From positions 1 to 64,000 of the forward strand of contig JAJBVD010000002.1 in NCBI GenBank assembly GCA_020859985.1: DNA of 64,000 nucleotides, written 5' to 3'. The DNA is from Clostridiales bacterium. Lineage in GTDB: Bacteria; Bacillota; Clostridia; Lachnospirales; Lachnospiraceae. Position numbers and translations under genes: made by a program. This document shows positions 1 to 64,000 of the stretch, in pieces. The notes beneath the pieces are model-generated. The model worked only from the letters and a program-made list of their open reading frames with translations. It searched no databases and was not told the origin of the DNA. Numbering within the stretch: position 1 is the first letter of the stretch; each line of letters opens with the position of its first letter.

Positions 1-2
1 AG

Positions 3-191
3 CAGTACGAGGACATTATTCCTGGATACTACATGAATAAAACACATTGGAATTCCGTAAAACCGGACGGAAATGTTCCGGATGACCTGTTAAAGGATAT
101 GCTAAATAAGTCTTACTTTCTTGTATGGTCAGGATTCAGCAGGAAAAAACAAAAAGAAATTCTTAGGGAAATGTCTCAGGGTATTTTATAA
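3..191 (+). CDS. C-terminal end of MmcQ/YjbR-family protein (5' truncated by window edge)
   Basis: Open frame 3 from the edge reads ...YEDIIPGYYMNKTHWNSVKPDGNVPDDLLKDMLNKSYFLVWSGFSRKKQKEILREMSQGIL*, the MmcQ/YjbR C-terminal pattern (YMNKTHWN..). Confidence 0.7.
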   Translation, partial: QYEDIIPGYYMNKTHWNSVKPDGNVPDDLLKDMLNKSYFLVWSGFSRKKQKEILREMSQGIL

Positions 192-222
192 CAAGAAAGA
201 GTAAAGAAATACATTTGAGATT

Positions 223-256
223 GGCATTCGGCTCATCGGAATCGGGTGCCTTTTTC
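223..256 (+). terminator. Probable intrinsic terminator after the MmcQ/YjbR-like gene
   Basis: GGCATTC...GGGTGCC (with G-U pairs) followed by TTTTTCT. Confidence 0.5.
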
Positions 257-307
257 TGATTTTAGAGGTGGCAGAATACAGAATCATTTGGTATTATAAA
301 TCACACA

Positions 308-381
308 ATTTGGATGATTTTGCACCAGAAACGTATTACCGAATTTTGAGTAGTATTTACATATCAGAGTAACATGTGAGG
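308..381 (+). pseudogene. Remnant of the 3' end of an AbiEii-like nucleotidyltransferase gene; direct repeat of 5471..5544
   Basis: 71 of 74 bases match 5471..5544, including the stop codon region (..DDFAPETYYRILSSIYISE*). Confidence 0.85.
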
Positions 382-403
382 TAAGAGAACAGGAAGGAAT
401 ATC

Positions 404-1030
404 ATGAATCAGAAGGAAAGAATGCTTGCCGGTTTGCCTTACAAGGCATGGCTGGATGGTCTGAATGAAGAAAGAGCACTGTGTAAACAAAAAATATACG
501 ATTTCAATATGCTGCCGCCTGCAGAGCAGGAACGCGCGCCCCAGATGCTCAAAGAGCTGCTTGGAAAAACAGGCGAATACATCATGATAGAAGCGCCCTT
601 TCACTGCGACTATGGCTGGAACATAGAGGTTGGTGAGAATTTTTTTGCCAATTATAATTTTACGGTCTTAGATGTTGGAAAGGTTACGATTGGAAAAAAT
701 GCTCAAATTGCTCCGAATGTTTCTATTTATACCGCAGGACATCCCATTCATGCTGAAAGCCGCAATTCTGGATATGAGTATGGAACCCCTGTCACAATCG
801 GGGATAATGTATGGATTGGCGGAGGGGCAATTATACTTCCAGGTGTGACAATCGGTAATAATGTAGTGATTGGCGCGGGAAGCGTGGTTGGAAAAGATAT
901 TCCAGACAATATGATTGCTGCTGGAAATCCCTGCAGAGTTATCAGAGAAATTACGGAGGATGATCGAAAATATTATTTCAAGAAACGAATGTTTGACGAA
1001 GAATCCTGGAAGGACATCCTTTCCTGCTGA
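404..1030 (+). CDS. Sugar O-acetyltransferase (maltose/galactoside acetyltransferase family, LbH fold)
   Basis: 208 aa; N-terminal MNQKERMLAGLPYKA.., hexapeptide repeats, GNPCRVIREI C-terminus typical of Maa/LacA. Confidence 0.9.
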   Translation: MNQKERMLAGLPYKAWLDGLNEERALCKQKIYDFNMLPPAEQERAPQMLKELLGKTGEYIMIEAPFHCDYGWNIEVGENFFANYNFTVLDVGKVTIGKNAQIAPNVSIYTAGHPIHAESRNSGYEYGTPVTIGDNVWIGGGAIILPGVTIGNNVVIGAGSVVGKDIPDNMIAAGNPCRVIREITEDDRKYYFKKRMFDEESWKDILSC

Positions 1031-1123
1031 CCGGTGCAAAAGATGCGGAAACTTTGATCTTTTACAGTTGAGTAATATTACTTCTGGTATGCAAGTACAA
1101 AATTGGAAGATGTGGAGGCAGTT

Positions 1124-1222
1124 ATGAATCATATTGGAACAATCAGATTGGAAACGGATCGGTTAATACTTAGACGGTTTACTATAGCTGATGCAGAAGG
1201 AATGTTCAATAATTGGGCATAA
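1124..1222 (+). pseudogene. Truncated N-terminus of a GNAT acetyltransferase
   Basis: MNHIGTIRLETDRLILRRFTIADAEGMFNNWA*: canonical RimJ-like GNAT start cut after 32 codons. Confidence 0.75.
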
Positions 1223-1255
1223 CTCTCAGTTTACAACGGAAGAGAGAAAGATTGT

Positions 1256-2092
1256 ATGAATCTGAAAATTGCATTGCTTCAGCTCCTTCCTGGGAAGAAC
1301 CTTACAGAGCAGACTATGATTGGAAAGAAAGCCTGCAAGCGGGCGAAGACTATGGGCGCAGACATTGCGCTGTTTCCGGAAATGTGGAGCAGCGGATATT
1401 ACATTCCACAGGATGAGAAGGCAATAAATGAGCTGTCTATTTCTGCAAAAGACGATTTTGTACAGGGCTTTCGCGCTTTGGCGGCTGACCTTGAGATGGC
1501 TATTGGAATCACCTTTCTTGAAAAACAAGAACCAAAACCACTGAATTCCATAATTCTTTTTGACAGAAGAGGTTATGAGGTACTTCATTATTCTAAAGTA
1601 CATACCTGCGCCTTTGCTGATGAGAAGATGCTGTCGGAAGGAGAAAACTTTTATGTGTCGGAGCTGGATGTTGGAGAAGACATAGTGAAAGTCGGCTCCA
1701 TGATTTGCTTTGACAGAGAATTTCCGGAGAGCGCGCGAATTCTGATGTTAAAGGGCGCGGAGGTAGTGTTAGCTCCCAATGCCTGCCCTATGGAAATCAA
1801 CCGGCTTTGTGCGTTGCGCACCAGAGCCTATGAAAATAAGATTGCTATTGCCACATGTAATTATCCCAGCGGCCAGCCGGACTGTAATGGGCATTCCACC
1901 GTTTTTGATGGCGTCGCGTGGCTTCGTGATGAGCCAGGAGTAAGGGATATGTGCATATTGGAAGCATCGGAAGAGGAAGGCATTTATATAGCTGAGATTG
2001 ACATGGATTTGCTGCGGGACTATCGTGAGCATGAGGTGATGGGAGAGCGGTATCGTCATCCGGAGAAATATGGGGCGATAACGGAAGGTTAG
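1256..2092 (+). CDS. Carbon-nitrogen hydrolase (nitrilase superfamily)
   Basis: 278 aa; MNLKIALLQLLPGKNL..., FPEMWSSGYYI, ..KVGSMICFDREFPESARILMLKGAEVVLAPNACP. Confidence 0.85.
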   Translation: MNLKIALLQLLPGKNLTEQTMIGKKACKRAKTMGADIALFPEMWSSGYYIPQDEKAINELSISAKDDFVQGFRALAADLEMAIGITFLEKQEPKPLNSIILFDRRGYEVLHYSKVHTCAFADEKMLSEGENFYVSELDVGEDIVKVGSMICFDREFPESARILMLKGAEVVLAPNACPMEINRLCALRTRAYENKIAIATCNYPSGQPDCNGHSTVFDGVAWLRDEPGVRDMCILEASEEEGIYIAEIDMDLLRDYREHEVMGERYRHPEKYGAITEG

Positions 2093-2133
2093 AGTTTCTC
2101 AAACGAAAATATCATTTAACGAGGTACTTACAA

Positions 2134-2628
2134 ATGCTGATTATACTGAGAGGAAATTCCGGAAGCGGCAAGACGACAGTTGCAAAAGAACTGCAAAAAC
2201 GTTTTGGAAGAAATACGATGCTTATTTCCCAGGATAATATAAGAAGAGAGATGTTGAACGTTGAAGATGGAAAAGATACCAAAGCTATACCACTTATGAA
2301 ACAGCTGTTAGAATATGGAAGTGAGCATAGCGATGTTGTTATTTTAGAGGGTATTATGAATGCCGACTGGTATCATCCCTTATTTGAATTTGCTGCAGAG
2401 TTATTTGGAAAAGAAATTTATGCGTATTACTTTGATGTACCTTTTGAAGAAACGCTGAAAAGACATCAGACCAGAAGCAAGCGTCAGGAATTTGGGGAAA
2501 AAGAAATGCGCAGATGGTGGCGTGAAAAGGATTTCTCAGATGTGTTGAATGAAAAAAGAATAACAAGTGACATGAGCATGGAAAGCATTGTAACGGAAAT
2601 ATATAGAGATGGTTGCTCTGGAGAATAG
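2134..2628 (+). CDS. P-loop kinase (AAA/zeta-toxin-like small kinase)
   Basis: 164 aa; Walker A GNSGSGKTTVAKEL; ISQDNIRREML. Confidence 0.75.
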   Translation: MLIILRGNSGSGKTTVAKELQKRFGRNTMLISQDNIRREMLNVEDGKDTKAIPLMKQLLEYGSEHSDVVILEGIMNADWYHPLFEFAAELFGKEIYAYYFDVPFEETLKRHQTRSKRQEFGEKEMRRWWREKDFSDVLNEKRITSDMSMESIVTEIYRDGCSGE

Positions 2629-2709
2629 AGACACAGACAGTTTATGTCAGAAGTGTTCCTGTTTTCATTTTTGCAATGGTAGTTGCCCAGCACTACAGAA
2701 GGATGCGAT

Positions 2710-3582
2710 ATGATTGGATTAGAACGAGGAATTATAAAGCTGTGCGATTATGAAAAAGAATGGGAAAAGGAAGCACAGGACACCATAATCCAGCTTAAAA
2801 ATGTGCTTGGTGATGTTGCGAAGGATATTCAGCATGTGGGAAGCACGTCTATCCCAATGATTAAGGCAAAACCGATTATTGATATCGCGGTAGCAGTGGA
2901 TGATTTTAAGGACATACTTGCATTGGAACAGGAATTAAAATCAGCAGGCTTTTATTACAGACCAAAGTATGACGAACTTGGAGAACAGCTATTGTTTGCA
3001 TCGGGCAGTTATTATCAGGGTACAGGAGATTTGCAGACGCACTTTATTCATGTCGTTCATGCAGGTGGTATGGACTGGATCAATTATATAAATTTCCGGG
3101 ATTATCTGAACCATGAGCCGTCTGTTGCGAAAGAGTATGAGCGCTTAAAGCTTACACTTGCATCACAGGCGCCTGTTGACAGCGGCCGGAAAAAATATAC
3201 CAGTGGGAAACATGATTTTATTGTCCGTACTTTAAGAAAAGCACTGGTTAAATCTTTTCTGGGTAAAACGGTAAATATTAAGATTGACCGCCCGATGGGG
3301 AGCAGACACCCACGCCATCCGGAGATGATATATCCGGTTAATTACGGATTTATTCCGAATGTATATAGCGGTGATGGTGCTGAACTCGATGTGTATTTGC
3401 TTGGGGTGAATGTTCCGGTTCTAGAATACACAGCATCAGTCATCGGCATCATCTATCGTGAAGATGATGTGGAGGATAAGCTTGTTGCAGCGCCGAATGG
3501 GATTCGATTCTCAAAGGAAGAAATTCAGACAGCGGTAAATTTTCAGGAGCAATTTTTTAAGAAAACAATTGAGTTACTTTAG
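2710..3582 (+). CDS. GrpB (UPF0157) nucleotidyltransferase-like protein fused to inorganic pyrophosphatase-like domain
   Basis: N-terminus ..LCDYEKEWEKEA...IQHVGSTSIPMIKAKPIIDIAV (GrpB); C-terminus IDRPMGSRHPRHPEMIYPVNYGFIPNVYSGDGAELDVYLLG (PPase-like). ORF track starts at 2683; ATG at 2710 preferred. Confidence 0.8.
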   Translation: MIGLERGIIKLCDYEKEWEKEAQDTIIQLKNVLGDVAKDIQHVGSTSIPMIKAKPIIDIAVAVDDFKDILALEQELKSAGFYYRPKYDELGEQLLFASGSYYQGTGDLQTHFIHVVHAGGMDWINYINFRDYLNHEPSVAKEYERLKLTLASQAPVDSGRKKYTSGKHDFIVRTLRKALVKSFLGKTVNIKIDRPMGSRHPRHPEMIYPVNYGFIPNVYSGDGAELDVYLLGVNVPVLEYTASVIGIIYREDDVEDKLVAAPNGIRFSKEEIQTAVNFQEQFFKKTIELL

Positions 3583-3630
3583 TATAATCAAACCCCACAA
3601 CGATGAACATAGTGCATTATCGTTGAAAGG

Positions 3631-3669
3631 GTATGTGCGTTCATCTTTGAGTTAGTATGTGCGTTCATC
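3631..3669 (+). repeat. Short direct repeat GTATGTGCGTTCATC x2 (24-bp period) with flanking inverted AACGATGAAC/GTTCATCGTT
   Basis: 3631-3645 and 3655-3669 identical; AACGATGAAC at 3599-3608 is the reverse complement of 3663-3672. Confidence 0.8.
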
Positions 3670-3736
3670 GTTACATTGTATCAAAATTAGCAGGGCAATG
3701 GATGGTTAATGTGGCTGAGCGTGATTAGACAAAAAT

Positions 3737-3781
3737 AAATCTACCAAAAATATTGAAATCTACCATCCCATATGTTACAAT
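3737..3781 (+). promoter_or_regulatory. Sigma-A-like promoter with duplicated AAATCTACCA operator-like motif upstream of the AbiE-like operon
   Basis: TTGAAA (3753-3758), 17-bp spacer, TACAAT (3776-3781); AAATCTACCA at 3737-3746 and 3756-3765. Confidence 0.65.
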
Positions 3782-3832
3782 ACATTTACAGTGATAAATG
3801 GTTATGTTATGTGTTGTAAGGAAGGTCAAGGT

Positions 3833-4786
3833 ATGATACAGTATTTGCAGGAGAATCTGGGAATATCGGTAAAAGAGAGCGCGTGGGATTTAGAAGACAG
3901 GATTCCCTTATATTTGAAGAGTGGGCGGAATTATTCTATTCTTCAAATTGAATCTCTTGATTGTCTCTGCATACGAATTACGTCTGATGATTTCAAGATT
4001 TCTTCTTATCTGAAACAGTTGGATAAGTTGTCTGGATATTGGAATGATAATATCATTCTGGTCTTTCAGGAGTTGTCTTCTTATCAGAGAAAGATGCTCA
4101 TTCAAAACAGAATTGCTTTTATTGTTCCGGAGTCACAAGTGTATATTCCTTTTCTTGGTATGGTATTCAAAGAAAGAAAGGCTAGCCGGCGGAGCATTGT
4201 AGATGATAAGCTTTCAGCTACTGCTCAGCTGCTATTGCTCTTTGTAATTAAGAATAAAATAAGAAAAATACGTCAGGCTGATATTACGCACTTCATTCCA
4301 GCCTCCCCAATGACCATTTCGAGAGCCGTAAATGAATTGATTCAGTTCAATCTGATGAATGAAAAAATAAATGGCCGAGAGCGCATTTTACTGGTTGATT
4401 CATCTATGTTGGATTTATATCAGAAGTGTAAAACGTATTTAAAAAGTCCTGTTAGCAGAATAGTTTATGTAAAGGAAGGCGATGTACCAGAAGAGCTTCC
4501 TTTAGCTGGAGAGTCTGCTCTTGCGGAATATAGCATGCTTAATCCGCCTAAAGTAAACTGCTACGCAATGTGGAAAAAGAATTTCAATAAATTGAAGCTG
4601 GATACTGTAGATCCCAATTGGACGAGAGAACTATACGCGGAAATTCAATTGTGGATTTACGACCCGCTGCTGTTGGCTAATGGAAGATATATTAGTGAAC
4701 TGCCGCTTGCTCTTTCCTTTGAGAATGAAACAGATGAAAGAGTAGAAGATGCAGTAGAAACTATGATGGAGAATTATAAATGGTAA
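3833..4786 (+). CDS. AbiEi-like HTH antitoxin/regulator of a putative nucleotidyltransferase TA module
   Basis: Central wHTH (ADITHFIPASPMTISRAVNELIQFNLMNEK); stop overlaps start of downstream NTase gene. ORF track starts at 3791; 3833 ATG with upstream AAGGAAGG preferred. Confidence 0.6.
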   Translation: MIQYLQENLGISVKESAWDLEDRIPLYLKSGRNYSILQIESLDCLCIRITSDDFKISSYLKQLDKLSGYWNDNIILVFQELSSYQRKMLIQNRIAFIVPESQVYIPFLGMVFKERKASRRSIVDDKLSATAQLLLLFVIKNKIRKIRQADITHFIPASPMTISRAVNELIQFNLMNEKINGRERILLVDSSMLDLYQKCKTYLKSPVSRIVYVKEGDVPEELPLAGESALAEYSMLNPPKVNCYAMWKKNFNKLKLDTVDPNWTRELYAEIQLWIYDPLLLANGRYISELPLALSFENETDERVEDAVETMMENYKW

Positions 4787-5535
4787 ATGGATTTGAGAAA
4801 TTCAAGGAACATTTTGTTGGGTATGAAGATTGCTATACGATTATCGGTGGAACAGCCTGTGATATTCTGATGAATGACGCTTCGGTTGACTTTCGATTGA
4901 CTAAAGATATCGACATGATTCTTTTGATTGAGAACAGATTTGAAGAATTTGCGGAGGTATTTTGGGAATTCATCAAAGCCGGAAATTATAAGTGCGGTTG
5001 GCGCAATTCTGAAATACCACATTTTTATAGGTTCACAGAGCCAATGTCAGGATATCCTGTTATGATTGAGTTGTTTTCAAAACGGCCGGACTTTCAATTA
5101 AATCATACAGACATACATCTTACCCCTTTGCCGGTATCAGAAGAAATATCAAGTTTGTCCGCCATTATGTTGGATGACAATTATTACAATCTTATGTTGA
5201 AAGGGAAGAAAGTAATAGGCGGTATTTCTGTTTTGGATACAGAATATCTTATTGTGTTCAAGATTAAGGCTTATCTGGATTTAAGACAAAAGAAAGCGAA
5301 AGGAGAGCATGTTAATGATAGGGATCTGAAAAAACATAAGAATGATGTTTTCAGATTATTATCCATTGCAGATGGTACTTTTCGGATTACACTTCCTAGT
5401 ACGGTTTATAATGAAGTGAATGATTTTATAAGTATAGTGAAGGCGGAACCTGTAAATCTAAAAAATCTTCATTTGGATGATTTTGCACCAGAAACGTATT
5501 ATCGAATTTTGAGTAGTATTTACATATCAGAGTAG
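4780..5535 (+). CDS. AbiEii-like nucleotidyltransferase-fold protein (putative toxin)
   Basis: 251 aa; TIIGGTACDILM...FRLTKDIDMILLIE resembles the GG..DxD NTase motif; overlaps upstream gene by 7 bp. Confidence 0.65.
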   Translation: MVNGFEKFKEHFVGYEDCYTIIGGTACDILMNDASVDFRLTKDIDMILLIENRFEEFAEVFWEFIKAGNYKCGWRNSEIPHFYRFTEPMSGYPVMIELFSKRPDFQLNHTDIHLTPLPVSEEISSLSAIMLDDNYYNLMLKGKKVIGGISVLDTEYLIVFKIKAYLDLRQKKAKGEHVNDRDLKKHKNDVFRLLSIADGTFRITLPSTVYNEVNDFISIVKAEPVNLKNLHLDDFAPETYYRILSSIYISE

Positions 5536-5538
5536 CGT

Positions 5539-5790
5539 GTGAGGGAATTGAAGCAAATTCAGGATGCGTATGATGAGGCTGGGTGCAAGGTTGAATACTA
5601 TGGAGATGAATATGGTTTCACCGTTCGCTTTTACCGTCATTGCGATGAAGGTTGGGGAACAGATATGGGTGCCAATGGTTCAGCTTCTAAAGGTCTAAAG
5701 GTTCAAAATGAACCTTTAGAAGAACCTTTGGAAATGAAAATCAAGAGAATTCGAGAAATCCGAACCACTGGTTCGGATTTTGGGAGATGA
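5539..5790 (+). pseudogene. C-terminal remnant of an AlbA_2/AAA_4 (RecG-like) ATP-binding protein
   Basis: RELKQIQDAYDEAGCKVEYYGDEYGFTVRFYR resembles the tail of these ATPases; N-terminal domains absent. Confidence 0.55.
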
Positions 5791-6514
5791 GCTGCCATTT
5801 ACATTGCCGTGGACGCATTATCTGGTTTTAATGCGAATTCAAAATGAAAATGAACGACGTTTCTATGAGATTGAGGCAACGAATTGTGGCTGGAGCAGGC
5901 GCACACTGCAACGCCAGTACAATTCCAGTCTTTATGAACGGCTTGCTCTCAGCCGGGATAAAAATGAAGTTATGCGGCTGGCATCAGAAGGCAACGTGAT
6001 TGAGAAGCCGGAGGATATTGTGAAACAGCCTACGGTTCTGGAATTCCTTGGACTTGAGGAAAGAGAAAAATATGTAGAATCGGATTTGGAAACGGCGTTG
6101 ATAAACAAACTGCAGAAGTTTCTGTTGGAGCTTGGGAAAGGCTACCTGTTTGAAGCAAGACAGAAAAGATTTACATTTGACGAGGATTCTTATTACATCG
6201 ATTTGGTCTACTACAATCGTATCCTGCGATGCTACGTGCTGATTGATTTAAAAACAGATAAGCTAACGCATCAGGATTTGGGACAGATGCAGATGTACGT
6301 CAATTATTATGACCGCTATGTCAAGCTTGATAACGAAACACCAACAGTAGGGATCTTGCTTTGCAAGGAGAAAAATGATGCGTTAGTTGAAATTACATTG
6401 CCGGAAGACAGCAATGTATATGCTTCCGAATATAAACTTTATCTTCCAGATAAGAAAGAACTGCAACAGAAACTAAAAGAGTGGATTGCGGAGGAAGTTG
6501 GAAAGGAAGAATAA
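5780..6514 (+). pseudogene. N-terminally truncated DUF1016/YhcG PDDEXK nuclease
   Basis: Near-identical over its length to the C-terminal two thirds of 7888..9000 (ESDLETALINKLQKFLLELGKGYLFEARQKRFTFDEDSYYIDLV.YNRILRCYVLIDLKTDKLTHQDLGQMQMYVNYYDRYVK) but lacks the DUF1016 N-terminal domain. Confidence 0.8.
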
Positions 6515-6551
6515 AACAGCTTGTAAAAGATAGCCAGAAACAGGAGATACA

Positions 6552-6692
6552 CTTGAGTTGTTGGTAAAAGAAACGAAGAAACAAGGTGTGTCACAGATTT
6601 CATTAGAGGCGACGGACATGGGGCGCCCATTGTATGAGAAGTTTGGATTTGTGAAAATGGAAAATGAGATGAAGTATAATATTGGAATATAA
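6552..6692 (+). pseudogene. C-terminal remnant of a GNAT acetyltransferase
   Basis: LELLVKETKKQGVSQISLEATDMGRPLYEKFGFVKMENEMKYNIGI*: GNAT C-terminal motif without upstream domain. Confidence 0.75.
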
Positions 6693-6710
6693 TTTTAGGG
6701 GGAAATCTAA

Positions 6711-7748
6711 TTGAAAAAGAAAAAGAATGAAATAACTATCCGCTCAAGCGCGGCGGAATATTTGACCTATATTGCTTCTGTTGGTGATCAGCAGGACAGC
6801 ATTGAGTTGCGCTACGAGGATGAAAATATATGGCTGACGCAGAAAATGATGGCTATATTATATAATGTCGATGTGCGAACAATAAATTATCACATCAAAA
6901 AGATTTTTCACGATAGCGAATTACAACAGGACTCAGTTATCCGAAAATTTCGGATAACTGCCGAGGATGGTAAGACCTACAATACGAACCATTATTCGTT
7001 GGAAATGATTATTGCTGTTGGCTTTAAAGTGAATTCGGAGCGTGCGGTGCAGTTTCGCAAATGGGTGAATCAGATTGCCAAAGATTATACCATAAAGGGC
7101 TGGGTGCTGGATGATGAGCGGTTGAAAAACGGAGGTTCTGTGCTTACAACGGAATACTTTGACCGATTGCTTGAACAGATACGGGAAATCCGTTTGTCTG
7201 AACGTAGATTCTATCAGAAGATAACAGATATCTATGCCACAGCACTTGATTATGACCGCACAGCTAAAACAACGAGGCAGTTCTTTACAAAAGTACAGAA
7301 TAAAATGCACTATGCAGTGCATGGACACACAGCAGCTGAACTTACTTATGAGCGTGTTGACGCAGAAAAGGAGCATATGGGACTTACCACATGGGCGGCG
7401 GCACCTGAAGGCAAAATCGTTAAGAGTGATGTAAGCATAGCAAAGAATTATCTTACGGAGCAGGAGATGCGCTCACTGGAACGTATTGTGTCTGCGTATC
7501 TGGATCTGGCAGAGGACCGGGCGGAACGACATATACCAATGACGATGGAGGATTGGTCGAAACGTCTGGATTTATTCTTAATGGCAGACGATAGAGAACT
7601 TCTGCAGGATGCAGGGAAAATCACAGCAGAAATTGCAAAGGCTAAAGCAGAGACAGAATTTGAGAAGTACAGAATCGTTCAGGACAGATTATTTATGTCG
7701 GATTTTGATAAATATATTCTTGAATTAGAGGAAATTGCAAAGAAATAA
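6711..7748 (+). CDS. RhuM-family (virulence RhuM) protein
   Basis: 345 aa; IELRYEDENIWLTQKMMAILYNVDVRTINYHIKKIF...NHYSLEMIIAVGFKVNSERAVQFRKWVNQI. Confidence 0.85.
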   Translation: MKKKKNEITIRSSAAEYLTYIASVGDQQDSIELRYEDENIWLTQKMMAILYNVDVRTINYHIKKIFHDSELQQDSVIRKFRITAEDGKTYNTNHYSLEMIIAVGFKVNSERAVQFRKWVNQIAKDYTIKGWVLDDERLKNGGSVLTTEYFDRLLEQIREIRLSERRFYQKITDIYATALDYDRTAKTTRQFFTKVQNKMHYAVHGHTAAELTYERVDAEKEHMGLTTWAAAPEGKIVKSDVSIAKNYLTEQEMRSLERIVSAYLDLAEDRAERHIPMTMEDWSKRLDLFLMADDRELLQDAGKITAEIAKAKAETEFEKYRIVQDRLFMSDFDKYILELEEIAKK

Positions 7749-7766
7749 GACTTTGGGAGAAATGGA

Positions 7767-7868
7767 ATGAAAATAAGACTTATGACAATGAAGGATTATA
7801 GTGTGGTCTATCGCTTATGGATGTCATGCAAGGGTAAGTTTCAGGATGTTTTGGCAAAAATCAAGTAA
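7767..7868 (+). pseudogene. Truncated N-terminus of another GNAT acetyltransferase
   Basis: MKIRLMTMKDYSVVYRLWMSCKG.. then stop after 33 codons. Confidence 0.65.
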
Positions 7869-7887
7869 GGCAGGAGGTGGATAGAAT

Positions 7888-9000
7888 ATGTCGAAAAAAG
7901 AAATCGTCGTTCTGGAAGAAGACGTTGATATCAGCGAATTGATACGAAATTCCGTTGACTTGGTCGAATATGCCAGAGGGCTGGCAAGTAAACAGGTCAA
8001 TATGATCCAGCTTATGACCTATTATTCCATAGGGAAATGGATTGTAGATGTACAGCAGAAAGGGGAAGAACGGGCAAAGTACGGACAGCGGGTGATTGCT
8101 TCGCTTGCGGATGGGATGACGGCTGTTTACGGGAGAGGATTCTCAAAATCCAACCTCGAAAATGCCAGAAAATTTTATTTGACATACAAAGACCGAATTA
8201 CCCAAACAGTGTTTAGGCAATTCGCGATAGAAAAAAACCAAACAGTGTTTGGGCAATTGGAGAAAGACCCGCCGTTCAAAGTTTCATGGTCACATTATTT
8301 ACAGCTGATGCGTATCAAGGACGATTCCGAACGCAGCTTTTATGAAATAGAAGCTGCCGAGTCGAACTGGAGTCTTCGCACCTTGCAGAGACAGTATAAC
8401 TCCAGTCTTTATGAGCGGTTGGCTTTGAGCCGGGATAAGGATGCGGTTTTAAGGCTAGCCAAGGAAGGAAATGTAATAGAAAAGCCGGAGGATATTGTGA
8501 AACAACCCACAGTGCTTGAATTCCTTGGTATGGAAGAAAAAGCGAAATATGTGGAATCTGATCTTGAAACTGCGCTCATAAACAAATTACAGAAATTCCT
8601 TCTGGAGCTTGGAAAAGGATATCTTTTTGAAGCAAGGCAGAAAAGGTTTACCTTTGATGAGGACTCATATTATATCGATTTGGTTTTCTACAATCGTATA
8701 CTTCGCTGCTATGTTTTAATTGACCTGAAGACGGACAAGCTGACGCACCAGGACTTGGGGCAGATGCAGATGTACGTGAATTATTACGACAGATATGTCA
8801 AGATGGATGTAGAAAATCCGACTGTGGGAATTCTTCTCTGTAAGGAAAAGAATGATGCGCTGGTTGAGATTACTTTGCCCAAGGACAGCAATATATATAC
8901 ATCCGAGTACAAACTTTACCTTCCTGATAAGAAGGAATTGCAGCAGAAATTGAAAGAATGGATTGCGGAAGAACTTGGCGAAGACATCGACCAGATGTAG
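7888..9000 (+). CDS. DUF1016/YhcG family PDDEXK nuclease (full length)
   Basis: 370 aa; N-terminal domain (RNSVDLVEYARGLASKQVNMIQLMTYYSIGKWIVDVQQKGEERAKYGQRVIASLADGMTAVYGRGFSKSNLENARKFYLTY) plus PDDEXK C-terminal domain. Confidence 0.9.
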   Translation: MSKKEIVVLEEDVDISELIRNSVDLVEYARGLASKQVNMIQLMTYYSIGKWIVDVQQKGEERAKYGQRVIASLADGMTAVYGRGFSKSNLENARKFYLTYKDRITQTVFRQFAIEKNQTVFGQLEKDPPFKVSWSHYLQLMRIKDDSERSFYEIEAAESNWSLRTLQRQYNSSLYERLALSRDKDAVLRLAKEGNVIEKPEDIVKQPTVLEFLGMEEKAKYVESDLETALINKLQKFLLELGKGYLFEARQKRFTFDEDSYYIDLVFYNRILRCYVLIDLKTDKLTHQDLGQMQMYVNYYDRYVKMDVENPTVGILLCKEKNDALVEITLPKDSNIYTSEYKLYLPDKKELQQKLKEWIAEELGEDIDQM

Positions 9001-9037
9001 TGTATTTCGCTTATTTTCAGAATCTCGAGGTGGACAC

Positions 9038-9469
9038 ATGGATAATGACAAAATTATACAGGAATTGAATAAACGCTTTGCCGCTCCGCTTCCGGAGTTT
9101 TATAAGCGACGTATTATTTTTTGGAAGGACGAGGAGCGGGAATTCATAGATACAGCACCTGCGATTGAACTTGCAAATGCGAAGGTAGTCGCTCTTGATG
9201 ACACAAATAATTTTGCCATCAAGAAGCTTCTGACTTCGGATGACAAGAATAGTAATTTCCTTGTTCATTGTCCTGTATCCTATCCGGATGAGGAGAACTG
9301 GCTGCTGCCGATTGAGCTGTACAGCGAAGATTATCGCGCTGATCAGATATCCACGTGGATTGATGAAATGGGCATGGATAAAAACATTTCTTTGCGCAAG
9401 GCAGTCAAGTCGTACCGAAAGTTTTTTAAGACTTCAGGACATCGGACAAAGGTTGCTCGTGCATTTTAG
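9038..9469 (+). pseudogene. pglZ: Truncated BREX-type PglZ (N-terminal fragment)
   Basis: MDNDKIIQELNKRFAAPLPEFYKRRIIFWKDEEREF...NAKVVALDDTNNFAIKKLLTSDDKNSNFLVHCPVSYPDEENWLLPIELYSEDYRADQISTWIDEMGM... matches the PglZ type A N-terminus as I recall it; ends after 143 aa, phosphatase domain missing. Confidence 0.75.
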
Positions 9470-9763
9470 CATGGTAGCAGCGGCGGCATATCAACCAACT
9501 GCATACGAATTTTGCTTGGAAATGCTGCCTTTCTGTGGAAGTAAGGGAAGGAAAAAGGAAAGAAAACAGTATTTCCGTCAGTTAGGCACACATTTAAATT
9601 GTATCAAAGACGAGATGCTAATAGAGGATGAGTGTGGCTGAGGTGTGATGGAAACGAGGAAATCCACAATCTATAAATTTTAATGCTGAATGCAATCAAA
9701 TTGTCAGGGGACATCTAAAAGGACACCATGAGGATAAAATAAAAAGATGGGGGAAATGCTGAA

Positions 9764-10924
9764 ATGAAACCACTGAGCCAGAAAACAGACGGTTTTACGG
9801 ATTCCGTAATCCGCAGAATGACAAGGATATCCAATCAATACCAGGCGGTGAATCTGTCGCAGGGCTTTCCAGATTTTGATCCGCCAAAGGAGATCACGGA
9901 CCGATTAAAGGAAATTGCGCCATACGGCCCGCATCAGTATGCTCTGACCTGGGGCGCACAGAACTTCAGGGAGGCGCTTGCCCGTAAGCAGGAGCATTTT
10001 TCCGGGATGCAGGTTGACCCGGATCAGGAGATTGTCGTCACCTGCGGGAGCACGGAAGCTATGATGGCTTCTATGTTGACTGTCTGCAATCCGGGAGATA
10101 AAGTGGTCGTTTTTTCGCCTTTTTACGAGAATTACGGGGCGGATGCGATACTCTCCGGCGCTGAGCCCATCTATGTGCCGCTGAACCCGCCGGATTTTTC
10201 TTTTGATCCTGATGTGTTGGAGGCGGCAATGCGGCAGGAGGGCGTGAAAGCGCTGATTCTCTGCAATCCGTCCAATCCATCCGGAAAAGTATTTACCAGA
10301 GAAGAACTGCAGATCATCGCGGAACTGGCCATCCGGTATGATATCTATGTGATAACGGATGAGGTCTATGAGCATATTTTGTACAAACCGAATACACATA
10401 CCTATATGGCAGCTCTGCCTGGCATGAGAGAGCGAACGATCATCTGCAGCTCGCTGTCGAAGACGTATTCCATTACCGGCTGGCGGCTGGGATATGTCAT
10501 TGCGCCGCCCGAGATTACAGATCGCGTTAAAAAAGTACATGATTTCCTGACCGTTGGCGCCGCAGCACCGCTGATGGAAGCGGTCATACCCGGACTGAAT
10601 TTTGGAGATGAATATTACCTGAATCTTCAGGCACATTATACATGTTTAAAAGAACTGTTTATCAGTGGCTTGAGGGATATCGGTTTTTCCTTTGTGGAGC
10701 CTCAGGGTGCCTATTATGTCATGGTGGATATCAGTGAGTTCGGCTATGAGAATGATCAGGAGTTCTGTATAGATCTGGCAAGAAAAGTCGGCGTTGGAGC
10801 GGTTCCCGGCTCCAGTTTTTTCCGCGAGGATATTAACAGCTATATCCGCTTCCATTTCGCGAAAAAGGAAGAAACTCTGTATGATGCATTAAACAGGCTG
10901 GCTGACATACGGAAGAAAATGTGA
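9764..10924 (+). CDS. Class I/II pyridoxal-phosphate aminotransferase
   Basis: 386 aa; NLSQGFPDFDPP..., ALILCNPSNPSGKVFT, SSLSKTYSITGWRLGY. Confidence 0.93.
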   Translation: MKPLSQKTDGFTDSVIRRMTRISNQYQAVNLSQGFPDFDPPKEITDRLKEIAPYGPHQYALTWGAQNFREALARKQEHFSGMQVDPDQEIVVTCGSTEAMMASMLTVCNPGDKVVVFSPFYENYGADAILSGAEPIYVPLNPPDFSFDPDVLEAAMRQEGVKALILCNPSNPSGKVFTREELQIIAELAIRYDIYVITDEVYEHILYKPNTHTYMAALPGMRERTIICSSLSKTYSITGWRLGYVIAPPEITDRVKKVHDFLTVGAAAPLMEAVIPGLNFGDEYYLNLQAHYTCLKELFISGLRDIGFSFVEPQGAYYVMVDISEFGYENDQEFCIDLARKVGVGAVPGSSFFREDINSYIRFHFAKKEETLYDALNRLADIRKKM

Positions 10925-11003
10925 GACGCCTTTTGCATGAAACAATTTTTATATATTGATAGTTCAACTCTCAGGATTGTTAATAACACAGGGATAAGAC
11001 AGT

Positions 11004-11441
11004 ATGAATATTAATTTTCGAAAAATGATAGAGGAAGACAGAGCCGAAGTGCTTGCCATGATGCGGGTATTTTATCGTTCGCCAGCTTTATATACGAACG
11101 GCTCGGAAGAAATCTTTGTGAATGACTTTAATAACTGTGTAAATGAAAGTCCGTATCTGGAAGGGTATATTTTTGAATATAACGGGAACGTTTGCGGATA
11201 TTCCATGATAGCAAAAAGCTTTTCGACAGAGTTTGGGAAGCCCTGCATCTGGCTGGAAGATTTGTATATAAAGGAAAATTATAGAGGCACAGGAATTGGG
11301 ACACAATTTTTCGCGTTCCTGCATAATCAATATTCGGATGTAATCTTCCGTCTGGAAGTGGAAAAAGAAAACCTTCCGGCGATTCATTTATATCAGAAAA
11401 ACGGATATCAGGTTTTGCCCTATCTGGAAATGAAAAAATAG
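11004..11441 (+). CDS. GNAT family N-acetyltransferase
   Basis: 145 aa; WLEDLYIKENYRGTGIGTQFFAFL...NLPAIHLYQKNGYQ. Confidence 0.85.
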   Translation: MNINFRKMIEEDRAEVLAMMRVFYRSPALYTNGSEEIFVNDFNNCVNESPYLEGYIFEYNGNVCGYSMIAKSFSTEFGKPCIWLEDLYIKENYRGTGIGTQFFAFLHNQYSDVIFRLEVEKENLPAIHLYQKNGYQVLPYLEMKK

Positions 11442-11539
11442 TCTGCGGCGATATTTTTATATCATAAATTCCGTAACTTCCGGGCATACTAAGGGAAACA
11501 CTTTTGAATTCAACCAGAATGCCAGGAGGAAATCGCAAG

Positions 11540-12898
11540 ATGGCAAAACCGCAGAAATTTTACTGGAAGCTCTGGCAGAATGTGGCCGGGATGAAGCAGG
11601 TGCTTCCGGTGGATGAGAGCTTCGATCTGATACAGAGGGACATCCGCATCGGCGGGCGGGATGCGTCCTTTTATTTTGTAGACGGAATGCTGAATGATGA
11701 GGCATTATTGAAGATTCTGGATTCCATCCTCAAAATCACGCCGGAGGAGATGCCCGAGGACGCGGATCAGCTGATCAAAAAATTCCCTTATTCCGAGGTG
11801 GAGACCATCGAGGAATTTGACCAGGCGGTTCGCATGGTGCTCTCAGGCATGACCGTAATGTTCGTGGACGGGTACTGTAAGGCGATACAGATTGACTGCC
11901 GGACCTATCCGGTGCGCAGCGTGGAAGAGCCGGATATGGATAAATCGCTGCGCGGATCAAAGGACGGCTTTGTGGAGACGGTAGTGTTTGACACGGCGTT
12001 AATCCGCAGGCGCATCCGTGACCCGAACCTGATCATGGAAATCGTGGAGGTCGGGACATCGTCCCGCTCGGATGTGGTACTGTGTTATATGAAGAATCTG
12101 ATCGATCCGAAGCTGCTTGAGACTGTGAGAGCGCGTATTCAGGCAATTGACACGCCGGATCTCTGCATGAATCAGCAGAGTCTGGCCGAAGCGCTGATTG
12201 GTACACGCTGGTACAATCCGTTTCCGAAATTCAAGTTCACAGAGCGTCCGGACACGGCGGCAGCCTGTATTATGGAAGGAAAGCTGACGATTCTGGTGGA
12301 CAACGCACCGTCGGCGATGATCCTGCCGACTTCAATCTTCGATATGATCGAGGAGGCGAACGATTATTATTTTCCGGCATGGACCAGCCTGTACCTGAAA
12401 ATTTCGCGGGTGCTGATCCTGATCGTGACGGTCTTCCTGACACCGGTCTACCTGCTCCTGATGCAGAATCCGCAGTGGGTGCCGCCTTTGTTTGATTTTG
12501 TGCTGATCCGCGACACAATCAATATTCCGCTGATCTGGCAGCTTTTAATTCTGGAACTCGCCATCGACGGTCTGCGTCTGGCGGCGCTGAATACGCCAAA
12601 CATGTTAAGCACGCCTTTGAGTATCTTCGCCGGACTCGTGCTCGGGGAATTTGCCGTGACCTCCGGATGGTTCAACACCGAGGTGATGCTCTATATGGCA
12701 TTTGTGGCTGTGGCAAACTATACGCAGCCAAATTTTGAACTTGGCTACGCGGTGAAGTTCATGCGGATGATGATTCTGATTCTGACAGCAGTCTTCGGCG
12801 TGTTCGGCTTCATTGCGGGCTGCATCATCCTGCTTTTGCTGCTCTGCACGAATAAAACATTGAGCGGGCGGAACTACCTCAATGTGAAGCTGAATTAA
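11540..12898 (+). CDS. Spore germination protein, GerA/SpoVAF family
   Basis: GerA N-terminal pattern (DFVDGM, TVMFVDG, VEEPDMDKSLRGSKDGFVETVVFDTALIRRRIRDPNL) and TM C-terminus; ATG at 11540 preceded by AGGAGG. Confidence 0.87.
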   Translation: MAKPQKFYWKLWQNVAGMKQVLPVDESFDLIQRDIRIGGRDASFYFVDGMLNDEALLKILDSILKITPEEMPEDADQLIKKFPYSEVETIEEFDQAVRMVLSGMTVMFVDGYCKAIQIDCRTYPVRSVEEPDMDKSLRGSKDGFVETVVFDTALIRRRIRDPNLIMEIVEVGTSSRSDVVLCYMKNLIDPKLLETVRARIQAIDTPDLCMNQQSLAEALIGTRWYNPFPKFKFTERPDTAAACIMEGKLTILVDNAPSAMILPTSIFDMIEEANDYYFPAWTSLYLKISRVLILIVTVFLTPVYLLLMQNPQWVPPLFDFVLIRDTINIPLIWQLLILELAIDGLRLAALNTPNMLSTPLSIFAGLVLGEFAVTSGWFNTEVMLYMAFVAVANYTQPNFELGYAVKFMRMMILILTAVFGVFGFIAGCIILLLLLCTNKTLSGRNYLNVKLN

Positions 12899-12983
12899 AT
12901 CTGGAACAGAATTTAATCCGAAACAAAATTTAACCTGAAATAATCATAGATCTGAAGCGGAATCAGGCTTGAAATCAATAGTT

Positions 12984-13030
12984 CTGGCTGCTGTTTACAA
13001 TCAAATATAAAAGCTAAAAACAGCAGTCAG
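12984..13030 (+). repeat. Imperfect inverted repeat CTGGCTGCTGTTT...AAACAGCAGTCAG
   Basis: Arms at 12984-12996 and 13018-13030, one mismatch; no downstream T-tract. Confidence 0.6.
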
Positions 13031-13058
13031 AAATTTGTGCAAAATGTCAAAAATGTTC

Positions 13059-13087
13059 TTGAAAAATGAGAAAAAATTGTGTATGAT
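13059..13087 (+). promoter_or_regulatory. Sigma-A-like promoter for the PRTase-like gene
   Basis: TTGAAA - 17 bp - TATGAT, followed by leader hairpin TCTCATGC(13104)/GCATGAGA(13127). Confidence 0.6.
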
Positions 13088-13177
13088 AATGGCATGTTAT
13101 TTGTCTCATGCAGGAACGGAAATATGGCATGAGAAACAGAATTGAATACTGATTATATATTTCAGGAGGGCAGGCTT

Positions 13178-13819
13178 ATGGAAAGCAGAGCGAACAGGAT
13201 CGAGTCAAAATTAAACAGCAACGTCATTATCCGGACGATTCCGGGACATTTTGCCACGAACCATTCCCACATCAACAACTATGTGGATATGACAATCATG
13301 AAGTGCAGAAAGAGCGAGGCAGCTGCGGCAGCTTCCGTACTGGCAAGAAAGTATACGAATACTACATATATTGATACGATCATCTGCATGGACGGCTGCG
13401 AAGTGATCGGAGCGTATCTGGCTGACGACCTGACGGAGTCAGGCATCATGTCGCTGAACCGTCATCAGACGATGTATGTGGTAACACCGGAGATGAATCC
13501 GGGCGGGCAGCTGATCTTCCGTGATAATATGCAGATGATGATCAAAGGCAAGCACTGCATCCTGCTTCTTGCTTCCGCGACGACCGGACGCACGATCGCG
13601 AGTGCAATTGAATGCATCCATTATTATGGCGGTATTCTGGAAGGCATCTCCGCTATCTTCAGCGCGAGCCCCGAGGTGGAAGGCTACGAGATCAACAGCA
13701 TCTTCCATGGCGAGGATATCGGCGATTATCAGACCTATGAGGTGGGTCATTGCCCGATGTGCGCGGCCGGACAGAAGATTGACGCGATCGTGAACAGCTT
13801 TGGTTATTCGAAGCTGTAA
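13178..13819 (+). CDS. Phosphoribosyltransferase (orotate PRTase-like)
   Basis: PRPP-loop-like CILLLASATTGRTIASAIECIHYYGG; C-terminal CPMCAAGQKIDAIVNSFGYSKL; ATG at 13178 with AGGAGG. Confidence 0.65.
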   Translation: MESRANRIESKLNSNVIIRTIPGHFATNHSHINNYVDMTIMKCRKSEAAAAASVLARKYTNTTYIDTIICMDGCEVIGAYLADDLTESGIMSLNRHQTMYVVTPEMNPGGQLIFRDNMQMMIKGKHCILLLASATTGRTIASAIECIHYYGGILEGISAIFSASPEVEGYEINSIFHGEDIGDYQTYEVGHCPMCAAGQKIDAIVNSFGYSKL

Positions 13820-13927
13820 TAGATCTCAGATTTTCTCCGAAAAAAGTTTGGTGGAATGGGGAATCTTTATTCCGGATATCTGATTTTCAAAATACGGTGA
13901 CAGCAATAGGAATGTGAAAGAACATAG

Positions 13928-13958
13928 AAAAATGGCGGGAGGATGTCCCGCCATTTCT
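13928..13958. terminator. Bidirectional intrinsic terminator
   Basis: AAATGGCGGGA ggatg TCCCGCCATTT perfect hairpin. Confidence 0.85.
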
Positions 13959-14047
13959 AATAACTGTTTTTACATATGACGAGCTGCCTGTGATCAGAAA
14001 ATTATGGTGCAGCTTTTTATGTGCGCACGACCGCGCACGGGATCCTT

Positions 14048-17000
14048 TTATACTACAGCTTTTGCCTCCGCTTCTTTCCGCAGATTCTTCTGCGCGGTGG
14101 AGAGCATCAGCTTGATGCGGTTGAGCTGGTTAACCTCGCTCGCGCCCGGGTCGTAGTCGATAGCTACGATGTTCGAGAGCGGGTACTGGCGGCGAAGCTC
14201 TTTGATAACGCCTTTGCCGACAACATGGTTCGGCAGGCAGGCGAACGGCTGCGTGCAGACGATGTTGTTGACGCCGGAATGGATCAGCTCGAGCATCTCG
14301 CCGGTCAGGAACCAGCCCTCGCCGGTCTGGTTGCCTAACGAGACAATGTCCTTTGCCATCGATGCGGTGTTCTGAATCTTTCCGGGCGGGTCAAAGTGGA
14401 CGCTCTTTTGCAGTTCATCCGCGGCGGCAGCGCGCAGCTTTTCAAGAAAGGCGATGCCGATGTTCGCGAACGTTGCGGTACTTTTTTTCGTGCCGAGATT
14501 CTGACTCTTAAAGTTCTGATTGTAGAAGCAGTAGAGGAAGAAGTCCATCAGATCCGGTATGACAGCCTCAGCGCCCTCTTTTTCCAGAAGCTCTACCAGA
14601 TAGTTATTGGCAGCCGGCATGAACTTGACCAGAATCTCGCCTACGACGCCGACCTTTGGCTTTACCTCGTCCGTGATTGGCAGATTGTCGAAGTCGCGGA
14701 TGATCTCGCGGCACATTTTTTTGTATTCGCGGTAGGAAGGATTGCCGGATACAAATTCACAGCAGCGGTCCTCCCATTTTTTGAAAAGTGCGTTTGCGGA
14801 ACCAGGCTCCTTTTCATAAGGACGCATCCGGTACAGGCAGCGCATGAAAATATCGCCGAAGACGAGCGCGAACAGCGCTCTTTTCAGCATTTTGTAGCTG
14901 AGCGTAAAGCCCGGATTGCCTTCCAGACCGCTTAGGTTCAGCGATATGACCGGAATCTGCTGCATACCGGCTTTTTCCAGTGCACGGCGGATGAAGCCGA
15001 CATAGTTCGATGCACGGCAGCCGCCGCCGGTCTGTGTCATGATGACGGCTGTGTGGTCAAGGTCATATTTGCCGGAGAGCAGCGCCTCCATGATCTGGCC
15101 GACCACCATCAGAGACGGGTAGCAGGCGTCGTTGTTCACGTAGCGCAGGCCCATGTCGATCGCGTGACGGTTGTCGTTCGGCAGCACCTCAATGTTGTAG
15201 CCGGAGGCGTTCATTGCGGCAGAAATCATCCGGAAGTGGATCGGCGACATCTGCGGGCAGAGGATTGTGTAATTCTTGCGCATCTCCTTGGTAAACTGCA
15301 CACGTTCAATATTTGCCGGAACGATCGTTCTGGGTTCTTCGCTGCGCTCCTTGCGGACACGTATCGCGGAGATCAGGGAGCGGACGCGGATGCGCGCGGC
15401 TCCTAAGTTATTTACTTCATCAATTTTCAGGCAGGTATAGATCTTGCCGGAGCGGGAGAGAATGTCGTTCACCTCATCTGTTGTGACCGCGTCCAGACCG
15501 CAGCCGAAGGAATTCAGCTGGATCAGGTCAAGATCCTCTCTTGTCTTTACAAAGTTTGCCGCGGCATACAGACGGCTGTGGTACATCCACTGGTCAAGCA
15601 CCTGCAGAGGCCGTTCTACCGGATTCAGGTTCGAGACAGAATCCTCTGTCAGCACGGCGATGCCGTAGGAGTTGATCAGCTCCGGGATACCGTGGTTGAT
15701 CTCCGAGTCAATGTGGTAGGGACGTCCCGCGAGCACAATGCCGTGGCGTCCGGTTTCTTCCAGATATTTCAGCGTTTCCTGTCCCTTGTCGTACATTGCC
15801 TGACGCGTTTTTGCCATTTCTTCCCAGCCGGCTTTCGCGGCGGCAGCTACCTCCGCGGCGGGAATATCCGGGAAAGCCTCTTTTAAACGGCTTGTCACAG
15901 TGTCCAGACTGGTAAAAGCGATAAACGGGTTCTCAAAGCGTACCTGCTCGGTGCGCAAGCTTTCCACATTATTTTTGATATTCTCCGCGTAGGAGGTCAC
16001 GATCGGGCAGTTGTAATGGTTCGGCGCATCGTCAAATTCCGTGCGTTCGTAAGGGATGCACGGGTAGAAGATGTACTTGATGCCTTTTTTGATCAGCCAT
16101 TCCACATGTCCGTGCGCGAGTTTTGCCGGATAGCATTCCGATTCGCTTGGAATCGACTCGATACCAAGCTCATAGATCTTGCGCGTGGATGGCGGAGAGA
16201 GAATGACCCGATATTTCAGTTCCGTGAAAAAGCGGAACCAGAACGGATAATTCTCATACATATTCAGCACGCGCGGGATGCCGACAGTGCCGCGCTCCGC
16301 CTCATCCTCCGGCAGAGGTTCGTAGGAGAAAAGCAGTTTGTTCTTATATTCGAACAGGTTTGGCACGTGATCCTTGTTGCGTTCCTTGCCGATGCCGCGC
16401 TCGCAGCGGTTGCCGCTGATGAACTGGCGGCCGCCGGAAAAACGGTTGATCGTCAGGCGGCACTGGTTCGTGCAGCCCTTGCATTTTGCGGTAGAAGTCG
16501 TGTACTCCAGCGCGTTGATGCGCTCAATGGAGAGCATGGTCGTGTGCGGGAAGTCCGGATCGTTCGCGGCATTAGAATGTCCAGCTGCAGCTGCGGCATT
16601 ACCAACATTGCCTGATCCGGATGTGTTTGTGGCTGAATCAGATCCGGAATGCGCCCGCTCATACTTCGCGACCTCGGCCTGATAGCGTTCCCGCGCCACC
16701 AGAGCCGCGCCGAACGCGCCCATGATCCCGGCAATGTCGGGACGGATCGCTTCACAGTCGGCAATGCGCTCGAAACTCCGCAGCACGCCGTCGTTGTAGA
16801 ACGTACCGCCCTGTACGACGATATGGCGTCCGAGCTGCGAGGCGTCCGACACCTTGATTACCTTATATAATGCGTTTTTAATAACAGAATAAGCCAGACC
16901 GGCGGAAATATCGGAGACCTCCGCGCCTTCCTTCTGCGCCTGCTTTACTTTTGAATTCATGAAAACGGTGCAGCGGGTACCCAGATCGATCGGGTGCTTC

Positions 17001-18589
17001 GCAAACAGCGCTGCTTTCGCAAAATCCTGCACGGTGTAATTCAGTGACTTCGCGAAGGTTTCAATAAAGGAACCGCAGCCGGAGGAGCAGGCCTCATTAA
17101 GCTGCACACTGTCCACAGTACCGTTTTTGATCTTGATGCACTTCATATCCTGCCCGCCGATGTCGAGAATGCAGTCGACCTCCGGGTCAAAGAAGGAAGC
17201 CGCATAATAATGCGATACTGTCTCGACCTCGCCCTCATCGAGAAGGAGCGCTGCCTTGATCAGCGCTTCGCCGTAGCCGGTCGAGCAGGACCAGGTGATG
17301 TGCGCTGTGTCCGGCAGCAGGGAATAAATCTCCTGCACAGCCTGAATCGTGGTGCGTAAGGGGCTTCCGTTGTTGTTGCTGTAGAACGAATACAGAAGCT
17401 TGCCGTCCTCGCTGACGAGAGCGGCCTTGGTCGTTGTTGATCCGGCGTCAATGCCGAGGAAACAGTCGCCGCTGTAGGAAGCAAGGTCGCCGGTCTTTAC
17501 CTTGTGATGACTCTGGCGCTCAATAAAATCGTCATAATCCTGCTGTGATGCAAACAGCGGCTCCATACGCGCCACTTCGAACTCCATGTGGATGTTGCCG
17601 GAGAGCTTATGAATGAGAGCGCCGAACGTAGTGACTTCACCGGTATCTCCGGCGGCAGCGGCTTCGGCTACAGCCTCACAGCTGCAATTAGCGCAGCCGT
17701 CGTCCATGACTTTTGTGTCAAAATGATATTTTTCAGAAATTTTCTCCATATCCGCGTTCAGAGCGGAGCCGATCGCCGCGAACAGATGCGAATTTTCCGG
17801 TGTGATCGCGTGCTCCTCGTCGAGATTCAGTGTGCGGATAAAGGCTTCGCGCAGCTCGGAGAGGAAATGAAGCGGTCCGCCGAGGAACGTGATGTGCCCG
17901 CGGATCGGTTTGCCGCAGGCCAGACCGCTGATGGTCTGATTTACCACGGCCTGGAAAATTGAAGCAGACAGATCCTCTTTGGTCGCGCCGTCATTGATCA
18001 GCGGCTGAATGTCGGATTTTGCGAATACGCCGCAGCGCGCCGCGATCGAATACAGAGATTTATAATTTTTTGCGTACTCATTTAAGCCTGCCGCGTCTGT
18101 CTGTAGCAGGGAGGCCATCTGGTCGATAAAAGAGCCGGTGCCGCCCGCGCAAACGCCGTTCATACGCTGCTCGACATTGCCGCCCTCAAAATAAACAATC
18201 TTCGCGTCCTCACCGCCGAGCTCGATCGCCACGTCGGTCTGCGGCACATAGTGCTCCAGAGAGGTCGCTACCGCGATCACCTCCTGCACAAAAGGAACGT
18301 GCAGGTGATTGGCGAGCGTCAGACCGCCCGAACCCGTGATGACCGGAGCTACCGTCAGGTCGCCGAGCTTTGCGGTCGCGTCCTTTAACAGCTCGGACAA
18401 TGTCTCCTGAATATTGGCATAATGCCGCCGGTAATCAGAAAATAAAAGCTCTTTATCAGGGCTAAGCACCGCCACCTTGACTGTAGTGGAGCCGATGTCA
18501 ATGCCCAGGGTATGTAAAGATATCGTTTGCTCTGCCCCGGAATCATTTCCCGGAACGAATTTTTTTGTGATATGATCTGCCATAAACAC
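14048..18589 (-). CDS. Large 2-hydroxyacyl-CoA dehydratase activase (BadF/BadG/BcrA/BcrD ATPase, fused, DUF2229-type)
   Basis: 1513 aa; two ATPase domains ([14 protein letters not shown].. and [14 protein letters not shown]..), CxxC region ([15 protein letters not shown]), C-terminal acyl-CoA dehydratase-like part. Confidence 0.92.
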
Positions 18590-18824
18590 TGCGGCGAAAG
18601 CCGCACCCTCCTTTGTATCATAAGTGCCGTTATATAAATCGGCTGTTCATAGCTTATTTTGTAATACGGCGGCGCAGAACTGCCGCCAGTAAAGAACAGT
18701 CTGTATTATAGTACAAACACGGCAAAATAGCAAATGCTACATTTCGCCATTTGTTTCTGAAAAATGGAACGTATTTGTCCGGATTTATACAAATTTTATA
18801 CAAACGTCTGCAGCAAAAAACTGA

Positions 18825-18853
18825 TTGACTTTATCCGGGGGTAATATTATCAT
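18825..18853 (+). promoter_or_regulatory. Sigma-A-like promoter of tgt
   Basis: TTGACT - 17 bp - TATCAT. Confidence 0.65.
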
Positions 18854-18944
18854 AATTCATGTTTGTCCTGTCTGGGACGAGCTGAAAAGGATGTGTTTTT
18901 GATTTTGAGAAATACAGGCTTATGTCTGCTTTGGAGGATATTGA

Positions 18945-20075
18945 ATGTATAAAGTGATCAAAAGAGACCATCTCGCCAAGCGCGCGGTGTTTGAGACCGT
19001 ACACGGGACGGTACAGACGCCGGTGTTTATGAATGTCGGTACGGTTGCCGCGATTAAGGGAGCGGTGGCAACGACAGATCTGTATGAGATTGGCACGCAG
19101 ATTGAATTGTCCAACACCTACCATCTGCACGTGCGTCCTGGCGACGAAGTGGTAAAAAAGATGGGCGGCCTGCATAAATTCATGAACTGGGAACGGCCGA
19201 TTCTGACGGATTCCGGCGGGTTTCAGGTGTTTTCGCTTGCGAGTATGCGAAAAATAAAAGAGGAAGGCGTCACTTTCCAGTCTCATATTGACGGACGCAG
19301 AATCTTTATGGGACCGGAGGAGAGTATGCAGATCCAGTCCAACTTAGGCTCCACAGTCGCAATGGCGTTTGACGAGTGCCCGTCCAGCGTGGCGGATCGG
19401 GGGTACGTGCAGGCGTCCGTAGACCGCACGGCGCGCTGGCTGGTGCGCTGTAAGGCGGAGATGCAGCGGCTGAACGCGCTGCCCGACACGATCAATCCGC
19501 ACCAGATGCTGTTTGGAATCAATCAGGGAGCGATTTACGAGGACATCCGCATCGAACACGCGAAGCGGATCTCGGAGCTGGATCTGGACGGTTATGCGAT
19601 CGGAGGGCTTGCGGTCGGAGAAACGCACGAGGAGATGTACCATATTCTTGACGAAGTGGTGCCGTATCTGCCGCAGGATAAGCCGACTTATCTGATGGGG
19701 GTCGGGACACCGATCAATATCCTGGAAGGTGTGGCGCGCGGCGTGGACTTTTTTGATTGCGTGTATCCCAGCCGGAATGGCCGTCATGGCCATGTATATA
19801 CGAACGATGGCAAGCTGAATCTTTTTAATGCAAAATACGAACTGGATCAGCGCCCCATCGAAGAAGGATGCTGCTGCCCGGCCTGTCGGCATTACAGCCG
19901 CGGCTACATCCGCCATCTGCTGAAGGCAAAAGAAATGCTTGGCATGCGTCTCTGCGTGCTGCACAATCTGTATTATTACAACCATCTGATGGAGGAAATC
20001 AGGGAAGCTATCGAGCAGGAGCGGTACGAAGAATACAAAAAAGAGAAGATTGACCGCTATATGCAAAATGAATAA
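18945..20075 (+). CDS. tgt: Queuine tRNA-ribosyltransferase
   Basis: 376 aa; TPVFMNVGTVAAIKGAV, LTDSGGFQVFSL, GGLAVGET, CCCPACRHYSRGYIRHLLKAKE. Confidence 0.97.
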   Translation: MYKVIKRDHLAKRAVFETVHGTVQTPVFMNVGTVAAIKGAVATTDLYEIGTQIELSNTYHLHVRPGDEVVKKMGGLHKFMNWERPILTDSGGFQVFSLASMRKIKEEGVTFQSHIDGRRIFMGPEESMQIQSNLGSTVAMAFDECPSSVADRGYVQASVDRTARWLVRCKAEMQRLNALPDTINPHQMLFGINQGAIYEDIRIEHAKRISELDLDGYAIGGLAVGETHEEMYHILDEVVPYLPQDKPTYLMGVGTPINILEGVARGVDFFDCVYPSRNGRHGHVYTNDGKLNLFNAKYELDQRPIEEGCCCPACRHYSRGYIRHLLKAKEMLGMRLCVLHNLYYYNHLMEEIREAIEQERYEEYKKEKIDRYMQNE

Positions 20076-20134
20076 TTGTCTACACAGTCTGTATTTTCTT
20101 TTCGTTACTGTTTGGAACTGTTGTAAAAAAACAC

Positions 20135-20163
20135 TTGATTCGGCGCAAAGGATTGTGTATTAT
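20135..20163 (+). promoter_or_regulatory. Sigma-A-like promoter of yajC
   Basis: TTGATT - 17 bp - TATTAT. Confidence 0.6.
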
Positions 20164-20199
20164 AGTATCCAGTCAAAAGCGGAAGCAGATAATAGCGGA

Positions 20200-20262
20200 G
20201 CCGTTCGAATTAAAATCGCTGACGCGATAGATACGGCCTGCATACCATATCCGGAAACGGAT
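20200..20262 (+). repeat. Two-hairpin leader element upstream of yajC (candidate divergent relative of the 29.6/40.7-kb elements)
   Basis: GCCGT..ATCGC tgac GCGAT..ACGGC, then ATCCG gaaa CGGAT; shares GAGCCGT...ACGGCCTGC with 29.6 kb. Confidence 0.5.
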
Positions 20263-20305
20263 GAGGGATAATGTGCGGAAGCAGAAAATTCAGGAGGCAC
20301 CTATT

Positions 20306-20632
20306 ATGATGTTAAACTTATTAACCGAGACCACTGACACTGCATCGACCGGCAGCAGTATGATTGTGCTTGTCATTTATATTGTAGTGATCGGCGTGGC
20401 GATGTACTTTTTCGCGGTACGTCCGCAGAAGAAAGAGCAGAAGAGGATGCAGGCTCTGATCAATTCCGTGGAGGTTGGCGACACGATTGTTACGACGAGC
20501 GGATTTTACGGAGTTGTGATCGATATTACGGATGAAGACTGCATTGTGGAGTTCGGCAGCAACAAGAACTGCAGAATCCCGATGAAGAAGTCGGCGATCT
20601 CAGAAGTCGAGAAAGCAGGAGATGCATCGTAA
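20306..20632 (+). CDS. yajC: Preprotein translocase subunit YajC
   Basis: Single TM, FFAVRPQKKEQKRMQALINSVEVGDTIVTTSGFYGVVIDI. Confidence 0.92.
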   Translation: MMLNLLTETTDTASTGSSMIVLVIYIVVIGVAMYFFAVRPQKKEQKRMQALINSVEVGDTIVTTSGFYGVVIDITDEDCIVEFGSNKNCRIPMKKSAISEVEKAGDAS

Positions 20633-20753
20633 TCGTTTTACAAGGCACGACAATAAGCGCTGTGCGCCAGAATTGGCTGCATGGCGTTTTATCATAGGAA
20701 AAAATCTATGGTTGAAAAAGCAGATAAAATCTACTATTATATGTAATGATTTA

Positions 20754-20808
20754 GGATTTCGAAAGCACGGAGTGCGGAGAAATCCGAAGGCATCATTATT
20801 GCTGATGC
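20754..20808 (+). repeat. Two-hairpin leader structure upstream of leuB
   Basis: GGATTTC gaaa GCAC gga GTGC gga GAAATCC, then GCATCA..TGATGC, ending just before the SD. Confidence 0.65.
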
Positions 20809-20827
20809 ATAAGACAGGAGGAACATC

Positions 20828-21910
20828 ATGACTTATAAAATAGCGGTGATTCCGGGCGACGGAATCGGTCCGGAGATCGTAAAGCAGGCGCAGCGAGTGC
20901 TGGATGCGGCAGCTGCAAAATATGGATTTGAGTTAGATTATACAGAGCTTTTGATGGGCGGCGCTTCGATTGACGCGAATGGTGTACCGCTGACGGAAGA
21001 GACGATCGCGGCAGCGAAGGCCAGTGATGCGGTGCTGATGGGCTCGATCGGCGGCGATGCGAAGACGTCCCCTTGGTATCAGCTTCCTCCGAATCTTCGG
21101 CCGGAGGCGGGACTTCTGGGGATTCGCAAGGCGCTGAATCTGTTTGCGAACCTTCGCCCGGCGTATTTATATGATGAACTGAAAGCGGCCTGCCCGCTCT
21201 CAGATGAAGTGATCGGAGACGGTTTTGATATGATGATCGTGCGGGAACTGACCGGAGGCCTGTATTTTGGCGAACGCCATACGGAAGTGCAGGACGGACT
21301 TCGGACGGCGACCGATACGCTTGTATACAATGAAAATGAGATTCGTAGGATTGCGGTCAAGGCTTTTGAGATTGCCCGCAAGCGCCGGAAACAGGTGTGC
21401 AGCGTGGACAAGGCGAATGTACTGGATTCGTCCAGACTATGGAGGACCGTGGTGGAGGAGGTCGCGAAGGACTATCCGGATGTCACGCTTTCCCATATGC
21501 TGGTGGACAACTGCGCGATGCAGCTGGTGAAGGATCCGGCACAGTTTGATGTGATCCTTACTGAGAATATGTTTGGAGATATCCTTTCAGATGAGGCGAG
21601 TATGGTGACCGGCTCGATCGGGATGCTTTCCTCCGCTTCCCTGAATGAGACAAAGTTTGGTCTGTATGAGCCAAGTCATGGTTCCGCTCCGGATATTGCG
21701 GGACAGGGCATTGCGAACCCGATCGCGACGATTCTTTCCGCGGCGATGCTTCTTCGCTACTCGCTGGACCAGGACGAGGCGGCGGACGCAATCGAGAATG
21801 CGGTAAAGCAGGTGCTGAATGAGGGGTATCGTACTGTTGACATTTATAGTGACGATTGCATAAAAGTCGGCACGGAGAAGATGGGCGGGCTGATTGCGGA
21901 ACATGTATGA
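20828..21910 (+). CDS. leuB: 3-isopropylmalate dehydrogenase
   Basis: 360 aa; [55 protein letters not shown]. Confidence 0.96.
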
Positions 21911-21935
21911 CGCATAAAGGCGAATGGGAGAAGTT

Positions 21936-22181
21936 ATGAAAAACTGTGAGGATTCGGATAAGCTGGAGAAAAAACTTAAGAGGGTGGAAATGGTTCTGAA
22001 TTTTGTTTTCATACTTCTGATGTTATTTCTGCTTGATTTGTTCGAGAATCTGTTATCAATGAATAAACTCTGGATGCAGCTGATCTTTGTGGCTGTTTAT
22101 TCCATTATCTGGAGCAGAGTTTCTGGATTGATTTTACAAATTATCCGGAACCGGATTGAGGCAAAAAGGAATCGAGAATAA
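21936..22181 (+). CDS. Small membrane-associated protein of unknown function
   Basis: About 82 aa ORF between leuB and ilvD with charged N-terminus and two hydrophobic stretches. Confidence 0.5.
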   Translation: MKNCEDSDKLEKKLKRVEMVLNFVFILLMLFLLDLFENLLSMNKLWMQLIFVAVYSIIWSRVSGLILQIIRNRIEAKRNRE

Positions 22182-22276
22182 GACCGGGAATTCTTATTTG
22201 TATTACATGTAGATATGGTTATAAGTGTACCAGATAAAATTGTACATGAATGAGCAAAGAGAGGAGATTTGTGAAA

Positions 22277-23938
22277 ATGAGAAGTGACGCGGTTAAAAAA
22301 GGCGTGCAGCAGGCGCCGCACCGCTCCCTGTTCCACGCGCTGGGACTGTCGGAGGAGGAGATGAAGCGGCCGCTGGTCGGCATAGTGAATTCGTATAATG
22401 AAGTAGTTCCGGGACATATGAACCTGGATAAGATCACCGAGGCAGTAAAGCTTGGCGTCTCGCTGGCGGGCGGCGTACCGAGAGAATTTCCGGCGATTGC
22501 GGTCTGTGACGGCATCGCGATGGGGCATGTCGGTATGAAGTATTCCCTTGTGACACGCGACCTGATCGCGGACTCCACAGAATGTATGGCGATGGCGCAT
22601 CAGTTTGACGCGCTGGTCATGATCCCGAACTGTGATAAGAACGTGCCCGGCCTTCTGATGGCGGCGGCACGTCTGAATATTCCGACGATTTTTGTAAGCG
22701 GCGGACCGATGATGGCAGGCCATCTGCACGGACGTAAGCGCAGCCTCTCGAGTATGTTTGAGGCGGTTGGCGCTCATGCCGCGGGAACAATGACGGATGA
22801 AGAGGTCGTGGAATACGAAAACAATGTATGTCCGACCTGCGGATCTTGCTCTGGTATGTATACCGCGAACAGCATGAACTGCCTGACCGAGGTGCTCGGC
22901 ATGGGATTAAAAGGCAACGGCACGATTCCGGCTGTCTATTCGGATCGCATTATCCTGGCAAAACAGGCCGGTATGCAGGTCATGGAGCTTTTGAAGAACA
23001 ATATCCGTCCGCGGGACATTATGACGGAGAAGGCGTTTATGAACGCGCTGACCGTGGATATGGCGCTTGGTTGCTCCACGAACAGCATGCTGCATCTGCC
23101 GGCAATCGCGCATGAGGCAGGCGTGGAGCTTAATGTGGACATCGCGAATGAGATCAGCGCCCGCACGCCGAATATCTGTCACCTTGCTCCGGCAGGCCCG
23201 ACCTATATTGAGGATCTGAACGAGGCGGGCGGCGTCTATGCGGTAATGAACGAGCTGACAAAGAAGAACCTGCTGAATCTGGACTGCATGACAGTGACCG
23301 GAAAGACGGTGGGTGAGAACATAAAGAATTGTGTAAACCGCAATCCGGAGGTCATCCGTCCGCTGGAGAATCCTTACAGCGAGACTGGCGGCCTTGCCGT
23401 ATTAAAGGGCAATCTGGCGCCGGAGGGCAGCGTAGTGAAGCGTTCCGCGGTGGCTCCGGAGATGATGGTACATGAAGGCCCGGCCCGCGTCTTTGACTGC
23501 GAGGAGGACGCGATCGCCGACATTCTTGGAGGAAAGATCAATCCGGGTGATGTGGTTGTTATCCGTTATGAAGGCCCGAAGGGCGGTCCGGGTATGCGTG
23601 AGATGCTGAACCCGACTTCCGCGATCGCGGGTATGGGCTTAGGCTCTACGGTAGCTTTGATCACGGACGGCCGTTTCAGCGGCGCCTCCAGAGGCGCTTC
23701 CATCGGTCATGTCTGCCCGGAGGCAGCAGTTGGCGGCACGATCGCTCTGGTAGAAGAGGGTGATATCATTAAAGTCAACATCCCGCAATGCACACTGACA
23801 CTCGATGTCAGCGAGGAGGAGCTTGCGAAGCGCCGCGCGGCATGGCAGCCGAGGGAACCGAAGGTCAATACCGGTTATCTGAAACGGTATGCGGCTCTGG
23901 TGACGAGCGCAAGCCGCGGTGCGGTGTTGGAAGTGTAA
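22277..23938 (+). CDS. ilvD: Dihydroxy-acid dehydratase
   Basis: [23 protein letters not shown]..., [34 protein letters not shown]. Confidence 0.96.
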
Positions 23939-24038
23939 GGTTGATTCATAATCTCTGCCGTTTGCGGATGTGATATGAGCTGCTTTTCGACGGAGACAGA
24001 TTTTTTAAAAGAGACAGATACAGGAAGGAAAGATACGG

Positions 24039-25718
24039 ATGAAGTTAAATGGTTCTCAGATTGTGATTGAGTGCCTGAAAGAGCAGGGCGTGGATACGGT
24101 CTTTGGCTATCCGGGCGGCACAATCCTCAATGTTTATGACGAATTGTACAAGCACAGCGACGAGATTACGCATATTCTGACGTCGCACGAGCAGGGGGCG
24201 TCCCACGCGGCGGACGGCTATGCGCGTTCTACGGGAAAGGTGGGAGTCTGTCTGGCAACCTCCGGCCCGGGTGCGACCAATCTTGTGACCGGTATCGCGA
24301 CCGCGTACATGGATTCCATCCCGATCGTAGCGATCACAGCGAATGTAGCGGTGCCGCTGCTTGGCAAGGACAGTTTTCAGGAGATTGATATTGCAGGCAT
24401 CACAACGCCGATCACCAAGCATAATTTTATTGTAAAAGACATCACAAAGCTTGCGGATACAATCCGCTGGGCATTCCAGATCGCGCAGGAGGGTCGTCCG
24501 GGTCCGGTGCTTGTGGATATTCCTAAGGATCTAACGGCGACAGTGACGGATTTTGAACCGCAGGTTCCGGAGAAGCCGGAACGCAGTACGGAGTATATCA
24601 AAGAGGCAGATTTGGAAGCGGCAGTAAAGCTGATCGAGGAGAGCGAGCGTCCGTTTATATTTGTCGGCGGTGGTGCAGTGCGTTCTGACGCGGCGGATGA
24701 ATTGAAAAAGTTTGCCGATACCGTACACGCGCCGGTGGCGGATTCATTGATGGGTAAGGGTGCATATGATGGACGAAGCGAGTTGTACTGCGGTATGCTT
24801 GGTATGCATGGCACAAAGACGGCGAACCTCGGCGTGAGCCAGTGTGATCTTCTGATCACGATCGGTTCCCGTTTCAGCGACCGTGTGATCGGGAACGCGG
24901 CGACGTTTGCAAAAAATGCGAAGGTTCTCCAGATCGATGTCGATCCGGCAGAGATCAATAAAAATATTCAGGTCGACGTCAGCATCATCGGCGACGTCCG
25001 CGAGGTGCTGAAACGCCTGAATGAGCGTGTGGAAGAGCATCGCCACGATGAGTGGGATGACTCCATTAAGGCATTGAAGGAAAAATATCCGCTGAAATAC
25101 AACGAAGAGGGTCTGTCCGGTCCGTATGTAATCGAGGAGATTTATCGGCAGACCAACGGGGATGCGATCATCGTGACCGATGTCGGACAGCATCAGATGT
25201 GGGCGGCGCAGTATTATAAATATTCGAGGCCGCGTCAGCTGCTTTCTTCCGGCGGACTTGGCACGATGGGCTACGGCGTAGGCGCGGCAATCGGTGCGAA
25301 GGTGGGCAACCCGGATAAGACCGTTATCAATATCGGCGGCGACGGCTGTTTCCGCATGAATATGAATGAAATCGCTACGGCAGCCCGCTACAACATCCCG
25401 ATCATTGAAGTAGTGATCAACAACCACGTGCTCGGCATGGTACGTCAGTGGCAGACTCTGTTTTACGAGAAACGCTATTCGGCTACGGTGCTGAACGACG
25501 GCGTGGATTTTGTAAAGGTAGCAGAGGCGCTTGGCGCTGTCGGTATCCGTGTGACCAGCAAAGAGGAATTTGCTCCGGCACTGCAGAAGGCGATCAGTCT
25601 TGGTCGTCCGGTGGTCATCGACTGCCAGATTGACAGTGACGACAAGGTATTCCCGATGGTGGCGCCGGGAGCTCCGATTGACACCGCATTTGACGCGGAT
25701 GATTTGGCAAAAGCGTGA
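24039..25718 (+). CDS. ilvB: Acetolactate synthase large subunit
   Basis: 559 aa; [70 protein letters not shown]. Confidence 0.95.
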
Positions 25719-25870
25719 GGAGCGAAGGTATTCAGACCCATCTCAAAAGAAATGAAAGACGGGATGAAGTGATTTGGTAACTGCAAAAGTTCTGAACAGC
25801 TACGTGATTTGAATGATAGTTGGATCGGATATCATTTATAGATATGAGTTATGAGTAAAAGCGATGAAGA

Positions 25871-25888
25871 CTGCTTTTAAAAAAGCAG
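25871..25888 (+). repeat. Perfect palindrome CTGCTTTTaaAAAAGCAG in the serC leader
   Basis: 8-bp arms, 2-nt centre. Confidence 0.75.
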
Positions 25889-25913
25889 CCCTGAAAGAGG
25901 AGGAAATGAAAAA

Positions 25914-26999
25914 ATGAGCAGAGTGTACAATTTCTCGGCGGGACCGGCGGTTCTGCCGGAGGAGGTTCTGCAAAAGGTGCAGAATGAGATGATGGATTTC
26001 AACGGCTGCGGTATGTCCGTGATGGAGATGAGTCACCGTTCGAAGGTTTTTGACGACATCATCAATGAAGCGGAGCAGGATCTGCGCGATCTGATGGGGA
26101 TTCCGGATAACTATAAGGTTCTGTTTATGCAGGGCGGCGCGAGCCTGCAGTTCGCGATGATCCCGATGAACCTGATGAAAAACCGGGTGGCGGACTATGT
26201 GATCACCGGTCAGTGGGCGAAGAAAGCGTGGCAGGAAGCACAGAAATACGGCACGGCGAACGCGGTGGCCTCAAGCGCGGATAAGACGTTTTCCTATATC
26301 CCGGACTGCAGTGATCTGCCGATCGACGACAATGCGGACTATGTGTACATCTGCGAGAACAACACGATTTATGGGACAAAGTACAAAAAGCTGCCGAATA
26401 CCAAGGGCAAGCTTCTGGTATCTGACGTTTCCTCCTGCTTCCTCTCGGAGCCGGTAAACGTGAGCGATTACGGCATCATTTACGGTGGTGTACAGAAGAA
26501 CATCGGACCGGCCGGCATGGTGATTTCCATCGTCCGCGACGATCTGATCACGGACGACGTGATGGATTTCACTCCGACAATGATGAAATTTAAGACGCAC
26601 GCTGACGCGGGTTCACTTTATAACACGCCGAACTGCTGGTGTATCTATGTGTGCGGTCAGGTCTTCAAGTGGCTGAAGGCAATGGGCGGCCTTTCCGTGA
26701 TGAAGGAGCGTAACGAAAAGAAAGCAGCGGTTCTCTATGATTTTCTGGACAACAGTAAGATGTTCCACGGCACTGTAGTAAAAGAGGACCGTTCCCTGAT
26801 GAACGTGCCGTTTGTGACGGGCGACAAGGAGCTGGACGCAAAGTTTGTCAAGGAGGCGGAAGCAGCCGGATTTGTGAACCTCAAAGGACACCGCACGGTC
26901 GGCGGTATGCGTGCCAGCATCTACAACGCAATGCCGCAGGAGGGTGTGGAGAAGCTTGTAGAGTTCATGAAGAATTTTGAGCTGGAGAATTTAAAGTAA
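25914..26999 (+). CDS. serC: Phosphoserine aminotransferase
   Basis: 361 aa; RVYNFSAGPAVLPEEVLQ, MEMSHRSKVFDDI, GGVQKNIGPAGM. Confidence 0.96.
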   Translation: MSRVYNFSAGPAVLPEEVLQKVQNEMMDFNGCGMSVMEMSHRSKVFDDIINEAEQDLRDLMGIPDNYKVLFMQGGASLQFAMIPMNLMKNRVADYVITGQWAKKAWQEAQKYGTANAVASSADKTFSYIPDCSDLPIDDNADYVYICENNTIYGTKYKKLPNTKGKLLVSDVSSCFLSEPVNVSDYGIIYGGVQKNIGPAGMVISIVRDDLITDDVMDFTPTMMKFKTHADAGSLYNTPNCWCIYVCGQVFKWLKAMGGLSVMKERNEKKAAVLYDFLDNSKMFHGTVVKEDRSLMNVPFVTGDKELDAKFVKEAEAAGFVNLKGHRTVGGMRASIYNAMPQEGVEKLVEFMKNFELENLK

Positions 27000-27005
27000 A
27001 CGAAT

Positions 27006-27109
27006 ATTATGAGAAGAAAATCGTTTCTCATAATGCTCCAGAATTCCACGATTCTGTTGCTGACTTATCGGTTCAGCGTACGCAAGCGTCCGCTTCTTCC
27101 TATAAGTCA
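27006..27109 (+). repeat. Cluster of three consecutive inverted repeats between serC and serA
   Basis: ATTATGAGAA/TTCTCATAAT (27006-27034), AGAAT/ATTCT (27040-27055), TGACTTAT/ATAAGTCA (27061-27109) with inner CGTACG/CGTCCG. Confidence 0.75.
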
Positions 27110-27174
27110 TATTTAAGAGTTTTTCTGGCAGATGTGGATGTATCCGTATTTTATAATAAAGAGGTTTATGCCCA

Positions 27175-28338
27175 ATGTTTCAGTATAAATGTTTAAATCC
27201 GATCGCGGCAGCCGGACTCAACCAGCTGTCGGGTCAGTATGTGCAGGTGGAAAATTTAGACGAGGCGGATGCCGTGCTGGTGCGCAGCGCGAACATGCAT
27301 GACATGGAATTGCCGGATACGCTGCAGGCAATTGCACGTGCCGGAGCGGGAGTCAACAACATTCCGCTTGACCTCTGCGCACAGAAAGGAATTGTGGTGT
27401 TTAACACGCCGGGTGCGAATGCAAACGGTGTAAAAGAGCTTGTGATCGCGGGTATGCTGCTGGCGGCGCGTGACATCGTCGGTGGTGTGAACTGGGTGGA
27501 TGCCCAGTCAGAGAATCCGGACGTACAGAAGCAGGCGGAGAAAGAAAAGAAACGTTTTTCCGGCACGGAGCTGCGCGGTAAAAAGCTGGGGATCATCGGA
27601 CTTGGCGCAATCGGCGTTCAGGTTGCGAACGCAGCGACGCATCTGTGCATGGAGGTTTATGGATATGATCCCTTTATCTCCGTTGACGCGGCCTGGAACC
27701 TTTCGAGGACTATTCACCACGTCACGGATGTCGAGAAGATTTATGAGCAGTGCGACTATATTACGATCCATGTGCCGCTGATGGATTCTACCCGCGGCAT
27801 GATCGATCAGGCGGCGATCGCGAAGATGAAGCCGAATGCGGTCATCCTGAATTTTGCGAGAGACCTGCTTGTGGATGAGAAAGCGGTCGTTGCGGCACTG
27901 GAAGAAGGCCGTATTCACCGCTATGTGTCGGATTTCCCGAACCCGGTGACAGTCGGTAAAAAAGGCGTGATTATTACCCCGCATCTTGGCGCATCCACCG
28001 CAGAGGCGGAAGAAAACTGTGCGCTGATGGCGGCAACTGAGCTGCGGAATTTCCTGGAAAACGGCAACATCCGCAATTCCGTGAACTATCCGAATTGTGA
28101 CATGGGCGTATGCACGCACGTGGCCCGTGTAGCAATCTACCACCGGAATGTGCCGAAGATGATCAGCTGCTTTACAGATGTTCTGGGCGATATGAATATT
28201 CAGAATATGAGCAACACCAGCCGCGGCGATTACGCTTATACGCTGGTCGATCTGGATGCGCCGGTTTCGGATGAGATTGTCAACGGCCTGAAATCTGTGA
28301 ACGATGTGATCCGGGTGCGAGTGATAAAAAACAGCTGA
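27175..28338 (+). CDS. serA: D-3-phosphoglycerate dehydrogenase
   Basis: 387 aa; GAGVNNIPLD, KLGIIGLGAIGVQVANAA, NFARDLLVDEKAV, C-terminal ACT domain. Confidence 0.94.
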   Translation: MFQYKCLNPIAAAGLNQLSGQYVQVENLDEADAVLVRSANMHDMELPDTLQAIARAGAGVNNIPLDLCAQKGIVVFNTPGANANGVKELVIAGMLLAARDIVGGVNWVDAQSENPDVQKQAEKEKKRFSGTELRGKKLGIIGLGAIGVQVANAATHLCMEVYGYDPFISVDAAWNLSRTIHHVTDVEKIYEQCDYITIHVPLMDSTRGMIDQAAIAKMKPNAVILNFARDLLVDEKAVVAALEEGRIHRYVSDFPNPVTVGKKGVIITPHLGASTAEAEENCALMAATELRNFLENGNIRNSVNYPNCDMGVCTHVARVAIYHRNVPKMISCFTDVLGDMNIQNMSNTSRGDYAYTLVDLDAPVSDEIVNGLKSVNDVIRVRVIKNS

Positions 28339-28359
28339 ACAGTGATGGGAGAACAGGTT

Positions 28360-29601
28360 ATGGCAGAAATCGTTCCATTTTACGGAGTGCTTCCGGCGAA
28401 AGAAGTGGTATCCCGCGTAGCAGCGCTTCCCTACGATGTATACAGCAGGGAAGAGGCAGCCGCGGAAGCGGCAAAGGACCGCCTTTCTTTCTTAAATATC
28501 GACCGGCCGGAGACACAGTTTGATTCCTCGCAGGATATGTACGCTCCTGAAGTCTACGCGAAAGCGGATGAGATGCTTCGTACGGAGATTGCGGAAGGCG
28601 TCTTTGTGCAGGATGAGGAAAAAAATTACTATATCTATGAGCTGACGATGAACGGCCGCAGCCAGACCGGACTTGTGGCTTGTGCTTCGATTGATGATTA
28701 TATTCACAATGTCATTAAGAAGCATGAAAACACCCGCGCGGAGAAGGAAGAAGACCGCGTTCATCATGTGGATCGGTGCAGCGCGCAGACAGGTCCGATC
28801 TTTCTGGCCTATCACCGCGATGAGCGGATTGCCAGAGTGATTGCCAGAGCGAAAACGCAGGCTCCAATTTTTGATTTTGTATCAGAGGATGGAATCGGAC
28901 ATCGCGGCTGGCGTATTGATGATACTTCAGATATTCTGGAGATCTGCGAGGCATTCGCAGCGATTGAGAGTATCTATATCGCAGACGGTCATCACCGTGC
29001 CGCGTCTGCGGTTCGCGTCGGACTGCAGCGCAGGGCAGAGCATCCGGATTATGACGGGACAGAGGAGTTTAATTATTTTCTTTCCGTGCTGTTTCCGGAT
29101 GATGAGTTGCTGATCATGGATTACAACCGTGTGATCAAAGATCTGAATGGCCTGTCTGTTTCAGAATTTCTGGAGCAGGCGGGTGAAGTGTTTGAAATCA
29201 CTCCCATGAGCGAGAGAAAAAAGCCGGAGCAAAAGGGCTCCATGACGATGTATCTTGACTCACGGTGGTTTGATTTAAAGGTAAAAGAGCAGTTTTGCAC
29301 TACTGACCCGATTGAGGGTCTGGACGTATCCATTCTGCAGAATCATCTGATCGGGCCGGTTCTGGACATTCAGGATCCGAAGCGGAACCGAAGGATTGAT
29401 TTTGTCGGCGGGATTCGGGGGCTTACAGAACTGGAACGCCGTGTGGATGAAGACGGCTGGGCTGTGGCGTTTGCAATGTATCCGACGTCGATCGCAGAGC
29501 TGTTTGCGGTTGCTGACGCTGGACTTCTGATGCCGCCGAAGTCAACCTGGTTTGAACCGAAGCTGCGCAGCGGACTGTTTCTGCACCTTTTCGAACGGTA
29601 G
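28360..29601 (+). CDS. DUF1015 family protein
   Basis: MAEIVPFYGVLPAKEVVSRVAALPYDVYSREEA..., YIADGHHRAASAVRVG; often linked to serA. Confidence 0.88.
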   Translation: MAEIVPFYGVLPAKEVVSRVAALPYDVYSREEAAAEAAKDRLSFLNIDRPETQFDSSQDMYAPEVYAKADEMLRTEIAEGVFVQDEEKNYYIYELTMNGRSQTGLVACASIDDYIHNVIKKHENTRAEKEEDRVHHVDRCSAQTGPIFLAYHRDERIARVIARAKTQAPIFDFVSEDGIGHRGWRIDDTSDILEICEAFAAIESIYIADGHHRAASAVRVGLQRRAEHPDYDGTEEFNYFLSVLFPDDELLIMDYNRVIKDLNGLSVSEFLEQAGEVFEITPMSERKKPEQKGSMTMYLDSRWFDLKVKEQFCTTDPIEGLDVSILQNHLIGPVLDIQDPKRNRRIDFVGGIRGLTELERRVDEDGWAVAFAMYPTSIAELFAVADAGLLMPPKSTWFEPKLRSGLFLHLFER

Positions 29602-29610
29602 AAAACACAC

Positions 29611-29700
29611 GCAGGACATATCAAGGTGAGCCGTGCATGAAAATTGCTTCGCAATGGCACGGCCTGCGTCCTGCATAAGTTTATGCAGGACATATCAAGG
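29611..29700 (+). repeat. Two-hairpin leader element copy A, flanked by perfect 16-bp direct repeats GCAGGACATATCAAGG; contains 13-codon ORF
   Basis: Hairpin 1 29630-29663 (GCCGTGC..ATTGC ttc GCAAT..GCACGGC); hairpin 2 29668-29691 (GTCCTGCATAA gt TTATGCAGGAC); direct repeats 29611-29626 and 29685-29700. Confidence 0.85.
29637..29678 (+). other. Candidate leader micro-ORF MKIASQWHGLRPA*
   Basis: ATG..TAA, 14 codons, preceded by AAGGTGAG; homologous to 40694..40735. Confidence 0.4.
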
Positions 29701-29711
29701 AGGAAATTCTC

Positions 29712-32201
29712 ATGAACGAAAAACTGTACGATCTTATGGACTGGGCAGGAATTGAGGCGCTTGTATACTCTGAGGAGGATCATCCGCATCAGTATCTTGG
29801 TGCACATCTGACTGACGATGGTATCCTGATTCTGGCATTTTTCCCGGATGCGAAGGAAGCGTATGTTCTGCCGGAAGGGAAAAAGAAGCCGGTAGCGATG
29901 GTGCAGGAGGATGAGGCCGGATATTTTGCCGTGCTGATCAAGGGAAAGACCATACCGTCTTATACGTATCGTGTCGTTTATGAGGATGGAAATAAGGTTG
30001 ATTACGGAGATCCTTATTCTTTTGAACCTGTGTTGACGGAACAGGAGACCCGTAAGTTTAACGCGGGTATTTCCTATGATATTTATGAAAAGCTTGGCGC
30101 ACATCCGATGACAGTCGATGGAGTTTCCGGTGTTTATTTTGCTGTTTGGGCGCCCTGCGCGATGCGTGTCAGCGTTGTTGGCGATTTTAACCGCTGGGAC
30201 GGCCGCATGTATCCGATGCGTCGGCTCTGGGATTCTGGGATTTTTGAACTGTTTGTCCCGGGCATTTCGGCGGGGGCACTTTACAAATTTGAAATAAAGG
30301 CGAAGGGCGGTCTGACCTACTTAAAAGCCGACCCGTACGCGAATGCTTCAGAGCTTCGTCCGGGAACTGCATCGATCGTGGCTGATCTGGATCAGTTTAC
30401 GTGGACGGACACAGAGTGGCTCTGTTTGCGCGGCGCAAAGCAGGCAAAGGATGCGCCGATGGCGGTGCTGGAAATCGATCTGGCGACGTTTGACAGGCCG
30501 GTATCCGTACAGAAGGCTGCATCCGGCGAAAACACGGTATCCGGGCAGACTGCGGCATCTGAAAAGGACGCAGCTGAGCAGGATATAATCAAAGAGGGTA
30601 CGGAAAATGATGCGGTGAAAGAAGCTGCCCCCGAATTCTGCAATTACCGTGAGCTTGCACCAAAGATAGCTTCTTATGCAAAAGACCTGGGCTACACGCA
30701 CATTGAACTGATGCCGGTGATGGAGCATGTCTCCGATGAGTCGCTGGGATATGAAGTGACCGGTTATTATGCGCCGACCGCGCGTTTTGGCACCCCGGAA
30801 GATTTTATGTATTTTATGAATTATATGCATGGAGAGGGACTTGGCGTAATTCTGGACTGGGTACCGTCTCAGCTTCCGCGCGACACGCATGGTCTGGCTG
30901 CTTTTGACGGTACATTCCTGTATGAACACATGGATCCCCGCAAAGGCGTACATCCGAAGCACAATACCTTATTGTTTAATTACGGACGTCCGGAGGTATC
31001 CAATTTCCTGATCGCAAATGCTTTATTCTGGAAAGAAGTGTATCATGCGGATGGATTGCGGATGGATTCCGTGGCATCCATGCTCTATCTGGATTATGAC
31101 CGCAGACCCGGCCAGTGGGTGCCGAATATGTATGGCGGCAATGAGAATCTGGAGGCAGTGGAGTTTTTCAAGCATCTGAATTCTATTTTCAAAAAGCCAA
31201 AGGATGGCGCAATCCTGATTGCAGAGGATGCTTCTACCTGGCCGAAGCTGACTGTTCCGGTCGAAGATGGCGGTCTTGGTTTTGACTATAAATGGAATAC
31301 CGGATGGACGCGCGATACCATTGACTATATGCAGCTGGATCCGTATTTCCGTTCACATCACCATGATGAGCTGACTCTTAGCATGGTCTATACCTACAGT
31401 GAAGATTTCATTGTCGGATTTTCCCATGACAATATTGTCAGCGGACAGGGCTCTATGTACAGCAAGATGCCCGGTAAGCCGAAGATGAAGTTTGCAAATC
31501 TTCGCGCGGCTTATGGATGGATGATCGCTCACCCCGGAAAGAAACATTTGTTTATGGGAGAAGACCTGGGGGTGGTTTCAGAATGGAACTGCAGGAGCAG
31601 ACTCCCATGGGAGTTTTTGGAAAAAGAAGAGCATCAGCAGATGAAAGTCTATATGCAGGATTTGCTTACATTGTATCGTATACATCCGGCACTGTATCAG
31701 AATGATTTTGAACCGGATGGTTTCGAGTGGATCGACAGCCTGTCCGCGAACGAGAATACTCTTGTTTTCCTGCGTCGTGACGGGGAGCCGATCGGAGACG
31801 CCGCACATGCCAAAATCAGGGAAGCTGCGGGAGCTGCGCAGGCAACGGAAGAACTTCTGATTGTATGCAATTTCTCGCCGCTTGCTTATGAAAAATACCG
31901 TATCGGCGTTCCGTATGAAGGGAAATACAAGGAAATCTTCAGCAGCGACAGCGCGCGATACGGCGGCACGGGAAAAGTAAATCCGCGCGTAAAAGCATCC
32001 AGACCGGTTCCCTGCGACGACCGTGAGAATTCAATCGAGATTCAGATGCCGCCGATGGGGATTGCAGTGTTTCGGTGTGAAAAAGCGGAAGAAAATAAGA
32101 AATCAGCCGATTCGAAGCCCCCTGTAAATGCAGAAAGAACGAAAAAGGCTGTCAAATCTTCAACAAAAAAGAAGGGTACTGCAAAACCGGAAAAGAAGTA
32201 A
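29712..32201 (+). CDS. glgB: 1,4-alpha-glucan branching enzyme (GlgB-like)
   Basis: 829 aa; HQYLGAH, GYYAPTARFGTPEDFMYFMN, ILDWVPSQLPRDTHGLAAFDGT, ADGLRMDSVASMLYLDY, LIAEDAS, SHDN; Lys-rich C-terminal tail and internal low-complexity insert. Confidence 0.9.
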   Translation: MNEKLYDLMDWAGIEALVYSEEDHPHQYLGAHLTDDGILILAFFPDAKEAYVLPEGKKKPVAMVQEDEAGYFAVLIKGKTIPSYTYRVVYEDGNKVDYGDPYSFEPVLTEQETRKFNAGISYDIYEKLGAHPMTVDGVSGVYFAVWAPCAMRVSVVGDFNRWDGRMYPMRRLWDSGIFELFVPGISAGALYKFEIKAKGGLTYLKADPYANASELRPGTASIVADLDQFTWTDTEWLCLRGAKQAKDAPMAVLEIDLATFDRPVSVQKAASGENTVSGQTAASEKDAAEQDIIKEGTENDAVKEAAPEFCNYRELAPKIASYAKDLGYTHIELMPVMEHVSDESLGYEVTGYYAPTARFGTPEDFMYFMNYMHGEGLGVILDWVPSQLPRDTHGLAAFDGTFLYEHMDPRKGVHPKHNTLLFNYGRPEVSNFLIANALFWKEVYHADGLRMDSVASMLYLDYDRRPGQWVPNMYGGNENLEAVEFFKHLNSIFKKPKDGAILIAEDASTWPKLTVPVEDGGLGFDYKWNTGWTRDTIDYMQLDPYFRSHHHDELTLSMVYTYSEDFIVGFSHDNIVSGQGSMYSKMPGKPKMKFANLRAAYGWMIAHPGKKHLFMGEDLGVVSEWNCRSRLPWEFLEKEEHQQMKVYMQDLLTLYRIHPALYQNDFEPDGFEWIDSLSANENTLVFLRRDGEPIGDAAHAKIREAAGAAQATEELLIVCNFSPLAYEKYRIGVPYEGKYKEIFSSDSARYGGTGKVNPRVKASRPVPCDDRENSIEIQMPPMGIAVFRCEKAEENKKSADSKPPVNAERTKKAVKSSTKKKGTAKPEKK

Positions 32202-32231
32202 TGGGTTTCCGTGGTCATGGAGGACGCATAA

Positions 32232-32666
32232 GTGGATAATGAAAATCTCAGAAAAAAGCAGAGTAAAATATCGAATCAGACTCCGGTAAACGTTGCGGAT
32301 ACACAGAGGGCGGAGACGGAGCACAGTCATACGCATACCCTGCCGGACGGGACGATTGTTGAGCATTTCCATGCGTCCCATGACCATTCTCACGAGCATA
32401 CGCACACACATGAAAATACGAAAGCGGTTCTCAACCGCCTTTCACGTGCGATCGGGCATCTGGAGTCCGTAAAGCGTATGGTGGAGGATGGTCGTGACTG
32501 CAGTGAGGTGCTGATTCAGCTTTCGGCGGTGAAGTCAGCGATTAATAATACGGGAAAAATTATTCTTCAGGATCACATAGAGCATTGTCTGGTCGATGCG
32601 ATCCAGTCTGGCGATATGAAAGAGATCGATGAGCTGAATAAGGCGATCGATCAGTTTATTAAGTAA
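32232..32666 (+). CDS. CsoR/FrmR-family metal-sensing repressor with His-rich N-terminal extension
   Basis: 11 His within about 36 aa then NRLSRAIGHLESVKRMVEDGRDCSEVLIQLSAVKSAINNTGKIILQDHIEHCL (Cys..His..Cys fingerprint). Confidence 0.87.
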   Translation: MDNENLRKKQSKISNQTPVNVADTQRAETEHSHTHTLPDGTIVEHFHASHDHSHEHTHTHENTKAVLNRLSRAIGHLESVKRMVEDGRDCSEVLIQLSAVKSAINNTGKIILQDHIEHCLVDAIQSGDMKEIDELNKAIDQFIK

Positions 32667-32706
32667 AAGCCTTTCACAAAAATATGCTCGAAATCAAAAA
32701 AAATAC

Positions 32707-32735
32707 TTGCCAAATCCGTAGAAGTTTTATATAAT
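32707..32735 (+). promoter_or_regulatory. Sigma-A promoter of tRNA-Thr
   Basis: TTGCCA - 17 bp - TATAAT. Confidence 0.75.
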
Positions 32736-32775
32736 AGCGGAGTCGGTTCGAGATGACCGCGATAAAACTTTATAT

Positions 32776-32848
<73 letters not shown>

Positions 32849-32856
32849 GAATGATA

Positions 32857-32884
32857 AGCCCCGTGTTTACGGGGTTTTTCTTTT
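32857..32884 (+). terminator. Intrinsic terminator after tRNA-Thr
   Basis: AAGCCCCGTGTTTACGGGGTTTTTCTTTT. Confidence 0.88.
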
Positions 32885-33020
32885 ATTTCTGTTTTTATTT
32901 TATTCGCGTCTTTACAATTTCCATCTTTTGCCCTATAATTTTATGTGATAGTTTCGAACGGCATGCAGGAAGATCGTACGATGCCGTTGTCAAAAATAAA
33001 ATCTAAAGGAGGGCGTTACT

Positions 33021-33275
33021 GTGGCGCGTGAAAGAAGGTCAAAAAAGGAAGTTATTGCGGCGAAAATGGATTTGATTGATGAGAAGATCAATGCTTATGC
33101 AACAAAGATAGCTGATCTGCAGAATCAGAAAGAGGAACTTCAGAACCAGCTTGATGAGCTGGCGGCAGCAGAGAAGAAGGCTGAGGAAGAAGCACAGCTG
33201 AAGGAAGTTCTGAAGCTCTTAAAGACAAAGAATATTTCAGTCGGCGAGCTGAAAGAGATGGTAGAGAATAAATGA
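33021..33275 (+). CDS. Small coiled-coil protein of unknown function
   Basis: 84 aa, GTG start with GGAGGG; heptad-like KIADLQNQKEELQNQLDELAAAEKKAEEEAQLKE. Confidence 0.7.
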   Translation: MARERRSKKEVIAAKMDLIDEKINAYATKIADLQNQKEELQNQLDELAAAEKKAEEEAQLKEVLKLLKTKNISVGELKEMVENK

Positions 33276-33309
33276 TGGCAGCTGTCGTATGCTGTTGGAG
33301 GGTTTCTAT

Positions 33310-34755
33310 ATGAAAAATATATTGTTTGTTACATCTGAGGCGACTCCTTTTATCAAGACAGGAGGTCTCGCGGATGTTGCCGGTTCTCTTCCCAAATGCT
33401 TCAATAAAGAAGAGTTTGATTGCCGCGTGATTCTGCCGAAGTATCAGTGCATGGCGGAGGAATGGAAGAATAAGCTGGAGTACGTGACGCATTTTTATAT
33501 GAATCTGTCCTGGAGATCCCAGTATGTAGGTATCCTGCATATGGAGCTGGAAGGCATTCACTTTTATTTTATTGATAATGAATACTATTTCTCAGGCCCG
33601 AAGCCGTATGGGAATATCTATCAGGATATTGAGAAGTTTGCGTTCTTCTCCAAAGCAGCGCTTTCGGCGCTTCCGTCGATTGGCTTCCGCCCGGACATCA
33701 TACACTGTCACGACTGGCAGACCGGACTGATTCCGGTGATGCTGAAGGATCGCTTCCAGGATGGTGATTTTTACCGCGGGATTAAGTCGGTGATCACGAT
33801 TCACAATCTGAAGTTCCAGGGTGTCTGGGATGTGAAGACGGTGCGGGATATCACCGGACTCCCGGCGTATTATTTCACACCGGATAAGCTGGAGGCATAT
33901 GGCGACGCGAACTATCTGAAGGGCGGCATTGTCTACGCGGATGCGATTACGACAGTGAGCGATACCTACGCGGAGGAGATCAAGCAGCCGTTCTACGGCG
34001 AGCGCCTGGATGGTCTGATGCGTGCGCGTGCAAACGACCTTCGCGGCATCGTGAACGGTATTGATTACGATGTGTGGAATCCGGAGACCGATCCATTGAT
34101 CGAGCATCATTTTAACGCGAAAAACTTCCGCAAGGAGAAGATTAAGAATAAGAGGGCACTGCAGCGCGAGCTTGGTCTGCAGCAGAATGATTCCGCGTTT
34201 ATGATTGGCATTGTATCGCGGCTGACGGATCAGAAGGGATTTGACCTGATTGCGCATATGATGGATGAGATGTGCCAGAATGATCTTCAGATCGTTGTGC
34301 TTGGTACGGGCGAGGAGAAATATGAGAATATGTTCCGCCACTTTGCATGGAAATATCAGGGCAAGGTGTCCGCGAATATTTTCTATTCCGAGGCTCTCTC
34401 TCACAAGATTTACGCAGCCTGCGACGCGTTCCTGATGCCGTCGCTGTTTGAACCGTGCGGTCTTTCTCAGATCATCAGCCTGCGCTACGGCACTGTGCCG
34501 ATTGTGCGTGAGACGGGCGGCTTGAAGGATACGGTGCAGCCGTACAATGAGTATGAGAGCACGGGTACCGGATTCAGCTTTGCGAATTACAATGCGCATG
34601 AGATGTATTTCACGATTCAGCGCGCAATGGGGCTTTATCATGGTAAGAAGCGTGAATGGAATAAGATGATCGACCGCGGCATGGCGGTGGATTTCTCGTG
34701 GAACAGCTCCGCGAGAAAATACGAGGAGATGTACAACTGGCTGCTCGGCTGCTGA
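33310..34755 (+). CDS. glgA: Glycogen synthase
   Basis: MKNILFVTSEATPFIKTGGLADVAGSLPK, CHDWQTGLIPVMLKDRF, MPSLFEPCGLSQIISLRYGTVPIVRETGGLKDTV. Confidence 0.95.
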   Translation: MKNILFVTSEATPFIKTGGLADVAGSLPKCFNKEEFDCRVILPKYQCMAEEWKNKLEYVTHFYMNLSWRSQYVGILHMELEGIHFYFIDNEYYFSGPKPYGNIYQDIEKFAFFSKAALSALPSIGFRPDIIHCHDWQTGLIPVMLKDRFQDGDFYRGIKSVITIHNLKFQGVWDVKTVRDITGLPAYYFTPDKLEAYGDANYLKGGIVYADAITTVSDTYAEEIKQPFYGERLDGLMRARANDLRGIVNGIDYDVWNPETDPLIEHHFNAKNFRKEKIKNKRALQRELGLQQNDSAFMIGIVSRLTDQKGFDLIAHMMDEMCQNDLQIVVLGTGEEKYENMFRHFAWKYQGKVSANIFYSEALSHKIYAACDAFLMPSLFEPCGLSQIISLRYGTVPIVRETGGLKDTVQPYNEYESTGTGFSFANYNAHEMYFTIQRAMGLYHGKKREWNKMIDRGMAVDFSWNSSARKYEEMYNWLLGC

Positions 34756-34876
34756 CGGTTTCATCTGGAAATGCTTTTACAGATACGGCGGCAGATTAGC
34801 AGCTATGAGGTATATCCATGAAAATAGAAAAGGCGGGGGATTCGGATTCTATCCTGGTACCCTGTCTTTTTTACTT

Positions 34877-35793
34877 TTATTCATAATCAATCTCACGGAA
34901 GGAACGGTAGCCCTCACGGTACGCCGCAGGTGTCATTCCGGTTTTGGATTTGAAAAGATTGATGAAATGTGTGACGCTGTCAATACCGACCGCGGAGGCA
35001 ACCTCATGGATGCGCAGGTCAGTGGTCTCAAGCAGAGTGCGGGCATGTGACAGGCGGACGCTGTTTAAGTATTTGATTGGGGTCTGCCCATAATGCTGTG
35101 TAAACTCTCTGCAGAGGCGGTAGCGGCTGATGGAAAAGGATGCCGCCAGCTCTGTCACGGAATGATCCTTTTGGTAGCTGGTGTCAAACAGTGCTTTGAT
35201 TTTTATGAGATATGGGGGGCAACTTTTACGTTTGTGTGATCCATATGCAGGTCGAGCAGCAGGTCTGAGAGAATATCCGTCAGCAGGCGGTTTTCCTGAA
35301 TAGCATGATGCGGGGAAGTCCGCAGGCCAAGCTCCGTCAGCCTGCGGATGTTGTCCGCTACCTGCGTGTGCTCCGGACAGGAAAAGACGGGAAAGCTGAT
35401 CTTGCAGATTTCCTCATAGTAGGTGGAGGCGGCTTCTCCTGAAAAAAACACAAGCCGGATACTCCACTGGGAAACGGCCGGACGAAGCTGCAGATAGTCC
35501 TGACAGTCCCATAGGAGCAGACTGCCTTCGGTAAGGGTGTTCCGGTCGCCCTCCGTCTGCACGATTCCTTCGCCGGCCACTGTATAGAGAAGAAGGTAGC
35601 TGTTCACATCCTGGAAGGCGAACGAGTCCGGTCGGTTCAGGGTGCGCAGCCCGCCTGCACAGGGGTAGAGAAGATGGCTTTGTACATCAGGCAGGGATGT
35701 ATAAAAATCCGGCATGAAATCGGCCAGCGTCCCGTTTGAATAATCCATCAGGGCAATCTTAAGGGAGGATGGAAACAGCTCTGTTATTTGCAT
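34877..35793 (-). pseudogene. AraC-family regulator split by a frameshift at a G6/C6 homopolymer
   Basis: N-terminal ORF 35203..35793 and HTH ORF 34877..35158 become one continuous protein if the C6 run (plus-strand G6 at 35214-35219) had 7 bases: ..NVKVAPPYLIKIKALFDTSYQKDHSVTELAASFSISRYRL.. Confidence 0.8.
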
Positions 35794-35884
35794 CGTAAAG
35801 GTCTCCGTTTCTTTTTACAACCTGTTTCCATTTTAGTTTCGGATGAGGATAAAGTCAACTGTAAATAATTTTGGAGGAAATACA

Positions 35885-37690
35885 ATGATTGAGAAGCATA
35901 TGATTCAGGAACGAATTGCTGCTCTGCGGGTCCGCATGCAGGAAGCAGGGATCGATGCCTATCTGATTCCTACTGATGATTTTCATGCGTCGGAGTATGT
36001 AGGCGGTTATTTTAAATGCAGGGAATATATTACGGGATTTACCGGCTCTGCAGGGACTGCGGTGATTACAAAGGACATGGCCGGTCTCTGGACAGACGGA
36101 CGTTATTTTATACAGGCTGCGGAGCAACTGAAAGGAAGCGGTGTGACCCTTTATAAAATGGGAGAGCCGGATGTGCCGACCGTTCATGAATTTCTTGAAC
36201 AGACGCTTGCAGAGAATGAATGTCTTGGCTATGACGGGCGAACAGTCAGCACGAGAGAGGCGGCAGAGCTTGCTGAAATGCTCAAAAAGAAGGGAGCCAG
36301 GCAAAACGGTTCTCTGGATCTGGTGGGAGATATCTGGGAGGAACGTCCCGGACTTTCCTGTGAACCGGTGATGGAACTGGATGAGAAGTGGAGCGGAGAA
36401 TCCCGCGCTTCAAAAATAGCGCGAATAAGAGAATCCATGCAAAAAGAGGGAGCGGATCTGTTTGTGCTGACTTCTCTGGATGATATCGCCTGGCTTTTAA
36501 ACATCCGCGGCGGTGACATTGCCTGCTGTCCGGTAGTGCTTTCTTATCTGGTGATGACCGAAGGGGAGGTATTGCTGTTTGCGGATGAGAGAGCATTCCC
36601 GGAGACAGTCAAGGAATCCCTGAAAGCAGATCATGTTTTCTTTCGGCCTTATAACATGGTTTATTCGTATATATCAGATCTTCCGGCGGGGAAGAAGCTG
36701 CTTCTCTGCCGCGATAAAGTGAACAGTCGTCTGACGGCATCTGTTCCGGAAGGTGTGGAAGTGATTAACCGTGAGAATCCCACGCTTTTCCCCAAGGCAG
36801 TGAAAAACCCTGCCGAAGTGAATAATGAGCGGATCGCCCATATCAAAGACGGGGTGGCGCTGACCAGATTTCTTTATTGGCTGAAAACCCATGTGGGAAA
36901 GCTGCCGATGACAGAGCTGAGTGCGGAGGAAAAGCTGTATTCCCTGCGTTCCGAACAGGAGCATTTTATGGGAAACAGCTTTGAACCGATTATTTCCTAT
37001 GGCGCTCATGCCGCAATTGTGCATTACAGCGCGACGCCTGAAACAGATATCCCGATTGAGCCGCACGGTCTTCTTCTGGCGGACACGGGAGGACACTACC
37101 TTGAGGGAACGACGGATGTGACGCGCACGATTGCCATGGGACCGCTGACAGAGGAGGAAAAGCAGATGTTTACCGCCGTGCTTCGGGGGCACCTGAATCT
37201 CGCCGCGGCAAAATTCCGTTCCGGTGCAACAGGGATTAATCTGGATTATCTGGCCCGGGGGCCGCTCTGGGAACTGGGGAAGGATTTTAACCATGGGACT
37301 GGTCACGGCGTGGGATATTTTTTGAATGTACACGAAGGACCGAACAGCTTTCACTGGAGGAGTACGCCGACCCGTAAGGCGGACACGGCCTTTGAGGAGG
37401 GAATGATTACTTCCGATGAGCCGGGATATTATGAAGAAGGAAAATATGGTATCCGCCATGAAAACCTGATCGTATGTGTAAGGGATCAGGAGACAGAATA
37501 CGGTTCATTTTTGCGCTTTGAACACCTGACAATGGTGCCGTTTGATCTGGATGCAGTCATTCCAGAGCAGATGACGGAGCGCGAGCGCACACTTTTGAAT
37601 GAGTACCACGCGATGGTTTTTGAGAATATTTCCCCATATCTGAATGAAGAGGAGAGAGACTGGCTTCAGGAAGCGACGCGGAAAATCTGA
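35885..37690 (+). CDS. Xaa-Pro aminopeptidase (aminopeptidase P family)
   Basis: YLIPTDDFHASEYVGGYFKCREYITGFTGSAGTAVIT, DTGGHYLEGTTDVTRTI, FNHGTGHGVGYFLNVHEGP; ATG 35885 with GGAGG. Confidence 0.94.
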   Translation: MIEKHMIQERIAALRVRMQEAGIDAYLIPTDDFHASEYVGGYFKCREYITGFTGSAGTAVITKDMAGLWTDGRYFIQAAEQLKGSGVTLYKMGEPDVPTVHEFLEQTLAENECLGYDGRTVSTREAAELAEMLKKKGARQNGSLDLVGDIWEERPGLSCEPVMELDEKWSGESRASKIARIRESMQKEGADLFVLTSLDDIAWLLNIRGGDIACCPVVLSYLVMTEGEVLLFADERAFPETVKESLKADHVFFRPYNMVYSYISDLPAGKKLLLCRDKVNSRLTASVPEGVEVINRENPTLFPKAVKNPAEVNNERIAHIKDGVALTRFLYWLKTHVGKLPMTELSAEEKLYSLRSEQEHFMGNSFEPIISYGAHAAIVHYSATPETDIPIEPHGLLLADTGGHYLEGTTDVTRTIAMGPLTEEEKQMFTAVLRGHLNLAAAKFRSGATGINLDYLARGPLWELGKDFNHGTGHGVGYFLNVHEGPNSFHWRSTPTRKADTAFEEGMITSDEPGYYEEGKYGIRHENLIVCVRDQETEYGSFLRFEHLTMVPFDLDAVIPEQMTERERTLLNEYHAMVFENISPYLNEEERDWLQEATRKI

Positions 37691-37741
37691 GTTAGGATAA
37701 ATGAAGTAATAACGCACACTTATATCAGGTATTTACAAAAA

Positions 37742-37778
37742 ACATCCACCGCAAAAGCAATGTGTCTGCGGTGGATGT
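37742..37778. terminator. Bidirectional terminator between aminopeptidase P and coaX
   Basis: ACATCCACCGCA..TGCGGTGGATGT 12-bp perfect stem between convergent genes. Confidence 0.8.
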
Positions 37779-37798
37779 CTGAGCACTGAGGTGAATAA

Positions 37799-38569
37799 TC
37801 ATTCTGCCTTATTTTTATAATAAATGTACATCAGCCCTTTCAGCAGAAGCGCATCGTCGAGCTGAATTTCATGGACACAGTGCGGGATAATCTTTGGAGC
37901 CAGACCGCCTGTGGCAATCACAGTCGTTTTTTCGCCAAGATCCTGCTCTATGCGGTCGATCATTCCGTCGATGCAGGCTGCGTTGCCATGGATGACGCCG
38001 CTTTTCATACATTCGGCAGTGTTCTTTCCAATCAGCCGTTTTGGAGCATCCAGACTAATGCGCACGAGTTGGGAAGTCCGGCTGACAAGGGAATCCAGAG
38101 AAACGCGGATGCCGGGCATGATCATGCCGCCAATGTAATTTTTCTTCGCGTCAATGACAGAAATCGTCGTCGCGGTGCCCATATCAATGATGATCAGGGG
38201 AGCCTCATGCTCTGTGATCGCGGCGACCGCGTTTACGATCAGATCGCTGCCGACCTGCGCCGGGTTGTCCATCAGAATATTCAGTCCTGTTTTGACTCCG
38301 GGACCGACGACCACCGGCTCAATACCGACGATCTTCTGTACCGCTTCGCGAAACAAGTTCGTCAGCGGCGGAACCACTGAGGAGATGATCGCACCGGTGA
38401 TCTCTTTGCGGTCAATTTGATACAGCTCCAGTACATTTTTGATGCTGATCGCGTATTCCAGTACTGTGCGCGACGGAGCCGTGGACAGGCGCTCTACGAA
38501 GAGAATACTCTGGTCACGGCAGCAGCCGAGTACTGTATTGGTATTTCCAATGTCTATCGCCAGAATCAT
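37799..38569 (-). CDS. coaX: Type III pantothenate kinase
   Basis: MILAIDIGNTNTVLGCC, GPGVKTGLNI, IIDMGTATTISVIDA, GGMIMPGIRVSLDSL; ORF track start at 38707 trimmed to this Met. Confidence 0.94.
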   Translation of the reverse strand: MILAIDIGNTNTVLGCCRDQSILFVERLSTAPSRTVLEYAISIKNVLELYQIDRKEITGAIISSVVPPLTNLFREAVQKIVGIEPVVVGPGVKTGLNILMDNPAQVGSDLIVNAVAAITEHEAPLIIIDMGTATTISVIDAKKNYIGGMIMPGIRVSLDSLVSRTSQLVRISLDAPKRLIGKNTAECMKSGVIHGNAACIDGMIDRIEQDLGEKTTVIATGGLAPKIIPHCVHEIQLDDALLLKGLMYIYYKNKAE

Positions 38570-38636
38570 GGCGGAACCTCCCTGTTTAAATTTATGGGAA
38601 GCGACTACTGTCGTTCCTTTTTGTGCGCAGGCTTTG

Positions 38637-39272
38637 TTAAGCCTGCGCTTTGCGCTGCACGGGTGCCGGTACAAAATGTGCCTTGTACAGCGCAATACCG
38701 ACGGCACCGGTCAGAATCGTCGAGGATACCATCTCGCACACTGCGTTTACGCCTACAAATCCGCAGATAAAGAGAATGACATTTTTTCCTCCCATTAGTC
38801 CCTGCATATATTCTGTGTTGCCAAATAAAAGAACGAGCGCGCTCATGAAAAACAGCGTGTTCAAAAATGCGGAACAGAATCCTGTGACAAAGCAAGCCAC
38901 GGAGGTATTGATCCCCTTCCGGACTCCGCGGAAAATATATCCCAGAAGCAGACCGTCTAAAAATCGTGGCACAAAGCGCTGGATAAATGCCAGTACCGGA
39001 TTGATCCCGAACAGGACGGCGCCCATTGCGCTGGTACCGCCAATGCCGATGCACTGGAGAAAGCTGGTCAGCCCGAAAACAGATCCGGTGACGGCACCGC
39101 CGACCGGTCCTAAGGTGATGGCGGAAATTGCAACGGGGATCACGTTAAACGTAATCGCGAGCGGTCCGATATTCAGATAACCGAGCGGGGTGTAGGCCAT
39201 GAGAAGCAGAATAGCAGTCATGAGGCCGAGAATGACGAGCTGCGAGGTGTTAAAGCTTTTGTTGGTATTCAT
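38637..39272 (-). CDS. ECF transporter S component (candidate pantothenate-specific, by context)
   Basis: MNTNKSFNTSQLVILGLMTAILLLMAYTPLGYLNIGPLAITFNVIPVAISAITLGPVGGAVTGSVFG: S-component signature; adjacent to coaX. Confidence 0.85.
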   Translation of the reverse strand: MNTNKSFNTSQLVILGLMTAILLLMAYTPLGYLNIGPLAITFNVIPVAISAITLGPVGGAVTGSVFGLTSFLQCIGIGGTSAMGAVLFGINPVLAFIQRFVPRFLDGLLLGYIFRGVRKGINTSVACFVTGFCSAFLNTLFFMSALVLLFGNTEYMQGLMGGKNVILFICGFVGVNAVCEMVSSTILTGAVGIALYKAHFVPAPVQRKAQA

Positions 39273-39637
39273 TTTGAATGTCCTCCTTGTTATTATTCCC
39301 TGTTCAAAAGCATGGATATCAAAGGCCGGGGAAACAACTGCGGCTGTACCGTTACCCTCCGAAAACCGGTAGGATGCGTTCAGACCGGGACTTGATGATC
39401 TGTTCCCCAGACATTTCATATCGCGTATCTTATGATGCGGGATACAATACATTTACTGCGCCAGTATAGCACAGAACATATTCCAGACACAAGAGGGAAA
39501 AAATTTTTACTTTTTTTGATAAAATTTTCCGAATCCTGTCACAAATCGACGTTTCAAACGTTTTTATATTATGTCAATCGTGTAGAAATCACGCAGATTG
39601 GTGGCGGATGCTGCCGGATAAGGTCGACAGGATTTTC

Positions 39638-39667
39638 TTGCGAATTCTGTCGCATGGCAGATATAAT
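39638..39667 (+). promoter_or_regulatory. Sigma-A-like promoter of spo0A
   Basis: TTGCGA - 18 bp - TATAAT. Confidence 0.6.
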
Positions 39668-39679
39668 GTGAGCTGAAGG

Positions 39680-39733
39680 GATTCTCGCTGCTTGCAGCAG
39701 AGAATCACAAGGCTCAATGAGCAGCTGTGCTGC
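39680..39733 (+). repeat. Two-hairpin structure in spo0A leader
   Basis: GATTCTC GCTGC tt GCAGC a GAGAATC (39680-39706); GCAGC tgt GCTGC (39721-39733). Confidence 0.7.
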
Positions 39734-39806
39734 GAATAAGAATGTTGTGTAACAGTTCAGAACAGATGCCGCCGGTCTAAAACAGAATCAGAGAGGAGTA
39801 TAAGTG

Positions 39807-40607
39807 ATGAATAAGCTGAATGTAGCGATTGCGGATGATAATGACAGGATGGTGCAGATGCTGGATCATATTGTCAGCAGTGATGAGGAACTGGAGGTTG
39901 TCGGCAAAGCCGGAAATGGGGAGGAACTGATCGAAATCATCAGGGATAAAAAGCCGGATGTCGTACTTCTTGATATTATCATGCCGAAGCTGGACGGATT
40001 GGCAGTCATGGACCGGGTAAACAGGGAAAGCGCAGAGAAAAAACCGGCATTTATTGTTGTATCCGCTGTCAGTCAGGAGAAAACAACGGAGGATGCATTT
40101 GACCTTGGGGCAGATTATTATATACTGAAGCCGTTTGACAATGATACTCTGGTAAACAGGATCAAACGCGTCCGCACACGCACGGAACATATGGCGGCGC
40201 GCATCCGGAAGCTGACGCCTCCGGAAAGTCAGAAGGAATACATGGAGCGGAACCTTGAGAGTGATGTGACGAATATCATTCACGAAGTTGGTGTTCCGGC
40301 GCACATTAAGGGATATCAGTATCTGCGTGACGCGATTATGTTGTCGGTCGCGGACGGAGAGATGCTCAATTCAATTACGAAAATTCTTTATCCTACTATC
40401 GCGAAGAAGCATCAGACAACGCCGAGCAGGGTTGAGAGGGCGATCCGCCACGCGATTGAGGTTGCATGGAGCAGAGGCAAGGTGGATACGATCGAGGAGC
40501 TTTTCGGGTACACGGTGAGCAATGGCAAAGGAAAGCCGACGAATTCCGAGTTTATCGCCCTGATCACGGACAAGATCCGGCTGGATTATAAAAAGAAACA
40601 AAAATGA
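39807..40607 (+). CDS. spo0A: Sporulation transcription factor Spo0A
   Basis: Receiver domain ([23 protein letters not shown]) and Spo0A effector domain ([25 protein letters not shown].., [18 protein letters not shown]). Confidence 0.97.
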
Positions 40608-40617
40608 CAGATTGCTC

Positions 40618-40646
40618 TTGCCAGAATCTCATACGGGGTATATAAT
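40618..40646 (+). promoter_or_regulatory. Sigma-A promoter of the suf operon
   Basis: TTGCCA (40618-40623) - 17 bp - TATAAT (40641-40646). Confidence 0.7.
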
Positions 40647-40656
40647 ACACTCCGAT

Positions 40657-40678
40657 ATCCGAGTAAAATACTCGGGAT
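40657..40678. promoter_or_regulatory. IscR/Rrf2-like operator palindrome at the suf promoter
   Basis: ATATCCGAGTAAAATACTCGGGAT; 7-bp arms CCGAGTA/TACTCGG (40659-40675), just downstream of the -10. Confidence 0.6.
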
Positions 40679-40686
40679 TATGGAAA

Positions 40687-40757
40687 GCCGCGCATGAGAA
40701 TTGCTGCGCAATGGCGCGGCCTTCGTCCTGCATAAAATTCAATGCAGGACAGATTTA
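40687..40757 (+). repeat. Two-hairpin leader element copy B upstream of sufC; contains 13-codon ORF
   Basis: GCCGCGC..ATTGC tgc GCAAT..GCGCGGC (40687-40720) and GTCCTGCAT..ATGCAGGAC (40725-40750); homologous to 29630..29700. Confidence 0.85.
40694..40735 (+). other. Candidate leader micro-ORF MRIAAQWRGLRPA*
   Basis: ATG..TAA, 14 codons; 10/13 residues identical to 29637..29678. Confidence 0.4.
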
Positions 40758-40768
40758 GGAGGAACGGC

Positions 40769-41515
40769 ATGTCTGAAAAATTATTACAGGTAAAGAATTT
40801 ATCTGTCAGAGTAGAAGAAAAAGAAATTCTGCATGGGATCAACCTGGAGATCGGGAAAGGTGAGACTCATGTATTAATGGGACCGAATGGAGCCGGAAAA
40901 TCAACCCTTGGCTATGCGCTGATGGGAAATCCCGGCTATCAGGTGACAGGCGGGCAGATTCTGTTTGATGGAAATGGTCTGAATGAGGTATCTGTGTCAG
41001 ACCGGGCGAAAGCGGGATTGTTCCTGTCTTTTCAGAACCCGTTGGAGGTGCCGGGGATCACGCTCAGCAACTTTATCCGCAGCGCGCTGGAGCAGCGCAC
41101 CGGAGAACGCATTCGTCTGTGGGATTTCCGTAAGGAGCTTGAGGCAAAGATGGAAATCCTGCAGATGGACAAGTCGTACGCGAAACGCGACCTCAATGTT
41201 GGATTTTCCGGAGGTGAGAAGAAGAAAGCGGAGATTTTACAGCTTCTGATGATGAAGCCGCAGCTTGCAATTCTGGATGAGACGGATTCCGGGCTGGATG
41301 TCGATGCGGTGCGCACAGTGTCCCGGGGCGTTGAGGAGTACCAGAAGGATAAGGATGGTTCCCTGCTGATCATTACGCACAGCACGCGGATTCTGGAGTC
41401 CCTGCATGTGGATGTGACGCATGTGCTCGTGAACGGACGGATCGTGGCCGAAGGCGACGCTTCCCTTGTGGACGAGATCAATGAGAACGGTTTCGAGCGG
41501 TTCGAGCAGGGCTGA
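40769..41515 (+). CDS. sufC: Fe-S cluster assembly ATPase SufC
   Basis: MGPNGAGKSTLGYALMGNPGYQVTGGQILF, FLSFQNPLEVPGITLSNFIR, FSGGEKKKAEILQ. Confidence 0.96.
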   Translation: MSEKLLQVKNLSVRVEEKEILHGINLEIGKGETHVLMGPNGAGKSTLGYALMGNPGYQVTGGQILFDGNGLNEVSVSDRAKAGLFLSFQNPLEVPGITLSNFIRSALEQRTGERIRLWDFRKELEAKMEILQMDKSYAKRDLNVGFSGGEKKKAEILQLLMMKPQLAILDETDSGLDVDAVRTVSRGVEEYQKDKDGSLLIITHSTRILESLHVDVTHVLVNGRIVAEGDASLVDEINENGFERFEQG

Positions 41516-41633
41516 TCTGTTTTGAAAAGTGGCAACTGTGAAGGAACGGAGCAGCTACGATAAGTGTTTTACAGGAACCAATATTTCTGCTTTCTGTGGG
41601 AATGATTGACAGGATGCGGACAGGAGACATGAG

Positions 41634-43040
41634 ATGAAAGAAAAGACCTGGGTTGAGGACGTCAACCGCAGTATTTATGATGTTAAAAATGAGGAAAAAG
41701 ATGTATACCGCCTGCAGGCAGGCCTGACGCCGGAGATCGTCGCGCAGATTTCTGATGAAAAGCATGATCCGGACTGGATGCGGGAATTCCGGCAGAAATC
41801 TCTGGAGATTTACAATGAGATTCCGGTGCCGGACTGGGGGCCGTCGATCGAGGGCCTGAATATGGACAAGATCGCGACCTATGTGCGGACGAATACGAAT
41901 ATGAAGGCGAACTGGGAGGATGTGCCGGAGGATATCAAAAAGACGTTTGATCTGCTCGGTATCCCGCAGGCGGAGCGGGAGTCACTGGCCGGTGTCGGCG
42001 CGCAGTATGACTCTGAGCTGGTTTATCACAACGTCAAGGCGGAGGTCGCGGCGCAGGGTGTGGTTTACACCGATATGGAGAGCGCTTTAACCGGTGAATA
42101 CGCCGATATGGTAAAAAGTCATTTTATGAAACTGGTGCCGCCTCGCGATCACAAGTTTGCGGCGCTGCACGGGGCAGTCTGGTCCGGCGGCTCGTTTGTC
42201 TATGTGCCGCCCGGCGTGAAGGTGGATATTCCGCTGCAGTCGTATTTCCGGCTGAATGCTCCGGGAGCGGGGCAGTTTGAGCACACGCTGATCATTGTGG
42301 ACGAGGGAGCCGACCTGCACTTTATCGAAGGCTGCTCGGCACCGAAGTATAATGTTGCCAACCTGCATGCGGGCTGCGTGGAGCTTTTTGTCGGGAAAAA
42401 TGCCAGACTGCGCTATTCGACGATCGAGAACTGGTCCAAGAATATGTACAACCTGAACACCAAGCGGGCAAAGGTAGAAGCAGGAGGAAAGATTGAATGG
42501 GTATCCGGCTCCTTTGGCTCCCATGTTTCCTACCTGTATCCGATGAGCGTCCTTGCCGGGGACGGAGCGAGGGCGGAATTTACCGGTGTGACCTTTGCCG
42601 GAAAAGGACAGAATCTGGATACCGGTGCGAAGATGGTGCATCTTGCGCCCAACACGTCTTCTTATATGAATACGCGTTCCATTTCTAAGGGAGGCGGTAT
42701 CAGCACATTTAGGAGTTCGGTGACAGTCATGCCGAAAGCGAAGCACAGCAAATCTTCAGTTTCCTGTCAGTCGCTGATGCTGGATCGGATTTCCCGATCG
42801 GATACAGTACCGGCAATGGACATCCGCACAAGCGACGCGGATATCGGACATGAGGCAAAGATCGGGCGCATCAGTGACGACGCGGTCTTTTACCTGATGA
42901 GCCGCGGCATACCGGAGGACGAGGCGAGAGCGCTGATTGTCAGCGGCTTTGCGGACAATGTTTCCAAGGAACTTCCGGTTGAGTACGCGGTGGAGATGAA
43001 CAACCTGATTCGTCTGGAGATGAAGGGAAGCATCGGGTAA
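41634..43040 (+). CDS. sufB: Fe-S cluster assembly protein SufB
   Basis: 468 aa; SGGSFVYVPPGVKVDIPLQSYFRLN, HLAPNTSSYMNTRSISKGGGISTFR, YLMSRGIPEDEARALIVSGF. Confidence 0.96.
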   Translation: MKEKTWVEDVNRSIYDVKNEEKDVYRLQAGLTPEIVAQISDEKHDPDWMREFRQKSLEIYNEIPVPDWGPSIEGLNMDKIATYVRTNTNMKANWEDVPEDIKKTFDLLGIPQAERESLAGVGAQYDSELVYHNVKAEVAAQGVVYTDMESALTGEYADMVKSHFMKLVPPRDHKFAALHGAVWSGGSFVYVPPGVKVDIPLQSYFRLNAPGAGQFEHTLIIVDEGADLHFIEGCSAPKYNVANLHAGCVELFVGKNARLRYSTIENWSKNMYNLNTKRAKVEAGGKIEWVSGSFGSHVSYLYPMSVLAGDGARAEFTGVTFAGKGQNLDTGAKMVHLAPNTSSYMNTRSISKGGGISTFRSSVTVMPKAKHSKSSVSCQSLMLDRISRSDTVPAMDIRTSDADIGHEAKIGRISDDAVFYLMSRGIPEDEARALIVSGFADNVSKELPVEYAVEMNNLIRLEMKGSIG

Positions 43041-43063
43041 GGATCAATCAAAGGAGAATTGAG

Positions 43064-44269
43064 ATGGAAATGGATATGACGATCAACCGGCTGCCCGCCC
43101 CGACCTGGAACTGGCTGCATGTAAATGAGGCCAGTGTAAAAGGTGTGCCTGCCTTACAGACCGGGAAGATGGAGGACGAGACGCCGGAAGCAATAGAAAA
43201 GCAGGTGATACGCTGCACTGTCCGGAATTGTGACAACAAAAAACAGCCTGAGGCTGGTACTTTGTCTGCAGAGCTGTTTCAGATTCCGGGTGGAATGGGG
43301 ACGGATATGAATCAGCTGATGGCAGAGAATCCGGCGGATTTCCATATCTGGACGATCGCGGCCGGTGTGAAAGAGAGCGAGCCGGTGCGTCTGCACTTTA
43401 CGTATGAACCGGATGCTCCGGCGCAGAACCGGATCGGTATCTGTGCGGAGGAGGACAGCGAGATCACGGTGATCATGGATTTTCGCGGGACAGATATGGA
43501 TTTTGCTCATGGAAAGTTAACGGATGGTGAGACGAATGGCTTTCAGCCGGGCGATACAGCGGCCGATGCTCAGGCTGTCTATAATGAATCTGAGAATCTG
43601 GAACAACGCAGTTTTGCCGCAATTCAGACGAAGATTTCTGCCAAAAAGGGCGCAAAGGTTCATCTGGTACAGATCCAGAATCTGCCTGAGGGTTTTACGT
43701 TCTTAAATGATGTCGGCACAGACTGCGGGGAAGATGCTCTGATCGACACGGTACAGGTTGTGCTCGGCGGCGGGGACACCTACATGGGAATGCGCACGGA
43801 TCTCGGTGCGAGGGCAAGTTCTCTGGAGAGCAAGGTCGGCTATCTGCTTGATAAAAAAGAAAAGCTGGATCTGAATTATCTGGCGTATCATACCGGTGCG
43901 AAGACCACCAGCCGTATGGACGTGTCCGGTGTGCTGCGCGGAGAATCACAGAAGCTGTTCCGCGGTACGATTGACTTCCGGAATGGCTCTGTGGGCGCAA
44001 AAGGCGACGAGAAAGAGGATGTGCTTCTTTTCTCGGATAACGTGATCAACCGCACAGTTCCGCTGATTCTCTGTGAGGAGGAGGATGTGGAGGGCAACCA
44101 CGGCGCAACGATTGGAAAACTGGATGAAGCGTTGTTGTTTTATCTGTCTTCACGCGGCATTGCTGAGGAGGAGATTTATGAGATGATGGCGCGGGCGCGG
44201 ATCGACGCGATCTGCAGCGGAATTGCGGACGAAAAGACGCAGGAGCTCGTGCAGGGGTATCTGGGTTAA
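43064..44269 (+). CDS. sufD: SufD-like Fe-S assembly protein
   Basis: 401 aa; C-terminal LLFSDNVINRTVPLILCEEEDVEGNHGATIGKLDEALLFYLSSRGIAEEEI. Confidence 0.92.
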   Translation: MEMDMTINRLPAPTWNWLHVNEASVKGVPALQTGKMEDETPEAIEKQVIRCTVRNCDNKKQPEAGTLSAELFQIPGGMGTDMNQLMAENPADFHIWTIAAGVKESEPVRLHFTYEPDAPAQNRIGICAEEDSEITVIMDFRGTDMDFAHGKLTDGETNGFQPGDTAADAQAVYNESENLEQRSFAAIQTKISAKKGAKVHLVQIQNLPEGFTFLNDVGTDCGEDALIDTVQVVLGGGDTYMGMRTDLGARASSLESKVGYLLDKKEKLDLNYLAYHTGAKTTSRMDVSGVLRGESQKLFRGTIDFRNGSVGAKGDEKEDVLLFSDNVINRTVPLILCEEEDVEGNHGATIGKLDEALLFYLSSRGIAEEEIYEMMARARIDAICSGIADEKTQELVQGYLG

Positions 44270-44345
44270 TTGAAGCATACCTTGCAGCAAGTGCGAGACA
44301 CTGTCCGGATTAGTTACAATTATTCAGATAAAGGGGCAAATATCC

Positions 44346-45584
44346 ATGGCGACAGCAACGGAAAAATGGAATATAGAGGACATCCGCAGGGATTTTCCCC
44401 TGCTTCAAAACACAGATTACGCGTATCTGGACAATGCAGCGACCTCACAGAAGCCTGTGCAGGTGCTGGATGCGGTTCGCGACTTCTATGAAAAGAGGAA
44501 TGCGAATCCGTTTCGCGGTCTGTATCCTTTGAGCGAGGAGGCGACGGAAGCCTACGAGGATGCGCGTAAAACAGTGAAAGACTTTATTCACGCAGCAAGT
44601 ACGGAGGAGATTATCTTCACACGGAACGCTTCGGAAAGCCTGAATCTGGTCGCTTACAGTCTGGGCAGTATTTTGTTTCAGCCGGGAGACGAGATTGTGG
44701 TGAGCATCGCGGAGCACCATAGCAACATGCTTCCGTGGCGGCAGGCGGCGGAGCGCGCGGGCGCGAAGATTGTCTATCTGGAATGCGCGGACGACGGAAC
44801 CTTTACAGAGGAAATGCTCTGCTCTGTGCTGACCGAGCGCACACGGTTGGTCGCGATCACGCAGGTTTCTAATGTCTTCGGCCGTGAAAATGATATCCGG
44901 CGGTTTGCCGAAGTCTGTCATGAGCGGGGGATTGTGATCGTAGCGGACGGCGCGCAGAGCGTACCGCATATGACGGTTGACGTACAGGCGCTGGATGTTG
45001 ATTTCCTTGCGTTTTCGGGTCACAAGATGCTCGCTCCCGACGGGATTGGCGTTTTATACGCGAAAAAGAAATGGCTGAAAAAAATGCCGCCGTTTTTAAG
45101 CGGCGGAGAGATGATCGAGTCCGTTACCCGCGATAAGGTGATTTATGCGGAGCTCCCGCACAAGTTTGAGGCCGGCACGGTAAACGCGGGCGGAGCTGTG
45201 GGACTGGCCGAGGCTATCCGCTACATGCAGCATCTTGGATTTGACTGGATCGAAGAGCGGGAGCAGGCGCTGACCGCATTTGCTTATGAGCGCATGAAAG
45301 AGATTCCTGGCGTGCACATCATTGGCAGTGAGAACCCTGCGGAACACCACGGGATCCTCACATTCACGGTAGACGGCGTTCATCCGCACGATATTTCCGA
45401 AATCCTGAGCGCTTCGAAGATCGCGGTACGCGCCGGACATCACTGTGCACAGCCGCTGATGCAGCAGCTGAAGGTCGGCTCCACGACCAGAGCCAGCCTG
45501 ATGTTTTACAATACGGAAGAAGAAATCCTGCGCTTCACGGAAGCACTGGGACAGGTAAGGAGGGTCATGGGATATGGAGAATAG
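44346..45584 (+). CDS. sufS: Cysteine desulfurase SufS
   Basis: 412 aa; YLDNAATSQKPVQVLDAV, IVVSIAEHHSNMLPWRQAA, FSGHKMLAPDGIGVLYAKK, RAGHHCAQPLM. Confidence 0.96.
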   Translation: MATATEKWNIEDIRRDFPLLQNTDYAYLDNAATSQKPVQVLDAVRDFYEKRNANPFRGLYPLSEEATEAYEDARKTVKDFIHAASTEEIIFTRNASESLNLVAYSLGSILFQPGDEIVVSIAEHHSNMLPWRQAAERAGAKIVYLECADDGTFTEEMLCSVLTERTRLVAITQVSNVFGRENDIRRFAEVCHERGIVIVADGAQSVPHMTVDVQALDVDFLAFSGHKMLAPDGIGVLYAKKKWLKKMPPFLSGGEMIESVTRDKVIYAELPHKFEAGTVNAGGAVGLAEAIRYMQHLGFDWIEEREQALTAFAYERMKEIPGVHIIGSENPAEHHGILTFTVDGVHPHDISEILSASKIAVRAGHHCAQPLMQQLKVGSTTRASLMFYNTEEEILRFTEALGQVRRVMGYGE

Positions 45585-45996
45585 GACCTTTTACAACGAG
45601 ATTTTGATCGATCACAATCAGCATCCGGGTCATAAGCATGAGCTGGAAGGTGCTAATCTGGTGCTGGAAGGCGTCAATCCGAGCTGCGGAGACGACATTT
45701 TCCTGCATCTGAAGGTGGAAGACGGAAAGATCGTGGATGGCTCGTTTGTCGGCGATGGCTGCGCCATCTCCCAGGCTTCCGCAGATATGATGCTCGATCT
45801 GATCATCGGGAAATCCACCGAGGAGGCGAAACGCCTCGCAGACATGTTCAAACGGATGATCCACGGAGAGATCAGCGAGGAAGAACTGGACGAGCTGGAG
45901 GAAGCCGGAGCTCTGCAGGATATCGCCCATATGCCTGCGCGCGTGAAATGCGCCATGCTTGGCTGGCGGACGATGAACGAGATGCTGGAGGAATAA
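45574..45996 (+). CDS. sufU: Fe-S scaffold/sulfur-transfer protein SufU
   Basis: 140 aa; YNEILIDHNQHPGHKHELEGANLVLEGVNPSCGDD, GDGCAISQASADMM, KCAMLGWRTM. Confidence 0.95.
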   Translation: MENRTFYNEILIDHNQHPGHKHELEGANLVLEGVNPSCGDDIFLHLKVEDGKIVDGSFVGDGCAISQASADMMLDLIIGKSTEEAKRLADMFKRMIHGEISEEELDELEEAGALQDIAHMPARVKCAMLGWRTMNEMLEE

Positions 45997-46024
45997 ATTG
46001 GAACTCCATTGTTCCTGATATATG

Positions 46025-46054
46025 AAAATGCGCGGCACACAGGCTGCGCATTTT
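46025..46054. terminator. Terminator between suf operon and convergent LysR gene
   Basis: AAAATGCGC..GCGCATTTT. Confidence 0.8.
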
Positions 46055-46078
46055 GCATTCTGGCGATAGATAGAAGAT

Positions 46079-46999
46079 TCAGAGCACATATTTTCTATAT
46101 TCTTTCAGCAGCTCCAGATACTGTTCACCGAGCAGACTTAAGGGCATGCCTTTCCGCTTGATGTAGCCGATGTTCATTGTGTCTTCGGTATCAAGCGGAA
46201 TCGCTATGTACTGCTCACCGTTCAGCTTTTCACAGATGATGCCGGAGCAGAGTGTGTAGCCGTTCAGACCGACCATCAGGTTCAGCATGGTCGCACGGTC
46301 GTCCGCCTTGATGATCTGATTGTACTCACTGGTGCTTAAGACCTCCTCAGCAAAATAAAAGGAATTTTTTTCGCCCTGTTCAAAGGACAGGCAGGGGTAG
46401 GGCTTCAATTCTTCAAATGAAATCCGCTCTTTTTGGGCCAGCGGATGCGACTGGCTTAAGTAGACAGAGATGCCGCATTGAAACAAAAAAGAATACTCGA
46501 CTTCATTTTCCTGGAAAATCTTCCGCAGGGCTTTCTCATTGAAATCATTCAAATACAGTACGCCAATCTCGCTGCGGTAATTGCGCACGTTCTCGATCAC
46601 TTCTCCGGTCTTGGTCTCATGAATCGCGAATTCGTATTCATCCATGCCGAATTTTTTCGCCAGTTCAATAAATGCTTCCACTGCAAAGGAATAGTGCTGG
46701 GTGGAAACACTGAACGTCTTTTTCATTTCTTTCCCGGCGTAACGCTCCTCAATCATACGCTGCAGCTCGGACATCTGTCTGGCATAGCGCAGGAACTCGG
46801 TACCCTCCGGCGTGACCATAATTCCCCGGTTGGAACGGATGAACAGCTCGATATGAAGCTCGTCCTCCAGATCACGGATCGCAGCTGAGAGTGCCGGCTG
46901 TGAGACATAGAGTGCGGCTGCTGCCTTGTTCATGGATTTCATATCTGCAATTGTAACTGCGTAGAGAAGCTGCGTAAGCGTCATATCCTGTGGCCTCAC
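46079..46999 (-). CDS. LysR-family transcriptional regulator
   Basis: 306 aa; MTLTQLLYAVTIADMKSMNKAAAALYVSQPALSAAIRDLEDELHIELFIRSNRG. Confidence 0.93.
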   Translation of the reverse strand: MRPQDMTLTQLLYAVTIADMKSMNKAAAALYVSQPALSAAIRDLEDELHIELFIRSNRGIMVTPEGTEFLRYARQMSELQRMIEERYAGKEMKKTFSVSTQHYSFAVEAFIELAKKFGMDEYEFAIHETKTGEVIENVRNYRSEIGVLYLNDFNEKALRKIFQENEVEYSFLFQCGISVYLSQSHPLAQKERISFEELKPYPCLSFEQGEKNSFYFAEEVLSTSEYNQIIKADDRATMLNLMVGLNGYTLCSGIICEKLNGEQYIAIPLDTEDTMNIGYIKRKGMPLSLLGEQYLELLKEYRKYVL

Positions 47000-47044
47000 T
47001 TTCTGAAAGGATTATCGTACTTTTTTTAGGCGTTTGGCAGATTA

Positions 47045-48124
47045 CTATTCCGTTTCCGTCTCTTCACGGATATTCAGGTACACATCGTCTTTTGAATGGT
47101 ATCCTCCGGCGATGATGACCTCGTCAATGTTTTCCGCTGTCACGGCCACCGGATCCAGCTTGTAGTAAGGCACTTCATAAGAGCCGGACGTAACAGTCTC
47201 CGTGACCGGGTAAGTGCAGTCAGCGGAGGTGATGTCCTCGCCGCGGGCGAGCGCGACAGCCAGGGCTGCGGCGACCATGGCCTGATCCTCCACGGATTTG
47301 TAGACGGTCATTTCCTGTGTACCTTCGACGATCCGCTGGCAGGCGGAAAGCTCGGCGTCCTGCCCGACGACTGTGACCTGTCCGGCGAGCTGATTTTCAG
47401 AAAGCGCCTTGATGGCCTGGCTTGCGAGGTCGTCATTGCCGCACATGACAGCAACAATGTCGCGCGAGACTTCCAGACCTTCGTTTACGTAGTCAAATGC
47501 CAGCTCCGCGAGCCAGTTGTCACAGTAAGCAGAGTAGACGATCTCAAGACCGCTGCCTTTTAAGGTTGAGGTAAAGCCGTCCTCGACATCAGTGACATTC
47601 AGATCAGTCGGAGAGCCGTAGATGGCGAAGATTTCTCCGCCGTCCGGGCAGGCATTGATCAGCGCTTTCGCCATCAGTACACCAACCTCAAAGTTGTCAA
47701 AGGAGATGTACAGATCGGCATCCACATCGGGGATCAGCCGGTCATAGCAGATGACCCGGATGCCGCTGTCAATGGCTTCGTTTACGACGTCCTTTAAGGC
47801 ATCGCCGTCGACGGCGATAATGACGATCACATCCATTTTCTTCTGGATAAAATATTCCACCTGTGAGATCTGCTCCTCGCTGTCGCCGCCTGCCACCTGC
47901 ACATTTACATCTGCACCAAGGCTCTGCGCTGTGGAGACAAACATATCGCGGTCTCGCAGCCATCGCTCGATCACGAAGGAGTCAAAGCTTAATCCAATCT
48001 GCAGACGTTCTTCGGTTTCTGCCTGTTCCGTTTCTGCGATGGGGTCCTGTTCGGAGCAGCCGCTTAAGGAGAGCAGCAGTGTACTCAGCAGGAGAAGCAG
48101 GGCAAAATTGCGTAGTCGTCTCAT
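47045..48124 (-). CDS. Sugar-binding lipoprotein (periplasmic-binding protein type I, xylose/ribose-like)
   Basis: MRRLRNFALLLLLSTLLLSLSGCSEQD lipobox; IGLSFDSFVIERWLRDRDMF..., IICYDRLIPDVDADLYISFDNFEVG; ORF track start trimmed. Confidence 0.87.
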   Translation of the reverse strand: MRRLRNFALLLLLSTLLLSLSGCSEQDPIAETEQAETEERLQIGLSFDSFVIERWLRDRDMFVSTAQSLGADVNVQVAGGDSEEQISQVEYFIQKKMDVIVIIAVDGDALKDVVNEAIDSGIRVICYDRLIPDVDADLYISFDNFEVGVLMAKALINACPDGGEIFAIYGSPTDLNVTDVEDGFTSTLKGSGLEIVYSAYCDNWLAELAFDYVNEGLEVSRDIVAVMCGNDDLASQAIKALSENQLAGQVTVVGQDAELSACQRIVEGTQEMTVYKSVEDQAMVAAALAVALARGEDITSADCTYPVTETVTSGSYEVPYYKLDPVAVTAENIDEVIIAGGYHSKDDVYLNIREETETE

Positions 48125-48332
48125 ATTTATTTTCGGCTCTCTGGAGTATGCGTTGGCCGTTTTCCTTCCGAATATTATTTTGCATTTAGGAACATAAAAT
48201 CTTATACTGCCTAAGCCTGCATCAACAGGATTCCTGTACATTGTCGACACCTCTTTATTCATATCTTTGCATATCACCGCAGATAATCTGGTATTCTGTA
48301 AATCACTGCAGCGATAATCCTCAGCATTATGC

Positions 48333-49928
48333 TTATCCCTGCAGGCTCATCCGATATTCACGCGGCGTCATATCAGTCTGTTTTTTGAAAAGCCGGCTGA
48401 AATAATTCGGATCGGAATAGCCGCACATCGAACTGATCATTTTGATGCTTAAGTCCGGATTCTGAAGCAGTTCTTTTGCTTTTTCCACACGCACGCGCGT
48501 CAGATATTCGATAAAGTTTTCTCCTGACTCCTCTTTGAACACCTTGCTGAAATAGTAAGGGCTGATGTTGACTGCGCGGGAAACGTCGTCAAGGGAAATA
48601 TCGTGGCTGTAATTTTCCCGTATGTAATTCTGCGCCTTTTTGACGACTGAATTAGACTGGGATTCGCGGTAGTCGTGGATGGTGTCGCAGGCGGCTGCCA
48701 TTTTTTCCGCGAACCAGCGCCACAGCGATTCATAATCGTTAAACGAGACGGCGGTAGCCAGATATTCTTTCCGGTCGCTGAAATTATAGTTGACCGTACC
48801 GGATTCAAAGGCGATTTTTTCCGCCTGTATGATGTATTCCAGTACCTTCAGGCAGATATTGCCGCGGTCGTCCGGATAATGCTGCACCATCCAGTCGAAA
48901 AACAGATTCAGTTCGGCAAGCATTGCGGCGGTATTGCCGGATTCCAGAAAACGAAAAAGACGCCGCTCTGTTTCTTCCGGGAATTCCTGCTCGTAGACAC
49001 CGCCGGACTGCAGGTCGTCAATGTGGATGACATGGCTTTTGCTGTTATTCAAAGAGCGCAGTGCCTCACGGTAGGAGAGCTGGATATCCTCCATTTTATG
49101 TACGCGGCCGATCCCGATGCGGAATCTGGCGTTCAGCTGTTCCTCCAATTGAGAAGCTAGCTGCCTTGCGTTTTCCACGATGCGAATGCGGTCCTCATAG
49201 GAAACCTGTTCGTTCTGGTGCGGAATGAGAAGTACGATGCGGTTGGACATTACCGGGCCGACCAGACAGTTCAGGGAGTCCTTGACCAGAGTGCGGAATT
49301 CCGGATAGAAATCCTGCGCCTGCACACTCATCCGTACCGGACTGACCAGCTTGCCGTTATCGTATTCAGTGCCGAACTGGGCGATCAGAATGGAACCATA
49401 GCTTTCGCTGATGTCCAGCAACTGCAGATAGTAACCGACGTCCTGCATTTCTGTCTGAAAAAGCAGATTGGTAATGATGCTCTGCTCGACGACCGGAACA
49501 ATGATCTCCAGCTTTTCCTGAATCTGCAGCTGGGAGCTTCGAAGCGCCCGGTTGTGATCCACTTTCTGCATTGCTTCTTCGACCGTAGCCAGAACTGTTT
49601 TGCGGGAGATGGGTTTTGTCAGATATTTTTCCACACCAAGATCAATGGCCTCTTTCGCGTAATCAAATTTGTCGTAGGCAGAAATGATATAAAAGAGGGC
49701 GGTACTGTTGGATTTGCGGATTTCTTTCATGGCCTGAATGCCGTTGATTCCGGGCATCTGAATATCGAGAAAGACGATATCCGGATGAAAACTCTCCGTT
49801 TTTTCAATTACAGCCCGTCCGGTCTTGGCTGTTTCCAGTTCGCAGCAGTCGCTGTATTGTCCGAGAATCATTGTTTTCAGGGATTCCAGCATGAGACCCT
49901 CATCATCAGCGATTAAGATTCGATACAT
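48333..49928 (-). CDS. YesN-type response regulator with AraC HTH output
   Basis: 531 aa; receiver domain ILIADDEGLMLESLKTMI..DIVFLDIQMPG; C-terminal AraC HTH KAKELLQNPDLSIKMISSMCGYSDPNYFSRLFKKQTDMTPREYR. Confidence 0.93.
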   Translation of the reverse strand: MYRILIADDEGLMLESLKTMILGQYSDCCELETAKTGRAVIEKTESFHPDIVFLDIQMPGINGIQAMKEIRKSNSTALFYIISAYDKFDYAKEAIDLGVEKYLTKPISRKTVLATVEEAMQKVDHNRALRSSQLQIQEKLEIIVPVVEQSIITNLLFQTEMQDVGYYLQLLDISESYGSILIAQFGTEYDNGKLVSPVRMSVQAQDFYPEFRTLVKDSLNCLVGPVMSNRIVLLIPHQNEQVSYEDRIRIVENARQLASQLEEQLNARFRIGIGRVHKMEDIQLSYREALRSLNNSKSHVIHIDDLQSGGVYEQEFPEETERRLFRFLESGNTAAMLAELNLFFDWMVQHYPDDRGNICLKVLEYIIQAEKIAFESGTVNYNFSDRKEYLATAVSFNDYESLWRWFAEKMAAACDTIHDYRESQSNSVVKKAQNYIRENYSHDISLDDVSRAVNISPYYFSKVFKEESGENFIEYLTRVRVEKAKELLQNPDLSIKMISSMCGYSDPNYFSRLFKKQTDMTPREYRMSLQG

Positions 49929-50050
49929 TGTATACTCCTTTCGAAGCCTGCAGCATGATTGCAGTACAGTTGTCAGCAGATGTTATCCTTCATTCTGTTA
50001 TTATTGTAACGGTTAATTACTAATGTCAAAAAATATGAGCGGCAAAAAGA

Positions 50051-51547
50051 TCATGTTTCAGGAGACGTTACCGGAAGCGTGAGAGTGACCTCTGTACCAT
50101 ATCCCGGACCGTCGCTTTCAATCCGAAGCAGATCCTTTTGATTATAATACAGCTCCAGCCGGTGGATGACATTTGACATGGCGACACCGGTTGAGTTGGA
50201 GTCTTCCGTCCCGGGAAGAAGATGATCTTCCATAATATCACGGATTTTTTCTTTTGTCATTCCGATGCCGTTGTCCTGCACCGTGATTTCCAGAGTTGAT
50301 TCATTGGCATGCCGCACGGTCAGAGTGATCCGTCCTTCCGCAAGATTGTCGTGAATGCCATGCTGTACCGCGTTTTCTACAATAGGCTGCAGGATCATGC
50401 TGGGTACGCGGATTTCCTCAATATCTGCGTCGACTTTTTTCTCATAGGTGATATCACCGGCAAAGCGGACATTTAATATGTAAATATAATTGTCGACGGA
50501 CGCAATCTCCTCGCGCAGGGAAGCGTCGCCGGACATTTTGCGGACATTGTAGCGGAAAAAGTCGGCCATCCGCTCCAGAAAGACCCCGGTCTTTTCTGCG
50601 TCCTCCATTGCCGCGAGCTGCGCGCCGGCATTGAGGGAATTAAAGAGAAAATGCGGATTGATCTGTGCCTGCAGGTATTTTAGCTGCGCTTCTTTCAGGT
50701 GCGCTTCCATCAGAAGCTCACGCTCCTTGAGCTGTGCCTCTGTCTCCATGCTGTCCTTTAAGCGGTCAATGTATTCGCGGATGCTGGCAAGCATCTGGTT
50801 GAAGCCGCGGGTCACGACGCCTACCTCATCCTCATAGACGACAGGAAGCTGCGGGACATCCAGATTGCCTCCGGCCACCTCGTGCGCCGTGGCAGAGAGG
50901 ACGGTCAGCGGGCGGATCATATTGTGTACGAGGAGCGTAATGAGCAGCATACAGATGACAAATACCGCCAGCATGATGATCAGGCTTCCCTTTTCAAGGA
51001 TTTGCATGGAGGAGATCAGCGCCTGATAATTTGTCGAGTTCTGACTGAACAGGAGATTGTTCAGCCGGTATATGTAAGAGTTGATGTACTCAAACAGCTG
51101 TGTTTCCAGCTCATAGGATTCCTTATAGCGCTCGACATTGCGTCCGCGTTTTGCCTGCACGGTGACAGATGTCTGGTCCAGATAACTCTCAGACATGTTG
51201 CGGATATTTTTTTCCAGCATCAGAATCTCACTGTCCACATTTTCGTTGTTCAGTTCTTCCAGAAGCGTACGGTATTCCTGCTCATAATTGTAATAGTCCT
51301 CCAGAGCGGCGCTGCTTTTGGTATTCAGATATTCATAGACAGCATTCTGGATCAGTTCCAGCGTGTCGGAGAGCGTATTGACTGCCACATTGCTGGTGAA
51401 GACAGAGTCGATTCGCTGAACCGCAGAATTGATCTCACTGATCAGGAACAGATTCATGCCCAGCACGATCGCCAGAACAAGGACGATCACAGCATTGATA
51501 CGGGTCTGGATGGAGGAAAAGAAGGAGAGGGGGCGTCTCTTTTTCAT
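50051..51547 (-). CDS. YesM/LytS-type sensor histidine kinase
   Basis: 498 aa; two TMs, HAMP, YLQAQINPHFLFNSLNAG (His_kinase), PIVENAVQHGI. Confidence 0.93.
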   Translation of the reverse strand: MKKRRPLSFFSSIQTRINAVIVLVLAIVLGMNLFLISEINSAVQRIDSVFTSNVAVNTLSDTLELIQNAVYEYLNTKSSAALEDYYNYEQEYRTLLEELNNENVDSEILMLEKNIRNMSESYLDQTSVTVQAKRGRNVERYKESYELETQLFEYINSYIYRLNNLLFSQNSTNYQALISSMQILEKGSLIIMLAVFVICMLLITLLVHNMIRPLTVLSATAHEVAGGNLDVPQLPVVYEDEVGVVTRGFNQMLASIREYIDRLKDSMETEAQLKERELLMEAHLKEAQLKYLQAQINPHFLFNSLNAGAQLAAMEDAEKTGVFLERMADFFRYNVRKMSGDASLREEIASVDNYIYILNVRFAGDITYEKKVDADIEEIRVPSMILQPIVENAVQHGIHDNLAEGRITLTVRHANESTLEITVQDNGIGMTKEKIRDIMEDHLLPGTEDSNSTGVAMSNVIHRLELYYNQKDLLRIESDGPGYGTEVTLTLPVTSPET

Positions 51548-51554
51548 GGTGGCA

Positions 51555-52583
51555 TTATTCCTCCTCTTCTATAGGATCCGCAAGATAGTCTGCAATATTG
51601 TCCTGCGTGATCAGACTCAAATCCACGCTGTAATAACTGCTGGTATGACCGAGCAAGTGGTATTCGTTGAGGGCATCAATGCAGTAAGTGCCGACTTCGG
51701 CGGTGTCAACCACCAGTGTGGCAGGGATGATGCCCTTCTCAATCGCATCCAGAATCTGATCGGAATAATAGAAGCCGATGATGGCGGTGCTGCCGACTTC
51801 GTTGTAATCAATCAGTGCCTGATAGGCGCATTCCGTCAGGACTTCATCCATGCAGATCAGGACATCCGGAAGCGGAGAACGGTTGACGAAAAGCTCACGA
51901 ATGCCTTCCTCGTAGTCAAAGTCAGTCGAACTTTCTAGATAATACAAAGATACGGTGACATCCTGTCTGTCCGCCTTCTCCTGCTCAATGTATTTTGTCA
52001 GCTGAGCAGCAGCCAGTGACTGGATCGGATTGACGGATTCCGAGTCCAGAAGGATCATGATCTCTCCATCCGCTCCGTTTAGAGCGGACAGGGACAGCTC
52101 GGTATAGGTATCAGCCAGCTGATAGCTGTTAAGTCCTACATAGCTGATCCGCTCGCTGTCGGAGTCATCTTCAAGTACAGTGACGACCGGAATGCCGTCC
52201 CCGAGGGCCTCATCAATCAGCTCCCGCACTTCATCTGTGCCGTCTGGCTTCAATATAATGCCGTCGACCTTTGACGCAATCAGGATACGCAGATAATCCG
52301 CGTTTGTATAGGAACTTCCGGTATCCTGGCTTAACAGCTCCAGATATGCGTTATTTTCCGCTGCTTCCTGATCTGCACTCTCGTAGATCGCCTGCCAGAG
52401 AACGGAATTCTCCGTATCCGGGATCAGCACATAATGCCGGTCATAGGTCTCGGCATTGGTAGTATCGGGCAGATCAAGCGCGTCAAGGCTGTTGTGAAAG
52501 TGTGACCAGATGACGGAGAGCAGCAGGACGCAGAATATTAAAATGATCGTTATAATTAAGGAAGATTTTTTCATGAGATTCAT
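51555..52583 (-). CDS. Membrane-anchored sugar-binding protein, probable sensor input for the kinase
   Basis: 342 aa; N-terminal TM then periplasmic-binding-protein type I fold; 7 bp upstream of the kinase gene. Confidence 0.8.
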   Translation of the reverse strand: MNLMKKSSLIITIILIFCVLLLSVIWSHFHNSLDALDLPDTTNAETYDRHYVLIPDTENSVLWQAIYESADQEAAENNAYLELLSQDTGSSYTNADYLRILIASKVDGIILKPDGTDEVRELIDEALGDGIPVVTVLEDDSDSERISYVGLNSYQLADTYTELSLSALNGADGEIMILLDSESVNPIQSLAAAQLTKYIEQEKADRQDVTVSLYYLESSTDFDYEEGIRELFVNRSPLPDVLICMDEVLTECAYQALIDYNEVGSTAIIGFYYSDQILDAIEKGIIPATLVVDTAEVGTYCIDALNEYHLLGHTSSYYSVDLSLITQDNIADYLADPIEEEE

Positions 52584-52862
52584 TCTATCATAAAACTGTA
52601 CATTTTCCTATCTGAAAAAAGTAAATTTTTGTGGATTTTTTAGCAGAAAGACAAAAAAGTCCAGATTTTTTTGAATTGGGGAAATTTCGCTTAAAAGAAT
52701 TTACAGTTTCAGGACAAGAGATTCTATTTTATGCAATTTGTACATGTGATACGATGCAGATACCAAAAACGTGGACATTTAGCACATCTTTTTGCGGAAA
52801 GATACAGAACCGTTATTTCCGGAAAATGGCTAAACCACAGAATATCGAATGGAGGTAGAAAC

Positions 52863-53975
52863 ATGAAGTTAAGAAAAATGGCAGTCGCTATGTCAGCAGT
52901 TATGGCTCTCGGTGCAATCGCAGTACCGGCAGCGGCAGAAGAAGCACAGGTTATCGGTATCTCGATGCCGACCCAGTCCCTGGAGCGCTGGAATCGTGAC
53001 GGCGAGTATCTGAAAGAGCAGTTCGAGAGCGCAGGCTATGAAGTAGAGCTGGTTTACTCTGACAACGATTCCTCCCAGCAGGTAAGTGATATCCAGAACC
53101 TTCTGGCTGACAACGTAGACATCCTGATCGTTGCGGCTGTTGATGGCGAGGCTCTGAACACGGCTATGGATGAGGCTGCTGAGCAGGAAGTTCCGGTTAT
53201 CGCTTATGACCGTCTGATCATGAACGATGCGGTTTCCTATTATGTATCCTTTGATAACTACACGGTAGGTCAGCTGCAGGGCGAGTTCATCGTAGAAGCT
53301 CTGGATCTGGAGAACGCAGGAGACGCTACCTACAACATGGAGATCACCGCTGGTGACCCGGCAGACAACAACGCTACTTATTTCTACAATGGCGCTATGG
53401 ATGTCCTGAATCCGTACATCGAGGCAGGTACACTGGTAGTTGTATCCGGCCAGACTGATTTTGATACAGTTGCTACGGATCAGTGGGATACCCAGACTGC
53501 TCTGGAGAGAGCACAGAACATCCTTGGTTCTTACTATGCAGACGGCACACAGCTTGATGTATGGCTTTGCTCCAATGACTCTACAGCTCTTGGCGTAGCA
53601 CAGGGCATCACTTCTGACTATGCTGGTGACAACACCGTGATCATCACAGGTCAGGACGGCGACGTAGCGAACCTTGCAAACATCGTTGACGGCATCCAGA
53701 CCATGACCGTTTACAAGAATGTAAGCAACGAGTCTATCGTTACTCTGTCACTTGCTGAGGCAATGCTGAACGGCGAGACGATCGACGAGTCTCTGTGCGA
53801 TACCTTTGAGATCGACTGCGCATATGATACTGAGTCCTATGAGACCTCTGAAGGCAATGTTTGCCCGTCCTTCCTGCTTGTACCGAGCGTGATCACCGCT
53901 GACAACCTTGAGGAACTGGTAGACACCGGCCTGTATGAGATGGGCGAGGATGGATATCTGACAGCAGTAGAGTAA
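52863..53975 (+). CDS. Sugar ABC transporter substrate-binding protein (ChvE/XylF-like)
   Basis: MKLRKMAVAMSAVMALGAIAVPAAAEEAQVIGISMPTQSLERWNRDGEYLKEQFE..., VIAYDRLIMNDAVSYYVSFDNYTVG. Confidence 0.92.
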   Translation: MKLRKMAVAMSAVMALGAIAVPAAAEEAQVIGISMPTQSLERWNRDGEYLKEQFESAGYEVELVYSDNDSSQQVSDIQNLLADNVDILIVAAVDGEALNTAMDEAAEQEVPVIAYDRLIMNDAVSYYVSFDNYTVGQLQGEFIVEALDLENAGDATYNMEITAGDPADNNATYFYNGAMDVLNPYIEAGTLVVVSGQTDFDTVATDQWDTQTALERAQNILGSYYADGTQLDVWLCSNDSTALGVAQGITSDYAGDNTVIITGQDGDVANLANIVDGIQTMTVYKNVSNESIVTLSLAEAMLNGETIDESLCDTFEIDCAYDTESYETSEGNVCPSFLLVPSVITADNLEELVDTGLYEMGEDGYLTAVE

Positions 53976-54016
53976 TCTGAATCTGCTAAAAGATCTGATA
54001 TATGATTTTACCTGAA

Positions 54017-54047
54017 AAAGGGCGGGGCAGCTGTCCCGCCCTTTCTT
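54017..54047 (+). terminator. Strong hairpin terminator/attenuator between the binding protein and ABC ATPase genes
   Basis: AAAGGGCGGG gcagctgt CCCGCCCTTT. Confidence 0.82.
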
Positions 54048-54167
54048 CTGATGATAGGATTATTTTTGAGAACGCGAAGTGCGGAGCAATACGCAGATAT
54101 CATCTGAAAGTTTATATTTTATCATCAGATTTAACAACAGGCGGTAAGTTGGAAAGGAGGAAGTCTT

Positions 54168-55706
54168 TTGGGTGACACTATTCTGGAGATGAAATCCATC
54201 ACCAAAGAGTTTCCGGGAGTCAAGGCGCTGGACAATGTCAATCTGGTTGTGGAGCGCGGCGAGATTCATGCGCTGATCGGTGAAAACGGCGCTGGGAAAT
54301 CGACTCTTATGAATGTGCTGTCCGGTATTTATCCGGCAGGCACCTATGACGGTGAGATTTATTACAATGGAGAGCTTTGCCAGTTCAAAACTCTGAAAGA
54401 CAGTGAGGCCAAGGGCATCGTGATTATCCACCAGGAGCTGGCGCTGATTCCGCTGCTCACGATCGGTGAGAATATGTTCCTGGGAAATGAAAAACGAAAT
54501 CGATTCGGCGTGATCGACTGGGATCAGACCTACAGTGACGCCGAAAAACATATGAAGCAGGTTGGTCTGCATGAATCCGCGCAGACGCTGATCAAGGATA
54601 TTGGTACTGGCAAGCAGCAGCTGGTTGAGATCGCAAAGGCGTTCTCAAAGAACGTGAAGCTGCTGATCCTGGATGAGCCGACCTCGTCTCTGAATGACGA
54701 GGACGCAAAGATGCTGCTGGATCTTCTGATGGAGTTCAAAAAGGACGGTCTGACGTCCATCATTATTACACACAAGCTGAATGAGATCATCTATTGCGCG
54801 GATAAGGCGACAATCCTTCGCGACGGTTCGACCATTGAGACGCTGGTCAAGGGTGTCGATGAGTTCAGTGAAGACCGTATCATTAAGGGCATGGTTGGCC
54901 GCCCGATGGATGACCGTTATCCGGAACGCAAGCACAATGTCAGCAAAGAAGTCGGTATTGAGGTAAAGAACTGGACCGTACACCATCCGCTGTATCCGGA
55001 AAAGATCGTGGACGACAATATTTCTTTCAAGGTACATAAGGGTGAAGTCGTTGGCTTCTCCGGTCTGCAGGGCGCGGGTCGTACCGAGCTGGCAATGTCG
55101 ATCTTCGGCAGAAGCTACGGTACGGATATTTCCGGCGAAGTCTATCTGGAAGGCAAGAAGGTAGACTTAAAGACACCGGAGCAAGCGATTAAAAATAAGG
55201 TCGCCTATGTGACAGAGGATCGAAAGACAAATGGTTTAATTCTTGGCGAATCGATCCGCTTTAATACGACACTTGCCCGTCTTGATAAGGTTTGTAATAA
55301 CGGGATTATTGATTCCACAGCGGAGAAGAAGGCTGCGGAGGAGATGACGGAGGAGATGGGCACAAAGACTCCTTCCATTGAGCAGATGATCGGCAATCTT
55401 TCCGGCGGCAATCAGCAGAAAGCACTTCTTGGCAAATGGATGTTTTCGGAGCCGAATGTGCTGATTCTGGATGAGCCGACCCGAGGTATTGATGTCGGCG
55501 CGAAATACGATATCTACTGTCTGATCAACCAGATGGTCGACAATGGGAAATCCGTGATCATGATTTCCTCTGAAATGCCGGAGCTGATCGGTATGTGCGA
55601 CCGCATCTATATTATGAACGAAGGCGAACTCTGCGGCGAGGTAGAGGCGAAAAATACCTCACAGGAAGAGATCATGGGCTACATTATGAGCGCCGCTGCA
55701 AATTGA
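54168..55706 (+). CDS. Sugar ABC transporter ATP-binding protein (MmsA/GguA/XylG-like)
   Basis: 512 aa, TTG start; two ABC domains (GENGAGKSTLMNVLSGIYP; LSGGNQQKALLGKWMFSEPNVLILDEPTRGIDVGAKYDIY). Confidence 0.94.
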   Translation: MGDTILEMKSITKEFPGVKALDNVNLVVERGEIHALIGENGAGKSTLMNVLSGIYPAGTYDGEIYYNGELCQFKTLKDSEAKGIVIIHQELALIPLLTIGENMFLGNEKRNRFGVIDWDQTYSDAEKHMKQVGLHESAQTLIKDIGTGKQQLVEIAKAFSKNVKLLILDEPTSSLNDEDAKMLLDLLMEFKKDGLTSIIITHKLNEIIYCADKATILRDGSTIETLVKGVDEFSEDRIIKGMVGRPMDDRYPERKHNVSKEVGIEVKNWTVHHPLYPEKIVDDNISFKVHKGEVVGFSGLQGAGRTELAMSIFGRSYGTDISGEVYLEGKKVDLKTPEQAIKNKVAYVTEDRKTNGLILGESIRFNTTLARLDKVCNNGIIDSTAEKKAAEEMTEEMGTKTPSIEQMIGNLSGGNQQKALLGKWMFSEPNVLILDEPTRGIDVGAKYDIYCLINQMVDNGKSVIMISSEMPELIGMCDRIYIMNEGELCGEVEAKNTSQEEIMGYIMSAAAN

Positions 55707-55722
55707 AAGGGAGTGTGTATTC

Positions 55723-56913
55723 ATGGCAAATAACAAAGAATCAGTTAGCTCGGGCAAATTTGATATTGCAGGTTTTTTCCGCAAGTATACAATGGTCATT
55801 GCCCTTGTCGTTGTATTTATCATCTTTTATTTCATGACGGACGGACGTCTGCTTTATCCGCAGAATATGTCGAATCTGCTGTTACAGAACGGCTACGTGC
55901 TGGTAATGGCCTGTGGTATGCTGCTCTGTATCCTGACCGGCGGCAACATCGACCTGTCAGTCGGTTCTGTGATCTGCCTTGTCGGCGGTATCGCGGCTGT
56001 GCTGATCTCTAACATGGGTTTTAATATCTATCTGACCATCATCATCTGTCTGCTGATCGGTCTGGCAGCCGGCATCTGGCAGGGCTTCTGGATTGGCTAT
56101 ATGCGGATTCCTCCGTTCATCACCACGCTGGGTGGTATGTTCATGTTCCGCGGCTTTGGCCGTCTGGTGCTGAACAGCAAAACAGTATCTGTTCAGAATA
56201 AAGCATTCCTGAACATCTTCACTGCTTACATTAAGATCCCGGGGCTGGATACGGACAGCCGTATTCTTTCCCCGCTGGTGATCGGCGCGATTGCGGTGAT
56301 TGTTCTCTTCTACATGAAGATATCCTCCCGCGCGAGCAAAGCAAAAAAAGGCTATCGCCAGAACAGTGCAGTTGCGGATTTCGGAAGCACAGCTGTAATT
56401 TCGGTTCTTCTTCTGTGGTACTGCAACCTGCTCTGCCAGTACAAGGGCATCTCCGTCATGCTGGTATGGGTCGTGGCAATCTGCCTGATCTACAACTTTA
56501 TCACCTCCAAGACTGCGTTCGGCCGTTATTTCTACGCGGTGGGTGGTAATGAGAAGGCAACAAAGCTTTCCGGTATCAATACAGACAAGGTATACTTTAT
56601 CGCATATGCGAACATGGGTCTGCTGGCAGGCTTATGCGGTCTGTTGTGTCTGGCACGTGTCGGTTCTGTAAACGGTTCGACCGGAAACTCCTTCGAGATG
56701 GACGCCATCGGCTCCTGCTTCATCGGCGGCGCTTCTGCATACGGCGGCAGCGGTACGATCGGCGGCGTTGTCATCGGCGCACTCCTGCTCGGCGTCATCA
56801 ACATGGGTATGTCGATCATGGGTATTGGCGATTCCTGGCAGTATGTGGTAAAGGGTGCTGTGCTCCTGATCGCGGTTATCTTCGACGTGCTTTCCAGTCG
56901 GAAGGTGTCATGA
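55723..56913 (+). CDS. Sugar ABC transporter permease (MmsB/GguB/XylH-like)
   Basis: 396 aa polytopic; ILTGGNIDLSVGSVICLVGGIAAVL, GRYFYAVGGNEKATKLSGIN. Confidence 0.94.
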   Translation: MANNKESVSSGKFDIAGFFRKYTMVIALVVVFIIFYFMTDGRLLYPQNMSNLLLQNGYVLVMACGMLLCILTGGNIDLSVGSVICLVGGIAAVLISNMGFNIYLTIIICLLIGLAAGIWQGFWIGYMRIPPFITTLGGMFMFRGFGRLVLNSKTVSVQNKAFLNIFTAYIKIPGLDTDSRILSPLVIGAIAVIVLFYMKISSRASKAKKGYRQNSAVADFGSTAVISVLLLWYCNLLCQYKGISVMLVWVVAICLIYNFITSKTAFGRYFYAVGGNEKATKLSGINTDKVYFIAYANMGLLAGLCGLLCLARVGSVNGSTGNSFEMDAIGSCFIGGASAYGGSGTIGGVVIGALLLGVINMGMSIMGIGDSWQYVVKGAVLLIAVIFDVLSSRKVS

Positions 56914-56933
56914 TAAAAAAGATAAGGTTATAG

Positions 56934-56979
56934 AAAAATGACCCGGGTTACGGTAGTAATGCCGTGCCGGGTCATTTTT
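56934..56979. terminator. Bidirectional terminator
   Basis: AAAAATGACCCGG...CCGGGTCATTTTT between convergent genes. Confidence 0.85.
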
Positions 56980-56982
56980 GTC

Positions 56983-58221
56983 TTATACGTTCTGACAGAG
57001 AGTAATAACAAGGATATCATCGGAATCCGGGCTTTTGACAAAGTAATCCGCTGTCTCTACCGCACGGTAAATCCCGTCGTCTCCCATCTGTCTGGTAACG
57101 ATACGCACACATTCCTGCCCGGCTTCATATGCGGCCAGAAGTGAATCGCTGTGAAACGTATCAGCAAACAACTGCTGATCTTCCGGGTGCATGGATGACG
57201 CACCGTGCTCAATCAGTTCGTCAAAGACGCCGGCTGAGGGGCAGGAGGTCGTCGTGAAATTGTCATAGGTCATCATGTAATAACTGTTGCGCGTGAGGTT
57301 CGAGAAAATTACCAGAGGGTATTTCTTAAAAATTACCTCAGTGAGCAGCTGCATGGCGCTGGAGCGCGGCTGTACCATTAAAATATCTTCAGAAGCATTT
57401 TCATCTGTTCCCAATGCAGTTGCCTGCCTGCTGCAAATGCGGGCAAAGTCTTCCTCCAGCATTGGCTTCGCAAAAAGAAATCCCTGGATCAGATCACAGC
57501 CGCAGGTGCGCAGAAATCCGAGCTGTTCGCGGGTTTCCACACCTTCCGCTACCGTGGTCAGGCGGAGCCGGTTCGCAAAATCATAAATGCTTTCGAGCAC
57601 AATGCGGTCTTTATCGTTGGCGAGGTTGTCAGACAGAAGAGAGCGGTCAATCTTTAAGATATCCGCATCCACATCTTTTACCATACTCAAAGAGGAGAGA
57701 CCGCTGCCAAAATCATCGATGGCCACATGAAAACCCTGTGCGCGGACAGACGCCACGAGCGCGATGATCCGCTCCGAATCGCTTGCCAGAGAGGACTCTG
57801 TAATCTCTACATGGATCAGTTCGTGCGGAATATGCATCTGGTCCGTTTTGGCGCATAGCCTGGCTGCAAAATCACCTTCATCCAGATGGTTTCTGGAGAA
57901 ATTGACAGCGATGGGAACCACTTCTTTGCCTGCTTCCATGCGTTGTTTTAAGAATCGGCAGACCTCGCTTAGAATCTGCCAGTCCAGCTCACAGATCAGG
58001 CTTCCTTCTTCCAGATAGGGGATAAATTCTCCCGGCATGCCGATGCTGCCATCCGGCTTTTTCCATCGGGCGAGAGCCTCCGCGCTGGCGAGCTGCCCGC
58101 GGATGGCCTTGTACTGCGGCTGATAATAAACAATGAATTCATGATTTTTGAGTGCGTTTTGAATAATAAGCTTTGAATCGGTTATTTCTTCACTTGATAA
58201 ATCGTTTTCTGTGGACAGCAT
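56983..58221 (-). CDS. EAL-domain c-di-GMP phosphodiesterase with C-terminal PAS-like domain
   Basis: 412 aa; SAEALARWK, HVEITESSL, AIDDFGSGLSSL, VAEGVET, QGFLFAKPM. Confidence 0.9.
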   Translation of the reverse strand: MLSTENDLSSEEITDSKLIIQNALKNHEFIVYYQPQYKAIRGQLASAEALARWKKPDGSIGMPGEFIPYLEEGSLICELDWQILSEVCRFLKQRMEAGKEVVPIAVNFSRNHLDEGDFAARLCAKTDQMHIPHELIHVEITESSLASDSERIIALVASVRAQGFHVAIDDFGSGLSSLSMVKDVDADILKIDRSLLSDNLANDKDRIVLESIYDFANRLRLTTVAEGVETREQLGFLRTCGCDLIQGFLFAKPMLEEDFARICSRQATALGTDENASEDILMVQPRSSAMQLLTEVIFKKYPLVIFSNLTRNSYYMMTYDNFTTTSCPSAGVFDELIEHGASSMHPEDQQLFADTFHSDSLLAAYEAGQECVRIVTRQMGDDGIYRAVETADYFVKSPDSDDILVITLCQNV

Positions 58222-58266
58222 GGGTACCGCCTTTCTTTTTACTATGTTTTTAAATATGTAACATGT

Positions 58267-58295
58267 AACGATTTAAAAAAGTATATCAAATCGTT
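58267..58295. repeat. Inverted repeat AACGATTT..AAATCGTT upstream of the EAL gene
   Basis: 8-bp arms, 13-nt loop. Confidence 0.6.
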
Positions 58296-58480
58296 TTCGT
58301 CTTCACAACTATAATTTGCCTTAAAATGAAATTTTTATGGAAAAGCTGTTTTCAGTACGTTGAAAATACGAGAACGAAGTTGTATAATCGTAACAATTAA
58401 GGAAGAGCTTTTGGCTCTCGTATTGAAGACCTTATACTTGTTTCAAATTTAGTGTGCTGTGCGGCACAAAAGGAGAGACC

Positions 58481-59680
58481 ATGAATTCTCTGAAAAAAAT
58501 ATACTGCCGGGGTTTCCAGACGGTATTTAAGCTTGCCCTGCCTCTTCTTCCTTACCGGAATCCGAAGATCATCGGGTCGGTAAAACAGATTCCAAAGGTG
58601 CTCAGGCAAAAGAAATGCACCCGTGTCCTGATCGTTACGGATCCGGGGATCGCCGGACTTGGCCTGACAAAAGAACTGGAAGAGGCGCTTGCCGGAGAGG
58701 GCATTTTTTATGCCATGTACGATAAGACGGCTGCGAATCCGACTACGGAGAATGTGGATGAGGCACTTTCCATCTATCATTCCCAGTTTTGCGAGGCAAT
58801 CATCGGCTTCGGCGGAGGCTCCAGTATGGACTGCGCGAAAGCAGTGGGAGCACGGGTGGCAAAGCCGAAACAGCCTTTGGAAAAGATGAAGGGAATCCTT
58901 AAGGTACACAGAAGGCTGCCGCTGCTGATCGCGGTGCCGACCACGGCGGGGACGGGCAGTGAAACGACGCTTGCTGCGGTGATCGTGGATGCGGCTACAC
59001 GGCATAAATACGTGATCAATGATTTCTGCCTGATTCCGCGGTACGCGGTGCTGGATCCGAATGTGACGTTAAGCCTGCCGCCGTTTGTCACAGCGACGAC
59101 CGGAATGGACGCGCTGACTCACGCGGTAGAAGCTTACATTGGAAATACAACTACGCGCGGGACACGGAAGAACGCCGAAGATGCCGTCCGGCTTATTTTT
59201 GGAAATCTGGATGAGGCATATCAGAATGGCAGAAATAAAAAAGCGAGAAAAAATATGCTGCACGCCTCCTATTACGCCGGCTGCGCTTTTACAAAATCCT
59301 ATGTGGGATATGTCCATGCGGTTGCGCATTCGCTTGGCGGGCAGTACAATGTTCCGCACGGACTGGCAAACGCGATTCTGCTTCCGTTTGTGCTGGAGGA
59401 ATATGGCTCCTGTATTTACCCGAAATTATCGAAGCTGGCTGTGGCTGCCGGTATCGCAGATGAGAATACGCCGGAGGATGAAGCAGCAAAGGCTTTTATT
59501 CAGGCAATCAAAGATATGAAAAAACGTTTTGGTATCGGAGATGTCGTGCCGGAACTTAAAAAGGAGGATATCCCCAAGCTTGCCCGCTATGCGGATAAGG
59601 AGGCGAATCCTCTGTATCCTGTTCCGGTGCTGATGGACGCGAAAGAACTGGAGAAATTCTACTATCGCGTCATAGCCTAG
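58481..59680 (+). CDS. Iron-containing alcohol dehydrogenase
   Basis: IGFGGGSSMDCAKAVGARVA, VPTTAGTGSETTLAAVI, GMDALTHAVEAYI, HAVAHSLGGQYNVPHGLANAILLP. Confidence 0.94.
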   Translation: MNSLKKIYCRGFQTVFKLALPLLPYRNPKIIGSVKQIPKVLRQKKCTRVLIVTDPGIAGLGLTKELEEALAGEGIFYAMYDKTAANPTTENVDEALSIYHSQFCEAIIGFGGGSSMDCAKAVGARVAKPKQPLEKMKGILKVHRRLPLLIAVPTTAGTGSETTLAAVIVDAATRHKYVINDFCLIPRYAVLDPNVTLSLPPFVTATTGMDALTHAVEAYIGNTTTRGTRKNAEDAVRLIFGNLDEAYQNGRNKKARKNMLHASYYAGCAFTKSYVGYVHAVAHSLGGQYNVPHGLANAILLPFVLEEYGSCIYPKLSKLAVAAGIADENTPEDEAAKAFIQAIKDMKKRFGIGDVVPELKKEDIPKLARYADKEANPLYPVPVLMDAKELEKFYYRVIA

Positions 59681-59802
59681 TATACTCTGCACTCTGTTTC
59701 TGCTGTTTAGATCGCAAAGGCTGTGAAAGCAGGCAAAATAAAGCTGACTATCATCGGCTCGGCTTTAGGAAACAGGCAGTTCATGAAAGGAGCAGTAATT
59801 GA

Positions 59803-61302
59803 ATGACAGAAAAACAGATCCGGGAGATTGTTAAGAAGCAGCGGAAGTATTTTTCTTCCGGAGCAACGCTGAATGTGGAGGCCAGACTCAATGCGATCAG
59901 CCGTCTGAAAGCCTGTATCCGGAAGCATGAGCAGGAGATCAATGAAGCGCTCAAAAAAGATCTTGGGAAAAGCGCATTTGAAGGTTATATGTGTGAGACC
60001 GGACTGACCCTGAGCGAGATCAGTTATATGCAAAAGCATACGAGGGCATTCGCGCGGGAAAAGACGGTGTGGACACCGTTGTCACAGTTCGCTTCACGGA
60101 GCTTTACAAAGCCATCCCCCTATGGCGTGGTGCTGGTCATGAGTCCGTGGAATTATCCGTTTCTGCTTACGATGGAACCGTTGGTGGACGCGCTGGCGGC
60201 CGGAAATACGGTGGTGGTGAAGCCGAGTGCCTATTCGCCGCATACCAGTGACCTGATCGCGAAGCTGATCGCGGAATGCTTTGATGAGTCTTATGTGGCT
60301 GTGATCACCGGCGGCCGCGAAGAAAACCAGTATCTGCTGCGGGAGCATTTTGACTATATTTTCTTTACCGGAAGCAAATCTGTCGGCCGCGAGGTCATGC
60401 GATGTGCTTCGGAGCATCTGACCCCGGTGACATTGGAACTAGGCGGGAAGAGCCCCTGTATCGTGGACCGTACCGCGAATCTGAAGCTGGCGGCAAAGCG
60501 TATCGTATTTGGAAAGTTTTTAAATTGCGGTCAGACCTGTGTGGCTCCGGACTATATTTACTGCGATCCCGTTATTAAAGATGAATTGATCCGGCAGATA
60601 CGATTGCAGATTCGCAGGCAATTTGGAAAGAATCCGCTTGAGAATCCGGACTATGGAAAGATCATTAACCGCAAACATTTTGACCGCGTACTGGGGCTGA
60701 TTGCTGCCGCAGAAAATCAGACAGAATCAGGCGATGATGAAAGAACTTCGGCCGGACAGAATACAGAAGAAACAAAGACAGTTATGCCGAATACGGAAAA
60801 TACGAATACGGTCAGACAGGATACGCGCAGCTGCGTTATTATTGGCGGACGATCAAACCCGGATACTCTGCAGATTGAGCCGACCGTGATCGACAATGTG
60901 ACTTTTGGGGATGCTGTTATGCAGGAGGAGATCTTCGGCCCGGTACTTCCGATTCTTACGTATGATTCGCTGGATCAGGCTGTCGCGAAGATCAATTCTA
61001 TGGAGCACCCGCTTGCGCTGTATCTGTTTACGCGAAGTAAGGGTGCTGCGAGGATGGTCACTGCAAAATGCGGCTTTGGCGGCGGGTGCATCAACGATAC
61101 AGTGATTCATCTGGCGACCAGTGAGATGGGGTTTGGAGGCTTTGGCGAGAGCGGCATGGGTTCCTATCACGGTAAAAAGGGATTCGACACCTTTTCTCAT
61201 TATAAAAGCATCGTGGACAAAAAGCAGTGGATCGACCTGCCGATGCGGTATCAGCCCTATAAACAACTGTTTGATAAGCTGATTCATATGTTTTTGAGGT
61301 GA
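59803..61302 (+). CDS. Aldehyde dehydrogenase family protein with low-complexity insertion
   Basis: 499 aa; MSPWNYPFLLTMEPLVDALAAGNTVVVKPS, VTLELGGKSPCIVD, FLNCGQTCVAPDYI; insert ENQTESGDDERTSAGQNTEETKTVMPNTENTNTVRQDTRS. Confidence 0.93.
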   Translation: MTEKQIREIVKKQRKYFSSGATLNVEARLNAISRLKACIRKHEQEINEALKKDLGKSAFEGYMCETGLTLSEISYMQKHTRAFAREKTVWTPLSQFASRSFTKPSPYGVVLVMSPWNYPFLLTMEPLVDALAAGNTVVVKPSAYSPHTSDLIAKLIAECFDESYVAVITGGREENQYLLREHFDYIFFTGSKSVGREVMRCASEHLTPVTLELGGKSPCIVDRTANLKLAAKRIVFGKFLNCGQTCVAPDYIYCDPVIKDELIRQIRLQIRRQFGKNPLENPDYGKIINRKHFDRVLGLIAAAENQTESGDDERTSAGQNTEETKTVMPNTENTNTVRQDTRSCVIIGGRSNPDTLQIEPTVIDNVTFGDAVMQEEIFGPVLPILTYDSLDQAVAKINSMEHPLALYLFTRSKGAARMVTAKCGFGGGCINDTVIHLATSEMGFGGFGESGMGSYHGKKGFDTFSHYKSIVDKKQWIDLPMRYQPYKQLFDKLIHMFLR

Positions 61303-61338
61303 TACAATAAAATCATTATAGAACGGAGAGATAAGAAC

Positions 61339-62613
61339 ATGAGTGAGATGAACGCTAAATACCGGCTGGACACGGAGGAAAATCGTGCTTTTCTGAAAGA
61401 AATCCGCGAGGATCTTTTGAATTTCGGACATCGGTTTCCATCGCCCGGCGGCAGCTCCTATTATCTGGGAGATGATGGTACACCCTGGAAAGATCGGCCC
61501 AGGGAGACCTGGATTACCTGCCGTATGGCACATGTCTACAGCATTGGCACGCTTCTGGGACATGAAGGCAGCGAGGCACTTGTTGACGCAGCCTTGAACG
61601 GCCTGAATGGAGAACTGCATGATTCGATGAACAGAGGCTGGTATCCGGGGCTGACCGCGGATGGAAAGATCCTGCCGGATAAGCAGTGCTATGCTCACGC
61701 ATTTGTGATCCTTGCTGCTTCCTCTGCGACTCTTGCACAAAGACCCGGAGCGGAAGAGCTTCTGCGAGATGCTCTTGCGCTTTATGATATGCATTTTTGG
61801 AATGAGGATGAAGGGCTCGCCTGCGACACCTGGAATACGGAGTTTACGGTCCTTGACGATTACCGCGGCCTGAACGCGAATATGCATACAGTTGAGGCGT
61901 TTCTGGCTACGGCGGATGTGACCGGCAACGATGTGTATCGTGTGAGAGCAGAGCGCATTATCAACCATGTCCTTGAGTGGGCTTCACAGAATAGCTGGCG
62001 CATTCCAGAACACTTTAAAAAGGACTGGACGCCTGATCTGGAATGCAATAAAGACAAGCCGGACGACCAGTTCAAGCCATATGGCGCGACGCCGGGACAC
62101 GGCATCGAGTGGGCGCGGCTGATTACACAGTGGGCGCTTTCCGTACCGGCTTTTGAAGAGCATACCGGCGTAGTGGGAGAGAGCTCCCTTAAGCCGGAGA
62201 AATATATTGCCGCGGCGGAAAACCTGTATAATCAGGCTGTGACCGACGCGTGGAACGCAGACGGCGCGCCTGGCATTGTCTACACGACAGACTGGGAAGG
62301 AAAGCCGGTAGTTCACGACCGTATGCACTGGACGCTCGCTGAGGCGATCAATACCTCCGCTGTTCTCTATCGGGCGACCGGCAAGGAAAAGTATGCCGAA
62401 GATTACGCGCAGTTCATGCAGTATCTGGATGAAAAAGTGCTTGACCATGTGAACGGCTCTTGGTTCCATCAGCTTGACCGCAGCAATCAGGTGATCGGTA
62501 CTGTCTGGCCGGGAAAATCAGATATATACCATGCGCTGCAGGCGACGCTGATCCCCTACAGTGAGCCGTCGGTATCAATCGCGCCGGCGGTAGCGAAGGG
62601 GCTGCACGCATAA
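61339..62613 (+). CDS. AGE-family (N-acylglucosamine 2-epimerase/aldose-ketose isomerase) protein
   Basis: 424 aa; TWITCRMAHVYSIG, YAHAFVILAASSA, GLNANMHTVEAFLA, TPGHGIEWARLI. Confidence 0.87.
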   Translation: MSEMNAKYRLDTEENRAFLKEIREDLLNFGHRFPSPGGSSYYLGDDGTPWKDRPRETWITCRMAHVYSIGTLLGHEGSEALVDAALNGLNGELHDSMNRGWYPGLTADGKILPDKQCYAHAFVILAASSATLAQRPGAEELLRDALALYDMHFWNEDEGLACDTWNTEFTVLDDYRGLNANMHTVEAFLATADVTGNDVYRVRAERIINHVLEWASQNSWRIPEHFKKDWTPDLECNKDKPDDQFKPYGATPGHGIEWARLITQWALSVPAFEEHTGVVGESSLKPEKYIAAAENLYNQAVTDAWNADGAPGIVYTTDWEGKPVVHDRMHWTLAEAINTSAVLYRATGKEKYAEDYAQFMQYLDEKVLDHVNGSWFHQLDRSNQVIGTVWPGKSDIYHALQATLIPYSEPSVSIAPAVAKGLHA

Positions 62614-62618
62614 GTAAG

Positions 62619-62646
62619 AAAGGACGGCTCCGCGGAGCCGTCCTTT
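62619..62646. terminator. Bidirectional terminator overlapping the 3' end of the ArsR gene
   Basis: AAAGGACGGCTCC gc GGAGCCGTCCTTT perfect hairpin between convergent genes. Confidence 0.85.
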
Positions 62647-63020
62647 CATTCTTCATTAATATGTTCTTCGCCTTGCGCAAGAATCGTCCGCACGTGATCA
62701 TCGGCGAGAGAGTAGAAAACGGATTTGCCTTCCCTGCGGCTTTTTACAAGTCGGTTCGTTTTCAGAATGCGAAGCTGATGAGAGATCGCCGACTGGTTCA
62801 TGTTCAATGCCGATGCAAGGTCGCAGACGCAGACCTCCGCTTCAAACAGTACGTAAAGAATGCGGATGCGTGTCGAGTCGCCGAACACCTTAAACAATTC
62901 GGCGAGGTCATAGAGCTTTGTCTCATCCGGCATGGTTTCAGTTACAATCTGCAGAAGGTTTTCATGCACCTCATATTCGTCACAGCTGCAGCAGTCATTT
63001 TCAGTTATTTTTTCCGACAT
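62646..63020 (-). CDS. ArsR-family metalloregulator
   Basis: 124 aa; DLAELFKVFGDSTRIRILYVLFEAEVCVCDLASALNMNQSAISHQLRILKTNRLVKSRREGKSVFYSLAD. Confidence 0.94.
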   Translation of the reverse strand: MSEKITENDCCSCDEYEVHENLLQIVTETMPDETKLYDLAELFKVFGDSTRIRILYVLFEAEVCVCDLASALNMNQSAISHQLRILKTNRLVKSRREGKSVFYSLADDHVRTILAQGEEHINEE

Positions 63021-63127
63021 AATTCACCTCAAATCATAGCTGTTTCATATCTTCACAGTTTCACATGTAAACCACCATGCTCTTATAGTCGCGCGTCAGA
63101 TGCGAGGACTTTTCATGTGGAGATTCC

Positions 63128-64000
63128 TCAAAGTTTCTTTACAAACAGTGCCCGGATCGCGTTCAATACGGCGAGGATCATGACGCCGACATCCGCGAAA
63201 ATGGCCATCCACATATTGGCGATGCCAAGTGCACCCAGCACCAGGCAGACAGCCTTGACACCGATCGCAAAGTAAATATTCTGATAAACGATGCGCAGGC
63301 ATTTGCGGGAGATGCGGATGGCCTTCGCAACCTTCAGAGGGTCGTCATCCATCAGCACGACATCAGCTGCCTCGATTGCTGCATCGGAGCCCATCGCGCC
63401 CATCGCGATGCCGATATCCGCGCGGGAAAGTACCGGCGCGTCGTTGATGCCGTCGCCGACAAAGGCCAGCTTTTCTTTCTCACTTTTCTTTGCGAGAAGT
63501 TCTTCCACCTTTGTCACCTTGTCAGCCGGGAGTAGTTCACTGTATACTTCGTCAATGCCCAGATCAGAAGCTACCTGTTCCGCGACACGCTTTGCATCGC
63601 CTGTGAGCATCACTGTCTTCGAGACACCGGCTTTTTTCAGGCTCTGTATCGCTTCCGCTGCGGTCGGTTTCACGATATCCGAGATCAGGATGTGTCCTGC
63701 GTATTCGCCGTCGATGGCGATATGGACGACCGTGCCGACGTGATGGCATTCTTTATAATCGACGCCGAGCCGGTTCATCAGCTTCGCGTTGCCGACTGCG
63801 ACCGACTTGCCATCTACATGGGCCGTCACACCGTTGCCGCCGATCTCTTCGATATCACTGACACGGCTGCGGTCGAGAGCTTTCCCGTAAGCGCGCTGCA
63901 GACTTTTGCTGATCGGGTGCGAGGACGCGCTCTCTGCGAGTGCCGCGTATTCGAGAAGCTTCTCCTGATCCATGCTGCTGTGATGGACGCCGCTTACTTC
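63128..64000 (-). CDS. Heavy-metal-translocating P1B-type ATPase (C-terminal part; continues beyond window)
   Basis: MLTGDAKRVAEQVASDLGIDEVYSELLPADKV, AFVGDGINDAPVLSRADIGIAMG; frame stays open to 64000 (..EVSGVHHSSMDQEK). Confidence 0.94.
   Translation of the reverse strand, partial: EVSGVHHSSMDQEKLLEYAALAESASSHPISKSLQRAYGKALDRSRVSDIEEIGGNGVTAHVDGKSVAVGNAKLMNRLGVDYKECHHVGTVVHIAIDGEYAGHILISDIVKPTAAEAIQSLKKAGVSKTVMLTGDAKRVAEQVASDLGIDEVYSELLPADKVTKVEELLAKKSEKEKLAFVGDGINDAPVLSRADIGIAMGAMGSDAAIEAADVVLMDDDPLKVAKAIRISRKCLRIVYQNIYFAIGVKAVCLVLGALGIANMWMAIFADVGVMILAVLNAIRALFVKKL

Follow-up and report, generated by a model that had tools for sequence, protein, structure and literature searches.

The segment immediately 5' of the glycogen branching enzyme gene glgB, in the 64,000-nucleotide stretch of Lachnospiraceae DNA that was analysed as a whole (the window), is very probably one copy of a non-autonomous dispersed palindromic DNA element whose pairing would be kept as folded DNA. 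In the best reading, this element is REP- or RPE-like and is often situated just 5' of ribosome-binding sites. The unit, of about 75-90 bases, would be constructed of hairpin 1 (foot GGAGA-GCC..GGC, with a variable inner hairpin), a linker of CTGC, CTTC or CTAC, and hairpin 2 (foot GTC..GAC-A). Most simply, it would have become established a single time, in the ancestor of one clade within this Lachnospiraceae genus. Insertion, tandem duplication, invasion by other hairpins and deletion have continued since, as is shown by the copy numbers, the tree, the empty sites and the scars described below.

The copy at glgB, termed copy A, and its surroundings comprise the following features, all on the + strand:

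29611..29626, +, left member of the 16-base direct repeat GCAGGACATATCAAGG, an exact repeat of 29685-29700
29622..29700, +, copy A as matched by the covariance model, with a DUF1015 gene on one side and glgB on the other (78.5 bits, E 1.2e-23 in the window)
29630..29663, +, hairpin 1 of copy A, from sequence, fold and covariation across copies
29637..29678, +, micro-ORF of copy A, MKIASQWHGLRPA and a stop, read in the sequence; judged incidental, unconserved among copies
29664..29667, +, linker CTGC of copy A, from sequence; most copies have CTGC, CTTC or CTAC
29668..29691, +, hairpin 2 of copy A with foot GTC/GAC, from sequence and covariation
29685..29700, +, right member of the direct repeat GCAGGACATATCAAGG, an exact repeat of 29611-29626
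29712..32201, +, glgB, glycogen branching enzyme, 3' of copy A (Pfam GlgB_N, CBM_48 and Alpha-amylase_C)

The original prediction described a double-hairpin leader element here, and its stems were confirmed by reading the sequence. The outer stem of hairpin 1 is formed by GCCGTGC (29630-29636) and GCACGGC (29657-29663) and encloses the inner hairpin ATTGC-TTC-GCAAT (29643-29655), while the arms of hairpin 2 are GTCCTGCATAA (29668-29678) and TTATGCAGGAC (29681-29691). Shuffled sequences fold much worse than copy A, with z of -4.1 as RNA and -4.6 as DNA. The interval first assigned to the element, 29611-29700, does hold the two-hairpin unit, and its first 11 bases (29611-29621) fall outside it. 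The left member of the direct repeat resembles the 3' end of another unit and is probably the remnant of a lost tandem neighbour.

Two further copies lie in the window:

20192..20278, +, third copy, decayed, in the tgt/yajC gap (covariance-model match of 30.4 bits, E 5.5e-8; several stem pairs broken)
40679..40759, +, copy B, in the gap between a Spo0A-like gene and sufC (covariance-model match of 84.3 bits, E 1.6e-25)
40694..40735, +, micro-ORF of copy B, MRIAAQWRGLRPA and a stop, read in the sequence; judged incidental, unconserved
40769..41515, +, sufC, 3' of copy B (ABC_tran; a SufBD-core protein comes next), its start picked by Shine-Dalgarno (SD) spacing

Only two copies had been recognised at first; both are real, and the decayed one at 20192-20278, whose neighbours are TGT and YajC, brings the count to three. 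It too is sense-oriented 5' of an SD. A 27-base core pattern matches copies A and B and nothing else in the 64-kb window, with 0.00 matches expected by chance. In copy B, the outer stem is GCCGCGC (40687-40693) paired with GCGCGGC (40714-40720), and the arms of hairpin 2 are GTCCTGCAT (40725-40733) and ATGCAGGAC (40742-40750); the compensatory change noted between the two copies, from T-A to C-G on both sides of the outer stem, is thus real in the sequence. The site upstream of sufC in G457 is occupied by a Clostridiales-1 RNA (RF01699, 119 bits; L181:1636-1811, - strand), where copy B sits here.

Beyond the window, BLAST within the same genome returned seven places, and a covariance model built from 14 copies returned 49 at E<0.001. 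With this model, 17 of the 47 genomes of the genus were found to be carriers of at least 15-115 copies each, every carrier genome searched being a multi-contig draft; the remaining genomes of the genus held zero copies, apart from G028, where a lone weak match was scored. A GlgB tree built for 30 of these genomes includes 15 carriers, and together these make up one side of a 100/100 branch. Among about 330 Lachnospiraceae genera sampled, 9 others hold relatives whose layout is the same but whose stems differ. When 391 genomes of the class were sampled, the only match besides the window's own genome came from the same family, with no relatives outside Lachnospiraceae. The covariance-model search for further copies in related Lachnospiraceae, proposed at the outset, thus returned dozens per genome. 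Together with insertion polymorphism between sister species and with tandem and nested copies, this strongly supports one of the two original suggestions, a dispersed structured element.

No Rfam family matches the element, and a tRNA is the only match above gathering score in the window. Such a family was not found described for Lachnospiraceae in the literature searched, which covered few subscription papers. Plasmids and phages gave no match by blastn, and viral contigs gave none to an exact pattern so narrow that this result is weak; a phage or plasmid vehicle was dropped on these grounds. A short motif of the element recurs in a separate dispersed repeat, ATCGAGTAGGG..CCTACTCGCCGCGCGGGCTGCGTC (G000 C26:9462, C31:76282 and C69:30138; L016, L018 and L026).

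In G251, which belongs to another genus, eight near-identical copies each have different flanks, and for this reason the data fit a recent amplification of the element there, which would make these copies a good system for the study of recent mobility. The G251 copies (L211-L221) mostly adjoin TCCTCC, the SD complement, on the left, opposite to the gene orientation. In G150 (L223, L227 and L230), the element sits within a longer palindromic repeat (GCCGCATTCCAAATCGTCC .. GGACGATGCGGC).

That the copies are real insertions is shown by sister species in which the corresponding sites are empty. The joined flanks of 21 copies from this genome were searched in three sister genomes. The AAA/DUF4143 gene, which carries an 84-base insert in this genome, is empty in G457 (CTGGGG/GTAG, i.e. 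CTGGGG/GTAGAAATC), and the C72 locus, filled in G457 and in this genome, is empty in G008 (GAATGCT/TCTGG) and also in G013. G013 lacks the insert in its radical-SAM gene, as does G026 in OppD. A MITE of a DDE transposon would be expected to have terminal inverted repeats and a target-site duplication. Such a duplication was found at neither of the two cleanest empty sites (AAA/DUF4143 and C72), and no consistent duplication or target sequence emerged across the sites examined; direct repeats beside some copies can be read as tandem remnants, and a 12-base repeat flanks one copy in G251. As a target signal, GG at +8/+9 is no more than suggestive. Flank frequencies and the two empty sites hint at TGGAR or GTAG immediately 3' of the insertion, a motif that is not put forward here, as it fails at OppD. 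Deletion of the element seems to happen as well, because scars of its 3' end persist at the C69 locus in G013 and G457 and in topB of G008.

Copies are also invaded in turn, extra nested hairpins being present in copy A of G008 and G457 and in topB of G013 and G457. A three-hairpin subtype carries a hairpin TACC-GTTCTCGATT..AATCGGAAC-ATTG at a fixed point between hairpin 1 and the CCTGC linker, and was seen at copy A of G008 and G457 (L132 and L134), at C54, C64 and C36 of this genome (L193, L195 and L206) and at topB of G013 (L187), as if a satellite palindrome had inserted site-specifically into the element. A second nested palindrome, TGTCATAAGGATTGCCGACGAAGTCGGAGGATCCCTTATGACA, lies inside the element in the glgB leader of G032 (L144) and, within coding sequence, in topB of G013 and G457 (L187 and L188).

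With respect to genes, copies were placed from fetched loci with a simple codon-usage score. An SD-like motif and a start codon follow within 45 nt downstream in the sense direction at 31 of 72 copies, against 4 on the other side, counts which are given without a probability since orthologues and tandem units are not independent. The copies lie mostly just 5' of ribosome-binding sites and run in the same direction as the gene. Some abut an opposite-strand gene at its 3' end. In seven proteins (TopB, OppD, AAA/DUF4143, radical SAM, PD-DExK, FAD and TrmA-like) the element is read through in frame in the sense direction, where it is predicted to be translated as an insert of 24-28 residues, and in three more it forms the C-terminus. 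At the OppD insert site, about 10 residues in the solved OppD/DppD chains correspond to forty here (query 125-164). A preferred conserved reading frame was looked for across the 72 copies and not found: the three sense frames are open in 34, 36 and 34 of them, and because they are about equally open there is no element-wide coding frame. Presumably, selection spared those copies that happen to be in frame.

The stems are maintained with few conserved letters, namely GG.RA-GCC on the left, GGC-CTGC/CTAC/CTTC-GTC between the hairpins and GAC-A on the right. Among 71 distinct aligned copies, 95.6% of cells are paired, 19 of 21 stem pairs have changed on both sides, with 207 compensated cells, and none of 500 shuffles was as good as the real alignment; this alignment was fitted to the model and hence leans towards it, and slid controls drop to 17-46% paired. 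The purine-rich foot 5' of hairpin 1 reads GG[AT][GA]A (GGWRA), which includes GGAG and GGTG. The GTC/GAC foot of hairpin 2 is paired in 66, 70 and 70 of the 71 rows at its three pairs, and the base after GAC is A in 96% of copies. Single-sided departures comprise 29 G-U pairs and 41 A-C mismatches, even though the model favours G-U, and copies just 5' of genes give 13 and 16, respectively. Since selection at the RNA level should favour G-U pairs, the lack of such an excess makes the pairing look as if it is kept at the DNA rather than the RNA level. The most likely reason for the kept pairing is handling of the element as folded DNA, its single-strand hairpin probably being recognised in trans by a putative nuclease or replication factor. 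The element shows that a compensatory base change in two leaders can arise through DNA mobility and not RNA regulation.

Copy A itself has an unusual history. It is identical at 73 of 73 bases between this genome (G000) and G013; in the same pair, the 300-nt flanks are 88% identical and the fourfold sites of glgB 49%. This identity appears to exceed what a neutral passenger should show, and in the simplest reading copy A may be under constraint in some species, perhaps co-opted, with local recombination as an alternative account. Because unpaired and paired bases are equally unchanged, such constraint does not single out a peptide. Copy A of G008 is nearly identical apart from its nested hairpin and that of G457 has diverged, while G001 and G032 bear different tandem copies at the site and most other clade members have no element there.

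These observations bear on the strongest rival, that the segment is a cis-acting RNA element of 5' leaders, duplicated around the genome and tuning mRNA stability or translation of the downstream gene, which we regard as improbable. The sense bias 5' of genes (31 copies against 4 of 72) could also mean a role in mRNA, and the complete identity of copy A with its G013 orthologue and its RNA fold (z -4.1) point the same way. However, G-U excess is absent even among the 5'-leader copies, several copies lie within proteins or by the 3' end of an opposite-strand gene, the G251 copies border an SD in the opposite orientation, and copies A and B are both missing from the same sites in related species. 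With G-U pairs no more frequent than A-C mismatches, the RNA-regulator role originally offered is disfavoured as the reason for the pairing.

The dispersed DNA element could instead be a GTAG-type REP mobilised by a RAYT (Y1 transposase), as in the standard REP/BIME system, and this we consider still less probable. Its purine-rich GGAG/GGTG foot 5' of hairpin 1 would suit such a system, and its high copy number, tandem and nested layout and intragenic insertions are as in REPs (PMC3733652). Nevertheless, the foot is GGWRA and not GT[AG]G, and the Y1 genes of this genome are on contigs that lack copies. Moreover, Y1_Tnp (RAYT, PF01797) is absent from element-bearing G030 and from the near-complete carriers G013, G456, G458, G035, G251, G150 and G235, upon which a RAYT/IS200 helper was dropped. 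No helper gene was identified for the element.

The other original suggestion, that a leader peptide (MKIASQWHGLRPA) is translated and coupled to hairpin 2, is the least probable account and a very unlikely one, and the element is probably not a regulatory leader peptide. The 13-codon micro-ORFs of copies A and B are both present and identical at 10 of 13 positions; copy A has an ATG, an SD-like AAGGTGAG and a stop within the 5' arm of hairpin 2, the frame recurs in copy B, and each of the four species with copy A retains the ATG and that stop. The likeness of the two peptides arises because the DNA of hairpin 1 and the linker is conserved, and the claimed conservation of the ORF did not survive comparison with other copies: the ATG is missing from the loop in 34 of 72, and the remaining frames vary in length and sequence. 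Four codons differ between A and B (K/R, S/A, H/R and one synonymous), so that in the suggested contrast of synonymous with stem-preserving substitutions three of the four alter the amino acid, one of these, the H/R codon (CAC to CGC), being the compensatory and stem-preserving change. In addition, the inserted hairpin alters the second half of the peptide in G008 and G457, the foot of hairpin 2 is broken in G008, and copy B of that sister species has one further amino-acid change in the micro-ORF. A leader-peptide attenuator was rejected, as the ORF is unconserved among copies or orthologues; the micro-ORF is, judged by its sequence, an incidental by-product of the repeat.

The preferred reading of a mobile palindromic DNA element can be extended, tentatively and as a rather unlikely proposal, to a family that spreads without an encoded or linked transposase, whose arms would correct each other via DNA hairpins, and which would add in-frame segments to housekeeping proteins and material 5' of ribosome-binding sites, some copies, such as that at glgB, now being constrained. 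Palindromic repeats embedded in proteins have so far been an oddity of Rickettsia and of certain REP-rich genomes, most of them proteobacterial, and the BOX, RUP, SPRITE and bcr1 families are mainly intergenic. In the Lachnospiraceae family, one site can occur empty, filled, nested and scarred in related species. Such natural before-and-after pairs allow study of how mobility works when no transposase can be recognised, of how an enzyme accommodates about 25 extra residues, and of whether expression alters when a copy lands beside a ribosome-binding site.

Among known systems, pneumococcal BOX, RUP and SPRITE and Bacillus cereus bcr1 are described in PMC3049150 and PMC6542083 as small interspersed repeats in Firmicutes, a description that the element shares; the sequence comparison with them was made through Rfam only, with no match. 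REPs are hairpins of 20-40 bp, and CGTC REPs, which have no dedicated transposase, place an unpaired CGTC tag and a CCA tail around a stem of 8-9 bp (PMC3733652, the text of which does not mention Firmicutes or Clostridia). The element resembles GTAG and CGTC REPs in its motif-tagged hairpins, high copy number, heterogeneity with kept stems, dimers or clusters and intragenic members (PMC3733652), and CGTC REPs in particular in having CGTC at the foot of hairpin 2 and likewise no dedicated transposase. It differs from REPs in combining two different hairpins in one unit, from CGTC REPs in that its GTC is paired to GAC and its tail is not CCA, and from GTAG REPs in that the foot of hairpin 1 is GGWRA, not GTAG. 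RPEs (Ogata et al. 2000, 2002, as cited in PMC10969869) are rickettsial, about 150 bp long and encode a conserved peptide. By description (PMC10969869), the two are alike as small dispersed palindromic repeats found in frame in unrelated conserved proteins and elsewhere, the element having sense in-frame inserts with empty alleles in TopB, OppD, AAA/DUF4143, radical SAM and others; in contrast with RPEs, the element is about 80 bases long, consists of two hairpins, resides in Lachnospiraceae and has no preferred peptide frame.
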